From: Alphaproteobacteria bacterium
GTDB lineage: Bacteria; Pseudomonadota; Alphaproteobacteria; TMED109
Length of the DNA: 64,000 bases
Direction of reading: 5' to 3'
NCBI GenBank assembly: GCA_022819905.1
Contig: JAJEGJ010000095.1
Span: 1-64,000 of the forward strand
A model generated the notes under the pieces. It searched no databases and was not told the origin of the DNA. It worked only from the letters and a program-made list of their open reading frames with translations. Both the position numbers and the translations under genes were made by a program. Below are positions 1 to 64,000 of this stretch, one piece after another (within the stretch, counting starts at the first letter, position 1; the number at the start of each line of letters is the position of its first letter).

Positions 1-209
1 CCGCGCACACAGTGCACGGCCTTCCGGCTGTTGGACGGGTAATAGATGCCCGCATGGATGACTTCGCTGTTGCGCGAACTCACCTCGGTGCCGATGGTCT
101 CAGACGCCTCGATGACCACGACCTCGCGCCCGGCGAGCGCCAGCGCCCGCGCGATCGCGAGTCCGACTACGCCAGCGCCGATGACGACCGCGTCGATCCG
201 TTCTGTCAC
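1..209 (-). CDS. FAD-dependent oxidoreductase, LhgO-like (N-terminal part only)
   Basis: The window edge cuts this minus-strand gene, so only about 69 N-terminal codons are visible. They start at a GTG at 209 and open with a Rossmann FAD-binding fingerprint ([11 protein letters not shown]) and a beta-strand ending in Glu (VVVIEAS). The stretch [15 protein letters not shown] follows, which is typical of the L-2-hydroxyglutarate dehydrogenase/oxidase-like branch of the DAO flavoprotein family. The start lies one base after the stop codon of the upstream old yellow enzyme gene, so the two are probably co-transcribed and translationally coupled. The substrate cannot be told from this fragment; other DAO-family oxidases remain possible. 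Confidence 0.8.
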
Positions 210-210
210 G

Positions 211-1344
211 TCATGCCCGAGACATGGCCTGTTCCCGGCGATGGAGCCACCAGCCGTACTGCGTCGGCCAGGCCTGGAACTTCGGATCGGCCTGCAGGAC
301 CCGTGCGGCATGGTGTGCCCAGTACGGGTCCAGCAGCGCCTCGCGACCGATTGCGATCAGATCGGCCCTGCCTTCCTGCAGGATGGCTTCGGCATGTTCC
401 GGCTCCAGGATCATGCCGACGGCCTGGCTGGCGATACCGCCGCGTTGCTTCACGGCTTCGGCGTATGGCACCTGGAAACCCGGTCCTGGCAGCGGGCCGC
501 GGGCGGCGGTGACCGGTCCGGAGATCCCTCCTGACGAGCAGTCCACGACATCGACCCCGGCCGCCTTGAGATCCCGGGCCAGCGCCACGGTGTCCTCGAG
601 AGACCAGCCGTCCGGTGAACCGTCGACCGCAGAGACTCGGACGAACAGCGGCTTTCCGTCCGGCCACACGGCTCGCACTGCCTCGACGGTCTCCATCAGG
701 AACCGCGATCGGCCCACGCGGTCACCGCCGTAGCGGTCGTTGCGGCGATTCGAGACCGGCGACAGGTAGCTGGCGCACAGGTATCCGTGCGCACTGTGGA
801 TCTCGACGACCTCAAATCCCGCCTGGTCCGCACGGCGGGCGCTGTCGGCAAATGCCTGGACCACCCGGGCAATGTCGCCGGTGCTCATGGCCGTGGGTTC
901 CAGCCAGCCGTCCATGACCGGGTCGGCGGACGGAGCCTGGATCGGCCAGGCGGTCTCACCGCGCGCAAATTCCTCGGCGCCCAATGGACCGTTGCCTTCC
1001 CAGGGGCGTTGCATGCTTGCCTTGCGGCCGGCATGAGCCAGCTGGATTGCGGGCGTTGCCCCTTCGGTCTTGAGGAAGCCCACGATGCGCGCGAGGGCGT
1101 CACGGTGCGTGTCCGACCAGATTCCGAGGTCGCCGTGGGTGATTCTGCCGATCCGCTCGACCGCAGCCGCCTCGGTAAACACAAGACCGGCCCCGCCCGT
1201 TGCGTATCGGCCCAAGTGCACCATGTGCCAGTCGCCAGCGACGCCGTCGTTGGCGGAGTACTGGCACATCGGTGAGATCACGATGCGGTTTCGGATAGTG
1301 ACGTCGCGAATGGTCAGCGGGGTGAACAGCAGTGGCTGGGACAT
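211..1344 (-). CDS. Old yellow enzyme family NADH:flavin oxidoreductase (YqjM/NamA-like)
   Basis: This 377-residue FMN-dependent ene-reductase has a TIM-barrel fold and should reduce activated C=C bonds with NAD(P)H in the cytoplasm. Visible family marks are the N-terminal [14 protein letters not shown] with the YqjM-type regulatory Cys, [12 protein letters not shown], the substrate-binding His pair in [15 protein letters not shown], and the C-terminal phosphate-binding [13 protein letters not shown]. The ATG at 1344 ([10 protein letters not shown]) was chosen because the family begins just there; the reading frame stays open further upstream but that part has no family character. It is divergent from the VWA gene with a 47-bp shared promoter gap and is followed by a partial FAD oxidoreductase. 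The natural substrate is unknown. Confidence 0.9.
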
Positions 1345-1391
1345 GGCAGGGGCACACTCGACATGTTGACGGGAAGCGGGAGAATAGAGAC

Positions 1392-2093
1392 ATGATCGAA
1401 GGGAGCCAGAGGTCTCCGACCGTCGTGTCGAACGACGGGGATATTGACGCTTTTCTTGACGCCGTTCGGACGGCGCCGCCGGCGACGCGCGGCCGCGGCC
1501 GCCTCCTGTTCGCACTCGACGCCACGATGAGCCGGGAGGGCACGTGGGATCAGGCAGCCGCGGTGCAGGCCGACCTGTTTCGCGAGGCGGGTCGGGTTGG
1601 TGGTCTTTCCGTGCAACTCATGTGGTTTCGCGGGGTCGGGGAATTTCAGGTGTATCCATGGACGGCGGAGCCTGCCCACCTGGTCCGCGCGATGACGGCC
1701 GTCCGATGCCGGGCGGGCCTGACGCAAATCAGCCGTGCGTTCTCGCACGCTGCCGTCGAGCACGAGCGGGTTCCGGTGGCGGCCATGGTCTACGCCGGTG
1801 ATGCGTGCGAGGAACCCGCAGACCCGCTGGTTGCACAGGCTGGAGTGCTCGGCATGCAGGGCCTGCGCCTGTTCATGTTCCAGGAAGGACACGATCCGAT
1901 TGCCGCGGACGTGTTCCAGGCAGTCGCCAAGGTATCGGGTGGGGCCTACGCCCGGTTCGGACCGGGCAGCGCGGCGACGCTTCGGACGTTGTTGCAAGCT
2001 ACGGCCGTCTACGCCGCGGGCGGCCTCAAGGCCCTGGAAGCGCACGAGCGGCGGACGGGCGAGAGGGTTCTCCGGCTTAGCGCGCCCCGCTGA
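1392..2093 (+). CDS. VWA domain-containing protein
   Basis: This is a 233-residue soluble protein with a von Willebrand factor A-like fold. It shows the hydrophobic strand LLFALDATMS, which carries a degenerate MIDAS motif (DATMS in place of DxSxS), then WDQAAAVQADLF. Later strands VAAMVYAGDACEE and LRLFMFQEG match the rest of the Rossmann-like core. No signal peptide or membrane segment is seen. The ATG at 1392 was preferred over upstream in-frame starts because those overlap the divergent old yellow enzyme gene and its promoter. It sits 21 bp ahead of a membrane J-domain gene, and the two probably form one unit, perhaps in protein quality control. That role is inference from the pairing. 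Confidence 0.75.
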   Translation: MIEGSQRSPTVVSNDGDIDAFLDAVRTAPPATRGRGRLLFALDATMSREGTWDQAAAVQADLFREAGRVGGLSVQLMWFRGVGEFQVYPWTAEPAHLVRAMTAVRCRAGLTQISRAFSHAAVEHERVPVAAMVYAGDACEEPADPLVAQAGVLGMQGLRLFMFQEGHDPIAADVFQAVAKVSGGAYARFGPGSAATLRTLLQATAVYAAGGLKALEAHERRTGERVLRLSAPR

Positions 2094-2114
2094 GTTCCGT
2101 CACTCCGAAGCATC

Positions 2115-2870
2115 GTGACGTACCTGCTGATCGGGCTCACTGTCATAGCCCTCGTCGGAATCGGGCGCGAAGTGCTGCTGCGGACCGTGCCGGGTTCCGG
2201 ACCGCGGATGTTCTGGATCGCCCTGATGCTGGCCCTGCTGGCATTGGTTGGATTTCTCGCGTTGCGGGGCACCGGGGCCCTGGCGGCCATCCCCGCATTC
2301 GTCGGCATGGTGATCGTCTGGCTGATGCGCCATGGGGGCGGGTTCGTACTGGGCCGGCTGCTGTCCGGTTTACTCGGCCGTGCCGCAACGGCGGCCGCAG
2401 GCGGCGGCCCACGGGCCGGAACGTCGCAGGTCCAGGGCCTTGTTCTCAGGATGACGCTGGACCACGCCAGCGGCGATTTGGAAGGGGAGGTGCTTACGGG
2501 GCCCTTGGCGGGCCGCGCGCTCCGTTCGCTGTCAACGGACGAGATGCGTGCCCTGTACACGGAATGCTCGGCCCGGTGCGAGCGTTCGCTGCGATTGCTG
2601 GAGAGCTGGCTGGATCGGTATGGCGGTGACTGGCGGGATCACTTGGGCCAGGCAACGGGCGGAACCGCAGCCGCTGCCGGCCCCATGACGCGGGCGGAAG
2701 CCTTGCGGGTGCTGGGGCTGGACGATGACGCGGATGCGGATGCCGTGCAGGCTGCTCACCGCCGCCTTCAGGCGCGTCTGCACCCGGATGCGGGAGGAAC
2801 CGATCACCTCGCGGCGATGGTCAATGAGGCGCGCGACGTGCTCCTGGAAGGAGCCACCGAGCGCGACTGA
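2115..2870 (+). CDS. Membrane-anchored DnaJ-like (J-domain) protein
   Basis: This 251-residue protein begins at a GTG. The first 75 residues hold about three hydrophobic helices (YLLIGLTVIALVGIG, WIALMLALLALVGFLAL, AIPAFVGMVIVWLM) and anchor it in the inner membrane. A charged middle region follows. The last 55 residues form a C-terminal J domain with helix I TRAEALRVLGL and the diagnostic HPD tripeptide in RLHPDAGG at about residue 223. C-terminal J domains on membrane proteins resemble the DjlA and Tim14/Pam18 arrangement, which recruits DnaK to the membrane surface. It follows the VWA gene by 21 bp. The DnaK partner is established for J domains in general; the client is unknown. Confidence 0.85.
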   Translation: MTYLLIGLTVIALVGIGREVLLRTVPGSGPRMFWIALMLALLALVGFLALRGTGALAAIPAFVGMVIVWLMRHGGGFVLGRLLSGLLGRAATAAAGGGPRAGTSQVQGLVLRMTLDHASGDLEGEVLTGPLAGRALRSLSTDEMRALYTECSARCERSLRLLESWLDRYGGDWRDHLGQATGGTAAAAGPMTRAEALRVLGLDDDADADAVQAAHRRLQARLHPDAGGTDHLAAMVNEARDVLLEGATERD

Positions 2871-3347
2871 GGCCAGCGCCTCCCGGAAGTCAGCGAGATT
2901 GCGGGGCTCGTGATGGCCGAGCCACAGTCCGGTGTTCGGCGGCACGCTTCCGGTTTGCGGGAGTTCGTCCGCGGCGAGTTCGCGGGCGTCTGATGATCGG
3001 AACAGGCGCCATCAGGCAATCAAGTGGGATTGCCGGGGCCGGGACTTCGCAGGACGATCACGCGTCGTCAGACGGACGTCCCGGTTGAAGCCCGTGATGA
3101 GGTACCGCGTCTAGTCAGGACGCACGCACCGCGAGAGCAGTCTCATGCGAACGCACACCCCACGCATTGATAGTGCCGTTCGGCGTTGCTGTTTGCCGTT
3201 GTCGAAGATGATGGAAAGGTTCCTGGAATCAGTGCCTTAGGTAACTCTCCGCTCGGTCCCGGTGGCGGGGTCTTCCTCGTGCAAACGCCGCCGTGACCGC
3301 TTCCTATATTGACCCCCGGTCGCGCGGCCCCGACAAGGAGCCGCCCC
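2871..3347. other. Intergenic DNA before the integrase remnant
   Basis: About 480 bases lie between the J-domain gene and the integrase fragment. No ORF with recognisable family features is seen on either strand, and I found no tRNA that could be an intact attachment site. A minus-strand frame running out of the J-domain gene reads as protein-like over the first 100 bases but matches nothing I know. The base composition is less GC-biased than in the neighbouring genes. Confidence 0.5.
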
Positions 3348-3946
3348 ATGGCCGAACCCCGTTCCCGCTCACCGTCCTTCGCCCGGCGGATCGCTGCGGC
3401 CCGGCCCCGCGAGAAGAAGTACGACGTCTGGGACGATGCAATCTCCAGGCTGGGTGTGTGCATCTATCCCTCCGGCACCCGGTCCTTTTGCTGGCGCTCA
3501 CCGGGTGCCCGCGCAGCGAAGTGCTCGACCGGCGCTGGCGCGACATCGGCGGCGACGCCATGAAGTTGCGCGATTCCAAGACTGGACCGCACATCGCCGC
3601 GCTGCCCGGCGCGCGCGACCCGGACGCGTTCCTGTTCCCGCACTACGCCGAAGGGCGCGGGCAGTCCAGTCTCATCGCGTGCTGGTGCGCGGTCTGCACC
3701 GATGCGAAGCTCGACAGGCTGCGGCTGCACGACCTGCGTCACACCATGGCCAGCCAGGCCGTGATGGCCGGCGAGAACCTGCCCCAGGTCGGCAGGCTGC
3801 TCGGGCACCGGCGGCATCGCACGACGGCCGGCTACGCGCACCTGGCCGACGGCCACCTCGCCGAAGCGGCGGAGAAGGTCGGAACAATCATTGCGAATGC
3901 GATGGCGGATGCTGGCAGCGCTTCATCCGTCAACGCGGGGGAGTGA
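3348..3946 (+). pseudogene. Decayed tyrosine recombinase (phage-type integrase)
   Basis: Two integrase pieces lie in different frames. From the ATG at 3348, about 49 codons give the usual N-terminal arm region (REKKYDVWDDAISRLGV, YPSGTRSF). From about 3482 the next frame gives the catalytic domain: LLLALTGCPRSEVLDRRW with the first catalytic Arg, RDSKTGPH, the HxxR motif in LHDLRHTMAS, then LLGHRRHRTTAGYAHL with the final His and the Tyr nucleophile. The whole core-binding domain between them is missing, and the stretch after SKTGPH also looks shortened. All catalytic residues remain, but the protein cannot be made intact. It abuts the mercury module and is probably the relic of the element that delivered it. 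Confidence 0.85.
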
Positions 3947-3982
3947 TGTTCGGTTACAGCCTCGCGCCTCCGACCGCCAGCG

Positions 3983-4201
3983 TCACCCGGCAGTGCCGAC
4001 TTGCACCGGCGGACACGGCACGGTCGCGTAGGAACAGAACACGCAGCAGTCGCCGGGCTTGGGCTTCAGAACCGCCCCGCAGTGATTGCAGTCGTAGAAC
4101 CACTGGCAGGCGTCGGTCGGCATCGTCTCCGTCTCGGAGTGACCGCACGCCGGACAGGTGATGGTTGTCTCCAGTACTACCGATGCCTTCTGCGTCGCCA
4201 T
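3983..4201 (-). CDS. GDCCVxC domain-containing small protein
   Basis: This 72-residue protein is very rich in cysteine. It has TCPACGHSE, CNHCGAV and the family signature GDCCVFCSYATVPCPP near the C-terminus. The signature defines the GDCCVxC domain family, some members of which carry selenocysteine at the variable position of the motif; here it is an ordinary Cys. Members are commonly found beside merT/merF-type genes, as here, where it overlaps the 3' end of merF by 25 bases. The CxxC pairs suggest binding of a soft metal such as Hg(II), which is inference. No signal peptide is present, so it probably acts in the cytoplasm. The stop lies about 35 bases from the integrase remnant. Confidence 0.85.
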   Translation of the reverse strand: MATQKASVVLETTITCPACGHSETETMPTDACQWFYDCNHCGAVLKPKPGDCCVFCSYATVPCPPVQVGTAG

Positions 4202-4381
4202 ATCGCGTACCCCGTGACAGCAAGAAAGACCAGCAGCGCCGACAGCCGAATCGGGTCCAGATATCCGGCGTAGGCCGAAAGCCCGAAGGCCGCGAGGAGC
4301 CATACGAGAACCGGCGTGAAGCAGCACAGCGCCGCCACCGCGGAACCGGCAATGCCGACCCCCAGGGAGCTTGTCCCTCAA
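4177..4381 (-). pseudogene. merF: Mercury transporter MerF, apparent +1 frameshift near the start
   Basis: The frame ending at 4177 reads VGIAGSAVAALCCFTPVL, then LSAYAGYLDPIRLSALL and a basic tail (WRRRRHR). This is MerF, with two membrane helices and the vicinal Cys pair that carries Hg(II) inward. That frame has no good start codon. The sensible start is the TTG at 4381, which overlaps the merT stop and begins MRDKL, but it is one base out of frame with the rest. Removing one C from the run at about codon 6 would restore a normal MerF of about 67 residues. It is therefore either a recent frameshift, a sequence error, or a protein begun at a rare CTG codon just downstream. All other features of the family are intact. 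Confidence 0.7.
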
Positions 4382-4764
4382 CGCGTCGCGCTCCACACGT
4401 CCATCATTATGCGCGCCGCGTCTCCCTCCCATACCGGCGAAGAGGCCGCGACGACGAAGGACAGGGACGCGAATGCCGCCAGCACCACCGCGCCGGGCTT
4501 CCGCACCCCGCAGCGCGAACGTCTGATGAGACGGACCCATGCCCAGAGAAGAACCAGACCGACCGCGACCAGTATCGCCGACCGGTAGGCGACGAACGGC
4601 CCCAGCACGGCAAGCCATGCGCCGCCGAGCCCGACAATCGACAACCCGATGGGCAGGACGCAGCACGAAGCGGAAAGCAGCGCCAGCAGCGCGGCAAGCC
4701 CGACGACGGCTCCTCGCGGACGACCGTCCCAGGCGGCGACGAGTGAAACGATTCTTGCGTTCAT
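4378..4764 (-). CDS. merT: Mercuric transport protein MerT
   Basis: This is a 128-residue inner-membrane protein with three hydrophobic helices. The first carries the vicinal cysteines of the family (SASCCVLPIGLSIVGLGG AWLA), which accept Hg(II) from the periplasm. A second helix (AILVAVGLVLLWAWVRLI) is followed by a cytoplasmic loop with a single Cys (RRSRCGVRK) where typical MerT has a pair. A third helix follows. The ATG at 4764 is 8 bases from the -10 element of a MerR-type promoter. It is the first gene of the leftward merT-merF-GDCCVxC unit, divergent from merR. No merP or merA is present in the window, so the imported ion must be handled elsewhere or by the GDCCVxC protein. Confidence 0.85.
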   Translation of the reverse strand: MNARIVSLVAAWDGRPRGAVVGLAALLALLSASCCVLPIGLSIVGLGGAWLAVLGPFVAYRSAILVAVGLVLLWAWVRLIRRSRCGVRKPGAVVLAAFASLSFVVAASSPVWEGDAARIMMDVWSATR

Positions 4765-4771
4765 GAGCGCG

Positions 4772-4802
4772 CTTATACATCCTGTAGCCGCTACAGAAGC
4801 AA
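4772..4802 (-). promoter_or_regulatory. MerR-type promoter and operator for merT
   Basis: Read on the minus strand this is TTGCTT (-35), a 19-base spacer and TATAAG (-10). The spacer contains the perfect dyad CTGTAGC-G-GCTACAG at 4782-4796. An over-long 19-base spacer with a central dyad is the hallmark of promoters untwisted by metal-bound MerR-family activators. It lies 8 bases before the merT ATG and 18 bases before the merR start, so it should serve both divergent genes. Confidence 0.85.
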
Positions 4803-4814
4803 GAGGCCATAACG

Positions 4815-5213
4815 ATGCGCCCGATCGGAGCCGCTTCAACGATGAGCGGCGTGAACATCGAGACCATCCGCTATTACGAGCGCGAAGGAATCGTTCCCCG
4901 CGCGGAGCGGACACCGTCGGGCCGCAGGCTCTACGGCGACGCTGACATCGCGCGTCTGCGGTTCGTCAAACGCTGCCGCGACCTCGGGTTCCCAATTCCG
5001 GACATCCGCACGCTGCTCGACCTGTCAGCGGGCAACGGCGCGCCGTGTGCGGATGTCAAGGCACTGGGCGAGCGGCACCTGCGCGGCGTAAGGCGGAAGC
5101 TCGACGAGCTTGGGAAGCTGGAGCGCGCTCTTGCCGAACTGGTCAGGCGATGCGATGCCGGCCGGACCGATTGCCCGATGTTGGAAAGACTTCTCGCGGA
5201 CTCCGACGTGTAA
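4815..5213 (+). CDS. merR: MerR-family metal-responsive regulator (MerR-like)
   Basis: This 132-residue regulator has the MerR winged helix at its N-terminus (GVNIETIRYYEREGI, PSGRRLYGDADIARLRFVKR), a dimerisation helix at about residues 85-115, and three cysteines placed as in mercury MerR: one in GAPCADV before the helix and two in RCDAGRTDCPM after it. In MerR these bind Hg(II) across the dimer. The ATG at 4815 fits the family start; a second ATG at 4842 would remove part of the first DNA-binding helix. It is divergent from merT across a MerR-type promoter. The three-Cys pattern and the transport genes favour Hg(II), but a Cd/Pb-type sensor cannot be ruled out. Confidence 0.85.
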   Translation: MRPIGAASTMSGVNIETIRYYEREGIVPRAERTPSGRRLYGDADIARLRFVKRCRDLGFPIPDIRTLLDLSAGNGAPCADVKALGERHLRGVRRKLDELGKLERALAELVRRCDAGRTDCPMLERLLADSDV

Positions 5214-5233
5214 ACCTCCCGCGTCGCGCACTT

Positions 5234-5253
5234 GCCGGCACAGTTGTGCCGGC
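5234..5253 (+). terminator. Hairpin after merR
   Basis: An inverted repeat GCCGGCACA-GT-TGTGCCGGC begins 21 bases after the merR stop. It can form an 8-base GC-rich stem with a 4-base loop. No T-run follows, so it may be a weak or factor-aided terminator, or a protein-binding dyad. Confidence 0.45.
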
Positions 5254-6328
5254 ACCACTGTCTGCGGCTCTGCCGGCATCGCTGCACGTGATGACGGACA
5301 TGGCCCGGGCGCTCCTGAAGTTCGCGGTGCGCGCCGAACCGTTCGATCCCGCCGACATGTCGCCGCTCGGAACCGCCCGCCAAGGCCGTGCCCCGGCTGC
5401 TTCACGCGGCCCCATCGGAGGAGTGTCGAATCCCCCCGCCAGAGGTGCGCTTGCATGGTCCCGGCCACCATTGGGCAACTTGCCACCCCCGCACCGCCAG
5501 AGGGCGCGGAACACCACCACTATTCCATTCTTCGCGCTGAGCCGTTGAGCAACATGACTTCAGGTCCATACAAGGGCTTCTGGAAGGACATGCGGTCGGC
5601 AGGATTTGTGGTTGATCAGCCCGGGTTCCCGCTATCCCTGTTTTCCGATCCCGGGCAACGGGACGCGGTCACTGCGCATCTGACCGTGTGCGCGTCGAGT
5701 TCCATTGATCCGGAGTCCGTTTCAGGCCAATGGAATAAGGGAAACGGGGACCTCCGGCACAGCGGCAGCCTGACGGCGACCTGCTACTAAGACCCGACCC
5801 CGGAAGGTGATTTTGCCGGCTTGGACACCTTTTGCGGGAACAGTGAGGATGCGATTGAGCTTGGTGGCGACACGACGGCTGAGCCTTGGGGGTTCCGCGA
5901 AGCCCCGGCGTCCGAGATCAGTACGACCGCAGAAACCATGGTCGACCGCGCCATTGTCCCTACTGGCGGGAATGGAGAGGCGATCGTGGCAACATCTCCG
6001 GCAGGCACCCGCCGGCATGTGAAGAACAGCGACCACGGCAACGGATTTATCGAAGTGTGGGTTTATGAGTACCTTGAATAAGGCTCGATCCGGTGGCGTC
6101 AGAGGCTCGCGTCCCGCGACCCGCCTGCGTTGCCGCCGTGCGGACATGAACGTAGGCGGCTGCGCTCCGGGGACTGTGTACCGCCGAAGCGCGGCGCCGT
6201 TGTCTGCACGAGGTCAATCCGGTTGTCGTATCTCTGGCGCAGCCATCGGCATCTGATAAAAGAACCGCTCTCTGTCTCGAGGCGGGAACATTGTGACCGC
6301 TCGTGTTTTTTGAACCATGACCGATCGC
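5254..6328. other. Gene-poor accessory DNA, nothing recognised
   Basis: About 1.1 kb lies between merR and the hydrolase operon. The composition is visibly less GC-rich than in the flanking genes. Two short plus-strand frames are open: 5554-5790 (78 codons, ATG, beginning MTSGPYKGFWKDM) and 5821-6081 (86 codons, TTG). Neither has a clear ribosome binding site, domain or family match that I recognise. They may be chance ORFs or worn remains of the mobile element represented by the integrase fragment. No tRNA, terminal repeat or transposase signature was found. Confidence 0.4.
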
Positions 6329-6350
6329 GACGCACACGGTAGTGTGCGTC
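6329..6350 (+). promoter_or_regulatory. Perfect 9-base inverted repeat upstream of the dehalogenase
   Basis: GACGCACAC-GGTA-GTGTGCGTC is a perfect dyad with a 4-base centre. It ends a few bases before the GGAGGG ribosome binding site (about 6355) of the gene starting at 6365. It could be an operator, or in RNA a hairpin beside the ribosome binding site. Its position argues that translation starts at 6365 and not at the upstream in-frame ATG at 6317. Confidence 0.5.
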
Positions 6351-6364
6351 TGACGGAGGGTTGC

Positions 6365-7255
6365 ATGCCGCAGTTGTTTCCCGGTTTTGATCAGCGTGTG
6401 ATCGACACGGACGCATGTCCGATCATGGCCCGCATCGGTGGCAGTGGCCCCCCGCTGCTGTTGCTGCACGGGTACCCCGAATCGCACGCGATGTGGCACA
6501 AGGTCGCCCCCCGCTTGGCCGAACGTTTCACCGTCGTGGCAACGGACTTGCGCGGCTATGGTGACAGCGGCAAGCCGGCGTCGGATGCCGACCATCGCAC
6601 CTATTCGAAGCGCCTGATGGCTGCCGATCAGGTTGCGGCGATGGAGCAGCTTGGATTCCAGCGCTTTCAGGTCGTCGGTCATGACCGTGGGGCCCGGGTG
6701 ACACACAGGATGTGTCTCGACTGGCCGGACCGGGTCCGGCGGGCCGCAGTGCTCGACATCGTGCCGACTTCCCATGTGTTCGAGACCGCCGACCAGCGCA
6801 TCGCCCGCCGCTATTACCACTGGTTTTTCCTCAGCCAGCCGGCGCCGCTGCCGGAACGCCTGATCGGCAATGAGCCGGAGTTCTATCTTGACGCCAAGCT
6901 CAAGAGCTGGGGACAGGGCACCGCGTGGCTGCCGGACGAGGTGCGGAACGAGTACCTCCGCTGCTTTTCCGACCCCGAGACAATCCGTGCGACCTGCGAG
7001 GACTACCGCGCCGGCGCGACGATCGACCTTACCGACCATGCCGCGGACCGCGAACGGCGGATCCGCTGCCCACTGCTCGTCCTGTGGGGGGCCCGCGCGG
7101 TCGTGCACGAGCTCTACGACGCACTGTCGGTCTGGCGGGAATGGGCGGACGACGTCGCCGGGGAACCCATCGACTGTGGCCACTACCTGCCTGAAGAGGC
7201 TCCCGACGAGACGCTGAAAGCGCTGTCGGAATTCCTGAGTGAGTCGTCCGATTAA
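6365..7255 (+). CDS. Alpha/beta hydrolase, fluoroacetate/haloacetate dehalogenase-like
   Basis: This 296-residue enzyme has the alpha/beta-hydrolase fold. The oxyanion region is LLLLHGYPESHAMWH and the nucleophile elbow is VVGHDRGARV, with Asp in place of Ser. This is the arrangement of haloalkane and fluoroacetate dehalogenases, which displace halide through an alkyl-enzyme ester. Further family matches are VVATDLRGYGDS, LDIVPTSHVF, the cap with YYHWFFLSQPAPLPE, the stretch DYRAGATID, LLVLWGA, and the C-terminal His in IDCGHYLPEEAP. The ATG at 6365 was chosen for its GGAGGG ribosome binding site and family start. It overlaps the next gene by 17 bases. Activity on fluoroacetate is inference; related enzymes may hydrolyse epoxides or other haloacids. 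Confidence 0.85.
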   Translation: MPQLFPGFDQRVIDTDACPIMARIGGSGPPLLLLHGYPESHAMWHKVAPRLAERFTVVATDLRGYGDSGKPASDADHRTYSKRLMAADQVAAMEQLGFQRFQVVGHDRGARVTHRMCLDWPDRVRRAAVLDIVPTSHVFETADQRIARRYYHWFFLSQPAPLPERLIGNEPEFYLDAKLKSWGQGTAWLPDEVRNEYLRCFSDPETIRATCEDYRAGATIDLTDHAADRERRIRCPLLVLWGARAVVHELYDALSVWREWADDVAGEPIDCGHYLPEEAPDETLKALSEFLSESSD

Positions 7256-7964
7256 CGAGCTCCCCGACCAGGACACCCCTCCGCAGCCGCCGGAGGCCCG
7301 CCGCCGGCCCGGATTGACGGCGCGGCTGCGCACGTACCTGCTCGCCGGCATCGTGGTGACGGCGCCGATCGGGATCACGATCTACCTGGCCGTACTGTTC
7401 GTCGAATTCGTCGACGGTCAGATGCGCGGTCTCGTGCCGGCCGAGTACGACCCCACCCGGTACCTTCCGTTCGACATCCCGGGGCTCGGGGTGCTGGCGC
7501 TCCTCCTCATGCTGCTGGTCGTCGGCTTCTTCGCGGCCGGGCTCATCGGCCGCATGGTGTTTCGTCTCGGCGAGAGTCTCATCGACCGGGTGCCGGTGGT
7601 ACGGAGCGTCTACGGCGCCCTCAAGCAGATCTTCGAGACCGTCTTCGCCGACTCGTCGTCGTCGTTCCGCGAGGTCGTGCTCGTCGAGTACCCGCGTCGC
7701 GGCCTTTGGGCGGTGGGCTTCATCACCGGCCGTACCAGGGGTGAGGTCCGCGAACGGATCGACCGCGACCTGGTCAATGTGTTCTTGCCCACGACTCCCA
7801 ACCCCACCTCGGGTTTCCTGCTGTTCGTGCCGCGAGACGACCTGGTGCACCTGGACATGTCGGTCGAGGAAGGCATCAAGATGGTGATTTCGGCAGGAAT
7901 CGTCACGCCGCCGCGAGCTACCACCGGTGATACCGGCGACGCGTCGCCCGCCGCCGGGCCGTGA
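7239..7964 (+). CDS. DUF502 family membrane protein
   Basis: This 241-residue inner-membrane protein of the DUF502/COG2928 family starts at a GTG inside the 3' end of the hydrolase gene. It has two membrane helices (YLLAGIVVTAPIGITIYLAV and LLLMLLVVGFFAAGLIGR). A conserved soluble part follows (DRVPVVRSVYGALKQIFE, FREVVLVEYPRRGLWAVGF, FLPTTPNPTSGFLLFVP, MSVEEGIKMVISAG) with an acidic, disordered tail. The family's function is not established. In alphaproteobacteria it is often found near recG, sdhE and mfd, which matches the context here. It overlaps sdhE by four bases. Confidence 0.9.
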   Translation: MSRPINELPDQDTPPQPPEARRRPGLTARLRTYLLAGIVVTAPIGITIYLAVLFVEFVDGQMRGLVPAEYDPTRYLPFDIPGLGVLALLLMLLVVGFFAAGLIGRMVFRLGESLIDRVPVVRSVYGALKQIFETVFADSSSSFREVVLVEYPRRGLWAVGFITGRTRGEVRERIDRDLVNVFLPTTPNPTSGFLLFVPRDDLVHLDMSVEEGIKMVISAGIVTPPRATTGDTGDASPAAGP

Positions 7965-8260
7965 GCGCGCAGGACGGGGATCGTCGCGAGCCTGAAGCCG
8001 GCGTCCTGGTCCGCAAGCTTCGGTTTCGGTGCCGGGCCCTCGGAATGCGCGAACTGGCCGTACTCATGTCCGGATTCTTCGATGCCGAAGGCGAATCGAT
8101 GGCGGTCACGGAACTGCGGCTGCTGGCCCGCCTTCTCGACACCTATGCCGACCCTGACCTGATGGATTTCCTGCTGGGCACGAAGGCCTGGCCCGGCTGG
8201 GCAGCGCCGGTGTCCTCGCGCATAGAAACGCACGTCCGGGGACGACGACCCGGATCGTGA
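7961..8260 (+). CDS. sdhE: FAD assembly factor SdhE (DUF339)
   Basis: This 99-residue small helical protein belongs to the SdhE/Sdh5 family, which helps attach FAD covalently to the succinate dehydrogenase flavoprotein. The core RKLRFRCRALGMRELAVLM, then SGFFDAEGESM and LLDTYADPDLMDFLLG, matches the family along its length. The diagnostic RGxxE motif reads LGMRE here: the Gly and Glu are kept but the leading Arg is replaced. The GTG start overlaps the DUF502 stop, and its own stop overlaps the mfd start. In many alphaproteobacteria recG stands just before this gene; here DUF502 takes that place. Confidence 0.85.
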   Translation: MSAQDGDRREPEAGVLVRKLRFRCRALGMRELAVLMSGFFDAEGESMAVTELRLLARLLDTYADPDLMDFLLGTKAWPGWAAPVSSRIETHVRGRRPGS

Positions 8261-11200
8261 CCGAAACCTTCCTGGACCGGCTGCCGCCCGGCGGCGAGCC
8301 GCTCCCGCTGCACGGCATGCCGGAGGGTTATTCGGCCCTGAAGGTGGCCGAGGCCGCGATGGCCCGCCGCACGGCAGCGCCGATTCTCTGGGTTCTCCGC
8401 GACGACCGGCACCTGGCGGCAACCGAAGCCGTGCTCACGATACTCCGGCCCGACATCGGTCTGGCAACATTTCCTGCCTGGGACTGCCTGCCGTACGATC
8501 GGGTATCGCCGAATCCCGAAGTGTCGGGTCGGCGGCTCACAGCGCTCGTGCGCCTGGCCGACACTTCTCCCGACATCGTGCTCACGACGGTCAACGCCGT
8601 CATCCAGCGCGTGCCGCCACGGGAGACGTTTGCCGGCGCACGGCTAGGGCTCGCGGTCGGATCGGTCGCACGACACGACGTCCTGATCGACCGCCTGTCG
8701 GGGTGGGGGTACCGCCGGACCGGCACGGTCATGGAGGCTGGCGAGTTTGCCGCCCGGGGATCACTCCTCGATGTGTTTCCCGCTGGCGCGGCACATCCGG
8801 CGAGAGTGGATTTCTTCGGAGACGACGTCGACAGCATCCGGGAGTTCGATCCCATGTCGCAACGGACTTCCGGGACTCTGGAGGCCCTGGAGATCCTGCC
8901 GTTCTCGGAAGTGCCGTTCGACAGCTCGGGCCGCGACCGGTTCTGCGACGGATACCGACGGACCTTCGGGGCGGTGCGCGACCAGGATCCGCTCTTCGAA
9001 GCGGTGTCCGGCGGCGTCCCCTACCCGGGAATGGAACACTGGCTGCCGCTGTTCCACGCTTCCATGGAAACGCTGCTGGACCACGTGCGGCCGGCAGCGG
9101 TGCTCGTGGAGCACGATTTCTCGGATCAAGTGGACGAGCGCTGGGAGTTGATCGGGGAGTACGCCGCCGCGCGGCAGGCGGGAACCCGGCCGTCGGCCGG
9201 CATGCCGACGTACAAGCCCCTGGACCCGGAACGGCTGTACCTCCCGCCCGAGGAACTGAAAGCGCGCATCGGAACCTGCCGCAGCGGAGTGCTGATCCCC
9301 TTCGGCGGCCCGCCCGAAACCGCGGATGTGGGCGGCAGGGCAGGCAGGAACTTTGCAGGCGAAGGGCACCGTGGGCCGGATGCCGTGTTCGAAGCGGTTG
9401 CGGCCTTCGCCCTCGACCAGCGTTCGACCGGACGGGTCGTGGCGATCAACTGCCAGAGCACGGCTTCGCGGGCCCGCCTGGTGCCGCTGCTGCGACGCCA
9501 CGGACTGCCGGGCGCCAGCACGGCCAGGACCTGGGACGACGTCATGGCCGCGGCGCCGGCCGAGGTTCCGGTGATGGTGGGGCCGTTCCGTGCCGGGTTT
9601 CATTCGGCCGAAACGGTGGTCATTGCGGAGGACGACGTGTTCGGCCCGCGGGCGCATCGGCCAGCGGCACCGAGACGGCGGGCCGACGAGGCGCTTCGCC
9701 TGGCCACGGCGCTCACATCGGGCGATTTCGTCGTCCATGTCGACCATGGAATCGGTCGCTACGAAGGCCTCGAGACCGTGGATGCCGACGGGGCGCCGCA
9801 CGATTGCCTGCGCATCGTCTACCGGGGCGGAGACCGGCTGTTTGTTCCGGTGGAGGTCATTGATCTCGTCTCGCGGTACGGGAATGCGGAGAGCGAACGG
9901 GCGCCCACGCTCGACAAGCTCGGCGGCTCCGGGTGGGCGCTTCGGCGTGACCGGGTCCGCAAGCGGGTGGCGGAGATGGCGCACGATCTCATCCGGCTGG
10001 CGGCGGAGCGCAGCGAACGCCGGGTCTCGGCCATTCGAGCGGATGACGACAGCTACGCCGCCTTTTGCGCGGCGTTTCCGCATGACGAGACCGACGATCA
10101 GCTCGAAACGATCCGCGAGATCGAAGGCGACCTAGCGAGCGAGCGGCCGATGGACCGGCTGGTGTGCGGGGATGTGGGCTTCGGCAAGACCGAGGTGGCG
10201 CTCCGCGCCGCCCGCGCGGTCGCCGGCGCCGGCCAGCAGGTTGCAGTGGTCGTGCCGACCACCCTGCTCGCGCGACAGCACTACGAAACCTTCAGTTCCC
10301 GCTTTGACGGCACCGGCATCTCGGTCGGTCAGCTGTCCCGGCTGACCCCGGGTTCGCAACGGAACGACCTCCGCCGGCGTCTGGCGGACGGTTCGCTTGG
10401 CATCGTGGTGGGAACCCATGCGCTGCTCGCCGACCGGATCCGCTTTGCCAATCTCGGGCTCCTGGTGGTCGACGAGGAACAGCACTTCGGGGTGGCGCAG
10501 AAAGAGCGTCTCAAGACTCTCCGCTCCCAGGTCCACGTACTCACGCTCACCGCGACCCCGATACCGCGCACCCTCCACATGGCGCTGACAGGCGTGCGCG
10601 ACCTCAGCCTGATCTCCACGCCTCCCGTCGACCGCCTGGCGATACGGACGTACGTCACACCCTTCGACCCGGTGGTCATCGCCGAGGCGATCCGCCGCGA
10701 GCGCGGCCGTGGCGGGCAGGTGTTCTGCGTGGTACCGCGAATCCGCATGCTGGATGCGGCGGAGCGAGAACTCCAGCGGCTTGCCCCCGACGCCGTCATC
10801 GCGACCGCCCACGGACGCATGGGGACTGCCGCTCTCGAGGACGTCATGACGCGGTTCTACGACCAGCGGATCGACATCCTGGTGTCGACATCGATCATCG
10901 AATCCGGGCTCGACATCGCCGGCGCGAACACGCTGATCGTGATGCACGCTGACCGGTTCGGGCTGTCCCAGCTCTACCAGCTACGGGGCCGAATAGGCCG
11001 TCGCCACGCCCGGGGATACGCCTATTTTACGCTCGCTTCCGCGCGCGCCATGACGGAAAACGCCACGAAGCGCCTGCAGGTGCTGCAGAACCTGGACGGT
11101 CTTGGGGCGGGGTTTACGCTCGCGAGCCACGACCTCGACATCCGCGGCGCCGGAAACCTATTGGGGGCGGACCAGTCGGGGCACATCCGCGAGGTCGGGG

Positions 11201-11754
11201 CGGAGCTCTACCAGCAGCTTCTCCGGGAGGCCGTGGAGGCGCTCCGCTCGGGCGCCCCCGAGCTCGCGGACACCGACAGCTGGGCCCCCCAGGTCCGGAT
11301 TCGCGTGCCCAGCCTCATACCCGATGACTATGTCGCCGATCTCGGAGTCCGTCTCACGCTGTACCGCCGGCTGGCCGCGCTTCGGGGCGATGATGAGCTG
11401 ACCGCATTTGGCGACGAACTCGAGGATCGCTTCGGGGACCTTCCCGAGGAAACCCGCAACCTGCTCCGTGTCATGGCCATCCGGCTGCGCTGCCGACGGT
11501 CAGGAATCGAGCGGCTGACGGCGGGGGGTAGCGGGCTCACTGCGACGTTTCGGCACGGGCAGGCCGCCGCTCCCGAGGCGCTTCTTGACTGGATCAACCG
11601 CACACCCGGAGCTGCAGTACTGGACCCCGCGTCGATCAGGGTCAGGGCCGAGTGGATCGGGGCCAGGAAAATCCTCGGCGGGACGTTCCGGATCGCTGAC
11701 GAAATCGCCCGCCTCGCCGACGATGGCGAGGCGGGCGGAGAACGCGTCGACTAG
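8257..11754 (+). CDS. mfd: Transcription-repair coupling factor Mfd
   Basis: This full-length 1165-residue Mfd removes RNA polymerase stalled at DNA damage and recruits UvrA. In order it shows a UvrB-like N-terminal module with AWDCLPYDRVSPNPE, and the CarD-like RNA-polymerase-interaction domain at about 490-560 (VHVDHGIGRYEGLE). The RecG-like translocase follows with Walker A GDVGFGKTE (about 640), motif II VVDEEQHFG (about 735), TLTATPIPRTL, and LYQLRGRIGRR (about 910). The C-terminal TRCF domain contains RIRVPSLIPDDYV. The GTG start overlaps the sdhE stop by four bases. It is the last gene of the overlapping rightward operon and ends 8 bases from a convergent gene. Confidence 0.97.
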   Translation: MTETFLDRLPPGGEPLPLHGMPEGYSALKVAEAAMARRTAAPILWVLRDDRHLAATEAVLTILRPDIGLATFPAWDCLPYDRVSPNPEVSGRRLTALVRLADTSPDIVLTTVNAVIQRVPPRETFAGARLGLAVGSVARHDVLIDRLSGWGYRRTGTVMEAGEFAARGSLLDVFPAGAAHPARVDFFGDDVDSIREFDPMSQRTSGTLEALEILPFSEVPFDSSGRDRFCDGYRRTFGAVRDQDPLFEAVSGGVPYPGMEHWLPLFHASMETLLDHVRPAAVLVEHDFSDQVDERWELIGEYAAARQAGTRPSAGMPTYKPLDPERLYLPPEELKARIGTCRSGVLIPFGGPPETADVGGRAGRNFAGEGHRGPDAVFEAVAAFALDQRSTGRVVAINCQSTASRARLVPLLRRHGLPGASTARTWDDVMAAAPAEVPVMVGPFRAGFHSAETVVIAEDDVFGPRAHRPAAPRRRADEALRLATALTSGDFVVHVDHGIGRYEGLETVDADGAPHDCLRIVYRGGDRLFVPVEVIDLVSRYGNAESERAPTLDKLGGSGWALRRDRVRKRVAEMAHDLIRLAAERSERRVSAIRADDDSYAAFCAAFPHDETDDQLETIREIEGDLASERPMDRLVCGDVGFGKTEVALRAARAVAGAGQQVAVVVPTTLLARQHYETFSSRFDGTGISVGQLSRLTPGSQRNDLRRRLADGSLGIVVGTHALLADRIRFANLGLLVVDEEQHFGVAQKERLKTLRSQVHVLTLTATPIPRTLHMALTGVRDLSLISTPPVDRLAIRTYVTPFDPVVIAEAIRRERGRGGQVFCVVPRIRMLDAAERELQRLAPDAVIATAHGRMGTAALEDVMTRFYDQRIDILVSTSIIESGLDIAGANTLIVMHADRFGLSQLYQLRGRIGRRHARGYAYFTLASARAMTENATKRLQVLQNLDGLGAGFTLASHDLDIRGAGNLLGADQSGHIREVGAELYQQLLREAVEALRSGAPELADTDSWAPQVRIRVPSLIPDDYVADLGVRLTLYRRLAALRGDDELTAFGDELEDRFGDLPEETRNLLRVMAIRLRCRRSGIERLTAGGSGLTATFRHGQAAAPEALLDWINRTPGAAVLDPASIRVRAEWIGARKILGGTFRIADEIARLADDGEAGGERVD
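11706..11737 (+). terminator. Strong GC hairpin in the 3' end of mfd
   Basis: The last codons of mfd hold a perfect 13-base stem, CGCCCGCCTCGCC pairing with GGCGAGGCGGGCG around a GACGAT loop. It encodes part of the C-terminal tail and lies 17 bases before the mfd stop. The next gene converges from the other strand, so the hairpin may end transcription or protect the 3' end for both. No T-run follows. Confidence 0.45.
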
Positions 11755-11762
11755 CGACTGCG

Positions 11763-12923
11763 TCAGGTGATGTGGGCGCCGATCGTTTCGACGTAGACCG
11801 CGTACAGCGACTGGCTGCCGGTCATGAAGAGGCGATTGCGCTTGGTGCCGCCGAAGCACACGTTGGAGCAGATCTCCGGAAGACGGATCTGACCAATCCG
11901 GTCGCCGTTCGGGGCAAAAATGTGGACCCCGTCGTAGCCGTCGCCGACCCAACCGGCGCTGGCCCAGACGTTCCCGTCTTCGTCGCAGCGGATGCCGTCA
12001 GCGAAGCCGGTCTTGCCGTCGAGTTCCATGCTGGCGAACGTGCGCGGATTCTTCAGGCTGGCGCCGTCGATGTCGTAGGCCATAATATTCGGCGTGGCTT
12101 CCGAATAGTGGCTCGCCCCGGTGTCGGCAACGTAGAGCTTGGTGTAGTCGTTGCTGAAGCACAGCCCGTTCGGCTTGAAGGGCTCGTCCGCAACCTTCGC
12201 CACCGCTCCGGTCTGGGCGTCGATCCGGTAAATCGCTTCCTTCTGGATCGGCTGCGGGCTGCCGGTGTTGAGCCGGTGGCCCTCGTAGTTCATCAGCGAG
12301 CCGTAGCCTGGGTCCGTGAACCAGATCGAGCCGTCGTCAGGGTGCACGACCGCGTCGTTCGGCGCGTTGAACTCCTTGCCGTTGGCCTCGTTGGCGAGCA
12401 CGGTGATGGAACCGTCGTACTCGTATCGGACGACTCGGCGATTGCCGTGTTCGCAGGCGATCTGCCGGCCGCTGAAGTCGAAGGTGTTGCCGTTCGAGTT
12501 CCCGGACGGGTAGCGGAACTGGCGGGAGACGTGGCCGTCCTCTTCGATCCACCGGAGCTGTTCGTTGCTGGGAATGTCACTCCAGAGGAGGTAGCGACCG
12601 ACGCCGTTCCAAGCCGGACCCTCGGCCCAGAACGTGCCGCGGTGGAGCCTCAGGATCGGGGTGTTGCCCAGCTTGTAGCGGAACCGACCGTCGAGCGGCA
12701 CCACGTCGGGTTCCGGGTACCGGACCGGCTCGGCATCCGGGCCGAAGTTGCGGGCAAAGGCCTCCGGTGCCATCGCGGTGACGGCGGCGACCCCGGCGGC
12801 GGCGGACAACACGCTGCGGCGGGTGGTTTCGGTGGCGCGGGATTTGCGTTCTGTCGATGCATCATCGTCCGGCTGCTTCGACGCCGCGAGATCGATGAAC
12901 CTATGAAGCTGTGGACTTGGCAT
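11763..12923 (-). CDS. Tat-exported SMP-30/gluconolactonase-like protein
   Basis: This 386-residue beta-propeller belongs to the SMP-30/gluconolactonase/LRE family. The N-terminal 60 residues carry a twin-arginine signal (TTRRSVLSAAAGVAAVTAM, then AFA), so a folded, probably metal-bound protein is exported. The propeller shows TFWAEGPAWNGVGRYLLWSD, EFNAPNDAVVHPDDGSIWFT, FKPNGLCFSNDYTKLYVAD and DGIRCDEDGNVWA, matching the Glu, Asn and Asp ligand positions of the family. The ATG at 12923 has a GGAGGA ribosome binding site; the TTG 15 bases upstream lies within it. It is convergent with mfd. Lactone hydrolysis is the usual family activity, but the substrate here is unknown. Confidence 0.9.
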   Translation of the reverse strand: MPSPQLHRFIDLAASKQPDDDASTERKSRATETTRRSVLSAAAGVAAVTAMAPEAFARNFGPDAEPVRYPEPDVVPLDGRFRYKLGNTPILRLHRGTFWAEGPAWNGVGRYLLWSDIPSNEQLRWIEEDGHVSRQFRYPSGNSNGNTFDFSGRQIACEHGNRRVVRYEYDGSITVLANEANGKEFNAPNDAVVHPDDGSIWFTDPGYGSLMNYEGHRLNTGSPQPIQKEAIYRIDAQTGAVAKVADEPFKPNGLCFSNDYTKLYVADTGASHYSEATPNIMAYDIDGASLKNPRTFASMELDGKTGFADGIRCDEDGNVWASAGWVGDGYDGVHIFAPNGDRIGQIRLPEICSNVCFGGTKRNRLFMTGSQSLYAVYVETIGAHIT

Positions 12924-13140
12924 GTGTGTTTCCTCCAATGCCCTGTGGCGCGGTCTCGGGACCGCACTTCGGCGTTACCTTCCTCCGGGCGATTCGGGCG
13001 TGGTGCTCGCGCCGCCGCAAAGGAAGTTCCTCTCCCTGCACCGATGATACAACCCGCGCCCGGTCAATAGGAAATCCGAATGGATGGGGCGCAGTTGCAG
13101 GTCCAGGAACGCGGCCTCCGTGGCAGCTCAACTGGATGGA

Positions 13141-13791
13141 TCAGGCGCGGTGTTCCGAGCGCGCGAGGATGACCGCAAAGACATTTCGAAACACCTGGGG
13201 CTCTTGCGCGCCCGCGACCGCCAGCTTCCCGTTGATGACGAAGTGAGGGACGCCGCTCACCCCGGCCCCCCGTGCCCGGGTGTCACTCTCGATCACTTGC
13301 GCCCGGTCGGTATCGCCCAGTAGGTAGCGTTCGGTCTCGGCGCGCCCCAGCCCGGCCGCCTCGCCGATGTCGGTCAAAACGTCGACCGCGCCAATGTCCC
13401 GTCCTTCGAGGAAGTAGGCGGCGAACAGCGCCTCCACGACCTCGTTCTGCAGGTCGGCGCGCTGCGCATGGACGAGCAGCCGGTGCGAGTCCAGGGTATT
13501 GGGAGTCCGCGTGATGCGATCAAAATCGATCTCGAGGCCGGAAGTTCGGGCGACGTCTGCAATGTTCCGGTAAATGCTTCGCCCCCGTTCGGGACCTCCG
13601 AACTTGAGCGCGACGTAGCGCTTGCGGCTCATCCCGCCCGCCGGCATGTCGGGATTGAGCTGAAACGGATGCCAGCGCAATTCTGCGGTCACCGCCGCAT
13701 CCACCGACGCCAGCGCCGCCTCGAGGCGTCGCTTGCCGATGTAGCACCACGGACAAATGGTGTCTGACAGGATGTCAACGGTGATGTGCAT
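13141..13791 (-). CDS. DsbA family oxidoreductase (FrnE-like)
   Basis: This 216-residue thioredoxin-fold protein of the DsbA/FrnE type has the active-site CPWC in SDTICPWCYIGKRRLE. It keeps the helical insert and the cis-Pro loop GAGVSGVPHFVINGKLAVAGAQ near the C-terminus. No signal peptide is seen, which fits the cytoplasmic FrnE and 2-hydroxychromene-2-carboxylate isomerase branch and not secreted DsbA. The start ATG at 13791 follows family length; the frame remains open upstream without family character. It is divergent from the molybdopterin hydroxylase gene. It probably acts as a thiol-disulfide oxidoreductase or glutathione-dependent isomerase; the sequence does not decide. Confidence 0.88.
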   Translation of the reverse strand: MHITVDILSDTICPWCYIGKRRLEAALASVDAAVTAELRWHPFQLNPDMPAGGMSRKRYVALKFGGPERGRSIYRNIADVARTSGLEIDFDRITRTPNTLDSHRLLVHAQRADLQNEVVEALFAAYFLEGRDIGAVDVLTDIGEAAGLGRAETERYLLGDTDRAQVIESDTRARGAGVSGVPHFVINGKLAVAGAQEPQVFRNVFAVILARSEHRA

Positions 13792-14116
13792 GGGTTTCTC
13801 GACGGCGGAGCATAGTAGCTTGCCGGCAGAATGATGGGAAAGGCGCGGAGGTCGGCGACGACGTCCGGGACAACCGCAGATGCTGTTGGCTGGCCGTGAT
13901 CGGCGGACCGGCAGCGACGGTCCGCGCAGGGTGGCCGGCGCAGGCCGGATCGTTGTGTGGAAGCCGGGCGGAACGTCCGGAGTTGGGCGCCGATCAATCG
14001 GCAACCCGCGATTGCGCCCCGCCCCATAGTGTGTGCTAGATGATTGTCGACGGGCCCATTTGCGGGTCCTCGGCAATCGACCGACGATGGCGCTCGCGCC
14101 AGGAGGCAGAACGGGC
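13792..14116. other. Divergent intergenic region
   Basis: About 325 bases separate the DsbA-family gene from the molybdopterin hydroxylase gene and must hold both promoters. I could not pick out a convincing -35/-10 pair or dyad. A possible alternative start for the right-hand gene (ATG at 14087) lies in it without a ribosome binding site. Confidence 0.4.
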
Positions 14117-16378
14117 ATGGGACGGCTGGAAGATTTTCGGTTCCTGACGGGTCAGGGTCGTTTTGTCGATGATTTACCCCGGTCATCGGTGGCCGAAGCC
14201 GTGGTGCTGCGTTCGCCCCATGCCCATGCCGTGATCCGCTCGATTGATACACAGGCCGCCCGGACCAAGCCGGGGGTGCTGGCTGTCCTGGTGGAGAGCG
14301 ATCTCGATCTGAGGCCGATTCCCTGTATCACGCCGCTTGACGCCGTTGAGCCGCTGCAGGTTCCGGAACGCCCGGCGCTGGCCCGCGGCCGGGTGCGCTA
14401 TGTCGGGGAACCCGTGGCGTTCGTCGTGGCGGAAACATTTTCCGAGGCGCTCGACGCAGCCGAAGCGGTGGAGATCGACTACGAGCCGCTCCCGATTGTC
14501 ACGGACGGGGCCGCGGCCCTTGCGGCGGGATCTCCCCAGCTGTGGGACCGGGTACCCGGGAACCTCGCGTTTCGGTTCGAGAGAGGCGATCGTGCGGCAG
14601 TGGAGGCCGCGATCGCTCAGGCAGCCCACGTCACGACGCTTGATCTGATGAATCAGCGGGTGATGGCGTCGCCGCTGGAGACCCGCGCGGGGGTCGCGGA
14701 ATACGATGCGGAGACGGGCCGGTCGCTACTGACCGTAACCGCCCAGGGCCTCCATCCGATTCGCAGCCAGCTTGCTGATGTGTTCGGCGAGCCGGTCGAC
14801 AATTTTCACTTGGTCGCCGCCGATGTCGGCGGCGGCTTCGGCAGCAAGAATTACCTGTACCCGGAGTGGGTGCTGCTCGTCTGGGCGGCCCGTCGCCTGC
14901 GGCGGTCAGTTCACTGGTCGGCGCAACGATCGGAGGAGACTGCCGCCGGGGCGCATGGACGGGATTTCCGGGCCACGGCGCGGCTGGCGCTGGACGGCAG
15001 CGGCAACTTCTGCGCCCTTGACGTGCGTGCCGTGGCAAATCTTGGCGCCGCTCTCTCCACGTCCGGGCCCCACAGTTCGACGCTCGCGCCGGCGACCGTT
15101 CTGGGCGGCGTCTATGCGATTCCCGCCATCTACCTGGAAACGCGCGGTGCCTTCACCAATTGCGCCCCGATCGATGCCTACCGTGGCGCCGGCAAGCCGG
15201 AGGCGAATTACCTTGTCGAGCGTCTGGTCGACAAGGCCGCCCGTGAGCTCGGCACCGACCCGGCCGACTTGCGTCGACAGAACGTGATTCGGGACTATCC
15301 CTACCGGAAGGCCCTCGGGGAGACTGTCGACACCGGTGACTTCGCTGCGAACATCGACGAGGCGGTCCGTCTGGCCGACCGGGAAGGATTTGCCCGACGC
15401 CGAGCTGACTCCGAACAGGCCGGCAAGCTCCGGGGTCTCGGGATCGCCTGTTTTCTGGAAACCTCGCGGGGACCGGACCGAGAGGGAGCGGAAGTGCGGA
15501 TCGGGGCGGACGGCATCATCGAGCTTCGCATGGGCACCGATTCAACCGGCCAAGGGCACGAGACCGTTCTGCCGAGGCTCGCAGCCGAGCGGTTTGGCGT
15601 GCCGGTGGAGGTGGTTCGCTACCGCCAGGCGGATACGCGGCTCACGCGCGTGGGAGAGGGACACGGCGGCGCCCGGACCCTGCACATGGGCGGTGCGGCG
15701 CTCTGCCGCGCCATCGACGCCGTGCTCGATCAGGGCCGGAAGGAAGCGGCCCGCCTCATGCAGGTGGACATCCATGATCTTGATTACGCGGAGGGTGCGT
15801 TTGCAGTGCGCGGCACGGAGCAGGGGATCACCCTCTTCGCGATTGCCGCGGACGCCGACATCGACGCCTTTGCACTGGTTGAGGACGCCGAGATCACGTT
15901 CCCGTCCGGGTGCCACGTGGCCGAGGTGGAAATCGACCGCGAGACCGGCGAGGTGACACTCGCACGCTATGCGGGCATCGACGACTACGGCCGCCGTCTG
16001 GATACCCAGCTGACCTTGGGACAAGTGATGGGCGGGCTTGCACAAGGTGCGGGCCAGGCGCTGCAGGAGGCCATCGTTTACGACCCGGGGACCGGCCAGA
16101 TCCTGAGCGGCAGCCTCATGGATTACACGCTGCCGCGGGCAGCCGACCTCCCGGAAATCAAGATCGGGTTCCGGGAGACGCCGACCGGGCGCAATCCCCT
16201 CGGGGTCAAGGGTGCGGGGCAGGCCGGAGCGATCGCAGCCCCGGCGACCATCATGAATGCTGTAGTCGACGCCTTGAGCCCCTTCGGCATCGACGACGTG
16301 CCGATGCCGGCGACGGGCGCGAAGGTCTGGGAAGCGATGAAGCGAGCGAAGGCCGCCGCCGGATCCGGCCGTCGCTAG
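14117..16378 (+). CDS. Xanthine dehydrogenase/CoxL-family molybdopterin-binding subunit
   Basis: This protein of about 753 residues is the molybdenum-cofactor subunit of a xanthine oxidase-family hydroxylase. It shows LEDFRFLTGQGRFVDD at the N-terminus, VRYVGEPVAFVVAET, the cofactor loop VGGGFGSKNY, AYRGAGKPEANYL, STGQGHETV and GEGHGGARTLHMGG. The C-terminal active-site loop reads KGAGQAGAIAAP at about residue 700, whereas the family usually has a catalytic Glu where this has Gln. The iron-sulfur and FAD subunits that normally accompany it are not adjacent, so electrons must go to partners elsewhere or the protein works alone. The ATG at 14117 follows AGGAGGCAG; an in-frame ATG at 14087 is an alternative. 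Confidence 0.88.
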   Translation: MGRLEDFRFLTGQGRFVDDLPRSSVAEAVVLRSPHAHAVIRSIDTQAARTKPGVLAVLVESDLDLRPIPCITPLDAVEPLQVPERPALARGRVRYVGEPVAFVVAETFSEALDAAEAVEIDYEPLPIVTDGAAALAAGSPQLWDRVPGNLAFRFERGDRAAVEAAIAQAAHVTTLDLMNQRVMASPLETRAGVAEYDAETGRSLLTVTAQGLHPIRSQLADVFGEPVDNFHLVAADVGGGFGSKNYLYPEWVLLVWAARRLRRSVHWSAQRSEETAAGAHGRDFRATARLALDGSGNFCALDVRAVANLGAALSTSGPHSSTLAPATVLGGVYAIPAIYLETRGAFTNCAPIDAYRGAGKPEANYLVERLVDKAARELGTDPADLRRQNVIRDYPYRKALGETVDTGDFAANIDEAVRLADREGFARRRADSEQAGKLRGLGIACFLETSRGPDREGAEVRIGADGIIELRMGTDSTGQGHETVLPRLAAERFGVPVEVVRYRQADTRLTRVGEGHGGARTLHMGGAALCRAIDAVLDQGRKEAARLMQVDIHDLDYAEGAFAVRGTEQGITLFAIAADADIDAFALVEDAEITFPSGCHVAEVEIDRETGEVTLARYAGIDDYGRRLDTQLTLGQVMGGLAQGAGQALQEAIVYDPGTGQILSGSLMDYTLPRAADLPEIKIGFRETPTGRNPLGVKGAGQAGAIAAPATIMNAVVDALSPFGIDDVPMPATGAKVWEAMKRAKAAAGSGRR

Positions 16379-16537
16379 TCCTCGCACATCGCTGCCGAGG
16401 AACCTCGCCGCCTCCATGGCACACCGCAAGGTGCCAGTGTTGTTGGGGCGATCGGGGGATCTGCCTTCCGCGAACTTCCGTCCCCGCGCCCCCGGATGGA
16501 CCATGTGCCGATACCGCTAGACCACGGAGTAGGACTC

Positions 16538-17566
16538 GTGCACGCAGATTTCAGAACACTCGCCTCGGTGCTCGTGATGGTCGGTGTGGCCGCCACCACG
16601 AGCGCCCAAGGTCGCGACATCCAGCCGCCGGTACCCACGCCGACAGACCTCAAGCCAGGCAGCATCTCCTGCGACGAGTGCCCGTATCCGGCCCCGAGCA
16701 AGTATCTCGACATCAATGTGTACAGCCAGGACGTGCGCATCTCCTATATGGACATCGCGCCGGCCGGCACAGCCAACGGCCGCGTGGTCCTGCTGATGCA
16801 CGGCAACAACTTCGGCGGCTTCTACTTCGGTGACATCATCGACGGGCTGACCGACGCCGGATTTCGCGTCGTCGCCCCGGATCAGATCGGGTACGGTAGA
16901 TCGTCGAAGCCGATCGCGCCCTACAACTTCAACACGCAGGCGCGCAACACACAGCTCATCCTCGAGCACGAGGGGATCGACAAGGTCATGGCGGTCGGCC
17001 ACTCGATGGGCGGCATGCTCGCGACGCGGTTCACGACGCAGTATCCCGCCTCGGTCGAGCGGCTGGTCATCTACAACCCCATCGGCCTCTCCGACAACCG
17101 GTTCACTCGCCCGATGACGCCGGTCGATCAGATCTACGAGCGGATCCTCCAGACCGACTACCAGAGCACCCGTCGAAGCCTTAGCCGGTACGTCGGGCAC
17201 GACCCGTCGGCCTGGAACGACAAGTTCGAGCTCTACACCCGCATCCACGCGTCGTGGACTCTCAGTTCCGACTTTCCGCGCCTCGCCATGGTGCAGGCGA
17301 TCATCCGCCAGATGCTCTACCAAGATCCGGTCGTCTACGACTGGCCGCACATCCAGGTGCCCACCCTCGCCTTCGGGGGCGCTGAGGATCTGCTGCTCGG
17401 CCCGGCGGAGGTCTTCCGGGAGCGAATGCAGGTGTTGGCCGACACGGTCCCGAACGGAAACGGTCGCTTGCTGCTCTTTCCCGGGCTCGGTCATGTGCCG
17501 CACTTGGAGCGGCCGGACATCATCGTGCCCGCGCTCGTCGAATACCTGATGGAAGGCGTGGAGTAG
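16538..17566 (+). CDS. Exported alpha/beta hydrolase
   Basis: This 342-residue alpha/beta hydrolase has an N-terminal signal peptide (TLASVLVMVGVAATTSAQ) that points to the periplasm. Core motifs are VVLLMHGNNFGGFYFGD, VVAPDQIGYGRSSKP, the nucleophile elbow VGHSMGGMLATRF with Ser, the acid in GGAEDLLLG and the catalytic His in LGHVPHLERP. Start choice: the GTG at 16538 has GGAGTAGG eight bases upstream; the in-frame ATG at 16496 would place unrelated residues before the signal. It follows the molybdenum enzyme by about 160 bases. The substrate is unknown; esterase, lactonase or epoxide hydrolase are all possible. Confidence 0.85.
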   Translation: MHADFRTLASVLVMVGVAATTSAQGRDIQPPVPTPTDLKPGSISCDECPYPAPSKYLDINVYSQDVRISYMDIAPAGTANGRVVLLMHGNNFGGFYFGDIIDGLTDAGFRVVAPDQIGYGRSSKPIAPYNFNTQARNTQLILEHEGIDKVMAVGHSMGGMLATRFTTQYPASVERLVIYNPIGLSDNRFTRPMTPVDQIYERILQTDYQSTRRSLSRYVGHDPSAWNDKFELYTRIHASWTLSSDFPRLAMVQAIIRQMLYQDPVVYDWPHIQVPTLAFGGAEDLLLGPAEVFRERMQVLADTVPNGNGRLLLFPGLGHVPHLERPDIIVPALVEYLMEGVE

Positions 17567-17729
17567 CGCCGTTCCGGAACAGACCGCTGGACATCATCGA
17601 GTCCGCATGCACCGGCCTGGGGATTGGCGGGGCATCTTCGGACCGCCCCGTGCGGGCACGCGAACGGCTCGCGCCGCCCGAACACCCTGCACCTGGACAC
17701 CTGCAGGGATTGCGGCGGGCCTAAATCGT

Positions 17730-18434
17730 TCAGAGTTCCCCGGCAAGCAGTAGGTCGACGTCTGTCGAGGCTTCCCTGATGGCAGCGACTGGAGCAGTCG
17801 CCGCGATCGATCCCTTCCGCATGATGGAGACCTGATCGCACAGGGCGGCTGCGAATTCCAGGTTTTGTTCGGCCAGCAGGATGGTCACGCTGTCTTGCTG
17901 CTTCAGCTTGATCAGCAGTTCGAGAATCTGGTCGACAAACGAGGGCTGCAGCCCCTCCGTGGGCTCATCAAGTAGCAGCGTCCCGGGACGTGTGCTGAGA
18001 CAACAGGCCAGTGCGACCAATTGCCGCTCGCCGCCGCTCAGCGCATCTCCAGTTCGATCCAGCAGCGGCATCAGGACCGGAAACCGGTCAAGGACGTCGG
18101 ACAGGTTTCCGGCCGGCCTCCCCTTGGCGATCATGGCGTAGCGCAGTTGGTCCCGGACGGTCATGCGCAGGAAGATGCCGCGTCCCTGGGGCACGTAACC
18201 AAGCCCCGCGCGTGCGCGTTCCTGTGGTGGTTCGGCCGTGAGGTCGCGGCCGTCGAGCATGACTTGCCCGGCCGTTACGGTGAGAAACCCCATCATCGCG
18301 CGCATCAGCGTGGTCTTGCCCATGCCGTTGGCGCCGAGCACGGCCATGGCGGTTCCGGGCCGCACGTCGATATCGACGCCGGCCAGCACCGGAACGGAAG
18401 CGTAGCCGGCGCACAGGCCGGTGACTCTCAGCAT
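17730..18434 (-). CDS. livF: HAAT-type ABC transporter ATP-binding protein (LivF/UrtE-like)
   Basis: This 234-residue ATPase is the second nucleotide-binding subunit of a branched-chain amino acid/amide/urea importer. It has Walker A LGANGMGKTT, the family marker LGYVPQGRGIF, signature LSGGERQLVALA, Walker B LLLDEPTEGL and the H-loop position occupied by Gln (LLAEQNLEFA), as is usual for LivF. It overlaps the livG-like gene by seven bases and is the last gene of the leftward cluster. QGRG-type loops and the gene order resemble UrtE as much as LivF, so the ligand class (amino acid, amide or urea) is open. Confidence 0.92.
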   Translation of the reverse strand: MLRVTGLCAGYASVPVLAGVDIDVRPGTAMAVLGANGMGKTTLMRAMMGFLTVTAGQVMLDGRDLTAEPPQERARAGLGYVPQGRGIFLRMTVRDQLRYAMIAKGRPAGNLSDVLDRFPVLMPLLDRTGDALSGGERQLVALACCLSTRPGTLLLDEPTEGLQPSFVDQILELLIKLKQQDSVTILLAEQNLEFAAALCDQVSIMRKGSIAATAPVAAIREASTDVDLLLAGEL

Positions 18435-19162
18435 GTGTCCGCCGTCGGGGGCTGGCCGAGATAGACCTCCTTGACCCGCTGGTCCGCCATGACGGCATCG
18501 GCCGGGCCCTCCACGAGGATTTGTCCCCGGTGGAAGACGGTCACGGTGGCCGCGACCATTCGAATAAACTGGAGGTCGTGCTCAACGACAATGACGGTGT
18601 GCTCCTTCGCGAGGGATCGGACGAGTTCGGCTGTTTGCGCAACTTCCTGCCGGGTCATACCGGCGGTGGGTTCGTCCAGCAGCATCAGCGCCGGATTTCC
18701 CGCCATCACCAAGCCCAGTTCGAGCCATTGCCGCTGTCCGTGCGGCAGTGATCCGGCCGGCCGGGCAGCAAGGGGGGACAGGCCGGTGACCGCAAGGATT
18801 TCGTCAGTCTTGCGGGTCCGGGCCGCCCGACCGTCGGCCTTCCACGTGGCCAGTCGAACGTTCTCGGCAACGCTCAACCCGTTGAACAGCGCGGGGATCT
18901 GGGTCTTGATCGCGACTCCCCTCCGTGCGATGGCATGCGTGGTTGCACCGGTGATGTCCTCGCCGCCGAAGCGCACGCGACCAGCGGTGGGCCGGAGCTG
19001 ACCCGTGAGGCAGCGGAAGAATGTGCTCTTGCCGGCACCATTGGGCCCGATCAGGCAACGCAGTTCGCCGGCCTCGACCCGGAAATCAACGTGGTCGATC
19101 GCGGTCACGCCACCGAACCGTTTGGTCAACGCGATCGTTTCGAGAAGGGGAGGGTTCGTCAC
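18428..19162 (-). CDS. livG: HAAT-type ABC transporter ATP-binding protein (LivG/UrtD-like)
   Basis: This 244-residue ATPase pairs with the LivF-like subunit. It carries TKRFGGVTAIDHVDF, Walker A IGPNGAGKSTFF, the stretch GVAIKTQIPALFNGLSVAEN, a variant signature LPHGQRQWLELG in place of LSGGQ, Walker B LMLLDEPTAGM and the switch His in VVEHDLQFI. The LPHGQRQ signature is the form seen in UrtD-type subunits, which favours a urea or amide ligand over branched-chain amino acids. It overlaps the permease gene upstream by four bases. Confidence 0.92.
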   Translation of the reverse strand: MTNPPLLETIALTKRFGGVTAIDHVDFRVEAGELRCLIGPNGAGKSTFFRCLTGQLRPTAGRVRFGGEDITGATTHAIARRGVAIKTQIPALFNGLSVAENVRLATWKADGRAARTRKTDEILAVTGLSPLAARPAGSLPHGQRQWLELGLVMAGNPALMLLDEPTAGMTRQEVAQTAELVRSLAKEHTVIVVEHDLQFIRMVAATVTVFHRGQILVEGPADAVMADQRVKEVYLGQPPTADTC

Positions 19163-20163
19163 GGCGCGCTTCGCGCGCGGCCCCGTAGGTCCGCCAGCAG
19201 GCTTCGGGTGCCCGGGACAAGACCGCGTCGGGCAAACAGGACGAGCACCACGAATGCAGCTCCCAGTACCAGGTTGGTGTCGGCGAGCTTGGCTTCACCG
19301 AGCCAGGTCATGGCAGCCTGGACCAGGACACAGCCGACGACCGCCCCGCTCAGCGTCCCGAGGCCGCCTACCAGCACCCAGACGATGATCTGCGCGGTGA
19401 ACGTCATCGCAAACACGTTGGGGCTTACGTAGGACCCCCATGCAGCGAACAGCACGCCGGAGAGCCCCGCGATTGCACCGCCGATCACGAAGACCGTGAG
19501 CTTCGTGGCTCGGACGTCGTAGCCGAGCAACTGGGCCCTTTCCTCGTTCTCGCGAACGGCGACGACGACCCGACCGAAATCGGTCGCCAGCAGCCCCCGC
19601 AGGCCGCCGTAGACCACCGCGAGCATGACTGCGGTGAGCACGTAGAGGTCGCCGTAGACCACCTGGTGCTCAGGCAAACCGGGGACATTGATCGGCGGTA
19701 CCGACGGGATGCCGTTGTACCCGCCCAGAAGGGCATTGCCGATCCGGTATTCACTGCCCGCCGACGCGCCGGTCAGGTAGTAGAAGATGAGTGACACGGC
19801 CAGCGTGATGACGGCCAGATACACGTCGCTGATTCGCTGCCAAAACAGGAAGTACCCGAGAATCCCGGCCAGGAGGGCCGGTAGCAGGATGCCGAGCAGG
19901 AGCGGCACGGTGCTGTCGCCCATGTTGATTACGGCGATGGCGTAGGTGTATCCGCCCAGTCCAAAGAACACGGACTGGCCGAAGCACAGGATCCCGCCGA
20001 ACCCCCACACCCAGGCGAGACTGAGAGCGAGAATCGCAAGCACCAGGAAAAGGGTGAGTTCGAACAGTACGAAGATCTCGGCGACAGCCGGGACCACGAC
20101 GATGAGCGCGCCGCCGACAGCAACTGCCGCCAGCAGGCTTGCCCGTTCACGAACCCAGTTCAC
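19159..20163 (-). CDS. livM: HAAT-type ABC transporter permease (LivM/UrtC-like)
   Basis: This 334-residue inner-membrane permease has about nine hydrophobic helices. The conserved N-terminal block is LAILALSLAWVWGFGGILCFGQ, followed by FGLGGYTYA. The permease loop AVRENEERAQLLGYDV and the C-terminal block AGLSGVLFAAWGSYVSP are also typical. The GTG start at 20163 overlaps the stop of the LivH-like gene (GTGA). The overlaps through this cluster indicate tight translational coupling of the two permeases and two ATPases. Confidence 0.92.
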   Translation of the reverse strand: MNWVRERASLLAAVAVGGALIVVVPAVAEIFVLFELTLFLVLAILALSLAWVWGFGGILCFGQSVFFGLGGYTYAIAVINMGDSTVPLLLGILLPALLAGILGYFLFWQRISDVYLAVITLAVSLIFYYLTGASAGSEYRIGNALLGGYNGIPSVPPINVPGLPEHQVVYGDLYVLTAVMLAVVYGGLRGLLATDFGRVVVAVRENEERAQLLGYDVRATKLTVFVIGGAIAGLSGVLFAAWGSYVSPNVFAMTFTAQIIVWVLVGGLGTLSGAVVGCVLVQAAMTWLGEAKLADTNLVLGAAFVVLVLFARRGLVPGTRSLLADLRGRARSAP

Positions 20164-21026
20164 AGGGCCTTGCGGAAGTAACGCCCGGTAATTCCGGTCG
20201 GCAGGAGGCGCAGCAGTACGATAGCGACGACCAGCAACGCCACTTCGCCGACGACCGGGCGGCTGAGAAAGGCGGCTGCCTGGCTCGTGAAACCGAACAG
20301 TGCCGCGGCTAGCGTGGTGCCGGTGAGTGCCGTCGCGCCGCCGCTGATGACCGTGATGAACGCCTTGACGACATACGTCGCCCCGATTTCGGGAAGCACG
20401 CCGGCGAGAGGGGCCAGGACGGCGCCTGCGAGGCCGCTCAAGGCCGAGCCGAGGACGAACATGGCGGTGCGGAGTCGCTTGGTGTCCGCCCCGAGCGTGG
20501 CCGCAAGTCCCGGATTCTGCATGGCGCCCCGGGCCAGCAGGCCCGACCGGCTCCAGCGCAGCCAAACAAACAGTGACACGACCGTCACGATTGCAACGAG
20601 GATTACAAAAAACGTATAGATACCAATGCTGTAGGAGCTGAACTGAACGGTTCCGAAAGGTGGCGCCACGCCCTGTTGGTGGTACCCGAGCACCGTGGCG
20701 GCAAGGCCGATCAGGAAGAGGCTGAGTCCCCAGGTGGCAAGGATCGTGGCGATGATGTCTCCGTGCAGATGACGGATGACGAACCGCTCAACCAGGAAGC
20801 CGAGAGCGCCGACGGCTGCCGGGGCGACGACCAGCATGGCGATCCAGAGGTTCAGGCCAGCGCCAGCCGACAGCACGAAGGCATAGCCCCCGACCATCAG
20901 GAATTCGCCGTGGGCAAAGTTGATGACCCGGAGCATCCCGAAGATCACGGCCAGTCCGACGCTGATCAGCGCCAGGCTGGCCATCGCGTGCAGGAGGTGG
21001 AGACCTACGACGAGGGCGTGATCCAT
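20160..21026 (-). CDS. livH: HAAT-type ABC transporter permease (LivH/UrtB-like)
   Basis: This 288-residue permease starts at the ATG at 21026. It has the family N-terminus ASLALISVGLAVIFGMLRVINFAHGEFLM, about eight membrane helices, AMQNPGLAATLGADTKRL in the cytoplasmic coupling loop and the C-terminal block of Gly/Ala-rich helices. It follows the binding-protein gene by 23 bases and pairs with the LivM-like permease to form the translocation path. Confidence 0.92.
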   Translation of the reverse strand: MDHALVVGLHLLHAMASLALISVGLAVIFGMLRVINFAHGEFLMVGGYAFVLSAGAGLNLWIAMLVVAPAAVGALGFLVERFVIRHLHGDIIATILATWGLSLFLIGLAATVLGYHQQGVAPPFGTVQFSSYSIGIYTFFVILVAIVTVVSLFVWLRWSRSGLLARGAMQNPGLAATLGADTKRLRTAMFVLGSALSGLAGAVLAPLAGVLPEIGATYVVKAFITVISGGATALTGTTLAAALFGFTSQAAAFLSRPVVGEVALLVVAIVLLRLLPTGITGRYFRKAL

Positions 21027-21049
21027 GTCTGCCGACGCCCCGGCGCCAA

Positions 21050-22270
21050 TCAGATGTCCGGGGTGAACATCGTGTTGGTGTCGGGTCGAGCCTGCAGGTC
21101 GCACTGGGCCGCCGGGTTGGTGGGGGCCACGCCCTGATACCGCTGAAGGATTTTGAACTCGCCGTCGCGGGCTTCCGCCAGATGGGTATCCATGAAGCAG
21201 TGATGCGTGGCGGGATCGACGCTGACCGGGCCACCGGGGCCATCCACGCTGATCCCCGTCTCCAGGGCTTCGATGACGGCGTCCCGGTCGGTGGTGCCGG
21301 CCTGCCGGACGGCTTCGGCCCACAGCGTCCAGCCGTACCAATCCTTGATCGGCACGTCGGTCAGATAGCCGTAGTCGGTTCCGTAGCGACGACGGAACTC
21401 GGGCAACCATGCCTGGTTGAACGCGTTGTCCAGGCTTTCGTAATACGACCCGATCACCATGATTCCGTTGACAACTTCCGGAGGCATGCGGACGATTTCG
21501 CTGGTGCCGCCGAACGTGGTGGACATCATCGGAATGCGCTGGTTCATGCCGGCTGACGCCCACTGTCCGTAGAACGCCTCGTGCGCCGGGCCGACGAAGA
21601 CATTGAGCACGACGTCAGGTTCCGCGGCCTGAATGCGGCTGATAGTCGCGCCGAACTGGTTCACGTCCAGTGGAAAGAACTCCTCGCCGACGACTTCGCC
21701 GCCAAGGGATTGGGCGGCCTTCCGGATCCACTGGGCGGAGATCTGCCCGTAGTTGTAGTCGGCCGCCAGGACATAGACTCGCTTGCCCCAGCGGTCAGCC
21801 GCTGCCTGCAGCAGCAGGTCGACGTAGATGCCCGGCGTGGCGCCCGTGGCGAAGAAGTTGCGGTCGCAGACCCCGCCCTCGTAGTTCGTGTTGTAGACGT
21901 AGAGGGTGTCGAGCCGATGCAAAATGGGCCGGATGACCTCGCGTGACGAACTCGTCAGTCCGCCCTGGACCACAGCCACCCGATCCCTGAGGGCCAGCTG
22001 GTTGGCGAACTGGTTGTAAAACTGCATGTCGGATTGGGCGTCGTAGAGCTTGACCTCTAGCTGCCTGCCGAGCAGGCCACCCGCTTCGTTGATCTGATCG
22101 ATCGCCAACTCGGCGCAACGCCACTGGTTGTCGCCGAAACCCTGGAGGGGGCCTGACAGGTCATAAATGGCACCGACCGAAATCGGATCGTCGGCCTGGG
22201 CTTGGCGCCCAAGCGTGGAAATGGCAGCGGTGGCGGCGGTTCCTTCGATGAACGTGCGTCGTGTCAGCAA
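21050..22270 (-). CDS. HAAT-type ABC transporter substrate-binding protein (amide/urea-like)
   Basis: This 406-residue periplasmic binding protein of the type I fold has a twin-arginine-like leader (MLTRRTFIEGTAATAAIS). The mature part begins ISVGAIYDLSGPLQGFG, then NEAGGLLGRQLEVKLYDAQSD. The stretch YNTNYEGGVCDRNFFATG and YGQISAQW recall the AmiC/UrtA/FmdD group that binds short amides or urea. It is the first gene of the leftward cluster, followed by livH, livM, livG and livF. The divergent neighbours are valine-catabolic enzymes, so a branched-chain or amide ligand derived from valine is possible but unproven. Confidence 0.88.
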   Translation of the reverse strand: MLTRRTFIEGTAATAAISTLGRQAQADDPISVGAIYDLSGPLQGFGDNQWRCAELAIDQINEAGGLLGRQLEVKLYDAQSDMQFYNQFANQLALRDRVAVVQGGLTSSSREVIRPILHRLDTLYVYNTNYEGGVCDRNFFATGATPGIYVDLLLQAAADRWGKRVYVLAADYNYGQISAQWIRKAAQSLGGEVVGEEFFPLDVNQFGATISRIQAAEPDVVLNVFVGPAHEAFYGQWASAGMNQRIPMMSTTFGGTSEIVRMPPEVVNGIMVIGSYYESLDNAFNQAWLPEFRRRYGTDYGYLTDVPIKDWYGWTLWAEAVRQAGTTDRDAVIEALETGISVDGPGGPVSVDPATHHCFMDTHLAEARDGEFKILQRYQGVAPTNPAAQCDLQARPDTNTMFTPDI

Positions 22271-22503
22271 CGTGACAAATTCTCCCGAGCAAATTGGCGA
22301 TGCACCCCTTGGCGCTCAACTGTGGGGTAACGGGGATGGTGCGCGAACTCCGAACATGCGAGTTGCGCAGACTGCATGGCACCAAGGTAGCAACTTTTGG
22401 GAGCCCCGTTGGAAGATGGATCGCCAACTATGTCGGCCCCCTGGGTCAGTTCCGAATTCACTGCGAACGCGTGCCTCGCCCGCAAGATGGATGATCGCAT
22501 TCG

Positions 22504-22531
22504 TTGACAGGCAGAGGGCGCGTCGTACGAT
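22504..22531 (+). promoter_or_regulatory. Sigma-70-type promoter for the isobutyryl-CoA dehydrogenase gene
   Basis: TTGACA at 22504-22509 and TACGAT at 22526-22531 are separated by 16 bases. They lie about 30 bases before the GTG start at 22563, giving a short leader. This is the clearest vegetative-type promoter in the window. Confidence 0.55.
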
Positions 22532-22562
22532 CGCCTGACGGTTCGACGACAGGGCGCGCGCT

Positions 22563-23702
22563 GTGGACGCATTTCTCGATCAACAACAGCAGCTCTTCCA
22601 GGAATCGGTTCGGCGATTTGCGGAAGAACGGATCGCGCCGGCAGCCGCCGACTGGGACCGTGACCGGACATTTCCGGTCGAGGTGCTCCGCGAATCTGCC
22701 CACTTGGGACTTGCCGGACTCTACGTACCAACCGACCACGGCGGCAGCGGACTCTCGCGTCTGGATGCCGCCATCGTGTTCGAGGAACTATCGGCCGCCT
22801 GCCCGTCCACGGCAGCGTATATCTCCATTCACAACATGGTGGCGTGGATGATCTCGACGTTCGGGAATGACGAGCAGCGACCGCGGTTCCTCCCAGGCAT
22901 GATGGCGATGGACCTCCTCTCCAGCTACTGCCTGAGCGAGCCAGGCTCGGGCTCGGACGCGGCGTCCCTGTCGACTCGAGCGGAGCGAGACGGCGACCAC
23001 TATGTCCTGAACGGCTCAAAGGCCTTTATTTCGGGCGGGTCGGTGTCGGACCTCTATGCATGCATGGTCCGTACAGGCGGAGAGGGTCCCCGCGGTATCT
23101 CCTGCATCGTGGTGGAAAAAGATTCGCCGGGCCTGTCATTTGGCCGGCAGGAGGCGAAGCTCGGCTGGCACAGCCAGCCTACGGCGGCGGTGATCTTCGA
23201 GGACTGTCGGGTCCCGGTTGCCAACCGGATCGGTGCCGAGGGGGAGGGCTTTCAGATCGCAATGCGCGGTCTCGATGGCGGGCGCATCAACATCGCCTCG
23301 TGCTCGCTCGGTGCGGCGCGTCGGGCGCTGGCTGAGACCAGGGAGCACCTGCGGACCCGCAAGCAGTTCGGCGAGACACTGGCGTCGTTCCAGGGCCTGC
23401 GGTTCCGTTTTGCGGACATGGCCACCGAACTGGAGGCGGCCCGCCTGATGGTGCACGCCGCCGCCCGTGCCGTCGACGGGGGCCACGCCGACGCCACGGT
23501 CCGTTGCGCGATGGCGAAACGCTATGCCACGGATGTCGGGTTCCACGTGTGCGACGAGGCGATCCAGCTGCACGGCGGATACGGCTACCTCAACGACTAT
23601 CCGCTGGAGCGCCTCCAGCGCGACACCCGCGTTCACCGCATTCTCGAGGGAACCAACGAGATCATGCGGGTCATCGTGTCGCGCGGCCTCCTTGACGACT
23701 GA
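22563..23702 (+). CDS. Acyl-CoA dehydrogenase, isobutyryl-CoA dehydrogenase-like
   Basis: This is a 379-residue flavoprotein of the acyl-CoA dehydrogenase family. It shows [84 protein letters not shown] and the C-terminal [15 protein letters not shown], where the Glu is the catalytic base. The PTAAVIF and [10 protein letters not shown] segments fit isobutyryl-CoA dehydrogenase, which converts isobutyryl-CoA to methacrylyl-CoA in valine breakdown. The GTG start is the first good start after the promoter. The next gene, a hydroxyisobutyryl-CoA hydrolase-like enzyme, supports the assignment. Short/branched-chain acyl-CoA dehydrogenase is the alternative. Confidence 0.88.
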
Positions 23703-23728
23703 CGCCTAACCGCCAGGGAGACAGGAAC

Positions 23729-24772
23729 TTGGCGGCCGGTCTTCACTGGTTTCGAGAAGGTGCGGCCGGGCGCGTCATCCTTGATCGGCCGGAGGCGCTG
23801 AACGCCCTCGACTTGGCGATGGTACGGGCGTTCGCACAGGCACTCGACGCTTTCGAGAGCGATGCCGGCGTGCGCGCCGTCACCGTCGAGGGCAAGGGCG
23901 AGCGGGCCTTCTGCGCCGGCGGCGACGTGCTGGCGTTCTACGATGCCCGAGGCACCGACAGTACGGTCGGCGCCGATTTCTTTCGCGAGGAATACACGCT
24001 CAACCGGCGGATCAAGCGCTACTCGAAACCTGTCGTGGCGTTCATGGACGGGATCACGATGGGCGGCGGGGTCGGGGTGTCGCTCCACGCGTCGTACCGG
24101 GTGGTGACCGATCGTACCGTGTTTGCGATGCCCGAAACGGGAATTGGGCTGTTTCCGGACGTGGGCACCGGGCATTTCTTGAGCCGACTGGATAGCGGCA
24201 TAGGCACCTGGATCGCGCTGACGGGGAATCGGCTCGGCGCAGGCGACTGCCTGGACATCGGCGTCGGAACGCACGGATTGGATGCCGCGGCAGGGGTGGA
24301 CGATGCCGTGCAGGCCATCGCGACCATGGCGGACGACGACGTGGATGCCGCGCTGGCGCCGTTTCAGGGCGAGCCGGCGGCCGGCACGGCTCTGGATGCG
24401 CGGGAAGTGATGACCCGGTGTTTTGGCCAGCCGGACGCCCGGGCGATCGTCCAGGCCCTGGAGATCGAAGGGTCCGAGTGGGCGAAACGCACGGCGGCCG
24501 GATTGGCACGCAAGTCGCCGACGAGCATTCGGATCACCCTCCGGCAGTTGGAGCAGGCGAAAACCGCTTCCTTCGAGGATGAGCTTGTAACCGAGTACCG
24601 CATGAGCCAGGCGTGCATCGCCGGCCATGACTTCATGGAAGGGATTCGGGCAGCGCTGGTGGACCGGGACCGCAACCCTCGGTGGTCGCCGGGCCGGCTC
24701 GACGACGTGACAGACCAGTTGGTGGCCCGCCATTTCACGGAACCACCAGTAGGCGACCTCAGGTTTGACTGA
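23729..24772 (+). CDS. Enoyl-CoA hydratase/isomerase family, 3-hydroxyisobutyryl-CoA hydrolase-like
   Basis: This 347-residue crotonase-fold enzyme is longer than simple hydratases, as is usual for 3-hydroxyisobutyryl-CoA hydrolase. It shows VILDRPEALNALDLAM, AFCAGGDVLAFYDA, VVAFMDGITMGGGVGVSLHAS and the diagnostic FAMPETGIGLFPDVG with the catalytic Glu and Asp. Further matches are KSPTSIRITLRQLEQ, EYRMSQACIAGHDFMEGIRA and the end block WSPGRLDDVTD. It starts at a TTG 26 bases after the dehydrogenase stop, with AGGGAG and CAGGA upstream. It should release 3-hydroxyisobutyrate in the valine pathway. Confidence 0.9.
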   Translation: MAAGLHWFREGAAGRVILDRPEALNALDLAMVRAFAQALDAFESDAGVRAVTVEGKGERAFCAGGDVLAFYDARGTDSTVGADFFREEYTLNRRIKRYSKPVVAFMDGITMGGGVGVSLHASYRVVTDRTVFAMPETGIGLFPDVGTGHFLSRLDSGIGTWIALTGNRLGAGDCLDIGVGTHGLDAAAGVDDAVQAIATMADDDVDAALAPFQGEPAAGTALDAREVMTRCFGQPDARAIVQALEIEGSEWAKRTAAGLARKSPTSIRITLRQLEQAKTASFEDELVTEYRMSQACIAGHDFMEGIRAALVDRDRNPRWSPGRLDDVTDQLVARHFTEPPVGDLRFD

Positions 24773-24868
24773 CGTGTCTGCCGGCTGCAACCGGTTTTGT
24801 CAGCGGGGCCGGCCGCAGCACGGGTCGCAAACGAGGCCAGCTTCTACTGCTGATTTCTAACAACAGCA

Positions 24869-24897
24869 CTATCTATAATAAACAGTATTACAGATAG
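24869..24897. terminator. AT-rich hairpin between convergent genes
   Basis: Inside an unusually AT-rich patch (about 24849-24930) lies a 12-base stem with one mismatch: CTATCTATAATA, a 5-base loop, then TATTACAGATAG. It sits between the stop of the rightward hydrolase gene and the stop of leftward glnS, so it could act as a terminator in both directions. The low GC content contrasts sharply with everything around it. Confidence 0.4.
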
Positions 24898-25000
24898 GTA
24901 GCAAAATAATCGTCTATTCTATCGAGGGTAGAAGGCGGCCGGCCTGAACGTGCCGGCGGGGCGGTACGGAGGAAACCGGCGTAGCCATGGCAAGATGCGG

Positions 25001-26722
<1,722 letters not shown>

Positions 26723-26892
26723 GGCGGTACTCCCCGGGCTCGGCCAACCTGCGCAGCCGGCCTGTCTGCCAGATTTTGCCCGAATGGCCAAGCGTGGGGG
26801 CTCGATTCGATGCTGGGCAGGGAATTGGCCACGACCATGATCCCGCCGCGAGCGGCAGGGCAGGTACCGTGCTCGCACGGATGGGGGAGGCA

Positions 26893-27867
26893 ATGGGATT
26901 CCGGCTGCTCGTACTGACGAATCTCGAGACTCAGGCATCGCTGGACATGGTGCGCGGGTGGCCGGAACAACTGCAGGTCGAGATCCCTGGCTTGGAGACG
27001 CATCTGTCGGACAGCACGGAGGAAGCCTCCGACGTGATCGGGCAGGTGGACGCAATCTACGGGAAGGTTGACCCGGACGCGTTCGCCAAGGCGCGAGAGC
27101 TTCGATGGATCCAGTCGCCATTGGCTGGGCCGCGGCCAAGCTTCTACCACCAGGCACTCGCCGAAAGCGATGTGGTCGTCACCAACATGCGCGGGATCTT
27201 CAGCGACCATATCGGGGCGCACGTCCTCGCGTTCGTCCTGGCGTTTGCGCGCGGGCTTCCCACGTACTTGACCATGCAGCGCGACCGGCGCTGGCGGCCG
27301 GACGTACCGACCGTCCACCTCCCGGAAGCGACAGCCCTGATAGTCGGCGTCGGTGCCATTGGCGCCGAGGTGGCGCGCTTGTGCGCCGCCTTCGGGATGG
27401 CGGTCACCGGCGTCGACCCGAGGGCGACCGCCGCCCCCGAAGGCGTTGGCCGTCTCGTTGGACCGGAGGCGCTCGACGAGGTGCTTCCTACCGCTGACTT
27501 CGTCATCGTGACGGTGCCCGAGACCCCGGCTACGCAGGGGCTGTTCAACGCTGACAGGTTCGCGCGGATGAAGCCCACCGCGTTCTTCATCAACATTGGC
27601 CGCGGGGCCACGGCCGAGCTGGATGACCTGAACGCGGCCCTGCGTTCCGGCGTGCTGGCCGGCGCCGCCCTGGATGTGTTCCAGATCGAGCCGCTGCCCA
27701 TGGGCCATCCGCTGTGGAATGCTCCAGGCATGGTCGTCACGCCGCATGTGGCGGCAGCGGGCCCATACCTGAACCAACGGAGAACCGAAGTTTTTTTCGA
27801 CAACTGTCGGCGATTCAGCGAGGGCCGCGAACTGCGCAACGTCGTCGACAAGGCGAACTGGTTTTGA
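26893..27867 (+). CDS. D-2-hydroxyacid dehydrogenase, NAD(P)-dependent
   Basis: This protein of about 324 residues belongs to the D-isomer-specific 2-hydroxyacid dehydrogenase family. It has the catalytic-domain stretch [37 protein letters not shown] and the nucleotide-binding fingerprint [58 protein letters not shown] and the active-site His in [12 protein letters not shown] follow. The Arg-Glu-His catalytic set is present in the usual places. The ATG at 26893 has GGAGG only two bases away; the in-frame ATG at 26881 is an alternative adding four residues. Its substrate could be glyoxylate, hydroxypyruvate or a branched 2-ketoacid. Confidence 0.9.
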
Positions 27868-28095
27868 CGGCTGCCTGGTACTCCTCCGTCCGACCGCTCG
27901 CACGGGAGTGTTTGCGGCACTGAGAAAGCGGGCGTGCAGCCTTGCCCCTTGGGTTGCCGCCATGCCGGCGTTCGCCGTCGCATCATCACCCGCAGGAGCT
28001 GACGGCACCTAGCTGCGGCCGGGCGTCGGCATGGACCGGCGGACCAGCGAGCTCCGTTTCCGTTCCTGGGGTCCGGCGTTGGCTTGGGGAGGACC
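27868..28095. other. Intergenic DNA, nothing recognised
   Basis: About 230 bases between the hydroxyacid dehydrogenase and the doubtful small ORF. No gene, dyad or promoter was convincing. Confidence 0.4.
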
Positions 28096-28389
28096 GTGGT
28101 GGAAGAGATGCGGCGGACGGTCCGGGGGACTACGACGCTGGTGCCGGGCGGAGATTTAGCGGGGATCGTCCGGATGGCCACTGGCGGAATCGCGGTACCG
28201 GTGGCGGATGGCGCCGTACTCGATTTCGCCTGGCGGTACAAAGACCTCGGGTCGGTTGAGGCCAGTCGAGGCGCGAGTCGGGTGGTGTGGCGAGATGACT
28301 GCCGGGCGCCGTTGGCGCTTGATCTCGCGCGGACCCTGACGGATCTGCGGTGCCAGGGGCTGCGGGTTTTGCTCAGGTACCCATTCTGA
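28096..28389 (+). CDS. Hypothetical protein (doubtful)
   Basis: This 97-codon frame starts at GTG 28096 (an in-frame TTG at 28084 is possible). The product reads VVEEMRRTVRG, then TTLVPGGDLAGIV, ADGAVLDFAWRY and the basic, leucine-rich end LDLARTLTDLRCQGLRVLL. I recognise no family, signal or membrane segment. Third positions are GC-rich, as in real genes here, but a good ribosome binding site is lacking. It stands alone between a rightward gene and the convergent copper operon. It may be a genuine small orphan or a chance ORF. Confidence 0.3.
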   Translation: MVEEMRRTVRGTTTLVPGGDLAGIVRMATGGIAVPVADGAVLDFAWRYKDLGSVEASRGASRVVWRDDCRAPLALDLARTLTDLRCQGLRVLLRYPF

Positions 28390-28645
28390 GATTCTGCATG
28401 TATCGGTCTAGTGGGCTTGCACGCTGTTGACGCGGGAACACCTGGATGTGGCGCCGACGACGCCGGCAAGGCAGCGCCGACGGCCCACTCCGACCAGCGC
28501 CGTCACGAGAACGCCGCCGGTCGACACGGCGCTGCCGCGCGACGCCGGGGGCGGGAGTACCGGGACGGCCGGCGGCCGGCGTCAGCGGCGGCGCGCCCCG
28601 CGAATCCACGCGCCCGACACTCGCCGCTCCGGAGCGATCACGTCG
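28390..28645. other. Intergenic DNA downstream of the copper operon
   Basis: About 255 very GC-rich bases follow the end of copC. Open frames run through it on both strands but read as low-complexity Arg/Ala/Gly and are best taken as compositional artefacts. No T-tailed hairpin was seen. Confidence 0.4.
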
Positions 28646-29032
28646 TCAATGCTCATGATCGGAGTGATCGTGCTCGGAATGGTCATGGAAGCCCACGACG
28701 ATGAAATCGATGTCCTCGCTGGCTTCGTTGCCTTCGGAACCGGAGATCCGCCACGAGAGCACGTAGTCCCCGTCGCGTAGCTCCGGCAGGGGTATCGCGA
28801 ACACCGCTTGCGGCGGCGGGGTTTCGGCTTCGAGGAGATCGATCACCTCGTCCGAATCGGTCTTCAGCTGCAACTTCTCGAGGGTGACGTGGCGCGTGAA
28901 GCGGATCTCGAATGAGGGCGGCGCCGTATCAAGGACATCACCCGCTTCGATGTTGCTGAAATCCACGATGGATTGCGCAAAAGCCGGCAGGGTCACGAGC
29001 GTTGCCGTGGCAAGGACACAGATGATCGGCAT
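28646..29032 (-). CDS. copC: CopC-domain periplasmic copper-binding protein
   Basis: This 128-residue secreted protein has a signal peptide (IICVLATATLVTLPAFAQ) and a single CopC-type immunoglobulin-like domain: VLDTAPPSFEIRFTRHV, FAIPLPELRDGDYVLSWRI and DIDFIV. The C-terminal tail is rich in His (HDHSEHDHSDHEH) and could bind Cu or other metal ions. It is the last gene of the leftward csoR-cusCBAF operon, 125 bases after cusF. The N-terminal His of classical CopC is not obvious after the cleavage site, so the binding site may differ. The ATG at 29032 was chosen for the signal peptide. Confidence 0.8.
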   Translation of the reverse strand: MPIICVLATATLVTLPAFAQSIVDFSNIEAGDVLDTAPPSFEIRFTRHVTLEKLQLKTDSDEVIDLLEAETPPPQAVFAIPLPELRDGDYVLSWRISGSEGNEASEDIDFIVVGFHDHSEHDHSDHEH

Positions 29033-29157
29033 CAGACGGCCGGGTTCCTTCCGTCTGCGGCTGCAGAACCCTCTCCGCGCGGTCGCGCGCCAGCCTTGCA
29101 AGGCGGGCGCGGCGGCAGGAATCGGCGTGTTTGGCCGTCCATCGGCGTCCAGCGGGC

Positions 29158-29616
29158 TCATTGATTCCCGCTGGAGTTCGCCTCGAGACAGCCGCCTCCG
29201 TCCGTGTCTACGTTGCAGATCGCGGTCACACGATAGGAGTTGTCCCGGCCGCGCTTGATCCGGAATGCGACCGTGTCGCCCACGGCAAGGCCGGATAGGT
29301 CGACCGTGCCCGTGACGCCGAAGCCCATCGTCATGGCCCCCATGCCGACCTCGTCGATCGGTCCGTGATCAATGGTGAGTGACCGTCCCTCAGCATCGAC
29401 CGACCGAATGACCCCGGTTCCCTGACCCGAGTCGCCGGCAGCACCGTCGGTCGGGTCACCGGCATGCTCCGAGTGGTGGTTGTCGGCCAGCAGGAGGGGC
29501 GTTTCCCGGGACAGATCGCCGGCTTGGTCCAAGGGAGCCCGGGTTCCGCCGGCGGCAGGAAAAGCCGACCAGGTTGCAAACATGAAAAGCGCGAGCATTG
29601 CGGTTGAACGGGTCAT
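29158..29616 (-). CDS. cusF: CusF-like periplasmic copper-binding protein
   Basis: This 152-residue exported protein has a signal peptide (STAMLALFMFATWSAFPAA) and an acidic, His-bearing linker. The CusF OB-fold domain follows: GVIRSVDAEGRSLTIDHGPI, then EVGMGAMTMGFGV and LAVGDTVAFRIKR. In E. coli CusF the Cu(I) site uses one His, two Met and a capping Trp. Here the His and the MTM pair are present, but the Trp position reads Met (VGMGAMTM against VNWPEMTM). It would hand Cu(I)/Ag(I) to the CusCBA pump. The ATG overlaps the cusA stop by four bases. A short extension after the domain has two Cys residues. Confidence 0.85.
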   Translation of the reverse strand: MTRSTAMLALFMFATWSAFPAAGGTRAPLDQAGDLSRETPLLLADNHHSEHAGDPTDGAAGDSGQGTGVIRSVDAEGRSLTIDHGPIDEVGMGAMTMGFGVTGTVDLSGLAVGDTVAFRIKRGRDNSYRVTAICNVDTDGGGCLEANSSGNQ

Positions 29617-32600
29617 GCGGTGTCTCCATGAGGTTTGGCGGCGACGGCATCGAAGCGCTGCTGGGCCGCGGCGTGTGGACGGGTCGTTAAGGATCGCTCG
29701 ACCCACAGGTAGTAAATTGCTGGAATCACGAACAGGGTCAGGATCGTGGTCGAGACGGTGCCGCCGATCATGGGCAGCGCGATCCGCCTCATCACGTCGG
29801 ATCCTAGGCCATCCGTCAGGAATATCGGCGCAAGTCCGACCAGGACAGTGATGACGGTCATGAGGAGGGGACGCACGCGAAGCGTGGCGCCGACGCGGAT
29901 GGCGAGGAACAGCTCCTCTTTCGTGGTCGGCTGGTCGGCGCGCACATGCTGATCAATGTAAAGCAGCATGACGACGGCGGTTTCAACCGCAATGCCGCCG
30001 AGCGCGATAAAGCCGACCGCGACGGCCACCGAGAGGTTGTAGCCGGCCAGCCATACCGCCCATAGCCCGCCGATCAGCGCGAACGGCAGGGACAGCATGA
30101 TGATGAGGATGCGGTCGAGGCGTCCGAAATGCAGCATGAGCAGCAGGAAGATAAGGGCGACTGCTGCCGGAATGGCGATGTTGAGGCGGGCATTCGCGGC
30201 TTCGAGCTGCTCGTACTGACCCGACCAGGCGACGGCATAACCGGATGGGAGATCGACCGCATCCGCGACCGCTCGACGGGCCTCGGCGACGTAGCCGCCG
30301 AGATCGCGTCCTGCGATGTCGACGAACACCCATCCGGTGAGTCGGGCATTCTCGGACCGGATCATCGGCGGGCCTTCCGTGAAGGCCACTGTCGCGAGTT
30401 CACCCAGCGGAATGTGCGCTCCGGACGGGGTCGGCACGAGGATGTCCTCAAGGTCCTCGCTGGTCTCGCGGAACGCCCGGTCGTAGCGCAGCATGATGTC
30501 GTAGCGTTCACGTCCTTCCACGCTTTCCGCGAGCTTCATGCCGCCTAGTGCGGTCTGGATCACCGACTGGAAGACACCCATGTCGATGTTCCGACGCGCT
30601 AGCTCCGAGCGGTCGGGCGTGATCTCGAGGTACTTGCCACCGAGGACGCGGTCGGCGAATGCCGAGCGCGTGCCTGGCACGGTCGCCACGATGCCCTCGA
30701 CCTCTCGGGCGATGCGTTCGATGATCTCGAGATCGTCACCCGTGATCTTCACGCCTACTGGCGTGCGCACGCCGGTGGACACCATGTCCATGCGGATCTT
30801 GATGGGATAGCCCCATGAGTTCACCAGGCCCGGCATCTGCAGCCGCGCGTTGAGATCGTCGATGATCCCCTCTGCCGTCATGCCGGGTCGCCATGCCGCT
30901 TCGGGCTTTAGACGGATCCAGGTCTCGATCATGGTGAGGGGTGCCGGGTCGGTGGCGGTGTCCGCGCGGCCCGCCTTGCCGAACACGCTGTCGACCTCCG
31001 GCACGGTCGCGATCACGCGGTTCGTCTGGCCCAGGATCTCCCGCATCTTGGTGGACGACACGCCGGGGAGGGTCGTCGGCATGTACAGGAGTTCCCCTTC
31101 GTAGAGGGCCGGCATGAATTCCGAGCCGAGCTTGCTGAGCGGCACCACAATGGTGGTCATCGCGACGAGAGCCCCGATCACCGTGAGCCACCGCAGCTTG
31201 AGGGCGAGCCAGAGGAGCGGCCGGTAGATCGAGACCAGCAGGCGGTTGAGGGGGTTCCGCTGTGCAGGGAGCATCCTCCCCCGGAGCAGCACATGCATCA
31301 GCACCGGGACCAACGTAACCGACAAGATGGCGGCGAACGCCATCGCATAGGTCTTGGTGTAGGCCAGCGGCGAGAACAGACGGTGACTCTCGCCGGTGAG
31401 CGCAAAGACCGGCAGGAACGACACCGTGATGATCAGCAACGAGAAGAACAGGGCTGGGCCGACTTCCTGTGCTGCACGGACGACAACCTGGCGGCGCAGC
31501 TTTGGATCCGGACGTGGTCCCAGTTCTTCCACTCTGCGGCTGTAGTTCTCCACCATCACGATCGACGCATCGACCATCGCGCCGATCGCGATTGCGATCC
31601 CGCCGAGTGACATGATGTTCGCGGTTACGCCTTGAGCGGACATGATGAGGAACGCGCCGAGCACGCCGAGCGGCAGTGTGATCACGACCACGAAGGCGGA
31701 CCGAAGTTGCAGGAGGAAGATCACGATGACGAGGGCGACCGCGAGCCCTTCCTCCAGCAGCTTGCGCTGCAGATAGGCGACTGCGCCGGCGATCAGCGGC
31801 GAGCGGTCGTAGACGGTCACGATTTCAACGCCCTCAGGCAGGCCACGCTCCAGTTCGGCGAGCTTTGCTTTGACGCGCTGGATGACTCGGAGGGCGTTTT
31901 CGCCATCCCGCATGATCACGATGCCGGCGACCGTCTCACCCTCTCCGTCCAGTTCGACGATGCCGCGTCGGAGCGCTGGGCCCTCCACGATGCGGGCGAT
32001 GTCGGCGAGCGTTACGGGCGTGCCGTCTTCCGCGTGAATCACGACCTGCTCTAGGTCGAAGCGATCCTCGACGTAGCCGGAGGACCGGATGACGAACTCG
32101 GTTTCCCCCTGTTCGAGCACCCGGCCGCCGACCTCGCTGGAAGCGGCCCGAACGGCCGCGACGATCCGGCGGATGGGAATGTCGTGCGCGCGCAGCTGGT
32201 TGGGATCGATCAGCACCTGGTACTCACGCACGAACCCGCCGACCGAAGCGACCTCCGCGACCCCCTCAACGCCCGCGAGTTCGAGTTTCAGGAACCAGTC
32301 CTGGAGCGAGCGGAGTTCCGCGAGGTCGGTCCGGCCGCTCTGGTCGATCAGCGCGTACTGGAAGATCCACCCGACGCCGGTCGCATCGGGTCCGATCTGT
32401 GGCGTGGCGCCGGGGGGCAGCTCCGACCCCAATTGCGAGAGGGCCTCGACCACCCGGGCTCGTCCCCAGTAGAGGTCCACGTCGTCTTCGAAGATGACGT
32501 AAACGAAGCTCGTGCCAAACATGGAAGAGCCGCGCACATCCTTGGTACGCGGTAGGCCGAGCAGGTTTGTCGACAGCGGATACGTCACCAGGTCTTCCAC

Positions 32601-32825
32601 GATCTGCGGTGACTGCCCCGGGAAGTCGGTGCGGATGATGACCTGAGTGTCCGTAAGGTCGGGAATCGCGTCGAGCGGGGTCCGATCCATTGCCAGCCAC
32701 CCGGCGGCCCCGAGCGCGCCGGCCAGCATCAGCACGATGACGGGGTTGTCGATCGACCAGGCGATCAGCCGGGCCACGGCTGAGCGGGAAGGATCGCGGC
32801 CGGTCAGGCGATCGTGGCCTTCCAC
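29613..32825 (-). CDS. cusA: Heavy-metal RND efflux pump CusA (HME-RND)
   Basis: This 1070-residue inner-membrane proton/metal antiporter of the HME-RND family has twelve predicted helices and two large periplasmic loops. It shows the N-terminal TPLDAIPDLTDTQVI, AIGAMVDASIVMVENYSR in TM4 with the proton-relay Asp, GSEFMPALYEGELLYMPTTL with the Met of the binding region, MVSTGVRTPVGVKITG and GGIAVETAVVMLLYI with the relay Glu. The third relay position, Lys in RVRPK of E. coli CusA, reads Leu here (RVRPLLMT). The Met-rich marks favour Cu(I)/Ag(I) over Zn/Co pumps. It begins 11 bases after cusB and overlaps cusF. Confidence 0.93.
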   Translation of the reverse strand: MEGHDRLTGRDPSRSAVARLIAWSIDNPVIVLMLAGALGAAGWLAMDRTPLDAIPDLTDTQVIIRTDFPGQSPQIVEDLVTYPLSTNLLGLPRTKDVRGSSMFGTSFVYVIFEDDVDLYWGRARVVEALSQLGSELPPGATPQIGPDATGVGWIFQYALIDQSGRTDLAELRSLQDWFLKLELAGVEGVAEVASVGGFVREYQVLIDPNQLRAHDIPIRRIVAAVRAASSEVGGRVLEQGETEFVIRSSGYVEDRFDLEQVVIHAEDGTPVTLADIARIVEGPALRRGIVELDGEGETVAGIVIMRDGENALRVIQRVKAKLAELERGLPEGVEIVTVYDRSPLIAGAVAYLQRKLLEEGLAVALVIVIFLLQLRSAFVVVITLPLGVLGAFLIMSAQGVTANIMSLGGIAIAIGAMVDASIVMVENYSRRVEELGPRPDPKLRRQVVVRAAQEVGPALFFSLLIITVSFLPVFALTGESHRLFSPLAYTKTYAMAFAAILSVTLVPVLMHVLLRGRMLPAQRNPLNRLLVSIYRPLLWLALKLRWLTVIGALVAMTTIVVPLSKLGSEFMPALYEGELLYMPTTLPGVSSTKMREILGQTNRVIATVPEVDSVFGKAGRADTATDPAPLTMIETWIRLKPEAAWRPGMTAEGIIDDLNARLQMPGLVNSWGYPIKIRMDMVSTGVRTPVGVKITGDDLEIIERIAREVEGIVATVPGTRSAFADRVLGGKYLEITPDRSELARRNIDMGVFQSVIQTALGGMKLAESVEGRERYDIMLRYDRAFRETSEDLEDILVPTPSGAHIPLGELATVAFTEGPPMIRSENARLTGWVFVDIAGRDLGGYVAEARRAVADAVDLPSGYAVAWSGQYEQLEAANARLNIAIPAAVALIFLLLMLHFGRLDRILIIMLSLPFALIGGLWAVWLAGYNLSVAVAVGFIALGGIAVETAVVMLLYIDQHVRADQPTTKEELFLAIRVGATLRVRPLLMTVITVLVGLAPIFLTDGLGSDVMRRIALPMIGGTVSTTILTLFVIPAIYYLWVERSLTTRPHAAAQQRFDAVAAKPHGDTA

Positions 32826-32836
32826 GGTCGTCCCCG

Positions 32837-34624
32837 CTAGTGCCTGTGACCGGCGTGCGGATTGACGGGCGCCGGTTCAGTGCTAGCCGCGACTTCTTCC
32901 TGACCGGCCATTAGGTCGGGCCATTCAACGATGGTAGCCGGATTGGCGCCGTATGGATTCGCGGGCGGGCCGCCTTGCTGCAGCCACAAGCGGCCGGTTT
33001 CGTCTTCCAGGTACAGGAGGAGCCCGAGCGAGTCGTAATGCGCCGGCGCCCCGTCGAGAAGCCAGCTCTCCAGCGCGGCCATGAGCGACGCAAGATCGCC
33101 GGCGAGCGACTGGCCGGACAATGAATCCTTGGCTGCCTGCAGGGCGGCCTGTGCATTCTCGATGATCGGCACCAGGCGCGTGTTGCCGAAACGCGCCTTG
33201 AGTGAATCGGCGATCTGGAGGGCGGGATCGACGAAATAGGGGTCGATCCGGTAGTCGTCGATCAACGCCTCGTGGAAATACAGCGCCATGTCGACGAGAT
33301 GGTCGATCTCGGCGAGCGTCGTGGCGTCGACCGGAAGTTCGGACAGCAGGGTATCCGGCCCCGCGAGTATGGAGGGCGGTGCCTCCAGGCGTGCGAGACC
33401 GCCCCTGAGGCTGACTTCCGAATCGAGCATGAATTGGCCGCTGGTGACGACCTCCTCCCCCTCCGCGAGGCCGGCGAGGATCGCCGTTCGACCATTGGCG
33501 GACTGGCCGGTATTGACGGCCCGACCGGCAAATCGGCCGCCGCCGAGAGAGACAATGACGTGGGCACCCCGGCTGTCGCGCAGGATCGCCTCACTTGGGA
33601 CCGACAGCCGGCCTTCATCGGTGTCGAGCTGGAAGCGGATGTCCGCGTAGGCCCCGGGGCGCAGGTCGCCGGACGAGTTATCCACCACGATGCGGACGTC
33701 GGCAGTGCGGGTGTGGGGATCGATGGTCGGATAGATGTAGTCGACGCGGCCTTCGGCCGGCACCTGAGGCGCGCTCGGGAAGCTGAGGGAAACCGCCAGC
33801 CCCTCCTTGATCAGCGACAGTTCGGCTTCGGGGATCGAGGCGATGACCCAGACGTCCGTGTAGGACTGCAGGCGCAGGATCGGCGTCCCCGGTTTCACGT
33901 AGTCGCCCTCGCGGACATCGAGCCGGCTGACGGTCCCCGTTGCCTCCGCGTACACGGGCACCCGTTCGACAACCTCCCGCGTCTCAGTCAGGCGCTCGAT
34001 AGCAGCCGGCTGCATGCCCACCGAGCGAAGCCGCTGGCGGACCGCAGCGATGCGGTTTTCGTTACCGATCTGTAGTGAGGCCAGATAGTCCTTCTGGGCC
34101 GCGATCAGTTCCGGGCTGTAGACGCGATAGAGGAGTGTGCCTGCGCGGACTGAATCGCCCTCGGCGCGCACGGACAGGTCCTCGATCCATCCCTCAAGCC
34201 GCGACGCGGACACGGTCTCCAGACGCTCGTCGGTGTCGACATTGCCGAAGGCGCGTACCGTCCGCTCGAATGGGGCGTGTTCGGCCGGCGCGGTCCGTAC
34301 CCCCATGGTCTGGACCATTTCCGGGGCCACGGAGACCGCGCCATCACTCGGGGCGCTTGCCGCCTCGCCCTGGATCGGCACGAGATCCATGCCGCAGATC
34401 GGACATGTCCCGTCCGGATCGGTCGCGATGTAGTGCGGGTGCATGGGGCAGGTGAATCGTTGCGGTCCGTCGGCAGCGACGGCTTGGCGCGGTTCGACCG
34501 CATGGTCGGCCTCAGTCAGAGTCAGCACGCTTTCCGGGATGTAGCCCCGGTCGTAAGCTAGGTAGCCGAGCACCACTAGGGCGAGGAACAGCCCCAGGCC
34601 GCCGTGGAATGCTGCCTGTTTCAC
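32837..34624 (-). CDS. cusB: CusB-type periplasmic adaptor with metal-binding N-terminal domain
   Basis: This 595-residue membrane-fusion protein links CusA to CusC. After an N-terminal anchor (GLGLFLALVVLGYLAY) it has a heavy-metal-binding domain, FTCPMHPHYIATDPDGTCP then ICGMDLVPI, with the CPMHP and CPxCGM pairs. The adaptor core follows: FGNVDTDERLETVSASRLEG, the lipoyl/hairpin region, VREGDYVKPGTPILRL and the beta barrel to about residue 420. The extra 150 C-terminal residues are helical and end with LWLQQGGPPANPYGANPA and a His-rich tail, resembling the DUF3347 domain found on some CusB proteins. It overlaps cusC by four bases. Confidence 0.9.
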   Translation of the reverse strand: MKQAAFHGGLGLFLALVVLGYLAYDRGYIPESVLTLTEADHAVEPRQAVAADGPQRFTCPMHPHYIATDPDGTCPICGMDLVPIQGEAASAPSDGAVSVAPEMVQTMGVRTAPAEHAPFERTVRAFGNVDTDERLETVSASRLEGWIEDLSVRAEGDSVRAGTLLYRVYSPELIAAQKDYLASLQIGNENRIAAVRQRLRSVGMQPAAIERLTETREVVERVPVYAEATGTVSRLDVREGDYVKPGTPILRLQSYTDVWVIASIPEAELSLIKEGLAVSLSFPSAPQVPAEGRVDYIYPTIDPHTRTADVRIVVDNSSGDLRPGAYADIRFQLDTDEGRLSVPSEAILRDSRGAHVIVSLGGGRFAGRAVNTGQSANGRTAILAGLAEGEEVVTSGQFMLDSEVSLRGGLARLEAPPSILAGPDTLLSELPVDATTLAEIDHLVDMALYFHEALIDDYRIDPYFVDPALQIADSLKARFGNTRLVPIIENAQAALQAAKDSLSGQSLAGDLASLMAALESWLLDGAPAHYDSLGLLLYLEDETGRLWLQQGGPPANPYGANPATIVEWPDLMAGQEEVAASTEPAPVNPHAGHRH

Positions 34625-35925
34625 GGTCCGACCAGCAGGGCGTTCATGCGGGCAACTGCTCGGTCGTGCCGGGCCTGCTCATTCACGATTTGGCCCTCGA
34701 GCCGCAATACGGCGATTTCACCGTCCAAGATGGGCGAATAGTCGCCGGCACCGCTCTCGTACGTGATGAGTCGGGCCGCGATCTGTTCGCGGATCGCGTC
34801 AATCTTCTGCTCCAGGATGGCGGCGGCGGCTTTGGCGGCCGCGCGGGTTGCGTCCAGGGCCAGGTACCGGGCCGCAGCCCGGCGGGCCGCGGCCATGAAC
34901 CGGCTCCGCGCGGCTTCGCGATTCGCTTCCGCGGCACGCAAGGCGGGAGCTTGCGACCGGTCTGCCCAGAAAGGAACGGTGAAGGTCGCCGTCGCGCTGA
35001 CCCAATCGTCGCCCTGCGCGTCTCGCTGCTGGTACATGAGCTGGACGCCCCAATTCGGCTTCCAGGCCGCTTCTGCGCGGGCGATCCCTGCTTCGGCCAT
35101 GGACACGCCGGCCCGCGCCACCCGTACGGCATGAAACGCATCAGCCTCGCCGGACCAGGCGCCTAGCGCCAGCGGCGGGGGAGGGCTGGCGGTGGTTTCC
35201 CCCACGAGGTCCTCCAGGCGGGCGCGGATCTGATCGGCCTCGGCATCAAGGTCGGCCAGGGCCCGGGCGACATCGCTGCGCTCGACGTCAATTTCGGCCA
35301 GCCGAAACAGTACCGGCCGCCCGGCGTTGATCTCTGTTTCGACGATCTGCGCCAGCTCATCGTACTTGGCATCCCGTGCTCCGAGCAGCGCCCGCAGCCT
35401 GCCGATACGGGCCAGGTCGACGAGAGCGACGATGAGGTCCGCGCGGAGTTCGGCAAATCGCTGATCAATCTCCGTGTCGTTGCGCACGGCACTCTGGCTG
35501 GCTTGGGCTGCCCGCGCTTTGCGCGCGTCGCGATGCGGGAACATCTGCCGCACCCCCACCGTCTTGCTGGTCGGCAGGTACCGCGAAAATGATGGATCCA
35601 AGAGGGGAAAATTGAGAATGCCGAACGACACGACTGGGTCGGGGAGGGCCTCGGCCGCTGTGGCCCGCTCACGAAGGCCCGCCGACTGATGATGCATGGC
35701 TTCCAGCGACGGATGCTCACCGAGGCGCGCTTCCAGTTCGTCGAAGCCCTGGGCGTGGACGGCAGAGACACCGGGCACCGCACCAAGTGCCAGGGAAAGC
35801 AGTGCAAGGTGCCGCAGGGCGAATGCCGCTCTGCGTGCCGCGTGCGGGGAGCCGCCTGCCGCCCGGGTCCCACGGTGGGGGGCGTTCATCGCCGCTTGCG
35901 GCGTGTTGGCCGCCCGCCTGCTCAC
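34621..35925 (-). CDS. cusC: TolC-family outer membrane efflux protein (CusC-like)
   Basis: This 434-residue protein has an Arg-rich leader, a signal peptide (LALLSLALGAVPGVSAVHAQ) and two TolC-type repeats of long coiled-coil helices, e.g. DELAQIVETEINAGRPVLFR and RVARAGVSMAEAGIARAEAA, with WGVQLMYQQRD in a strand region. It would form the outer-membrane channel of the CusCBA pump. The GTG at 35925 overlaps the csoR stop (GTGA); an ATG at 35889 is an alternative start nearer the signal. Metal specificity comes from the neighbouring cusA and cusB. Confidence 0.87.
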   Translation of the reverse strand: MSRRAANTPQAAMNAPHRGTRAAGGSPHAARRAAFALRHLALLSLALGAVPGVSAVHAQGFDELEARLGEHPSLEAMHHQSAGLRERATAAEALPDPVVSFGILNFPLLDPSFSRYLPTSKTVGVRQMFPHRDARKARAAQASQSAVRNDTEIDQRFAELRADLIVALVDLARIGRLRALLGARDAKYDELAQIVETEINAGRPVLFRLAEIDVERSDVARALADLDAEADQIRARLEDLVGETTASPPPPLALGAWSGEADAFHAVRVARAGVSMAEAGIARAEAAWKPNWGVQLMYQQRDAQGDDWVSATATFTVPFWADRSQAPALRAAEANREAARSRFMAAARRAAARYLALDATRAAAKAAAAILEQKIDAIREQIAARLITYESGAGDYSPILDGEIAVLRLEGQIVNEQARHDRAVARMNALLVGP

Positions 35926-36197
35926 CGCCGCCGTCCTCCGAGGACCATGACCAGTTCCTCGACCTTCGAGCGGCGGTCGTCGAGGTCGTCAGATGTCAGG
36001 GCATGTTCGACACAGGTCTGGAGATGATCATCCATGACGATCCCCTCGAGCGCACCGAGGGCTGCCCTGGCGGCTTGGATCTGGCGCACCACGTCGATGC
36101 AGTACCGGTCCTCCTCCACCATCCGTGCGATCCCGCGTACCTGGCCTTCTACCTTGGCTAGCCGGTTTCGGGTTTCTTCCTTGGCTGTCGATCGCAT
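35922..36197 (-). CDS. csoR: CsoR-family copper-sensing repressor
   Basis: This 91-residue all-helical repressor of the CsoR/RcnR/FrmR family opens with ETRNRLAKVEGQVRGIARMV. It has the Cys-His-Cys Cu(I) ligand set in DRYCIDVVRQI, MDDHLQTC, spaced as in CsoR. The product should release DNA when Cu(I) binds. It is the first gene of the leftward copper operon and overlaps cusC by four bases, so its own synthesis is autoregulated. The ATG at 36197 follows AGGACG. A GC-flanked operator lies 34 bases upstream. Confidence 0.92.
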   Translation of the reverse strand: MRSTAKEETRNRLAKVEGQVRGIARMVEEDRYCIDVVRQIQAARAALGALEGIVMDDHLQTCVEHALTSDDLDDRRSKVEELVMVLGGRRR

Positions 36198-36230
36198 GGC
36201 TTCGTCCTGTTGCGGGTGGTGTTCCAGATA

Positions 36231-36246
36231 CCCTACGGGGGTAGGG
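36231..36246 (-). promoter_or_regulatory. CsoR-type operator
   Basis: The dyad CCCTAC-GGGG-GTAGGG has perfect 6-base arms around a G-run and sits in the context ATACCCTACGGGGGTAGGG. Such G/C-tract dyads with TACC/GGTA ends are the operators of CsoR-family copper repressors. It lies between the proposed promoter and the csoR start, overlapping the expected transcription start. Confidence 0.75.
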
Positions 36247-36255
36247 ATGTTACAG

Positions 36256-36283
36256 CATGTAGCGCCGCGTGGACCCGAGTCAA
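36256..36283 (-). promoter_or_regulatory. Probable promoter of the copper operon
   Basis: On the minus strand TTGACT (36283-36278) and TACATG (36261-36256) are 16 bases apart. The CsoR-type dyad begins about 10 bases downstream, where a repressor would block initiation. The -10 match is only moderate. Confidence 0.45.
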
Positions 36284-36629
36284 GGGCCGCCACCTCGGGA
36301 AGAACCTGAGCCGTGAGCCCGGGAGCGCGGTGCCGAAGGGCCCGGCGAGCGGGATGGCTGCGTCTGTCCGAGCCCGCTGCCGAGCCTGTGGCGCCCTCCA
36401 GCCCGCCCGCCATCCAGGCCCGACGTTTTGGCCGACGGACGTCGGGCAGCTAGATAGAACGGCAACGCCCGGTCTGATCGCCACAGTCTGATTTGCTACA
36501 AGGACGACGACCGGCAATTGCGTCAGGGCTGGTCCGTGGTCTGGCACCGGGCGGGTGTGTTCCAGGCCCAGGTCAAGACAGGTGACTCGCGGGCTCCCCG
36601 TCGATCACAGTTCCGATAGGAGAGAGCTT
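36284..36629. other. Intergenic region between csoR promoter and the SbmA/BacA-like gene
   Basis: About 345 bases hold the distal end of the copper-operon promoter and the 5' region of the rightward transporter gene. No ORF with family features is seen. An AGGAGAG ribosome binding site lies at its right end. Confidence 0.4.
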
Positions 36630-37655
36630 GTGTTCAAGTCCTTCTTCGCCAACCGGCGGTGGATGCATTGGTCGCTGCTGGGCAGCGTCGCGATCCTGGT
36701 GGTCACTTGGTACAAGGTGCAGCTGGATGTCCGGATCAACGAATGGTTCGGCGACTTCTACGACACCCTGCAGCAGGCCTTGGCCGAGCCGGGCGCGGTA
36801 GAGTTCACCGATTTTCTCGCGAAATGCCTGACCTTCGCCGAGATCGCCGCCATCTACATCACCGTGGCGGTCCTGCTGGAGTTCTACGTCCGCCACTACG
36901 TGTTCCGCTGGCGGACGGCGATGAATGACTACTACATGTCGTACTGGGACCAGGTTCGCCACATCGAGGGCGCCGCCCAGCGGGTCCAGGAAGACACCAT
37001 GCGCTTCGCGCGTATTGTCGAGGGACTGGGGGTCGCCTTCATGCGCTCGGTCATGACGCTGATCGCGTTCCTGCCCCTCCTGTGGACCCTGAGCGAACAC
37101 GTCACCGAGCTGCCGTGGATCGGTGTCGTCCCGCACTCGCTGGTCTATCTCGCGATTATCTCGGCCGCCGCCGGGACCGTGCTGCTGGCGATCGTCGGGA
37201 TCAAGCTTCCCGGCCTTGAATTCAATAATCAGAAGGTCGAAGCGGCGTACCGGAAGGAGCTGGTGTACGGCGAGGATTACGAGGAGCGCGCCGAGCCCGA
37301 GACGATCGGCCAGCTGTTTTCCAATGTCCGGCGAAACTACTTCCGTCTCTACAAGCATTACCTGTACTTCGACATCGCGAAGTGGTCATACCTGCAGTTC
37401 GCGGTCATCGTTCCCTACATCATGATGGGTCCCACCATCGTCGCCGGCATCATCACGCTCGGTGTGTTGCAGCAGATCCTGCGGGCGTTCGACCGTGTCG
37501 AGGGGTCGTTCCAGTTCCTGGTCAACTCCTGGTCGACGATCGTGGAGCTCATCTCGATCTACAAACGGCTGAAAGCATTCGAGTCCACGATCCGGGTGGA
37601 TGACCGGACCGCGCGGCCGCTGACCGGACCGGGATTCGAGGGCGCACGGAGCTAG
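36630..37655 (+). CDS. SbmA/BacA-like peptide transporter
   Basis: This 341-residue inner-membrane protein belongs to the SbmA/BacA-like family of proton-driven importers of peptides and modified antibiotics, which resemble an ABC exporter membrane domain without an ATPase. It has about six to seven helices, the N-terminal VRINEWFGDFYDTLQQAL, FRWRTAMNDYYMSYWDQVRH with IEGAAQRVQEDTMRF, and the C-terminal FDRVEGSFQFLVNSWSTIVEL. The GTG at 36630 has AGGAGAG upstream. It is shorter than E. coli SbmA (about 400 residues) but complete in its conserved blocks. No partner genes are near. Confidence 0.88.
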   Translation: MFKSFFANRRWMHWSLLGSVAILVVTWYKVQLDVRINEWFGDFYDTLQQALAEPGAVEFTDFLAKCLTFAEIAAIYITVAVLLEFYVRHYVFRWRTAMNDYYMSYWDQVRHIEGAAQRVQEDTMRFARIVEGLGVAFMRSVMTLIAFLPLLWTLSEHVTELPWIGVVPHSLVYLAIISAAAGTVLLAIVGIKLPGLEFNNQKVEAAYRKELVYGEDYEERAEPETIGQLFSNVRRNYFRLYKHYLYFDIAKWSYLQFAVIVPYIMMGPTIVAGIITLGVLQQILRAFDRVEGSFQFLVNSWSTIVELISIYKRLKAFESTIRVDDRTARPLTGPGFEGARS

Positions 37656-37829
37656 AAGGTGGAACGGAACGGAGGTGGCGTTTCTGCACTGGCGAGAGAG
37701 GCGGTTCCAGGGCCTCTCCGTCCGGCGCGGCGAGTACCGTCCCCGAGTGACGGCCCTCCGACCTTGTCGAATGACCACCATCCGCGAAGCCCGAACCCGT
37801 GTCGACACCCGCCGCTGACATGAATGGCA

Positions 37830-37852
37830 CATGTGTTCATGTTGTACACATG
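37830..37852 (+). promoter_or_regulatory. Dyad over the antitoxin start
   Basis: CATGTGT and ACACATG, separated by nine bases, form a perfect 7-base dyad that runs into the ATG at 37850. Antitoxins of this type repress their own operon by binding such palindromes, so this is the likely autoregulatory operator. Confidence 0.45.
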
Positions 37853-38080
37853 ACCGTCATGATCCAGATTCGAAATGTCCCGGAGGCTCTGCACCGGCGA
37901 CTTCGCGTTCGTGCGGCTACTGAAGGGATTTCGATGTCTCATTTCGTGCTGCGGGAGATTGAACGCGCGCTGGAGCGTCCGAGCCAGCAGGAGTCGCTCG
38001 AGGCGATTCGTGCGCAGCCCGAAGCTGAGTTGAACCCGTCGCCAGCGGAATTGCTCCGGGAGGAACGGGACCGGCTCTGA
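37850..38080 (+). CDS. VapB/FitA-type antitoxin
   Basis: This 76-residue protein has an N-terminal ribbon-helix-helix module, MIQIRNVPEALHRRLRVRA then EGISMSHFVLREIERAL, and an acidic C-terminal tail (SPAELLREERDRL) that would wrap the toxin. FitA-type antitoxins share this layout. The ATG at 37850 is used here; an ATG at 37859 also fits. The stop overlaps the toxin start (TGATG arrangement at 38078-38082), so translation is coupled. It remains intact although the toxin is frameshifted. Confidence 0.82.
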   Translation: MTVMIQIRNVPEALHRRLRVRAATEGISMSHFVLREIERALERPSQQESLEAIRAQPEAELNPSPAELLREERDRL

Positions 38081-38468
38081 TGGTCCTGGACGCGTCGGGC
38101 GCTGTCGAACTGCTCCTGAACACTACCGCCGGCAAAGGCTGTCCGTGCGCTTGGCGGATGAGTTCGAGACCGTCCGCGTTCCGCACCTCATCGATATCGA
38201 GATCGCACAGGTGTTGCGTCGCTACGTTTTACGGGGGGTGATCGATGAAGGGCTTGATGCGACGGCGCTTCGTCGCTGGACGGACCTCGACGTCGAACGA
38301 CACCCGCGCCAGCCATTCCTCGGTCGGATTCGGCGGCTTCGCGCCAATGTCACCGCTTGTGACGCCGTGTATCTGGCCCTGGCGGAGGCACTGTCAACGG
38401 AGCTCGTTACGGGAGATCGAGGACTGACGGAAGTGCCCGGAGCGGCGGTCGCTGTGAAACTGATCTAG
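38080..38468 (+). pseudogene. VapC-like PIN-domain toxin with a frameshift after codon 18
   Basis: The ATG at 38080 opens a normal PIN domain (MVLDASGAVELLLNTTAG with the first acidic residue), but the frame then goes wrong at the short A-run near 38134. From about 38136 a second frame carries the rest: RLSVRLADEFETVRVPHL, IDIEIAQVLRRYV, ACDAVYLALAEAL and TGDRGLTEVPGA, which hold the remaining acidic active-site residues. One added base in the A-run (AAAA for AAA) would restore a toxin of about 130 residues. As written the RNase cannot be made from its own start. A restart at the GTG at 38145 would lack the first catalytic Asp. Confidence 0.8.
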
Positions 38469-38605
38469 AGATCAAGGCGCCAGCATCGAGGATGGGCCAC
38501 CGCGCTGCGGCGGGCGAGGGGCCGGCGGCCGGCATCCGCTCCGGTTCGCCGCCGGCGACGCGGCAACCCTTCGGCCGTCTCGGGTGGCCCGCTGCCGCAA
38601 CGCGG

Positions 38606-39280
38606 CTAATGCAGACTGGTGCCGGTCGCTGCTTCCCGCGGCGGCACCCATTCGGCAAATCGGTGCACCAGCGCCCGGTCGACGTCGGCCATGGACGCCT
38701 CTACGCCGACCTGGCGCAACGACGTCACGCCGGCATCCCGGATCCCGCAGGGAACGATGCCGTCGTAGTGGGCGAGATCCGGGTCGACGTTCAGCGAAAC
38801 CCCGTGGAAGGTCACGCCACGTCGTACGCGCACGCCAACGGCGGCGATCTTCGCGTGCTGGCCGTTCGCGTCTTCAACCCAGACGCCGATGCGGCCGGCG
38901 TGGGTCTCGCCCCGGATGCCGAAGTCGTTCAGCACGGCGATGATCCATGTCTCGAGGCCGTTGACGAAGGCCCGGACATCCCGGCCCCGCGCGCGCAGGT
39001 CCAGCATCACGTACGCAAGTCGCTGGCCCGGGCCGTGATAGGTCACGCGCCCACCTCGCCCCGTCGGAAAAACCGGCAGGCTTGCCTTCGGCAGGACTTC
39101 GCTCGGGTCGGAACTGGTCCCGGCCGTGTACAGGGGCGGATGTTCCGCCAGCCACACACATTCGCCGGCGGTTCCGGCCAGAATTCCGGCGACCTGTTCT
39201 TCCATGCTTGCTACTGCATCGGGGTAGTCGACCGCGGTCGTACTGTGTCGCCAGGTTATGCCGTCAGTGGTGTGAAGCAT
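38606..39280 (-). CDS. lipB: Octanoyltransferase LipB
   Basis: This 224-residue enzyme transfers octanoyl groups from acyl carrier protein to lipoyl domains. It shows EHPPLYTAGTSSDPSEVL, TGRGGRVTYHGPGQRLAYVM, THAGRIGVWVEDANGQHAKI with the active-site Lys and VPCGIRDAGVTSL with the acyl-accepting Cys. The start ATG at 39280 gives the family N-terminus (ITWRHSTTAVDYPDAVA); the frame is open further upstream without family content. It is divergent from mgtE. No lipA is adjacent in the window. Confidence 0.95.
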   Translation of the reverse strand: MLHTTDGITWRHSTTAVDYPDAVASMEEQVAGILAGTAGECVWLAEHPPLYTAGTSSDPSEVLPKASLPVFPTGRGGRVTYHGPGQRLAYVMLDLRARGRDVRAFVNGLETWIIAVLNDFGIRGETHAGRIGVWVEDANGQHAKIAAVGVRVRRGVTFHGVSLNVDPDLAHYDGIVPCGIRDAGVTSLRQVGVEASMADVDRALVHRFAEWVPPREAATGTSLH

Positions 39281-39481
39281 CTCGTCCGATTCAGAAAATG
39301 GTTGATCAAGGACCAGCGTAATCCTGCCCGAGAGATATGGCGACCGGCGAGCGCGGGCGCGGCTCCCGCCTCCGGTCGGGCGTGGCGCAAAACCTTGGAA
39401 CCCGCAGCGGCCCACGATAGATTACAGGCAGCTATTTCAGACCCAGACGTCGCGGCGCAATTGCCATGGTGGGAGGGATCG

Positions 39482-40849
39482 ATGCCCGAATCCCAAGCCA
39501 CCGCCACCGCCCAGGAACAGCGACTTGAACTGATTTCGCGGCTGGCTGACGCCGGCACCGAGCCTTCGGCCGCGGATCTCGGACAGCTTCGAGCCAGCCA
39601 CCCGGCCGACCTTGCCGACATCATCGAGCAGCTGCCGTCGGAGCCCCGGCTGCGCGCGGTGCACCTGCTGGGTGAGGATCTACCGGCAGACAGCCTCGCC
39701 TCGCTGTCGCGCCGGGTCCTTGACCAGGTCGCCTCGGCGATCGACCCGGGTCTGCTGGCCAGGCTGACCGGGGAGCTCGAGACCGACGATGCAGCGTACG
39801 TTCTCGAGTGTCTGGATGAAACGCGCCGCGCCCGGCTCCTCAAGGAGATGCCGGCCAGCGAGGCGGAACTCGCCCGTCAGGCGCTGGAATTCCAGGCGGA
39901 CAGCGCCGGGCGCATCATGCAGCGCGACTACGTCGCGATTCCCTCGTACTGGACGATCGGACAGGTCATCGACCACCTGCGCGACTCGCCTGATGTCCCC
40001 GACGAGTTCTACGCGCTGTTTGTGGTCGGTGCCCGTCACACCCCGGTCGGGACGATCCCGCTGCATCGGGCCATGCGGACTCACCGTGACGTGCGCGTGG
40101 CCGACATCATGACGCGGGACCCGAAGGTGGTGCAGGTCAACGCCGACCGGGAAGACGTCGCGTTCGTGTTCGACCAGTACGAACTTACGTCTGCACCGGT
40201 CGTCGACGCGCAAAACCGACTGATCGGCATGGTGACCGTCGACGACGTGGTTGACGTGATCCAGGAAGAGGCCAGCGAGGACATGATGCGTCTGGCCGGC
40301 GTCGGACCGGAGCATGACATCTACACGGCCGCCGTCCAGACCGCGCGCAACCGGTTCAACTGGTTGCTAATCAATCTTTTCACGGCGTTTCTTGCGTCGG
40401 CCGCGATAGCGGTGTTCGCCTCGACCATCGAGCAGGTGGTGGCCCTGGCGGTGCTCATGCCGATCGTCGCCTCCATGGGCGGCAACGCCGGCATGCAAAC
40501 GCTGACCGTCGCGGTCCGCGCCATCGCCACCCGCGAACTCACCCCGGCCAACGCGGCGCGGGTGTTGGGGAAGGAGGTGCTGGTAGGCCTGTGCAACGGC
40601 GTGGCGTTCGCCGTGCTGACCGGCCTCGGGGCCGGACTGTGGTTCTCGAGCGTGCCCATAGGTCTCGTGATCGGTGCCGCCATGATCTTCAATATGGTGG
40701 TGGCAGGCCTGTTCGGAGCGCTCGTGCCGATGATGCTGGAGCGCGCGCGGGTCGATCCGGCTCATGGGGCAGCCGTCATTCTGACCACGGTTACGGATGT
40801 CGTGGGATTCTTTGCCTTCCTGGGGTTAGCGCAGCTGACCCTGCTGTGA
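39482..40849 (+). CDS. mgtE: Magnesium transporter MgtE
   Basis: This 455-residue Mg2+ channel/transporter has the cytoplasmic N domain (LRASHPADLADIIEQLP, LARLTGELETDDAAYVLECL), a CBS pair (VADIMTRDPKVVQVNADRED, LTSAPVVDAQNRLIGMVTVD) and five C-terminal helices. The ion-pore block is AVLMPIVASMGGNAGMQTL, and the last helices hold AHGAAVILTTVTDVVGFF with the conserved Asp. GGGAGG precedes the ATG at 39482. It ends 11 bases before the isovaleryl-CoA dehydrogenase start, so some readthrough into the leucine operon is likely. I saw no Mg2+ riboswitch upstream. Confidence 0.95.
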   Translation: MPESQATATAQEQRLELISRLADAGTEPSAADLGQLRASHPADLADIIEQLPSEPRLRAVHLLGEDLPADSLASLSRRVLDQVASAIDPGLLARLTGELETDDAAYVLECLDETRRARLLKEMPASEAELARQALEFQADSAGRIMQRDYVAIPSYWTIGQVIDHLRDSPDVPDEFYALFVVGARHTPVGTIPLHRAMRTHRDVRVADIMTRDPKVVQVNADREDVAFVFDQYELTSAPVVDAQNRLIGMVTVDDVVDVIQEEASEDMMRLAGVGPEHDIYTAAVQTARNRFNWLLINLFTAFLASAAIAVFASTIEQVVALAVLMPIVASMGGNAGMQTLTVAVRAIATRELTPANAARVLGKEVLVGLCNGVAFAVLTGLGAGLWFSSVPIGLVIGAAMIFNMVVAGLFGALVPMMLERARVDPAHGAAVILTTVTDVVGFFAFLGLAQLTLL

Positions 40850-40860
40850 GGACCCGGTAA

Positions 40861-42042
40861 ATGGTTCAGATGCTCTCGAACGCGCCAGCCAGCTTCAACT
40901 TCAATCTCGGGGAAACCGCGGACATGCTGCGGACCAGCGTGAGCGGGTTCGCGGCCCGGGAGATTGCGCCCCGGGCCAGCGAGATCGATGCATCCAATGA
41001 CTTCCCCGACGACCTCTGGGAGAAGATGGGTGCGATGGGGCTGCTCGGCGTCACCGTGGAGGAGGAGTACGGGGGCTCGGAACTCGGCTACCTCGAGCAC
41101 GTCGTAGCGATGGAGGAAATCAGCCGGGCCTCTGCATCGGTGGGTCTCAGCTACGGTGCCCATTCCAACCTCTGCGTGAATCAAATCCGTCTCAACGGAA
41201 CTCCGGAGCAGCGGGAGCGGCATTTGCCGGGGCTGGTTTCGGGCACCAGCGTCGGGGCGCTCGCCATGAGCGAGGCGGGAGCAGGCTCCGACGTCGTGGG
41301 GATGCAGACGCGGGCCGAGCGGAATGGGGACCGGTACGTCCTGAACGGGGCGAAGTCATGGATCACGAACGGTCCAGACGCCGACATCGTCGTGGTGTAT
41401 GCGCGAACCCGCCCAGGGCCCGGCGCCCGGGGGATCACTGCGTTCATCGTGGAGCGCGGCTTCAAGGGCTTCAGTCGGGCTTCGAAGCTCGACAAGCTGG
41501 GCATGCGCGGTTCGAACACCGGGGAATTGGTCTTCGATGACTGTGAAGTTCCGGTCGAGAATGTTCTCGGAACCGTCGACGAGGGGGTCGCGGTCCTGAT
41601 GAGCGGGCTCGACTACGAACGAATCGTGCTGGCCGGCGGCCCACTGGGCGTGATGCAGGCGTGCTGGGACCTCGTGGTCCCCTACGTGCATGACCGCAAG
41701 CAGTTCGGACAACCCATCGGCTCGTTCCAGCTGATGCAGGGCAAACTCGCGGACATGTACACCACCATGAACGCATGTCGCAGTTACGGCTACGCCGTGG
41801 CGCAGGCCTGTGACCGGGGCGAGGCGACGCGCAAGGATGCAGCCGGCGTCATCCTGTACACGGCGGAGCGGGCCACCTGGATGGCCTCGCAGACCGTGCA
41901 GGTGCTGGGCGGGAACGGCTACACCAACGAATACCCGGCTGGCCGCCTCATGCGCGACGCCAAGCTCTACGAAATCGGCGCCGGCACCAGCGAGATCCGG
42001 CGCATGCTGATCGGACGCGAGATTTTCGAGGAATCTGCCTGA
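40861..42042 (+). CDS. Isovaleryl-CoA dehydrogenase
   Basis: This 393-residue acyl-CoA dehydrogenase is specific for the leucine-derived isovaleryl-CoA. It shows [54 protein letters not shown] and [16 protein letters not shown]. The catalytic Glu is in [15 protein letters not shown] at about residue 252, the position typical of isovaleryl-CoA dehydrogenase and different from the C-terminal Glu of most relatives. It opens the leucine operon 11 bases after mgtE. Its stop overlaps the next start (TGATG), so the following small secreted protein is coupled to it. Confidence 0.93.
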
Positions 42043-42611
42043 TGGCGGGCGCTGTCCCGGGAACGGCGGCGCTGCTGCTGGCGGGCGCAGTTTGCGCAGG
42101 TCTGCCGGCCGCGGCGCTCATGCCCGGGGAGTTGGCGGCGGGTGCGGCCTCCGGCGGCATTCGACTCGCGGAGGATTCCGAAGGGGTGTCGCCGTGTCCG
42201 ATCGCTCCGCTGCCCGGTGACGGGGCTGGTACCGGCCCCGCCGACGTGGGTGGCGATCCTGCGGGCGTCGGCCCGTTCCCGATACCGGGTGTCGACCGGT
42301 CACCGGGCCCTTCGCAGACACCTGCCCGCCCGCCGTCCAAGTTGACCGGGGCCGAACAGCCGGGGCCGGCTGCCGCTTCCCGGGACGCGGACGCGAGGGG
42401 TGCGCGGGCACCGACCGAGCGGGAGGTCGGTGTGCCGCCGTTCCCCTATGATCCCGAAGCCCGTGGGGGTGCGGCACGCCAGTGTGTGCGGGGCTGCGCC
42501 GCTACGCGTTCAGATTGTGCACAGGCGGGCAAGCCCGCCCGGCAATGCGAGGGCGACTTCGTCCTGTGTGCCCGGGACTGTGTCCTCGCTCCCGGTCTGT
42601 CCAACTTCTGA
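42042..42611 (+). CDS. Secreted Pro/Gly-rich protein with a C-terminal Cys cluster, unknown function
   Basis: This 189-residue protein is translationally coupled to the isovaleryl-CoA dehydrogenase gene. It begins with a hydrophobic leader (GTAALLLAGAVCAGLPAAAL). A long low-complexity Pro/Gly/Ala region without predicted fold follows (residues about 45-140). It ends in a compact domain with six cysteines, ARQCVRGCAATRSDCAQAG and then RQCEGDFVLCARDCV, spaced like a disulfide-bonded knot. I recognise no family. A secreted Cys-rich protein inside a leucine-degradation operon is unexpected. Codon use is like that of its neighbours. It is probably real, given the coupled start and clear secretion signal, but its role is unknown. 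Confidence 0.6.
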   Translation: MAGAVPGTAALLLAGAVCAGLPAAALMPGELAAGAASGGIRLAEDSEGVSPCPIAPLPGDGAGTGPADVGGDPAGVGPFPIPGVDRSPGPSQTPARPPSKLTGAEQPGPAAASRDADARGARAPTEREVGVPPFPYDPEARGGAARQCVRGCAATRSDCAQAGKPARQCEGDFVLCARDCVLAPGLSNF

Positions 42612-42677
42612 CGGCCCGGCAGCTAACCTTGTCGCGGGGCGAACCCGCGCACCGAAACCGAAACGGAGTTTATCGTC

Positions 42678-43865
42678 ATGATTGAAGACCCGATTGTCGT
42701 CGCCGGGATGGCGCGGACCCCCATGGGGAGCTTCCAGGGAACGCTGCACGGCGTTTCGGCCCCGGAACTTGGCAGCGCCGCGATCAGGGGCGCCCTGGAG
42801 CGAGCGGACGTGCCGGGCGAGGACGTGAGCGAGGTCTTCATGGGGTGCGTCCTTCCGGCGGGTCAGGGCCAGGCGCCGGCGCGCCAGGCGGCGATTGGTG
42901 CCGGGATTCCGGTCGACGCTGGCGCCACAACCGTCAACAAGATGTGCGGGTCGGGCATGCGGGCAGCCATGTTCGGCCACGACACGCTCGCCGCCGGCAA
43001 CGCCGAGGTGGTGGTCGCTGGGGGCCTCGAGAGCATGTCGAACGCACCCTACGTGGTCCCCAAGGTTCGGGCGGGACTCCGCATGGGCCACGCGGAACTG
43101 CAGGACCACATGTTCGTCGATGGGCTGGAAGACGCCTACGAACCCGGCAAGCTCATGGGGCATTTCGCCGAGGCTACTGCCCAGAAGTACCAGTTCACGC
43201 GGGCCGAACAGGACGATTTTGCGATCCGGTCGCTGACGCGGGCGCGGAAGGCGAACGAGGACGGGACGTTCGCGGACGAGATGGTTCCCGTGACGGTGAA
43301 GACACGCAAGGGCGAGACCGTGGTTGAGCGGGACGAGCAGCCGTTTTCGGCCAACATCGAGAAGATTCCGTCCCTGCGTCCGGCCTTCAGCAAGGACGGG
43401 ACGGTCACCGCCGCGAACTCGAGCTCGATTTCGGACGGTGCCGCGGCCCTGGTGCTCATGCGCGAGTCCGAGGCGGAGCGCCGCGGGCTGACCCCGCTTG
43501 CCCGGATCGTCGCCCAGGCGACGCACAGCCAGGAGCCTGCCTGGTTCACGACGGCGCCGCCGCCCGCCATCCGCAAGGTCCTCGACAAGGCCGGCTGGGA
43601 TGCCGACGACGTGGACCTCTACGAGGTCAACGAGGCCTTCGCTGTCGTCACCATGGTGGCCATGCGCGAGTTCGGACTGTCGCCCGACAAGGTGAACGTG
43701 CACGGCGGAGCCTGTGCGCTCGGGCACCCGGTGGGGGCGTCCGGCGCTCGCATCATGGCGACCCTGATCGCAGCTCTGCGCAAGTACGGGATGGACAAGG
43801 GCGTCGCCTCGCTGTGTATCGGTGGCGGCGAGGCCACGGCGGTAGCGCTGGAGCTCATCCACTAG
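42678..43865 (+). CDS. Acetyl-CoA C-acetyltransferase (thiolase)
   Basis: This 395-residue thiolase is likely the acetoacetyl-CoA thiolase closing the leucine pathway. It shows [16 protein letters not shown] with the nucleophilic Cys at about residue 90, [58 protein letters not shown] with the active His and [14 protein letters not shown] with the second active Cys. It follows the Cys-rich protein by 66 bases and precedes the carboxylase beta gene by 19 bases. Confidence 0.93.
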
Positions 43866-43884
43866 GCGCAGGAAGCCATCCGTC

Positions 43885-45489
43885 ATGCCCGCATTGGGAA
43901 GCCGGCTCGACGTCCAGGGGGTTGCCTACCGGACCAACTGGACGCGCATGCGGGCCCTGGTGGACGAACTCCGCGCCCGGATCGAGACGGTTCGTGAGGG
44001 CGGCGGCGCCCGTGCGCGTGAGCGGCACATTGCCCGCGGGAAGCTGCTCCCGCGGGAGCGGATCGATCGCCTGCTGGACCCCCGGGCGCCGTTTCTGGAG
44101 CTCTCCCCGTTGGCCGCCTGCGATCTGTACGACGGGGATGCGCCGGCCGCCGGACTCATCACGGGCATCGGTCCGGTCGCCGGACGGGCCTGCATGCTGA
44201 TCGTGAACGATGCAACGGTGAAAGGCGGAACGTACTACCCCATCACAGTCAAGAAACACCTGCGCGCCCAGGACATTGCCGCCGAGAATGCGCTGCCTTG
44301 CATTTACCTCGTGGATTCCGGCGGCGCCTACCTGCCGTTGCAGGACGAAGTGTTTCCGGACCGTGATCACTTCGGCCGGAGCTTCTACAACCAGGCACGC
44401 ATGTCGTCGCGGGGGATCCCGCAGATTTCGGTCGTGATGGGGTCGTGCACGGCGGGCGGCGCCTATGTCCCCGCCATGTCCGACGAGTCGATCATTGTGG
44501 CCGGTCAGGGGACCATTTTCCTCGGCGGACCGCCGCTGGTCGAGGCAGCTACTGGGGAGGTCGTCACCGCGGAGGAACTGGGCGGTGCCGACGTGCACGG
44601 CCGCCGGTCCGGCCTCGTCGACCACGTGGCAAACGATGACGCCCATGCCCTGTCACTGGTGCGCCAGGCGATCGGCCACCTTGGTGATGAGCCCGCTGCC
44701 GCGGACAACGCCCCGCCGGATGAGCCCGAGTACGATCCGGAGGAGCTCTACGGTCTCGTCCCGATCGATCCGCGCGAACCCTGGGATGTACGGGAGGTCA
44801 TCGCGAGGATCGTTGACGGCAGCCGCTTTGACGAATTCAAGCCGCTTTACGGGTCCACGCTGGTCTGCGGTTTTGCGCAGATCTGGAAGCGGCCCGTCGG
44901 CATCCTCGGCAACAACGGCGTGTTGTTTTCCGAATCCTCCCGCAAGGGCGCCCACTTCATCCAGCTTTGCGAACGCCGCGGGATCCCCTTGCTGTTCCTG
45001 CAGAACATCACGGGCTTCATGGTTGGGGCGAGCTACGAGGCCCGCGGTATCGCCAAGGACGGCGCCAAATTGGTGACCGCGGTCGCCACGTCCAGCGTGC
45101 CACGGCTCACCGTCATCATCGGAGGCTCCTTCGGGGCCGGGAACTACGGGATGTGCGGAAGGGCCTACAGCCCCCGGTTTCTCTGGACCTGGCCGAACGC
45201 CCGCATATCCGTCATGGGCGGGGAGCAAGCAGCCCATGTCCTGTCGGTCGTGCGTCGCAACGCGATGGCCACCCGGGGCGAGGACTGGCCGGAAGTGGAG
45301 CAGGAAGCGTTCCGCGACGGCATCCGCGACCAGTACGAACGGCAGGGAAACCCGTACCACGCGACGGCCCGATTGTGGGACGACGGCATCATCGATCCGC
45401 GCGAGACCCGTCGAACCCTGGGGCTGGCACTGCGGGTCGTGGCGTCCGACCCCGACCCGCATCAGCGGTTCGGCGTTTTCCGGATGTAG
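43885..45489 (+). CDS. liuB: Methylcrotonyl-CoA carboxylase carboxyltransferase (beta) subunit
   Basis: This 534-residue carboxyltransferase takes the carboxyl group from biotin to 3-methylcrotonyl-CoA. It shows [78 protein letters not shown] and [20 protein letters not shown], all diagnostic of MCC beta and not propionyl-CoA carboxylase. Its alpha partner lies two genes downstream in the same operon. Only three bases separate its stop from the hydratase gene start. Confidence 0.95.
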
Positions 45490-45492
45490 ACC

Positions 45493-46293
45493 ATGACGAC
45501 AGGCACCCCCGAACAGTCAGTCCACCACGTGGTCGATGCGCGCGGTGTGGCCCGAGTCGAGATCGCCCGCGAGGAGGTTCGCAACGCGCTCGACGAGGCG
45601 ACGATCGGCGAGCTGAAAGCCGCTCTCGCGGCGCTGGCACGTGATCCGGCCGTTCGCGTCCTCGTCCTCCTGGGGCGCGGCCCTGCGTTCTGCGCGGGGG
45701 CCGACCTCCGCTGGATGCGGCGGAGCGCCCGGATGAGCACAGAGGAGAACGTTCGCGATTCGGAGACGTTCGCCGCGATGCTCGAAGCGCTGGCCGACTT
45801 TCCGTGTCCGACCGTAGCGCAGGTCCAGGGGGCCGCGTTCGGCGGCGGGCTCGGTCTGGTGGCGGCCGCCGACATCGCGGTCGCTTCGGCGTCGGCACGG
45901 TTCGCGTTGTCGGAAGTCCGGCTCGGGCTGGAGCCCGCCATGATCGCGCCGTATGTCATCGATGCGCTTGGGCCGCGGGAGTTTCGCCAGCTGGCGCTGA
46001 CCGGCCGGCCCTTCGGCGCCGACGACGCCCTTCGGCTTGGTCTGGTGAGCCAGGTGACGGACGACACCGAGTTGAACGCGGTCGTCGAGGATCTGGTGAC
46101 TGCGCTGCTCAAGGGCGGGCCGGAGGCGCAGCGTCGAATCAAGGAGCTGACCCGTGCGGTCGCCGGACGCGCCAGGGACGGCGCGCTCCGGACGGAACTC
46201 GCCTCGCGGATTGCCGAGCGCCGGGCGAGCCGGGAGGGACAGGAAGGCGCGGCCGCGTTCCTGGAAAGGCGTCCTCCGGACTGGACCACCTGA
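45493..46293 (+). CDS. liuC: Methylglutaconyl-CoA hydratase-like enoyl-CoA hydratase
   Basis: This 266-residue crotonase-family enzyme shows VARVEIAREEVRNALDEATI, FCAGADLRWMRRSARMSTEE, VQGAAFGGGLGLVAAADIAV and FALSEVRLGLEPAMIAPYVI with a Glu at the usual catalytic site. The location between the two methylcrotonyl-CoA carboxylase genes assigns it as the hydratase of 3-methylglutaconyl-CoA to HMG-CoA. The WMRRSARMS stretch is also typical of AUH-like bacterial hydratases in this setting. Its stop is five bases from the GTG of the alpha subunit gene. Confidence 0.9.
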   Translation: MTTGTPEQSVHHVVDARGVARVEIAREEVRNALDEATIGELKAALAALARDPAVRVLVLLGRGPAFCAGADLRWMRRSARMSTEENVRDSETFAAMLEALADFPCPTVAQVQGAAFGGGLGLVAAADIAVASASARFALSEVRLGLEPAMIAPYVIDALGPREFRQLALTGRPFGADDALRLGLVSQVTDDTELNAVVEDLVTALLKGGPEAQRRIKELTRAVAGRARDGALRTELASRIAERRASREGQEGAAAFLERRPPDWTT

Positions 46294-46298
46294 CAGCG

Positions 46299-48269
46299 GT
46301 GTTCGAACGTATCCTGATCGCCAACCGCGGCGAAATTGCGGCGCGGATCGCGCGTACTTGCCGTCGCCTGGGAATTGCCACGGTAGGCGTGACCTCGTGG
46401 GCGGATCGGGAAGCGCTGCACGCCCGCTCCGTCGACGCGGTCGTGCCGCTGGGGCCGTCGGCCTCGCACCTGAGCTATCTCGATTCCGACCGCCTCCTAG
46501 TGGTCGCCCGGCGGGCAGGGGTCGATGCCGTCCATCCCGGATACGGCTTCCTGTCCGAGAACGCGGAATTTGCGGAGGCCTGCGTGGCGGCGGGCTTTCG
46601 CTGGATCGGACCCGCGCCCGACGCCATTCGCTTGATGGGAGACAAGGATGCCGCGCGTAGCCGCATGGAGCGCGCCGGGGTGCCGGTGCTGCCCGGATTT
46701 CCGGTAGAGGAGGCCACGGATGTTGCCGAGCGGTGTCGTGCGCTCGGCTACCCGGTGCTGGTCAAGGCCGTGGCGGGCGGCGGTGGCCGGGGACTGCGGC
46801 GCGTCGATACCGAAGCCGAGCTGGGCGAGGCGCTCAACTCGGCTGCGCGCGAGGCGGAAGCCGCCTTCGGGGATGGCCGCCTCCTGGTCGAGAAGCTGGT
46901 GACGGGGGCCCGTCATGTCGAAGTGCAAGTCCTCGCCGACAGCCACGGCCGCACGGTCCACCTGTTCGAGCGCGACTGCTCCCTGCAGCGGCGACACCAG
47001 AAAGTGATCGAGGAGGCGCCGGCCCCCGGTCTCGGTCCCGCGGTGCGCGCCGGGCTCACCGGGGCAGCCTGCGAAGCTGCCTCCGCAATCGGCTACGAGA
47101 ATGCCGGAACGGTCGAGTTCCTCCTGGCAGACGACGATCGGTTCTACTTCATCGAAATGAACACGCGCCTCCAGGTAGAACATCCGGTCACGGAATGCGT
47201 GACAGGGCTGGACCTTGTGGAATGGCAGATCCGAATTGCCGCAGGCGAGCCTCTCGATTTCGAGCAGGACGCGATCCCGTTGCGTGGCCACGCGATCGAG
47301 GCGCGGGTTTGCGCCGAAGATCCCGCGCATGATTTTCGACCGCAGCCGGGCCCGGTCCGGGAAGTCCGCTGGCCCTCCGGGGAGGGAATTCGGATCGACG
47401 CCGGTATTGCGTCGGGGGACCGAGTGCCGCCGCACTATGATTCGCTGATCGCGAAGGTGATTGCCTTCGGCGAGGATCGGGAAGAGGCCCGCGCCCGGCT
47501 CGTGGCGGCACTGCGACAAACCCGATGTGCTGGGCCGGCCACAAACCTGAGCCTGCTGAGCGAATGCCTCGAGGATCCCGCGTTCTGTGCCGGTCAGGTC
47601 GATACCGGTTTTATTCCCGACCGCCTCGACGCTCTGTCCCGCCGGCCCGAGCCACCGGAGGATGAGATCTTCGCGCTGGCGGCCGTGGCGGTGGTGGCCC
47701 GGACGCCGGCGCCTGCTTCCGGGGACCCGTGGAAGGCTGTCGATGCCTGGCGCGGTGGCGGCCCGGACCAGCAAACCCTGCGTCTGTCATGCGACGCGCG
47801 CAGTGTGGAGGTGTGCGTGGAGCCGGCTGGCGCCGGTGCATGGACGATGCGGATCGACGGCCGCCGGTGTGCCGTGTCAGGGAGCATCGATGAACGGGGA
47901 GAGCTGGATGTCCGCATTGGCGGGATCGCCGTTCGCGCCTCGGCGATCGTGGACGATCTGCGTGTCTGGCTCTTTCTGGACGCGGGCGACCGTGTCGTTG
48001 AGCGATCGGACCGAATGTCCGGGAAAACTGTCGGTTCAGGCGAGGCCGCCGATTTCGCGTCACCGATGCCGGGGCGCGTGACCGACGTACAGGTCGAGCC
48101 AGGGTCCCTGGTGGCTGCCGGAGCCACGCTGCTGATTGTCGAGGCCATGAAGATCGAGCACCGAATCGAGGCGCCGAGCGCCGGGCGGGTCACCGCACTG
48201 CTGTGCGAACAGGGGGCGTGGATCAACGAAGGCGAGCCACTGGTCGAGTTTGCGCCGGAATCCGGCTGA
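46299..48269 (+). CDS. liuD: Methylcrotonyl-CoA carboxylase biotin-containing (alpha) subunit
   Basis: This 656-residue subunit combines biotin carboxylase and biotin carrier functions. The N-terminus (RILIANRGEIAARIARTCRR), VHPGYGFLSENAEFAEAC, the ATP-grasp Gly-rich loop (VKAVAGGGGRGLRRV), RDCSLQRRHQKVIEEAPAP and MNTRLQVEHPVTE are all present. The biotinyl domain ends with VEAMKIEH at about residue 618, where Lys is biotinylated. It starts at a GTG five bases after the hydratase stop and ends the leucine operon. No HMG-CoA lyase gene follows. Confidence 0.95.
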   Translation: MFERILIANRGEIAARIARTCRRLGIATVGVTSWADREALHARSVDAVVPLGPSASHLSYLDSDRLLVVARRAGVDAVHPGYGFLSENAEFAEACVAAGFRWIGPAPDAIRLMGDKDAARSRMERAGVPVLPGFPVEEATDVAERCRALGYPVLVKAVAGGGGRGLRRVDTEAELGEALNSAAREAEAAFGDGRLLVEKLVTGARHVEVQVLADSHGRTVHLFERDCSLQRRHQKVIEEAPAPGLGPAVRAGLTGAACEAASAIGYENAGTVEFLLADDDRFYFIEMNTRLQVEHPVTECVTGLDLVEWQIRIAAGEPLDFEQDAIPLRGHAIEARVCAEDPAHDFRPQPGPVREVRWPSGEGIRIDAGIASGDRVPPHYDSLIAKVIAFGEDREEARARLVAALRQTRCAGPATNLSLLSECLEDPAFCAGQVDTGFIPDRLDALSRRPEPPEDEIFALAAVAVVARTPAPASGDPWKAVDAWRGGGPDQQTLRLSCDARSVEVCVEPAGAGAWTMRIDGRRCAVSGSIDERGELDVRIGGIAVRASAIVDDLRVWLFLDAGDRVVERSDRMSGKTVGSGEAADFASPMPGRVTDVQVEPGSLVAAGATLLIVEAMKIEHRIEAPSAGRVTALLCEQGAWINEGEPLVEFAPESG

Positions 48270-48346
48270 CGGCGCGACGATCGGTGCTCGTCGAAAGCGG
48301 CTTCGCCCCGCGCGCGCGGTCACCGAAGTCGGGCCGGTCGCCGAGA

Positions 48347-49546
48347 TCAGTCCTGCTGGTTGCCGGCTAAGGCACCCTGTCGCATCAGGCCGCGATAGAT
48401 TTCGTCGTCGCCGATCACGCCTACCATCTGGCCCTGCTCCATCAGCAGCACCGGTCGGCCAGTGCAGTGCCGGAGTTCGATGGCCGTGCGCATTGGCAGG
48501 TCAGGCGCCGCCGCGCAGATGGTTCTGCCGGTAAGCGTCTCCGTGTCCAGGTCCGGCGAATAGTGCCGGATCGTCGCCGGGGCCGGTTCGATGCTGGCCT
48601 CGTCGGGTGCGCCCTCGGCGTTCAGTCTCAATCGATTGAGGCCCGACCAATCGAGCCGCAGCATGTTGCCATCGCGCCGTACGTTCGCCACCGGTGTCAT
48701 GAGCGACCGGCAACGCAGCACGTTGAGCGCGTCCATATGGGCAATGAACTCGGCAACATAGGCGTTGGCCGGATTGAGAACGATCTCTTCGGGCTCGCCG
48801 TACTGGACGATCCGGCCTGCTTCCATGATCGCGATGTGCCGCCCCAGCTTGAGCGCTTCGTTGAGATCATGACTGACGAACAGGATCGTCTTGCCGAGTC
48901 GGCTCTGCAGATCCAGCAGTTCGTCCTGCAGATGCTCCCGGATCAGCGGATCCAATGCCGAGAACGGTTCATCCATCAGGAGGATGTCGGAGTCGGTGGC
49001 AAGCGCACGGGCAAGTCCGACCCGCTGCTGCATGCCGCCGGACAGCTCGTGCACGTACCTGTCGCCCCAGCGGTCGAGATCCACCAGCTCGAGGTGTTTC
49101 CGGACGATGGCGTCGCGTTCCGCCCGGCCAGCGCCGCGCAGCTCAAGGCCGAAGCTGACGTTCTCATGGACGGTGCGCCACGGCAGCAGGGCGAACTGCT
49201 GGAACACCATGGCGATGCGCTCCGTTCGCATGCGCCGCAGCGTGGCGGCATCGCAGCCCGCCATGTCGAGCGGGGCATCCCCGTCGCGGACCAGGACTTC
49301 GCCGCGGGTGACGCTGCAGAGGCCGTTCACGGCGCGCAGCAGGGTCGACTTGCCGGAGCCCGACAGACCCATCAGCACGCAAATCTCGCCGCTCTGCACC
49401 GCGAGCGATGCACCGGCGACACCGATGACCGAGCCGGTGGCGTCCTGGATGCCTTGCCGGTCGGCGCCGCCATCGAGCATCTGCAGGGCAGCCGGCACGT
49501 CACCACCAAACAGGATGTCGACTGCCTTCAGCTCGATCGCGTGAAT
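48347..49546 (-). CDS. choV: Choline/glycine betaine ABC transporter ATP-binding protein (ProV/ChoV-like), probable rare start codon
   Basis: This ATPase of about 399 residues has the ProV type N-terminal extension (AALQMLDGG), Walker A MGLSGSGKSTLLRAVN, FQQFALLPWRTVHENVSFGL, signature ELSGGMQQRVGLARAL, Walker B ILLMDEPFSALDPL, and CBS-like sequence after the core. Homology to ProV begins well before the first standard start (GTG at 49498). The residues HAIELKAVDILFGGD upstream fit the family, but the frame there is closed by the permease stop at 49550-49552 and has no ATG, GTG or TTG. The best initiation codon is ATT at 49546, or CTG slightly downstream. It is the last gene of the leftward choXWV unit. 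Confidence 0.88.
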   Translation of the reverse strand: MHAIELKAVDILFGGDVPAALQMLDGGADRQGIQDATGSVIGVAGASLAVQSGEICVLMGLSGSGKSTLLRAVNGLCSVTRGEVLVRDGDAPLDMAGCDAATLRRMRTERIAMVFQQFALLPWRTVHENVSFGLELRGAGRAERDAIVRKHLELVDLDRWGDRYVHELSGGMQQRVGLARALATDSDILLMDEPFSALDPLIREHLQDELLDLQSRLGKTILFVSHDLNEALKLGRHIAIMEAGRIVQYGEPEEIVLNPANAYVAEFIAHMDALNVLRCRSLMTPVANVRRDGNMLRLDWSGLNRLRLNAEGAPDEASIEPAPATIRHYSPDLDTETLTGRTICAAAPDLPMRTAIELRHCTGRPVLLMEQGQMVGVIGDDEIYRGLMRQGALAGNQQD

Positions 49547-49549
49547 GGG

Positions 49550-50398
49550 TCAGCCCCGCTGCTTGGTGCCGCCACGCGGCTTGCACAGGCGATCGAGCAA
49601 GAAGGCGACAATGACGATGGCGAGCCCGGCCTCGAAGCCCTTGGCGATGTTCACGGTGTTGAGTGCGCGCAACACCGGCACGCCGAGGCCCGGCGCGCCG
49701 ACCATCGCCGCGATGACCACCATCGACAGGCTGAGCATGATGCACTGGGTGACACCAGCCATGATGGTCGGCAGGGCGTGTGGCAGCTCCACCTTCCAGA
49801 GGAGCTGGCGGCGCGTCGCCCCGAACGCCTCGCCGGCCTCGATGAGCGGCCGCGGCACGCCTGAGACCCCCAGATGCGTGAGCCGGATTGGGGCGGGGAT
49901 GGCAAAGATCACCGTGGAGATCAGACCCGGCACCACGCCCAACCCGAACATGATCATGGTCGGAATCAGGTAGACGAAAGTCGGGATCGTCTGCATCAGG
50001 TCGAGGACGGGACGGATGGCGTTGTAGAGCCAGGGCCGGTGCGCAGCCGCGATACCGACCGGCACGCCGATGACGACGCAGATCACAGTGGAGAACAGGA
50101 TGAGCGTGAAGGTCTGGACCGTGGTTTCCCAATAGCCGAGATTGATCACCAGGAGCAGCAACAGCACGACGGCGGCGACCAGTTTCCAGGACCGGTGCAG
50201 CCAGAACGCGAGACCGGCAAGCGCCAGCACCAGGGCGAGCGAGGGGACGGCCAGCAGCAGGCCGGCCACGCCCTCAATCAGGAACTTCAGGAACTCAGAG
50301 ACATAGTCGAAGAACCAGGCCCCGTGGTCGAGCAGCAAGTCCGCAAAGGACTTGATCCACTTGCCGAGGGGAATCTTCTGGTCCGTCAACCAGTTCAA
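49550..50398 (-). CDS. choW: Choline/glycine betaine ABC transporter permease (ProW/ChoW-like)
   Basis: This 282-residue permease has an N-terminal helix pair (FLKFLIEGVAGLLLAVPSLA) and the transmembrane core with ETTVQTFTLILFSTVICVVI and GIAAAHRPWLYNAIRPVLD. The coupling-helix region EAGEAFGATRRQLLWKVELP and the C-terminal LNTVNIAKGFEAGLAIVIVA match ProW. A TTG start at 50398 is used. It follows the binding protein by 55 bases and lies upstream of the ATPase in the same frame, separated only by its stop codon. Confidence 0.92.
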   Translation of the reverse strand: MNWLTDQKIPLGKWIKSFADLLLDHGAWFFDYVSEFLKFLIEGVAGLLLAVPSLALVLALAGLAFWLHRSWKLVAAVVLLLLLVINLGYWETTVQTFTLILFSTVICVVIGVPVGIAAAHRPWLYNAIRPVLDLMQTIPTFVYLIPTMIMFGLGVVPGLISTVIFAIPAPIRLTHLGVSGVPRPLIEAGEAFGATRRQLLWKVELPHALPTIMAGVTQCIMLSLSMVVIAAMVGAPGLGVPVLRALNTVNIAKGFEAGLAIVIVAFLLDRLCKPRGGTKQRG

Positions 50399-50453
50399 TA
50401 CCTAGTCCCGGGCTGTCCGCCCCGTCGTGCAGTCAGACGGGGCGGAACTCGTT

Positions 50454-51401
50454 CTAGAGCCCGAGGCTAGCGTTCACGGCAGCCAAGCCGTCGTCGCCGC
50501 CCAGGGTCGTCACTCCGTCAAGCCAACCCTCCAGAATGGACGGGTTCGCCTGGAGCCATGCCGTTGCGGCCTGCTGCGGTTCCTGCTCGTCCTCGAGGAT
50601 GGCGGTCATGATCTCGTTTTCCATCGCCAGCGTGAACGTCAGGTTGGTCAGCAGCTTCCCGACGTTCGGGCACTCTTCAACGTAACCCTGCCGGGTGTTG
50701 GTGTAGACCTCCGCACCGCCGAAGTTCGGGCCGAAAATGTCATCGCCCCCAGCGAGATAAGTCATCTCGTACTTCGCATTCATCGGGTGCAGCTCCCACC
50801 CCAGGAACACAATCCACTGGTCCCTGCGGTTCGCCCGGTCCACCTGAGCGAGCATGCCTTGCTCGCTCGATTCCACCAGCTCGAATCCCTGCAGGCCGAA
50901 CGTGTTCTCGTCGATCATGGCCTGGATCAGCCGGTTGCCGTCGTTGCCCGGCTCGATGCCGTAGATCTTGCCTTCGAGTTCTGCACTGTACTGGGAGATG
51001 TCGCCGAAGCTGGTGATGCCGCCGTCGGCCGCCAGCTTGTTGACGGCGAGGGTGTATTTTGCCCCGGTCAGGTTCTGTGCGACCGTCTCGACCGACCCCT
51101 CGTCCCGGTAAGGCGCGATGTCGGCTTCCATGGTCGGCATCCAGTTGCCGAGGAAGACGTCGATATCGCCGTTCTTGAGACTGGTGTACGTCACCGGCAC
51201 GGAGAGGACGGACGCAGTCGGCTCGTAGCCGAGTGCATTGAGGACCACGGAAGTTGCTGCGGTCGTTGAGGTGATGTCAGTCCATCCCACATCAGAGAAG
51301 CGAACCGTCTGGCACGAATCGGGATCGGCCGCCCAGACGGAGGGCGAGAACAGCAGAGCTGCAACCACCCCGAGCACTGCCATGCGCACGCGTTCTGTCA
51401 T
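50454..51401 (-). CDS. choX: Choline/betaine ABC transporter substrate-binding protein (ProX/ChoX-like)
   Basis: This protein of about 315 residues has a signal peptide (VRMAVLGVVAALLFSPSVWA) and the OpuAC/ProX fold. Aromatic residues that build the quaternary-ammonium cage are present in FSDVGWTDI, VFLGNWMPTM, GAKYTLAVNK and VFLGWELHPMN. This is the set of Trp/Tyr positions used by ChoX-type choline binders. SLKNGDIDVFLGNW and EPGNDGNRLIQ are also typical. The ATG at 51401 is eight bases from AGGAGG; the ATG at 51407 is two bases away and less likely. It diverges from choline dehydrogenase, whose substrate it should deliver. Confidence 0.92.
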   Translation of the reverse strand: MTERVRMAVLGVVAALLFSPSVWAADPDSCQTVRFSDVGWTDITSTTAATSVVLNALGYEPTASVLSVPVTYTSLKNGDIDVFLGNWMPTMEADIAPYRDEGSVETVAQNLTGAKYTLAVNKLAADGGITSFGDISQYSAELEGKIYGIEPGNDGNRLIQAMIDENTFGLQGFELVESSEQGMLAQVDRANRRDQWIVFLGWELHPMNAKYEMTYLAGGDDIFGPNFGGAEVYTNTRQGYVEECPNVGKLLTNLTFTLAMENEIMTAILEDEQEPQQAATAWLQANPSILEGWLDGVTTLGGDDGLAAVNASLGL

Positions 51402-51513
51402 CGCCATATCCTCCTGGTTGGGTGTCCGTTACACGCCATTGCGGGCAATGACGCTCGTTAGGGCTACCATGACGGCCATAGGGCCGCAAGAGCAGGGGCG
51501 GCTGCGCATCCAG

Positions 51514-53172
51514 ATGAACACGCGACAGATGTTCGATTATGTCGTCGTCGGCGCCGGCTCGGCAGGCTGCGTTCTGGCCAATCGCCTGACCGAGGACGGC
51601 ACCGCGCGGGTGTTGCTGATCGAGGCCGGCGGCAGCGACCGCAGCATCTTCGTGCAGATGCCGACGGCACTCGCCATCGCCATGACCCACCCGCGCTACG
51701 GATGGCACTATCAGACCGAGCCCGAGCCGTATTTGGGCGATCGGCGGCTGCACTGTCCACGCGGCAAGGTGCTCGGCGGCTCTTCGTCGGTCAACGGGAT
51801 GGCCTATGTCCGCGGCAACGCCCTGGACTACGAGGGCTGGGCTGCGGGCGGCGCGACGGGCTGGTCTTATGCTGAAGTACTGCCGTACTTCCGGCGGGCG
51901 GAGAGCTTCAGCGGCGGTGGCGACGATTACCGGGGTGACTCGGGTCCGCTCCATACCTCGCGCGGCGGCATGCGCAATCCGCTCTACCGTGTCTTCATCG
52001 AGGCGGGTGAACAGGCCGGTTATGCCCGCACTGCCGATATGAACGGCTACCGGCAGGAAGGTCTCGGTCCGATGGACATGACGGTCCATCGGGGGCGGCG
52101 CTGGAGCACCGCCAACGCGTACCTGAAGCCGGCTCGAAATCAGGAAAATTTGGCCGTCGCAACCCGGGCGTTGGCGACCCGGCTTCTCATGGATGGCCGG
52201 CGGGTCCGCGGCGTCGAATACCGGCAGCGCGGCGTCACCCGAACGGCGCAGGCGGCGCGCGAGGTCATTCTGAGCGGTGGACCGATCAACGCCCCGCAGT
52301 TGCTGATGCTGTCGGGAATTGGCCCGGCCGAGCAACTTCGCGAATTCGGCATCGAGGTGATCCACGACCTGCCGGGAGTCGGGAAAAACCTCCAGGATCA
52401 CCTGGAACTCTATATCCGGCAGGCGTGCACGCAGCCAGTGACGCTCTACACCGCTACCGGTCTGCTGCGCAAGGCGCTGATCGGGATCCGATGGGTGGCG
52501 TGCCAGTCCGGCCTTGGCGCCACCAACCATTTCGAGTCCGGCGGCTTCATCCGCTCACGCCCGGGCGTTCGCTGGCCGGACATCCAGTACCATTTCCTGC
52601 CGCTGGCGGCTTCCTACGACATGAAGGAGCAGGTCCGCTGCCACGGTTTCCAGGCCCACGCCGGCCCGATGCGCTCGAACTCCCGCGGATCCGTCCGCCT
52701 CGCTTCAGCCGACCCGACCGAACCGCCTCGAATCCGGTTCAACTACATGAGCCACGCCGATGACTGGGCCGATATGCGGGCCTGCGTGCGGCTCACCCGG
52801 GAGATCTTCGCCCAGCCCGCCTTCGATCCCTACCGCGGCGAAGAACTCGCGCCCGGCGCCTCGGTCCGGAGCGACGCAGAAATCGATGCGTTCGTTCGCG
52901 AGACGGTCCAGAGCGCCTATCACCCCTGCGGCACCTGCAAGATGGGCACGGACGCGATGGCGGTGGTTGACCCGCAGGCCCGGGTGCATGGGATTGACGG
53001 ATTGCGCGTCGTCGACAGCTCGATCATGCCGGCCATCACGACGGGAAATCTCAACGCGCCGACGATCATGATTGCCGAGAAGGCCGCCGACGCGATCCGG
53101 GGCCAACCGCCGCTGGCAGCCTCGGAGTCCCCGTTTCACACCGCCCCCGACTGGGAGACGACACAGCGCTGA
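51514..53172 (+). CDS. betA: Choline dehydrogenase BetA-like (GMC oxidoreductase)
   Basis: This 552-residue flavoprotein of the glucose-methanol-choline family shows FDYVVVGAGSAGCVLANRL, WHYQTEPEPYLGDRRLHCPR, GKVLGGSSSVNGMAYVRGNA, LSGGPINAPQLLMLSGIGP, FMSHADDW-like segments and the catalytic His in SAYHPCGTCKMGTDAM. Asn in NLNAPTIMIAEKAADAI is also conserved. BetA oxidises choline to betaine aldehyde at the inner membrane. It is divergent from the ChoXWV importer. No betaine aldehyde dehydrogenase gene follows it here. An in-frame ATG at 51529 is an alternative start. Confidence 0.92.
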   Translation: MNTRQMFDYVVVGAGSAGCVLANRLTEDGTARVLLIEAGGSDRSIFVQMPTALAIAMTHPRYGWHYQTEPEPYLGDRRLHCPRGKVLGGSSSVNGMAYVRGNALDYEGWAAGGATGWSYAEVLPYFRRAESFSGGGDDYRGDSGPLHTSRGGMRNPLYRVFIEAGEQAGYARTADMNGYRQEGLGPMDMTVHRGRRWSTANAYLKPARNQENLAVATRALATRLLMDGRRVRGVEYRQRGVTRTAQAAREVILSGGPINAPQLLMLSGIGPAEQLREFGIEVIHDLPGVGKNLQDHLELYIRQACTQPVTLYTATGLLRKALIGIRWVACQSGLGATNHFESGGFIRSRPGVRWPDIQYHFLPLAASYDMKEQVRCHGFQAHAGPMRSNSRGSVRLASADPTEPPRIRFNYMSHADDWADMRACVRLTREIFAQPAFDPYRGEELAPGASVRSDAEIDAFVRETVQSAYHPCGTCKMGTDAMAVVDPQARVHGIDGLRVVDSSIMPAITTGNLNAPTIMIAEKAADAIRGQPPLAASESPFHTAPDWETTQR

Positions 53173-53709
53173 CCAATAGGCACCAGCCCGGAAGACGGGG
53201 AGGCGTAGTTCCTCGGGCAGCGACGGGGTAGAGGATTCAGAAAGGTTTGCTGGATCCGGTGAGGCGGCGGCTGCAGGGATTCCAGACCTGGGTCAGGAGG
53301 GAACAAAGAAACATGGCGTCGCGGTGCGGCCGCGAAACTGGGCAAGGCGCGCTGCAATGTGGCTTCTCACCGGCGATCATGCCGAAGGATCGATTCTGGA
53401 AGGCCGGTGCCGGTCGACTACCCCTAGATTCAACGGCCGAGGGGCCGGGGGTGTCTAGCTCACTACATGGGATGTGCAGAAACCACTTCCTTAGGAAGTT
53501 CGCGGTGAAGTTGTGGTCCGCACGCCGCTTCGGTATTGCCGGGCCGCGCCCGCAAGAGGTTACAACCTGTCCGGCGGTTGAGGACCGCGACCAGACCCCT
53601 TCAGGTCCCGACTGCCGCCCAATGAGTTCGGCTCAGCCCGCGCTCACATTCTCGGGCCAGTCATGCCGTAGCTTGGGCCCTGTCCTTTTCGAGTGTAAGC
53701 GGTGCGCGG
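53173..53709. other. Gene-free region with one small dyad
   Basis: About 540 bases after betA carry no recognisable gene. A dyad ACTTCC-TTA-GGAAGT lies at 53485-53499 and could be a protein-binding site; it is followed by no T-run. Short open frames are compositional. Confidence 0.4.
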
Positions 53710-53955
53710 CTAAAGCAAGTCGAGCAGGCGCAGCAGTTCCTGCACGCCAACACCGTGGTGGCGGGCGACGCTCTTCAGGATGCTCGACAGTGTCCTCGCG
53801 CGGATCGGATCATGCAGCGGGATCACCTCGTGGTGCTCGCCGCCTTCCTGTGTCGTGACACGCACGTGTGAGCCACGCTGACGCACTCTTTCGTAACCCA
53901 GTCGGCGAAACGCCGACACGAGCGCGGCGCCATTGACGTCGCGCGGGAGCCTCAA
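53710..53955 (-). CDS. hicA: HicA-family toxin (mRNA interferase)
   Basis: This 81-residue protein has the HicA double-stranded-RNA-binding-like fold: LVSAFRRLGYERVRQRGSHV with the catalytic His in GSHVRV, then EVIPLHDPIRARTLSSILK. HicA toxins cleave mRNA. It starts at TTG overlapping the antitoxin stop (TTGA). Antitoxin-first order is the less common HicBA arrangement. No frameshift or missing residue is seen. Confidence 0.85.
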   Translation of the reverse strand: MRLPRDVNGAALVSAFRRLGYERVRQRGSHVRVTTQEGGEHHEVIPLHDPIRARTLSSILKSVARHHGVGVQELLRLLDLL

Positions 53956-54170
53956 GCCACCATGACCTCGTCGCGCACGTAGTGAAGCCGGATCAGGCGC
54001 GGGCGCTCCATGTCGTCGTCGAAGTAGCAGTCCACCGCTTCCCTGATGTTGCGGCGGAGCTCGTCGAGTGTCCCGCCCTCCGTATGGATGCCGAAGCCGA
54101 GGGCGCTCGCGGAGTATCCGCCGTCGAGCTCGTCGTCGCTGACCTCGAAGATGATTTCCGTCCCGGACAT
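53952..54170 (-). CDS. hicB: HicB-family antitoxin, short form
   Basis: This 72-residue protein has the partial RNase H-like HicB fold: IIFEVSDDELDGGYSASALGF, IHTEGGTLDELRRNIREAV and DCYFDDDMERPRLIRLHYV. There is no C-terminal DNA-binding domain, so repression of the operon would need another factor. It precedes hicA and overlaps it by four bases. Confidence 0.82.
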   Translation of the reverse strand: MSGTEIIFEVSDDELDGGYSASALGFGIHTEGGTLDELRRNIREAVDCYFDDDMERPRLIRLHYVRDEVMVA

Positions 54171-54735
54171 TGCCCGCTCCGCTGTGCCTAGCCCGCGCGA
54201 CCTGGATTCCGAGGGGACGGGCGCTAGGTCGAACCTACTCCATGCCATGCTGTGCGTCGAACCGATTCCAGGCTGGTGGCGCCTGGGCCGCTCCCGGTTT
54301 CCGGCCGCCCCGACGGCCCGCCGCCGCCAGACACTTCCGCAGGGCGTGAAGCAGACGTCATGCCCGGCGGATGGAGCGCGCGGATCGCGCGCGCGGTCAC
54401 TGGTCTTGGAACTGAAGAAGCGCCCGCGCCCGATGACCCTCATGAAGCGCAGGATCTTCCAACGCGGGAACTTCGGGATATCGTTCCTGTGGTCGGAACG
54501 GAAAGGGCGCAGAGGAACCCGGCTTCTGGACGGGTCCTCGCGTACCGGGGTCACGGGGCCGAGCCCGCGAGTCTCCAGCCGGCAATGGCGTTGGCACAAG
54601 CGTACTGCGCGTCGGCTTTCGCCGTCCTGACGGCGTCGCCCGTGGTCTCTCGTACCGCGTCCACTTGGGCCCGTTGGCGGTCCGCCTGAGCGTTGCCCGC
54701 AGCGGCGCGGCCAGGCAGGCCGGCGGTTACGGCGA
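54171..54735. other. Gene-free region between hicB and soxG
   Basis: About 565 GC-rich bases. A plus-strand open frame (54252-54689) and frames on the other strand run through it, but none has a ribosome binding site, signal or domain I recognise. The hicB promoter must lie in the left part; I could not identify its boxes. Confidence 0.4.
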
Positions 54736-55278
54736 TCAAAGGTATTCGATTGCGGCGTCGCGAAGCCAAAGGGATACGTAATCGGCGAAACTGCGCGCCA
54801 CGGTAATTTCGTACAGAACGTCCACGCCCGGTCGATGCAGCAGGACCGGTGCCTTCGCCAGCAGACTCCGGGCGCAGCAGCCAGCTGGGAAGTGATCCGG
54901 ATCGAGGTCCAGCGTCATGCCCTTGGCGAGTACCTCGACGGCCTTTGGGCCCGAGAGTGACAGGGTGATGTAGGCGTCGCCGACGACCACCACCGCGGCA
55001 TGGAGATCGGACAGGGTGCTCTCGAGTGACATGGCGAGCTCGATCTCCGCCGCCGCCGCAACTTCGATGAGCCATTCGTCGGGACCCAGCCACAGGATGA
55101 CGCCACCGTCGCCAGCTGCAGCGGTGTTGGCCTTCGAAGGCGGCCCAACCCCGATGACCCCGGCCACGCCCTCGTTGAAAGCGGAGTCTCCGGCGTCCCC
55201 CCGCAGGTTGATCCGCCCGCGGGGTGCGCAAGGGGTCAGCGAAACCGCCGGGCCATCGTTGGCGGCGGTCTCAGCCAT
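54736..55278 (-). CDS. soxG: Sarcosine oxidase gamma subunit
   Basis: This 180-residue small subunit of heterotetrameric sarcosine oxidase has the marks AVSLTPCAPRGRINLRGD, LWLGPDEWLIEVAA, TLDLDPDHFPAGCCARSLLA and VARSFADYVSLWLRDAAIEY. It resembles a truncated GcvT fold. It overlaps soxA by eight bases and is the last gene of the leftward soxBDAG operon. Confidence 0.92.
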   Translation of the reverse strand: MAETAANDGPAVSLTPCAPRGRINLRGDAGDSAFNEGVAGVIGVGPPSKANTAAAGDGGVILWLGPDEWLIEVAAAAEIELAMSLESTLSDLHAAVVVVGDAYITLSLSGPKAVEVLAKGMTLDLDPDHFPAGCCARSLLAKAPVLLHRPGVDVLYEITVARSFADYVSLWLRDAAIEYL

Positions 55279-58237
55279 GCAGGCGGATCCCTTCCGGATC
55301 GTAGAAGCGCGGATCGCAGATTTCGGCACGGAGGGTGCCGTGGTCCAGCGGAATGTGGACGGTGTGGAATTCTCGGTCGCGACCGCCGATGACGAGGGCC
55401 AGCGCGATCGACCGGCGGAGAGTCGCGCTCCAGTAGCTGGAGGTCACATGGCCGATCATGGTTTCTGGCGGCCCGGACGGCGGTGTCGGCAGAATTTGCG
55501 CCCCTTCCGGTACCACGGCCTCCGGATCCTCTGTCTTCAGCCCCACCAGGCGCTTGCGTGATGAAGCGAGCATCGCGCTCCGTCGCAACGACCGTCGACC
55601 GAGGAAGTCCTTTTTGCTGCTCAGGATCCACTGCATGCCCAGATCCAGCGGGGTCACCGTTCCGTCGGTCTCCTGACCGATCATGGGATAACCTTTTTCG
55701 GCCCGGAGGACGTGCATGGCTTCGGTTCCGAACGGCGTGACCTCGTAGCCGGAACGCTGCTGAAGGACTGCCGTCCAGAGGTCCATGCCATGCCGGGCGG
55801 GCACACTGATCTCGTAGGCCACCTCGCCCGAATAGCTGATCCGGAACACCCGTGCCGGCAGGCCGGCGACGCGACCGGTGCGCCAGGCCATGAACGGAAA
55901 GGCCGCAGGGGCCACGTCGATATCGTCGACCAGTCCGACGAGGACCTGCCGGGCACCGGGTCCCGCAAGCGCCATGGTCGCGAACTGCTCGGTGACGGAG
56001 GCCAGATACACATTGAGGTCGGGCCATTCCGTTTGCAGCCAGTCCTCCAGCCAGGCCAGCACGCGGGCCGCATTGCCCGTGGTCGTGGTCATCAGGAACT
56101 GGTTCGGTGAGAGGTGCGCCGTGACTCCGTCGTCCAGCACCATTCCGTCCTCGCCGAGCATCAGGCCGTAGCGACAGCGTCCCACGGCCAGGCTGTCCCA
56201 CGCGTTGGTGTAGACCCGGTTCAGAAACTCGACCGAGTCGGAGCCGCAGATCAGGATCTTTCCGAGCGTGGTCACATCCATGATTCCCACTGCGTTACGC
56301 ACGGCCAGCGATTCCCGCGCGACTGCTGCTCGCTTGTTCTCGCCGGGTTGCGGGTAGTAGAAGGGCCGCTTCCATTGGCCCACGTCCTCGAACACGGCGC
56401 CGGCTGCCTCGTGCCAGGCATGCATCGGCGTCCGGCGAACCGGGTCGGCCAGGGCGCCGATGTCACGCCCGGCGATGGCGCCGAACGTGACGGGTTCGTA
56501 GGGCGGTCGGAAGGTCGTCGTGCCCACGGCGGGAACCGCCTCTCCGAGCGTGCCGGCAAGAATCGCGAGACCCGGCACGTTTCCGGTCTTGCCCTGGTCG
56601 GTGCCCATACCCAGGGTGGTGTAGCGCTTCAGGTGCTCGACCGACTCGTAGCCTTCCCGGGCCGCCAGCGTGATGTCCGCTGCCGTCACGTCGTTCTGGA
56701 AATCCACGAAAGCTCTCGCCTCGCCGGCGCGATGCCTGGCGAAGACTTGTCGCTGTGCGGGGGGCGTCGGCGACGCGGACGCTGCCTCGGGCGCCGCCGA
56801 CCCGTCCAGCCCGGCGCTTCGGCCTTCACGCATGCAGGCCGTCGTGTCGGCTGCGCCGTTGATCGCGCCGGCGCATCGCACCGATTGGCGCGGGTGGTCG
56901 GGCAGGAAGGCCTCGAGGGCCGCGTGGTAGCGCAGCCGTCCGCCGGACTGCGAGAACAGGTGCGCGGCCGGACTCCAGCCCCCGGACATCAGGATCAGAT
57001 CACACGCCAGCGTGCGTGTTGGCCCGGCGATGGCGCCGTCCCCGTCGATCCTGGCCACAGCGGCGGCGCGCACCCGGCGGCGCCCGTTCGTGTCCACGAC
57101 GGCGTGGCCCGGCATGACCTCCAGCCCGGCTTCCTCGGCGCCCCGGACTGCCCTTCCGTCAGGGCGGCCGCGGTGATCGACGATGGCGGCGACGGCCACG
57201 CCGCGGACATGAAGCTCCAGCGCCGCCTCGTAGGCGCTGTCGTTGTTGGTCACCACCACAGCCCGCCGGCCGGGGAGGACGGCGAAGCGGTTGACGTACG
57301 CACGGGCGGCCCCCGCAAGCATCACCCCCGGTCGATCGTTGTTGGCGAACACCAGTGGCCGCTCCAGCGCGCCCGTCGCCAGCACCACACGGCCGGCGCG
57401 GATGCGCCACAGCCGCTGGCGCGGAAGGCGGGCAGGCGCGTCGGGTCCGAGATGATCCGTAACCTGCTCCAGCGCGATCAGGAAATTGTGATCGAAGTAC
57501 CCGGTGACCGTGGTTCTCGACAGCACCCGCACGTTCTTCATCGATTCGAGTTCGGCCGTGACCCCGCTGCTCCAGCCGGGCTCGGTTCCCGACTCGTTGG
57601 CGGCCATGTTCAGGAGTGAGCCGCCCGGCTGGCTGCGTTCGTCGGCCAGAATGACCCTCGCGCCGTCGCGGCCGGCGGCCTGCGCAGCGGCCATCCCCGC
57701 GGGCCCGGCGCCGACGACCAGCACGTCGCAGTGCGCGTTCATCCGTTCGTACCGGTCCGGGTCCCGTCCGGTGGGCGCCCGGCCCATGCCCGCCATCCGC
57801 CGGATCGCTCGCTCGTAGAAATGCCAGCCGCCATGCGGCCACATGAACGTCTTGTAGTAGAAGCCTGCCGGAACCAGCCGGTGGGCGACATCGATGACGG
57901 CTCCGGCATCGAACCTGACGCTGGGCCAGCAGTTCACGCTGGTCGCAGTCAATCCCTCGTAGAGCTCGATCCGGGTGGCCTTCAGGTTGGGCACGCTCCG
58001 ATTCCCGGACTCGAGCTGCACCAGCGCATTCGGCTCCTCGGTGCCCGCGGACAGAATTCCCCGCGGCCGGTGGTACTTGAAGCTGCGACCGACCAGGTGC
58101 ACGCCGTTTGCGAGCAGGGCTGATGCGAGGGTGTCTCCCGAAAATCCCGTCAACAGTTCGCCGTTGAACGAGAAGCTGACCGGTCGCGCCCGGTCGATTG
58201 CCCCACCGTCAGGCAGACGGAACGGTTGGCTGGTCAT
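55271..58237 (-). CDS. soxA: Sarcosine oxidase alpha subunit
   Basis: This 988-residue subunit has an N-terminal ferredoxin-like domain without a cluster (FNGELLTGFSGDTLASALLA) and SFKYHRPRGILSAGTEEPNA. It then has an NAD-binding domain (CDVLVVGAGPAGMAAAQAAG), an amine-oxidase/oxidoreductase middle and a C-terminal GcvT-type folate domain (VGIMDVTTLGKILICGSDSV, GEVAYEISVPARHGMDLWTA, LRAEKGYPMIGQETDGTVTP). The complex demethylates sarcosine to glycine, giving H2O2 and 5,10-methylene-tetrahydrofolate. It overlaps soxD upstream by four bases and soxG downstream by eight. Confidence 0.95.
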   Translation of the reverse strand: MTSQPFRLPDGGAIDRARPVSFSFNGELLTGFSGDTLASALLANGVHLVGRSFKYHRPRGILSAGTEEPNALVQLESGNRSVPNLKATRIELYEGLTATSVNCWPSVRFDAGAVIDVAHRLVPAGFYYKTFMWPHGGWHFYERAIRRMAGMGRAPTGRDPDRYERMNAHCDVLVVGAGPAGMAAAQAAGRDGARVILADERSQPGGSLLNMAANESGTEPGWSSGVTAELESMKNVRVLSRTTVTGYFDHNFLIALEQVTDHLGPDAPARLPRQRLWRIRAGRVVLATGALERPLVFANNDRPGVMLAGAARAYVNRFAVLPGRRAVVVTNNDSAYEAALELHVRGVAVAAIVDHRGRPDGRAVRGAEEAGLEVMPGHAVVDTNGRRRVRAAAVARIDGDGAIAGPTRTLACDLILMSGGWSPAAHLFSQSGGRLRYHAALEAFLPDHPRQSVRCAGAINGAADTTACMREGRSAGLDGSAAPEAASASPTPPAQRQVFARHRAGEARAFVDFQNDVTAADITLAAREGYESVEHLKRYTTLGMGTDQGKTGNVPGLAILAGTLGEAVPAVGTTTFRPPYEPVTFGAIAGRDIGALADPVRRTPMHAWHEAAGAVFEDVGQWKRPFYYPQPGENKRAAVARESLAVRNAVGIMDVTTLGKILICGSDSVEFLNRVYTNAWDSLAVGRCRYGLMLGEDGMVLDDGVTAHLSPNQFLMTTTTGNAARVLAWLEDWLQTEWPDLNVYLASVTEQFATMALAGPGARQVLVGLVDDIDVAPAAFPFMAWRTGRVAGLPARVFRISYSGEVAYEISVPARHGMDLWTAVLQQRSGYEVTPFGTEAMHVLRAEKGYPMIGQETDGTVTPLDLGMQWILSSKKDFLGRRSLRRSAMLASSRKRLVGLKTEDPEAVVPEGAQILPTPPSGPPETMIGHVTSSYWSATLRRSIALALVIGGRDREFHTVHIPLDHGTLRAEICDPRFYDPEGIRLHG

Positions 58238-58527
58238 GACCCGTCCACGTCGCCGTCGTCGGGCGGTGTTTCGCCCATCCGGTAAACCGCAACGATGTCG
58301 TGGGTGACCGTGTGTCGCTCCACGTTGAACCACCGGCCGCAGCCGTGGCTGTGGCACCAGCGCTCCCGATGCCGGCCCTTCGGATTGGTGCGCATGAAGA
58401 CGTAGTCCGCCCACTCCGCATCGTCGAGGGCGGCGGGATCGGGCGGTCGCTGGATGTGCGCCTCGCCCCCGCAAGTGAACTCGCTTTCGTCGCGGTGGCC
58501 GCACCAGGGGCAGGGGATCAGAAGCAT
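58234..58527 (-). CDS. soxD: Sarcosine oxidase delta subunit
   Basis: This 97-residue Zn-binding subunit begins LLIPCPWCGHRDESEFTCGG with two Cys pairs. A third Cys/His set follows in WCHSHGCGRWFNVERHTVTH. It also shows YVFMRTNPKGRHRERWCHSH, the SoxD family stretch. It lies between soxB (7-base gap) and soxA (4-base overlap). Confidence 0.95.
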   Translation of the reverse strand: MLLIPCPWCGHRDESEFTCGGEAHIQRPPDPAALDDAEWADYVFMRTNPKGRHRERWCHSHGCGRWFNVERHTVTHDIVAVYRMGETPPDDGDVDGS

Positions 58528-58534
58528 GGCCCGC

Positions 58535-59785
58535 TCAATGTGCGACCGCGGCGGCGCCGTGCTCGTCGATCAGGGCGCCGGTGCTGAAGCGCTCCAGCGT
58601 GAACGGGGCGTTCAACTCGTGCGGTTCGTCCCGGGCAATCGTATGGGCAAACGCCCAGCCCGACGCCGGCGTCGCCTTGAAACCACCCGTGCCCCAGCCG
58701 CAATTGATGTAGAGGCCGTCAACGGGCGTCTTGCCGACGACCGGGCTCGCGTCCGGGCAGACATCGACGATCCCGCCCCACTGGCGCAGCATCCGCAGGC
58801 GCGAAAAGATCGGGAACAGTTCCAGAAGCGCCCCCATCTGGCTTTCGACGACCTGGAAACTGCCCCGCTGCGCGTAGGAATTGAACCCGTCGATCCCGGC
58901 CCCGATCACGAGTTCGCCCTTGTCGGACTGACTGACATAGACGTGGACGGTGTTCGACATCACGACGCTGTTGAGCACCGGCTTGATCGGTTCCGACACC
59001 ATCGCCTGCAGCGGGTGACTTTCGATGGGCAGTCGGAGCCCGGCCATCGCCGCCAGCACGCTCGAATGTCCCGCCGCGACGAGGGCGACCTTCTTCGTCG
59101 CGATGGTGCCACGGGACGTCCGGAGCCCCCGGATGCGGCCGTTCGCGATCTCGATCCCGGTCACCTCGCAGTTCTGGATGATGTCCACGCCGCGCGCATC
59201 GGCGGCGCGCGCGAACCCCCAGGCGACGGCGTCATGGCGCGCGACCCCGCCGCGTCGCTGGAGCGACGCGCCGAGAATCGGGTATCGCACGTCCCCGGCA
59301 ATGTTGATGATCGGAACTTCCGTCTTTACCCCCGCTGGGTCGAGGATTTCGGAATCGATCCCGTTCAGGCGAATCGCCCGCACCCGCCGGGACATTTCCT
59401 TGAGGTCGTGTTCGTTGTGGGCGAGGTTCAGGACGCCGCGCTGGCTGAGCATGATGTTGAAGTTCAACTCTCGGCTGAGGCCTTCGTACAGCTGCAGCGC
59501 CTTCTCGTAGAGATGCGCACTCTCATCCCACAGGTAGTTGGAGCGAATGATCGTGGTATTTCGCCCGGTGTTGCCACCCCCCAGCCAGCTTTTCTCCAGG
59601 ACGGCGATGCGGCCGACGTCGTGCTCCTTGGCCAGGTAGTAGGCGGTCGCCAGACCGTGACCGCCGCCACCCACGATCACCACGTCGTAGGTCGGGGCCG
59701 GCTCGGGGCTGCGCCAGGCCCGCGGCCAGCTCCGGTGATAGCCGATGGCGTTGCGGGCGAGGCTGAAGATCGAGTAGCGAGTCAT
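58535..59785 (-). CDS. soxB: Sarcosine oxidase beta subunit
   Basis: This 416-residue FAD/FMN subunit has the FAD-binding fingerprint [40 protein letters not shown] holds the His that anchors FMN covalently in heterotetrameric enzymes. It also has [40 protein letters not shown] and the end [18 protein letters not shown]. Sarcosine oxidation occurs at this subunit. It is the first gene of the operon, 160 bases after the DmdA-like gene, and probably shares its promoter or has its own in that gap. Confidence 0.95.
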
Positions 59786-59945
59786 CGCCGCATTCCCTCC
59801 GAACGCCGGGTTGCGTCAGTTGCGGCCCGGCGTCGGGTGATGCGGCATCAGCGTATCGGGCCCTGGCGGACGGGGACCCCGGCGGCACGGGCTACCGGCG
59901 CGCAACGCCGGCCCACGCGCCCGACCGGCTACCGCCCGCGGTTCC

Positions 59946-61250
59946 TCAGTAGGCTGCATCGCGCCCCTGCGCCTTCGCGATCTCCCGGGCATTCGGATTC
60001 ACCGAGGGGCGGAACGGAACGTCCGTGACCGTGCCGTCCACCGGCTGCCCCGGGTCGGTCTGGTAGGCGTCCGGCAGCCAGACCTTGACTCGGGTTCCGG
60101 GCGTCGCCATGGCGCACGGGACGTATCCCAGGGCGATGTTGGTCTCCAGTTCGGGCGAAAACCAGGGCGACGTGACGTAGCCCACCGGCTTGCCGCCGTC
60201 AGCACCCGATATCAGCCAGAAGTCCGGCGCGTACTCCTCGATCGGCCTGCCGCCGAGCGCCAGTCCCGCCAGCGTCAGCTTGAACGGCGGATTACCCGCT
60301 TCGACCAGGGCACGGACCTCCTCGAGGCGCGCCTTGCCGATGTAGTCGGCTGCCTTGGTCCGGGGCACCTGGTATCCGAGATTGCACTGGAACGGCAGGG
60401 TCTCGGCATCCATGTCCTGCCCCCAGGAGAGGATGCCGGCGGCAATGCGCCGCTGATGGGCCGGTGCGATCACCATCAGGTTGTGCGCCTCGCCGGCCGC
60501 CAGGACCGCATCCCACAGTTTTTCTGCGTGCAGCGTGGCGTCGCGCAAGTAGATCTCGTAGCCCTTTTCGCCGCTGAACCCGGTCTGAGACACGACCACG
60601 TCGCACCCGGCCACCCTGGCCTCCATGAGGCCGTACGACGGCAGTTCACGGACCTGATCGCCGACCAGATCGGTCATGAGCGCGACCGACTTTGGCCCCT
60701 GGATCTGCACCGGACAGACATCGATCTCATCGATCTCGACATTGGCCTTTCGGCCCACGTTTACGCCCTGCAGCCAGAACATCACGTCAGAGTCCGACAG
60801 GCTGAACCAGAATTCGTCCTTCGACAGGCGGAGCAGCACCGGGTCGTTGAGAATGCCGCCTTTCTCGTTGCACAGGATCACGTACTTGCCGTTCATCGGC
60901 TGAATTCGCGTGGCATCTCTCGTGATCACGTAGTTGACAAATGCCTCGGCATCCGGACCCGCGACGCGAATCTGGCGTTCCACGGCGACGTTCCAAAGCG
61001 TCACATGATTGACCAGCGCCTCGTATTCGACCGTGGCGCCGCCGTCTTCCGGCCGCACGTACCCGCGGGGGTGATAGATCCGGTTGTACACGGTGGCCCG
61101 CCAGCAGCCCGCCTGATGCGACAGATGCCAGTAGGGGGACTTCCGCACCCGGGTCGAAATCAGAAGTTCCGTGGGTGTCGAGCCGGACTGCCGAAGATTG
61201 ATCGGTACCTTGCGGTCGGATTGATCGACCGAATCCTGATGATTCACCAT
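59946..61250 (-). CDS. DmdA/GcvT-like tetrahydrofolate aminomethyltransferase
   Basis: This 434-residue protein is a GcvT-fold methyltransferase. The N-terminal part reads TRVRKSPYWHLSHQAGCWRA, YNRIYHPRGYVRPEDGG, YEALVNHVTLWNVAVERQI and NYVITRDATRIQPMNGKYV. The centre has LCNEKGGILNDPVLLRLSKD and SQTGFSGEKGYEIYLRDATL. The C-terminal barrel has GFVTSPWFSPE-like and NIALGYVP segments. It resembles the DmdA demethylase branch more than glycine-cleavage T protein. The likely reaction moves a methyl or C1 group from a methylated donor (dimethylsulfoniopropionate, betaine or similar) to tetrahydrofolate. AAGGAAGG precedes the ATG at 61250. It lies upstream of soxBDAG and divergent from the dimethylglycine-dehydrogenase-like gene. 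The exact donor is unknown. Confidence 0.8.
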   Translation of the reverse strand: MVNHQDSVDQSDRKVPINLRQSGSTPTELLISTRVRKSPYWHLSHQAGCWRATVYNRIYHPRGYVRPEDGGATVEYEALVNHVTLWNVAVERQIRVAGPDAEAFVNYVITRDATRIQPMNGKYVILCNEKGGILNDPVLLRLSKDEFWFSLSDSDVMFWLQGVNVGRKANVEIDEIDVCPVQIQGPKSVALMTDLVGDQVRELPSYGLMEARVAGCDVVVSQTGFSGEKGYEIYLRDATLHAEKLWDAVLAAGEAHNLMVIAPAHQRRIAAGILSWGQDMDAETLPFQCNLGYQVPRTKAADYIGKARLEEVRALVEAGNPPFKLTLAGLALGGRPIEEYAPDFWLISGADGGKPVGYVTSPWFSPELETNIALGYVPCAMATPGTRVKVWLPDAYQTDPGQPVDGTVTDVPFRPSVNPNAREIAKAQGRDAAY

Positions 61251-61702
61251 GATCGAGGCCCTTCCTTGCGGCGTGCCACGGCACCAGACGCCCGGAGCCT
61301 CGAAGCCGCCAGACGGAGCCGAAAACGAGGACCCGAACGCCAGCGGTCCAACTGGCAAATGGTACATTCGCAGGGGAGAATCACGCAATCTCCATTGCCC
61401 GGTTTTCCGGGGCGGCCAGTCGCAGGCAGCTGCCGCTGCTCGATGGCTTGAGCGGGGTGACGCCCGATCGTCCAGGGGCGGCAGGTTCGACCGCCGGGCA
61501 GCGCCAGCAACGCCCCTTCCGGCCGCGCGGTCGTGTCCCATCCGGTCACAACCCCGCCCCGGACAATGGACGCGCGTACTCCGGCACGGGAGGGCAACCG
61601 CTCCAAAAAATACCGGCACCGCCGTTGGCCGGGTCGGGGATGGTTGTGCCGTAACTTCTGTGCGAATCTAGGTTGTGACGTGCAGTAGGGTGGGGAAGGA
61701 AC
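61251..61702. other. Divergent intergenic region between DmdA-like and DMGDH-like genes
   Basis: About 450 bases hold the divergent promoters. A weak dyad GGAGA/TCTCC and a GC-rich stretch are present. I looked for the tandem glycine riboswitch and did not find its conserved blocks. No ORF with family features exists here. Confidence 0.45.
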
Positions 61703-64000
61703 TTGAAGACACACGCAAGGGTGGTTGTGATCGGCGGCGGAGTCGTCGGTGTCTCAACGCTTTATCACCTGGCTCGGAAGGGCTGGTCAGACGTGGCCCT
61801 GTGCGAACGCACCGAGTTGACCGCAGGTTCGACGTGGCACGCTGCCGGCCTCCTCCCGTTGTTCAACATGAGTTACAGCGTCGGTCAGCTGCACAAGTAT
61901 TCGGTCGATCTCTACAAGACCCTGCCCGGCGAGACCGGCCAGGAGGTCAGCTTCCATGTGACGGGAAACCTGCGACTCGCGACCAACCAGGAGCGGATGG
62001 ACGAGTACCGCAAGTACTGCGGTACGGCCAACACGATCGGCGTCCCGTTCCAGATCATCACGCCGGAGGAGGTCGCCGCGCTCTGGCCATTGTGCAACAC
62101 GGAGGGGCTGGTCGGAGCGCTCTACCATCCCGACGACGGGCACATCGCTCCGGCCGACGTTACGCAGGCGATGGCCATCGGCGCCCGCAACCGGGGCGCC
62201 GAGATCTACCAGAACACCCCCGTCACGGCCCTGGAACGGCAGTCGAACGGCGAGTGGCTGGTCCGGACGCCCGGCGGAGACATTACGTGCGAGCACGTGG
62301 TCTGCGCGACCGGCAACTATAGCTGGCACACCGGTCGGATGCTGGGCATCTACCTTCCGACGATCCCGGTGGAGCACCAGTACATCGTCACGGATGAGGT
62401 GCCGGAGTTGGTGGAACGGCACCGGCAGGGGCTCCCGGAAATGGCCGTGCTGCGCGAATCCGACGCCTCCTACTACCTGCGGGAAGAGCGTCAGGGCTAC
62501 ATCCTGGGACCCTACGAGAAGGGGGCGCCGGCACGGTTCTGGGACGGCGTTCCGGAAAGCTTCGAGCGGGACCTCTTCCCCGGGGATCTCGATCGCCTGA
62601 TGCCGCACGTGGAGGCGGCGATCAAGCGCGTTCCAAGCTTCGAGCGTGCCGGCATCAAGGACATCGTCAACGGCCCGATCGCCTACACGCCGGACGGCAG
62701 TCCTCTGGTCGGGCCGGCCTGGGACCTACGGAACATCTGGCTGAACGAGGGGCACAGTTTCGGGATCACGGCCGCCGGCGGAGCCGGCTGGCAGCTCGCG
62801 GAATGGATCATCGAAGGCCAGCCCTCGATCGACATGATGGATGTCGATCCCCGCCGCTTCGGGGCGTATGCGAACCAGCCGTACGTGCGGACCAAGAACG
62901 AAGAGGCGTACGAACACGTCTTCATCATTCACTATCCGGACGAGGAGCGGCCGGCGGCGCGACCTGCCAAGACCAGCCCGATTCACGACCTGCTCGACGG
63001 CATGGGGGCGGTCTGGGGCCAGCGTTACGGCTGGGAACGACCCAACTGGTTTGCGCCGGCCGGCGTCGAGCGCTCGGATGTCTGGAGTTTCCGGCGCACG
63101 AACTACTTCCCGCACGTGGCGAGGGAACATCGGAACGTTCGCGAGAATGTCGGGATCATCGACATCACGAGCTTCTCCAAGTTCCGGGTATCGGGGCCGG
63201 GGGCGGAGGCCTGGCTTGACCGTCTCGTCTGCCGCAGGCTGCCCCGGGGGGTCGGCCGCATCCATCTGGCTCACGCGCTGACCCCGCAGGGCGGCGTGCG
63301 TTCCGAGTTCACGATCATGCGCGATGCCGGCGACAGCTTCTACCTGGTCAGTTCGGGTGCGGCAGAGCGTTTCGACGGCGACTATCTGACCAAGCGTCTG
63401 CCGGACGATGGCAGCGTCCGGCTCGACAATCTCACCACCTCCCACGCGACGCTCGTGGTCGCCGGCCCCAATGCCCGGGCAGTGCTGTCAAAGATCACGG
63501 AAGCGGATCTCGACGACGATTCGTTCAGGTGGCTGACCGGCCAGCACACGCACGTGGGACTGGCGCCCGTGCGCCTGATGCGCGTCAATTTCGTGGGCGA
63601 GCTGGGCTGGGAGATTCACCATCCGGTGGAATACCAGCGGCACATCTTCCTTGAGCTGCTGCGCGCGGGCGCGGAATTCGAGATCGGCCAATGCGGAATG
63701 CGCGCCATGGATTCGCTGCGGATCGAAAAGTCGTACCGCATGTGGGCCCAGGACCTCACGCGGGAATACACGATTCTCGAGGCCGGCCTTGGCCGGTTTG
63801 CCGCCCTGGACAAGGGGGAGTTCGTCGGCCGTGATGCGCTGATTCGCCAGCAAGCCGACGGCGTGCCCCGGCAGTTCGTGACGATCGAAGTGAGCGACAT
63901 TGACGATGCCGATCCCATTGGCAATGAACCGCTGTGGCAGGGCGAGACCATGATCGGTCGCGCCACGGCCGGTGCCTACGGTCATTTCACCGGAAAGTCC
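61703..64000 (+). CDS. Dimethylglycine/sarcosine dehydrogenase-like flavoprotein (C-terminus cut by window end)
   Basis: The first 766 codons of a DMGDH-family enzyme start at a TTG at 61703 with GGAAGGA upstream. The FAD fold opens RVVVIGGGVVGVSTLYHLAR, and ELTAGSTWHAAGLLPLFN carries the His that binds FAD covalently in dimethylglycine dehydrogenase. The central FAO_M-like region has NEGHSFGITAAGGAGWQLAE. A C-terminal GcvT-type folate domain begins at about residue 440 (YGWERPNWFAPAGVERSDVW, ENVGIIDITSFSKFRVSG, LGWEIHHPVEYQRHI, MDSLRIEKSYRMW). The enzyme oxidises N-methyl groups and passes C1 units to folate. Full length should be about 800-850 residues. It is divergent from the DmdA-like gene. 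Confidence 0.88.
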   Translation, partial: MKTHARVVVIGGGVVGVSTLYHLARKGWSDVALCERTELTAGSTWHAAGLLPLFNMSYSVGQLHKYSVDLYKTLPGETGQEVSFHVTGNLRLATNQERMDEYRKYCGTANTIGVPFQIITPEEVAALWPLCNTEGLVGALYHPDDGHIAPADVTQAMAIGARNRGAEIYQNTPVTALERQSNGEWLVRTPGGDITCEHVVCATGNYSWHTGRMLGIYLPTIPVEHQYIVTDEVPELVERHRQGLPEMAVLRESDASYYLREERQGYILGPYEKGAPARFWDGVPESFERDLFPGDLDRLMPHVEAAIKRVPSFERAGIKDIVNGPIAYTPDGSPLVGPAWDLRNIWLNEGHSFGITAAGGAGWQLAEWIIEGQPSIDMMDVDPRRFGAYANQPYVRTKNEEAYEHVFIIHYPDEERPAARPAKTSPIHDLLDGMGAVWGQRYGWERPNWFAPAGVERSDVWSFRRTNYFPHVAREHRNVRENVGIIDITSFSKFRVSGPGAEAWLDRLVCRRLPRGVGRIHLAHALTPQGGVRSEFTIMRDAGDSFYLVSSGAAERFDGDYLTKRLPDDGSVRLDNLTTSHATLVVAGPNARAVLSKITEADLDDDSFRWLTGQHTHVGLAPVRLMRVNFVGELGWEIHHPVEYQRHIFLELLRAGAEFEIGQCGMRAMDSLRIEKSYRMWAQDLTREYTILEAGLGRFAALDKGEFVGRDALIRQQADGVPRQFVTIEVSDIDDADPIGNEPLWQGETMIGRATAGAYGHFTGKS

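Follow-up and report, generated by a model that had tools for sequence, protein, structure and literature searches.

A GDCCVxC domain protein beside mercury importers as a candidate replacement for MerA in a recurrent reductase-free mer module

Genes and features of the locus

The window, that is, the whole stretch of 64,000 nucleotides analysed here, comes from an alphaproteobacterial assembly (contig JAJEGJ010000095.1) and contains a compact mer locus with the following features.

3293-3943, plus strand: tyrosine recombinase remnant; the C-terminal part alone matches PF00589 (35.6 bits over residues 131-186)
3983-4201, minus strand: GDCCVxC domain protein (P0001), 72 aa; NF041374 106.6 bits, cut-off 40
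4180-4368, minus strand: merF, frameshifted near its 5' end; NF033565 80.2 bits (cut-off 50), PF11431 56.9 bits
4378-4764, minus strand: merT, 128 aa; PF02411 30.3 bits, slightly under the cut-off of 32.9
4772-4802, minus strand: MerR-type promoter/operator, TTGCTT, 19-bp spacer CTGTAGCGGCTACAGGATG with a dyad, TATAAG; read by eye
4815-5213, plus strand: merR (P0004), 132 aa, divergent from merT, with the three-Cys Hg-binding pattern

The order of transcription on the minus strand is MerT, frameshifted MerF and GDCCVxC protein. A preliminary description made from the letters of the DNA had listed merT, a damaged merF, a GDCCVxC protein and merR, with neither merA nor merP, and the analysis confirms this gene set; merR at 4815-5213 lies outside positions 3983-4764, to which the locus had been assigned there. 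Residues 13-68 of the GDCCVxC protein align to positions 2-57 of the 58 in NF041374, making the match near full-length. MerT has a CC pair in its first helix and a single Cys further along the chain, and by eye it belongs to the subfamily found at loci L108, L136, L137, L140, L153, L160, L170 and L179, of which L108 has such a protein beside merF and merA.

The merF match spans positions 2-58 of the 59 in NF033565, with the start in another frame; the remainder after the frameshift is open, includes the CC pair and overlaps the start of the GDCCVxC gene. Two loci with the same gene order, on an Agrobacterium plasmid (L022) and in Roseovarius (L136), have an unbroken merF whose beginning overlaps the stop of merT. 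The window retains this start, but the frame shifts a few codons later, so that the expected first residues and those after them lie in different frames. An error in sequencing or assembly could also account for this shift. Of the 12 MerF genes beside GDCCVxC in the class sample described below, 3 are broken, the frameshifted one of the window included; the two others have in-frame TAG codons, at L057 (genome G114) and L067 (G286). The window GDCCVxC protein furthermore lacks the C-terminal CC tail present in 130 of 175 homologues. Since merF is broken and this tail is missing, the window copy may be decaying. As a mark of importer linkage the CC tail was rejected, for no association was seen (p 0.75).

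Broken merF genes, in the window as well as at L057 and L067, would also suit a mer operon that has lost merA and persists as a relic or selfish passenger, with GDCCVxC doing nothing on mercury. We consider this rather improbable and return to it with the plasmid loci.

The recombinase remnant adjoining the module suggests past mobility and arrival on a mobile element. No long inverted repeats flank the locus between 2600 and 7000, and hence no transposon ends were found there. A near-search of plasmids with window positions 2900-6300 returned three records, each covering at most 5% of the query, and PHROGs gave no match for GDCCVxC, MerT or MerF.

Search for MerA and MerP in the window genome

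The window assembly (G000) comprises 3.6 Mb in 123 contigs and is 96.31% complete. All 34 MerA candidates in it were scored and none exceeds the cut-off of 454.45 bits. The best four score 301-363 bits; two of them are dihydrolipoyl dehydrogenases, and the others are a glutathione reductase and a generic FAD oxidoreductase. None of these paralogues ends in a Cys pair. No HMA domain (PF00403) was found in the assembly at E<=0.01, where the control was positive in 14 of 14 genomes, and therefore MerP is absent as well. The absence of merA and merP is strong rather than absolute, given 123 contigs and 96.31% completeness. One GDCCVxC gene over the cut-off is present. The MerB profile matched nothing in the assembly, nor did it match anywhere in its control. 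The finding that by the preliminary description would undo its reading, namely merA and merP in an ordinary mer operon at another place in the genome, was looked for; no MerA over the cut-off and no HMA domain turned up. A second mer operon was accordingly rejected, the MerA-like matches being other oxidoreductases.

These results bear on the idea that the module is an accessory importer feeding a MerA encoded elsewhere in the cell. With no MerA over the cut-off, this is already refuted for the window assembly, barring a merA in the missing ~4% or on an unbinned plasmid.

Cysteines and predicted fold of the GDCCVxC protein

The window protein has nine cysteines: C16, C19, C32, C38, C41, C52, C53, C56 and C63. 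Each is kept in 174-175 of the 175 homologues (133 after removal of near-copies), a count that is unbiased for C16, C19, C38, C41 and C63, the search pattern having fixed C32, C52, C53 and C56. Two CxxC pairs (C16/C19 and C38/C41) suggest a zinc ribbon, and the protein is accordingly predicted to be one; C32 or Sec32, C52, C53, C56 and C63 would be further conserved thiols beyond the predicted ribbon.

The structure model has a pLDDT of 83. Zinc-ribbon Pfam models match some members weakly, the best of them 39 of 132 at E<=0.05, and Foldseek returned no match for the model at E<=0.001. A second fold comparison gave chiefly zinc-ribbon and zinc-finger chains (MCM, ribosomal, LysW, ZitP), with weak scores up to Z 2.9. 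Among solved structures searched by sequence, the best was 1qyp, named RNA polymerase II (E 0.0047).

The codon for residue 32 is TGA in two genomes, G284 (L086) and G209 (L093), both of which have SelB over the cut-off of 242 bits (467 and 448 bits, respectively). Residue 32 is therefore likely to be reactive, and the '(seleno)' label of NF041374 fits these TGA-bearing members. At both loci the TGA-bearing gene overlaps one which by eye resembles moaE. Hairpins after the TGA of these two loci come from folding without a control and do not count as evidence here. A third TGA-bearing match, in G138, may be a pseudogene; SelB in that genome stays below the cut-off. The window gene is the Cys form with no in-frame TGA, and SelB in its genome gives a partial match of 192 bits against the cut-off of 242. 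In open-licence PMC papers the name GDCCVxC was not found and 'GDCCV' occurs in unrelated senses; the mer papers, in the portions available, likewise show no mention of it.

MerA and GDCCVxC beside MerT and MerF

A sample of 289 genomes of the window's class was surveyed, with the best five MerA candidates per genome scored. GDCCVxC is over the cut-off in 47 genomes and MerA in 25; MerT occurs in 27 and MerF in 31, both at E<=1e-5. The MerT/MerF genes form 48 clusters, and within a reach of 5 kb these have MerA in 25 cases, GDCCVxC in 17, neither in six and both in none. The mutual exclusion has a Fisher p of 2.4e-8, a test that treats clusters as independent while the genomes are related. It stays at p 1e-7 after removal of the window and of G030, whose MerT is 2.5 kb away and on the opposite strand. 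The co-occurrence count proposed in the preliminary description supports it: MerT/MerF often have GDCCVxC as a partner under an Hg-type MerR, and beside these importers MerA and GDCCVxC are mutually exclusive. Sixteen of the 17 GDCCVxC-linked loci were fetched, five of them with less than 5 kb on one side owing to contig ends.

We also scanned 51 fetched GDCCVxC loci (49 from the class sample and two from relatives) directly with a MerA profile built here. None contains a MerA with its Cys tail, whereas the control was positive in 25 of 26 MerA loci. Four distant relatives without the tail were seen, at L057, L066, L072 and L087. The one at L057 (4593-5939, in G114) is a flavoprotein gene beginning 10 bases after the GDCCVxC stop in a merT-merF-GDCCVxC operon. 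It scores best as glutathione-reductase-like (309 bits, cut-off 480), reaches 290 bits as MerA (cut-off 454) and has no Cys tail. This MerA relative is a near-exception to the exclusion, and it is possible that it serves GDCCVxC as a redox or hand-on partner. Its close family occurs near GDCCVxC at two of the 195 loci scanned, L057 and L149, the latter in Brevundimonas and 2.8 kb from GDCCVxC.

The same survey weighs on the accessory-importer idea at large. Genomes G114 and G116 do hold both module types at separate loci, as a second importer set serving MerA would predict. But MerA over the cut-off, anywhere in the genome, is found in only two of the 17 genomes with GDCCVxC beside MerT/MerF (at another locus), against 25 of all 289, with the best five candidates per genome scored. 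Feeding of a distant MerA is therefore very improbable as the general explanation.

Regulators, operators and trees

TIGR02051 is the best match of the window MerR, at 111.3 bits and under the equivalog cut-off of 150.85. The protein has the three-Cys Hg-binding pattern (APCADVK ... RCDAGRTDCPML), whose cysteines we take to be C82, C117 and C126 in Tn501 numbering. By script the pattern is present in 50 of 55 GDCCVxC-linked and 12 of 15 merA-linked MerRs; the five GDCCVxC-linked ones that do not match are two truncated open reading frames and three in which a different residue follows the last Cys. Between merR and merT, TTGCTT and TATAAG enclose the 19-bp spacer with the dyad CTGTAG-CGG-CTACAG. 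In a scan of 25 loci, counted by eye and without a shuffled control, the CTGTAGnnnCTACAG core at such spacing was found at 11 of 21 GDCCVxC-linked and three of four merA-linked loci (L110, L122 and L124), and four further GDCCVxC-linked loci have another dyad. From its cysteines and operator we infer that the window MerR is an Hg-type sensor which would switch on the divergent operon.

The MerR tree has 69 rows, of which 54 are GDCCVxC-linked and 15 MerA-linked. On it the cargo labels need six changes, at least four of them forced by starred branches, as compared to 13.8 in shuffles. Cargo is clustered, yet it has switched several times. The window MerR falls in a starred group of 17 rows, 16 of which are GDCCVxC-linked and one MerA-linked. 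The MerF tree needs nine changes, of which starred branches force one.

A C-terminal Cys pair is present in five of 17 MerA-linked MerF proteins as compared to none of 24 GDCCVxC-linked ones (p 0.008). Trimming to 90 residues removed the pair from one more MerA-linked MerF, and the count leaves out the MerF-like matches at L109, L115 and L124, the loci with neither gene nearby, and L137 and L140, near-copies among 14 short MerF proteins. The five cases all lie in one part of the tree and are therefore not independent; the proposal that GDCCVxC replaces this Cys pair was accordingly dropped to a hint.

Other contexts of GDCCVxC

GDCCVxC also occurs away from Mer importers. In the class sample, 34 of 51 loci have no MerT or MerF within 5 kb. 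In the window's genus the gene was found in two of seven genomes searched, five of the six others being without it; the remaining one (L100 in G001) has a solitary copy, 81-83% identical, with no MerT, MerF or MerR within 5 kb. P-type ATPases lie near GDCCVxC at L076, L082, L083, L092, L096 and L152 (by motif or eye) and at L180 (by Pfam). Other neighbours are an SBF-family transporter (L162), ThiS (L191) and, by eye, SseA-like genes (L085 and L098). On an Emticicia plasmid (L025, 3133-5204) GDCCVxC directly follows a glutaredoxin-flavoprotein oxidoreductase fusion and a thioredoxin family gene.

These contexts, together with the MoaE-like gene at the TGA-bearing loci, argue for a general thiol, sulfur and soft-metal zinc-ribbon protein, a chaperone, buffer or redox partner, which several systems have recruited, mer modules among them, and which is no dedicated Hg acceptor. 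Yet the commonest neighbour families within 3 kb are MerR (16 loci), MerF (13) and MerT (10), followed by the short-chain dehydrogenase superfamily with seven (shadow open reading frames set aside by eye), and the P-type ATPase links come down to one genus (g130) and two Halothiobacillus loci. A general role also leaves unexplained why MerA is excluded beside the same importers. We therefore consider a purely general role unlikely; the contexts nevertheless leave room for a wider part of GDCCVxC in soft-metal or sulfur chemistry.

Two loci, L056 and L063, encode between the MerR gene and GDCCVxC a membrane protein that is about 131 aa long and bears the motif RCGRLHC. The one tested had no Pfam match, and it is possible that this protein is a new soft-metal transporter.

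Named genomes, viral contigs and plasmids

A second sample comprises 134 loci, on contigs many of which end before 5 kb. Among the best 80 named-genome matches listed, which were ranked by similarity to the query, are biased in this respect and may overlap the unnamed sample, 53 have a same-strand MerT or MerF at most 1.5 kb away and 45 have MerR within 5 kb, while a MerA with its Cys tail is found within 5 kb of none (L187 not assessable). Fifty-three of these best 80 have 3 kb on both sides, and 35 of the 53 have MerT/MerF. The MerA scan of this set was sensitive, as it caught the tail-less relative at L149 (269 bits). For contigs of the viral collection, 17 of 54 have an adjoining MerT/MerF and none has a MerA with Cys tail within 5 kb (L255 not assessable).

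Ten plasmid regions were compared. Six have a Mer importer beside GDCCVxC, including those of Salinibacter (MerT), Hymenobacter (ArsR, MerTP) and Sulfitobacter (MerR, MerF), and four do not (Emticicia, Arthrobacter, P. aeruginosa pP9Me1 and Sulfuricystis); MerA is present in none of the ten. A 122-aa plasmid gene annotated 'mercuric reductase' is MerT-like. At two marine loci (L145 and L164) MerR, MerC and GDCCVxC are consecutive on one strand, and MerC can thus serve as the importer of a GDCCVxC module.

In Pseudomonadota, Bacteroidota and Rhodothermota alike, the merA-free order contains a GDCCVxC protein that has retained its cysteines. Relics of broken operons would hardly all retain the same replacement gene, and the relic explanation is therefore disfavoured in spite of the damaged merF genes.

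Tn5563 and its published mercury phenotype

The Tn5563 mer locus occurs on Pseudomonas and enterobacterial plasmids. The copy in plasmid pAMBL1 (L024, 4788-11040) is an element of 6253 bp with 39-bp inverted repeats. It contains merR, merT and merP, and a GDCCVxC gene lies between merP and tnpA. A 6122-base stretch of this element is present to at least 80% in 180 plasmid records. The published length of Tn5563a is also 6253 bp (PMC4447125). From this equal length and the near-identity of the Tn5563 copies, we infer that Tn5563a carries the GDCCVxC gene. Of the mer genes, the publications name merR, merT and merP only in the passages available. In such passages the Tn5563 mer locus is called defective and incomplete (PMC4785139), only part of an operon (PMC4133298) or partial, with Tn5563a given as a deletion derivative of Tn5044 (PMC4447125), and it is elsewhere counted as mercury resistance (PMC9537497).

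The one phenotype that turned up in print is a mixed one, reported in PMC4447125, where Tn5563a was placed in 15 hosts (13 isolates and two laboratory strains). With it the Hg MIC rose in two Pseudomonas strains and fell by a factor of two or more in six of the 15; with a complete mer module it rose in 11 (PMC4447125). To judge from these results, the module confers no stand-alone resistance in most hosts. The preliminary description had warned that import of Hg(II) without a reductase would be harmful, and the lowered MICs agree with harm from such uptake (PMC4447125). The phenotype as reported there fits an acceptor of limited capacity or one needing a host partner, and it fits a harmful importer too; the L057 flavoprotein and the glutaredoxin-flavoprotein fusion at L025 hint at a host partner for the acceptor.

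Both disfavoured explanations find something in these reports. The authors credit the raised MIC in the two strains to a possible chromosomal merA (PMC4447125), as accessory import would have it, and a locus termed defective (PMC4785139) or partial that lowers the Hg MIC in six hosts (PMC4447125) resembles a relic. On the other side, the Tn5563 MerR groups with the GDCCVxC-linked MerRs of L194, L206 and L253 (92% SH-aLRT, not starred), as expected of an old module, but 54 of the 69 tree rows are GDCCVxC-linked.

Proposed role of the GDCCVxC protein

We put the chance at roughly one half that GDCCVxC replaces MerA as the cytosolic acceptor of Hg(II) in a recurrent reductase-free mer module. Such a module would comprise merR, at least one Mer-type importer (MerT, MerF, MerC or MerTP), in some cases MerP, and GDCCVxC where MerA would otherwise be. 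MerR, to judge from its cysteines and operator, would sense Hg(II) and turn on the divergent operon, and MerT and MerF would carry Hg(II) over the inner membrane, as is established for these families. GDCCVxC would then accept Hg(II) on the cytosolic side by thiol exchange and might, as a guess, hold it and/or pass it to thiol-disulfide enzymes of the host. The acceptor reading draws on the exclusion of MerA, on cargo switches that have occurred several times under a single type of regulator, and on the many thiols of the protein. The window locus is probably a decaying member of this module.

A broader proposition, to which we give somewhat less than even chances on the sequence comparisons, is that there may be a second, reductase-free class of mer loci in which GDCCVxC has been swapped with MerA several times under the same MerR switch, the Tn5563 locus, which many clinical and environmental plasmids carry, being an intact member with one overlooked gene. 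The preliminary description had taken the GDCCVxC protein for an uncharacterised mercury handler. Its frequent partnership with MerT/MerF under an Hg-type MerR speaks for the handling of mercury; as to its novelty, it belongs to an already named and widespread NCBIfam family.

How cells that release Hg(II) via MerB without MerA cope has been raised as an open question, and in the part of that paper available alternative mechanisms are proposed and said to be testable (PMC8261052). A conserved gene in the place of MerA beside Hg importers extends this question to imported Hg(II), and in a form that can be tested. If the proposed role is true, the annotation of 'defective' plasmid mer loci and the genome-based prediction of Hg resistance would change. 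Counts of merT/merF that ignore merA or GDCCVxC would mix two systems with possibly opposite fates of Hg, volatilised or retained. As the arrangement recurs on plasmids and in further bacteria, it suggests that imported mercury can be handled in a second way which has been overlooked.

Comparison with known systems

LysW and other zinc-ribbon carriers or scaffolds have a similar predicted ribbon (3wwl, Z 2.1; 5eio, Z 2.2), but the fold scores are too weak for kinship, and LysW carries amino-acid intermediates, not metals. The window copy matches NF041374, the GDCCVxC domain-containing (seleno)protein, a model whose name gives no function.

Tn5563 and Tn5563a resemble the window in having merR divergent from the importer genes and GDCCVxC, and in having no merA. 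They differ in carrying merP instead of merF and in lying inside a Tn3-family transposon.

With the classical mer operon (Tn501, Tn21 and Tn5053 type) the window shares an Hg-type MerR, an operator spacer in the range of 19-20 bp and MerF, together with a MerT whose profile match lies slightly under the cut-off. In comparison to it, the window MerT carries a single Cys apart from its CC pair, and the tail of the window MerF is without a Cys pair; where the classical operon has MerA and MerP, the window has GDCCVxC instead.
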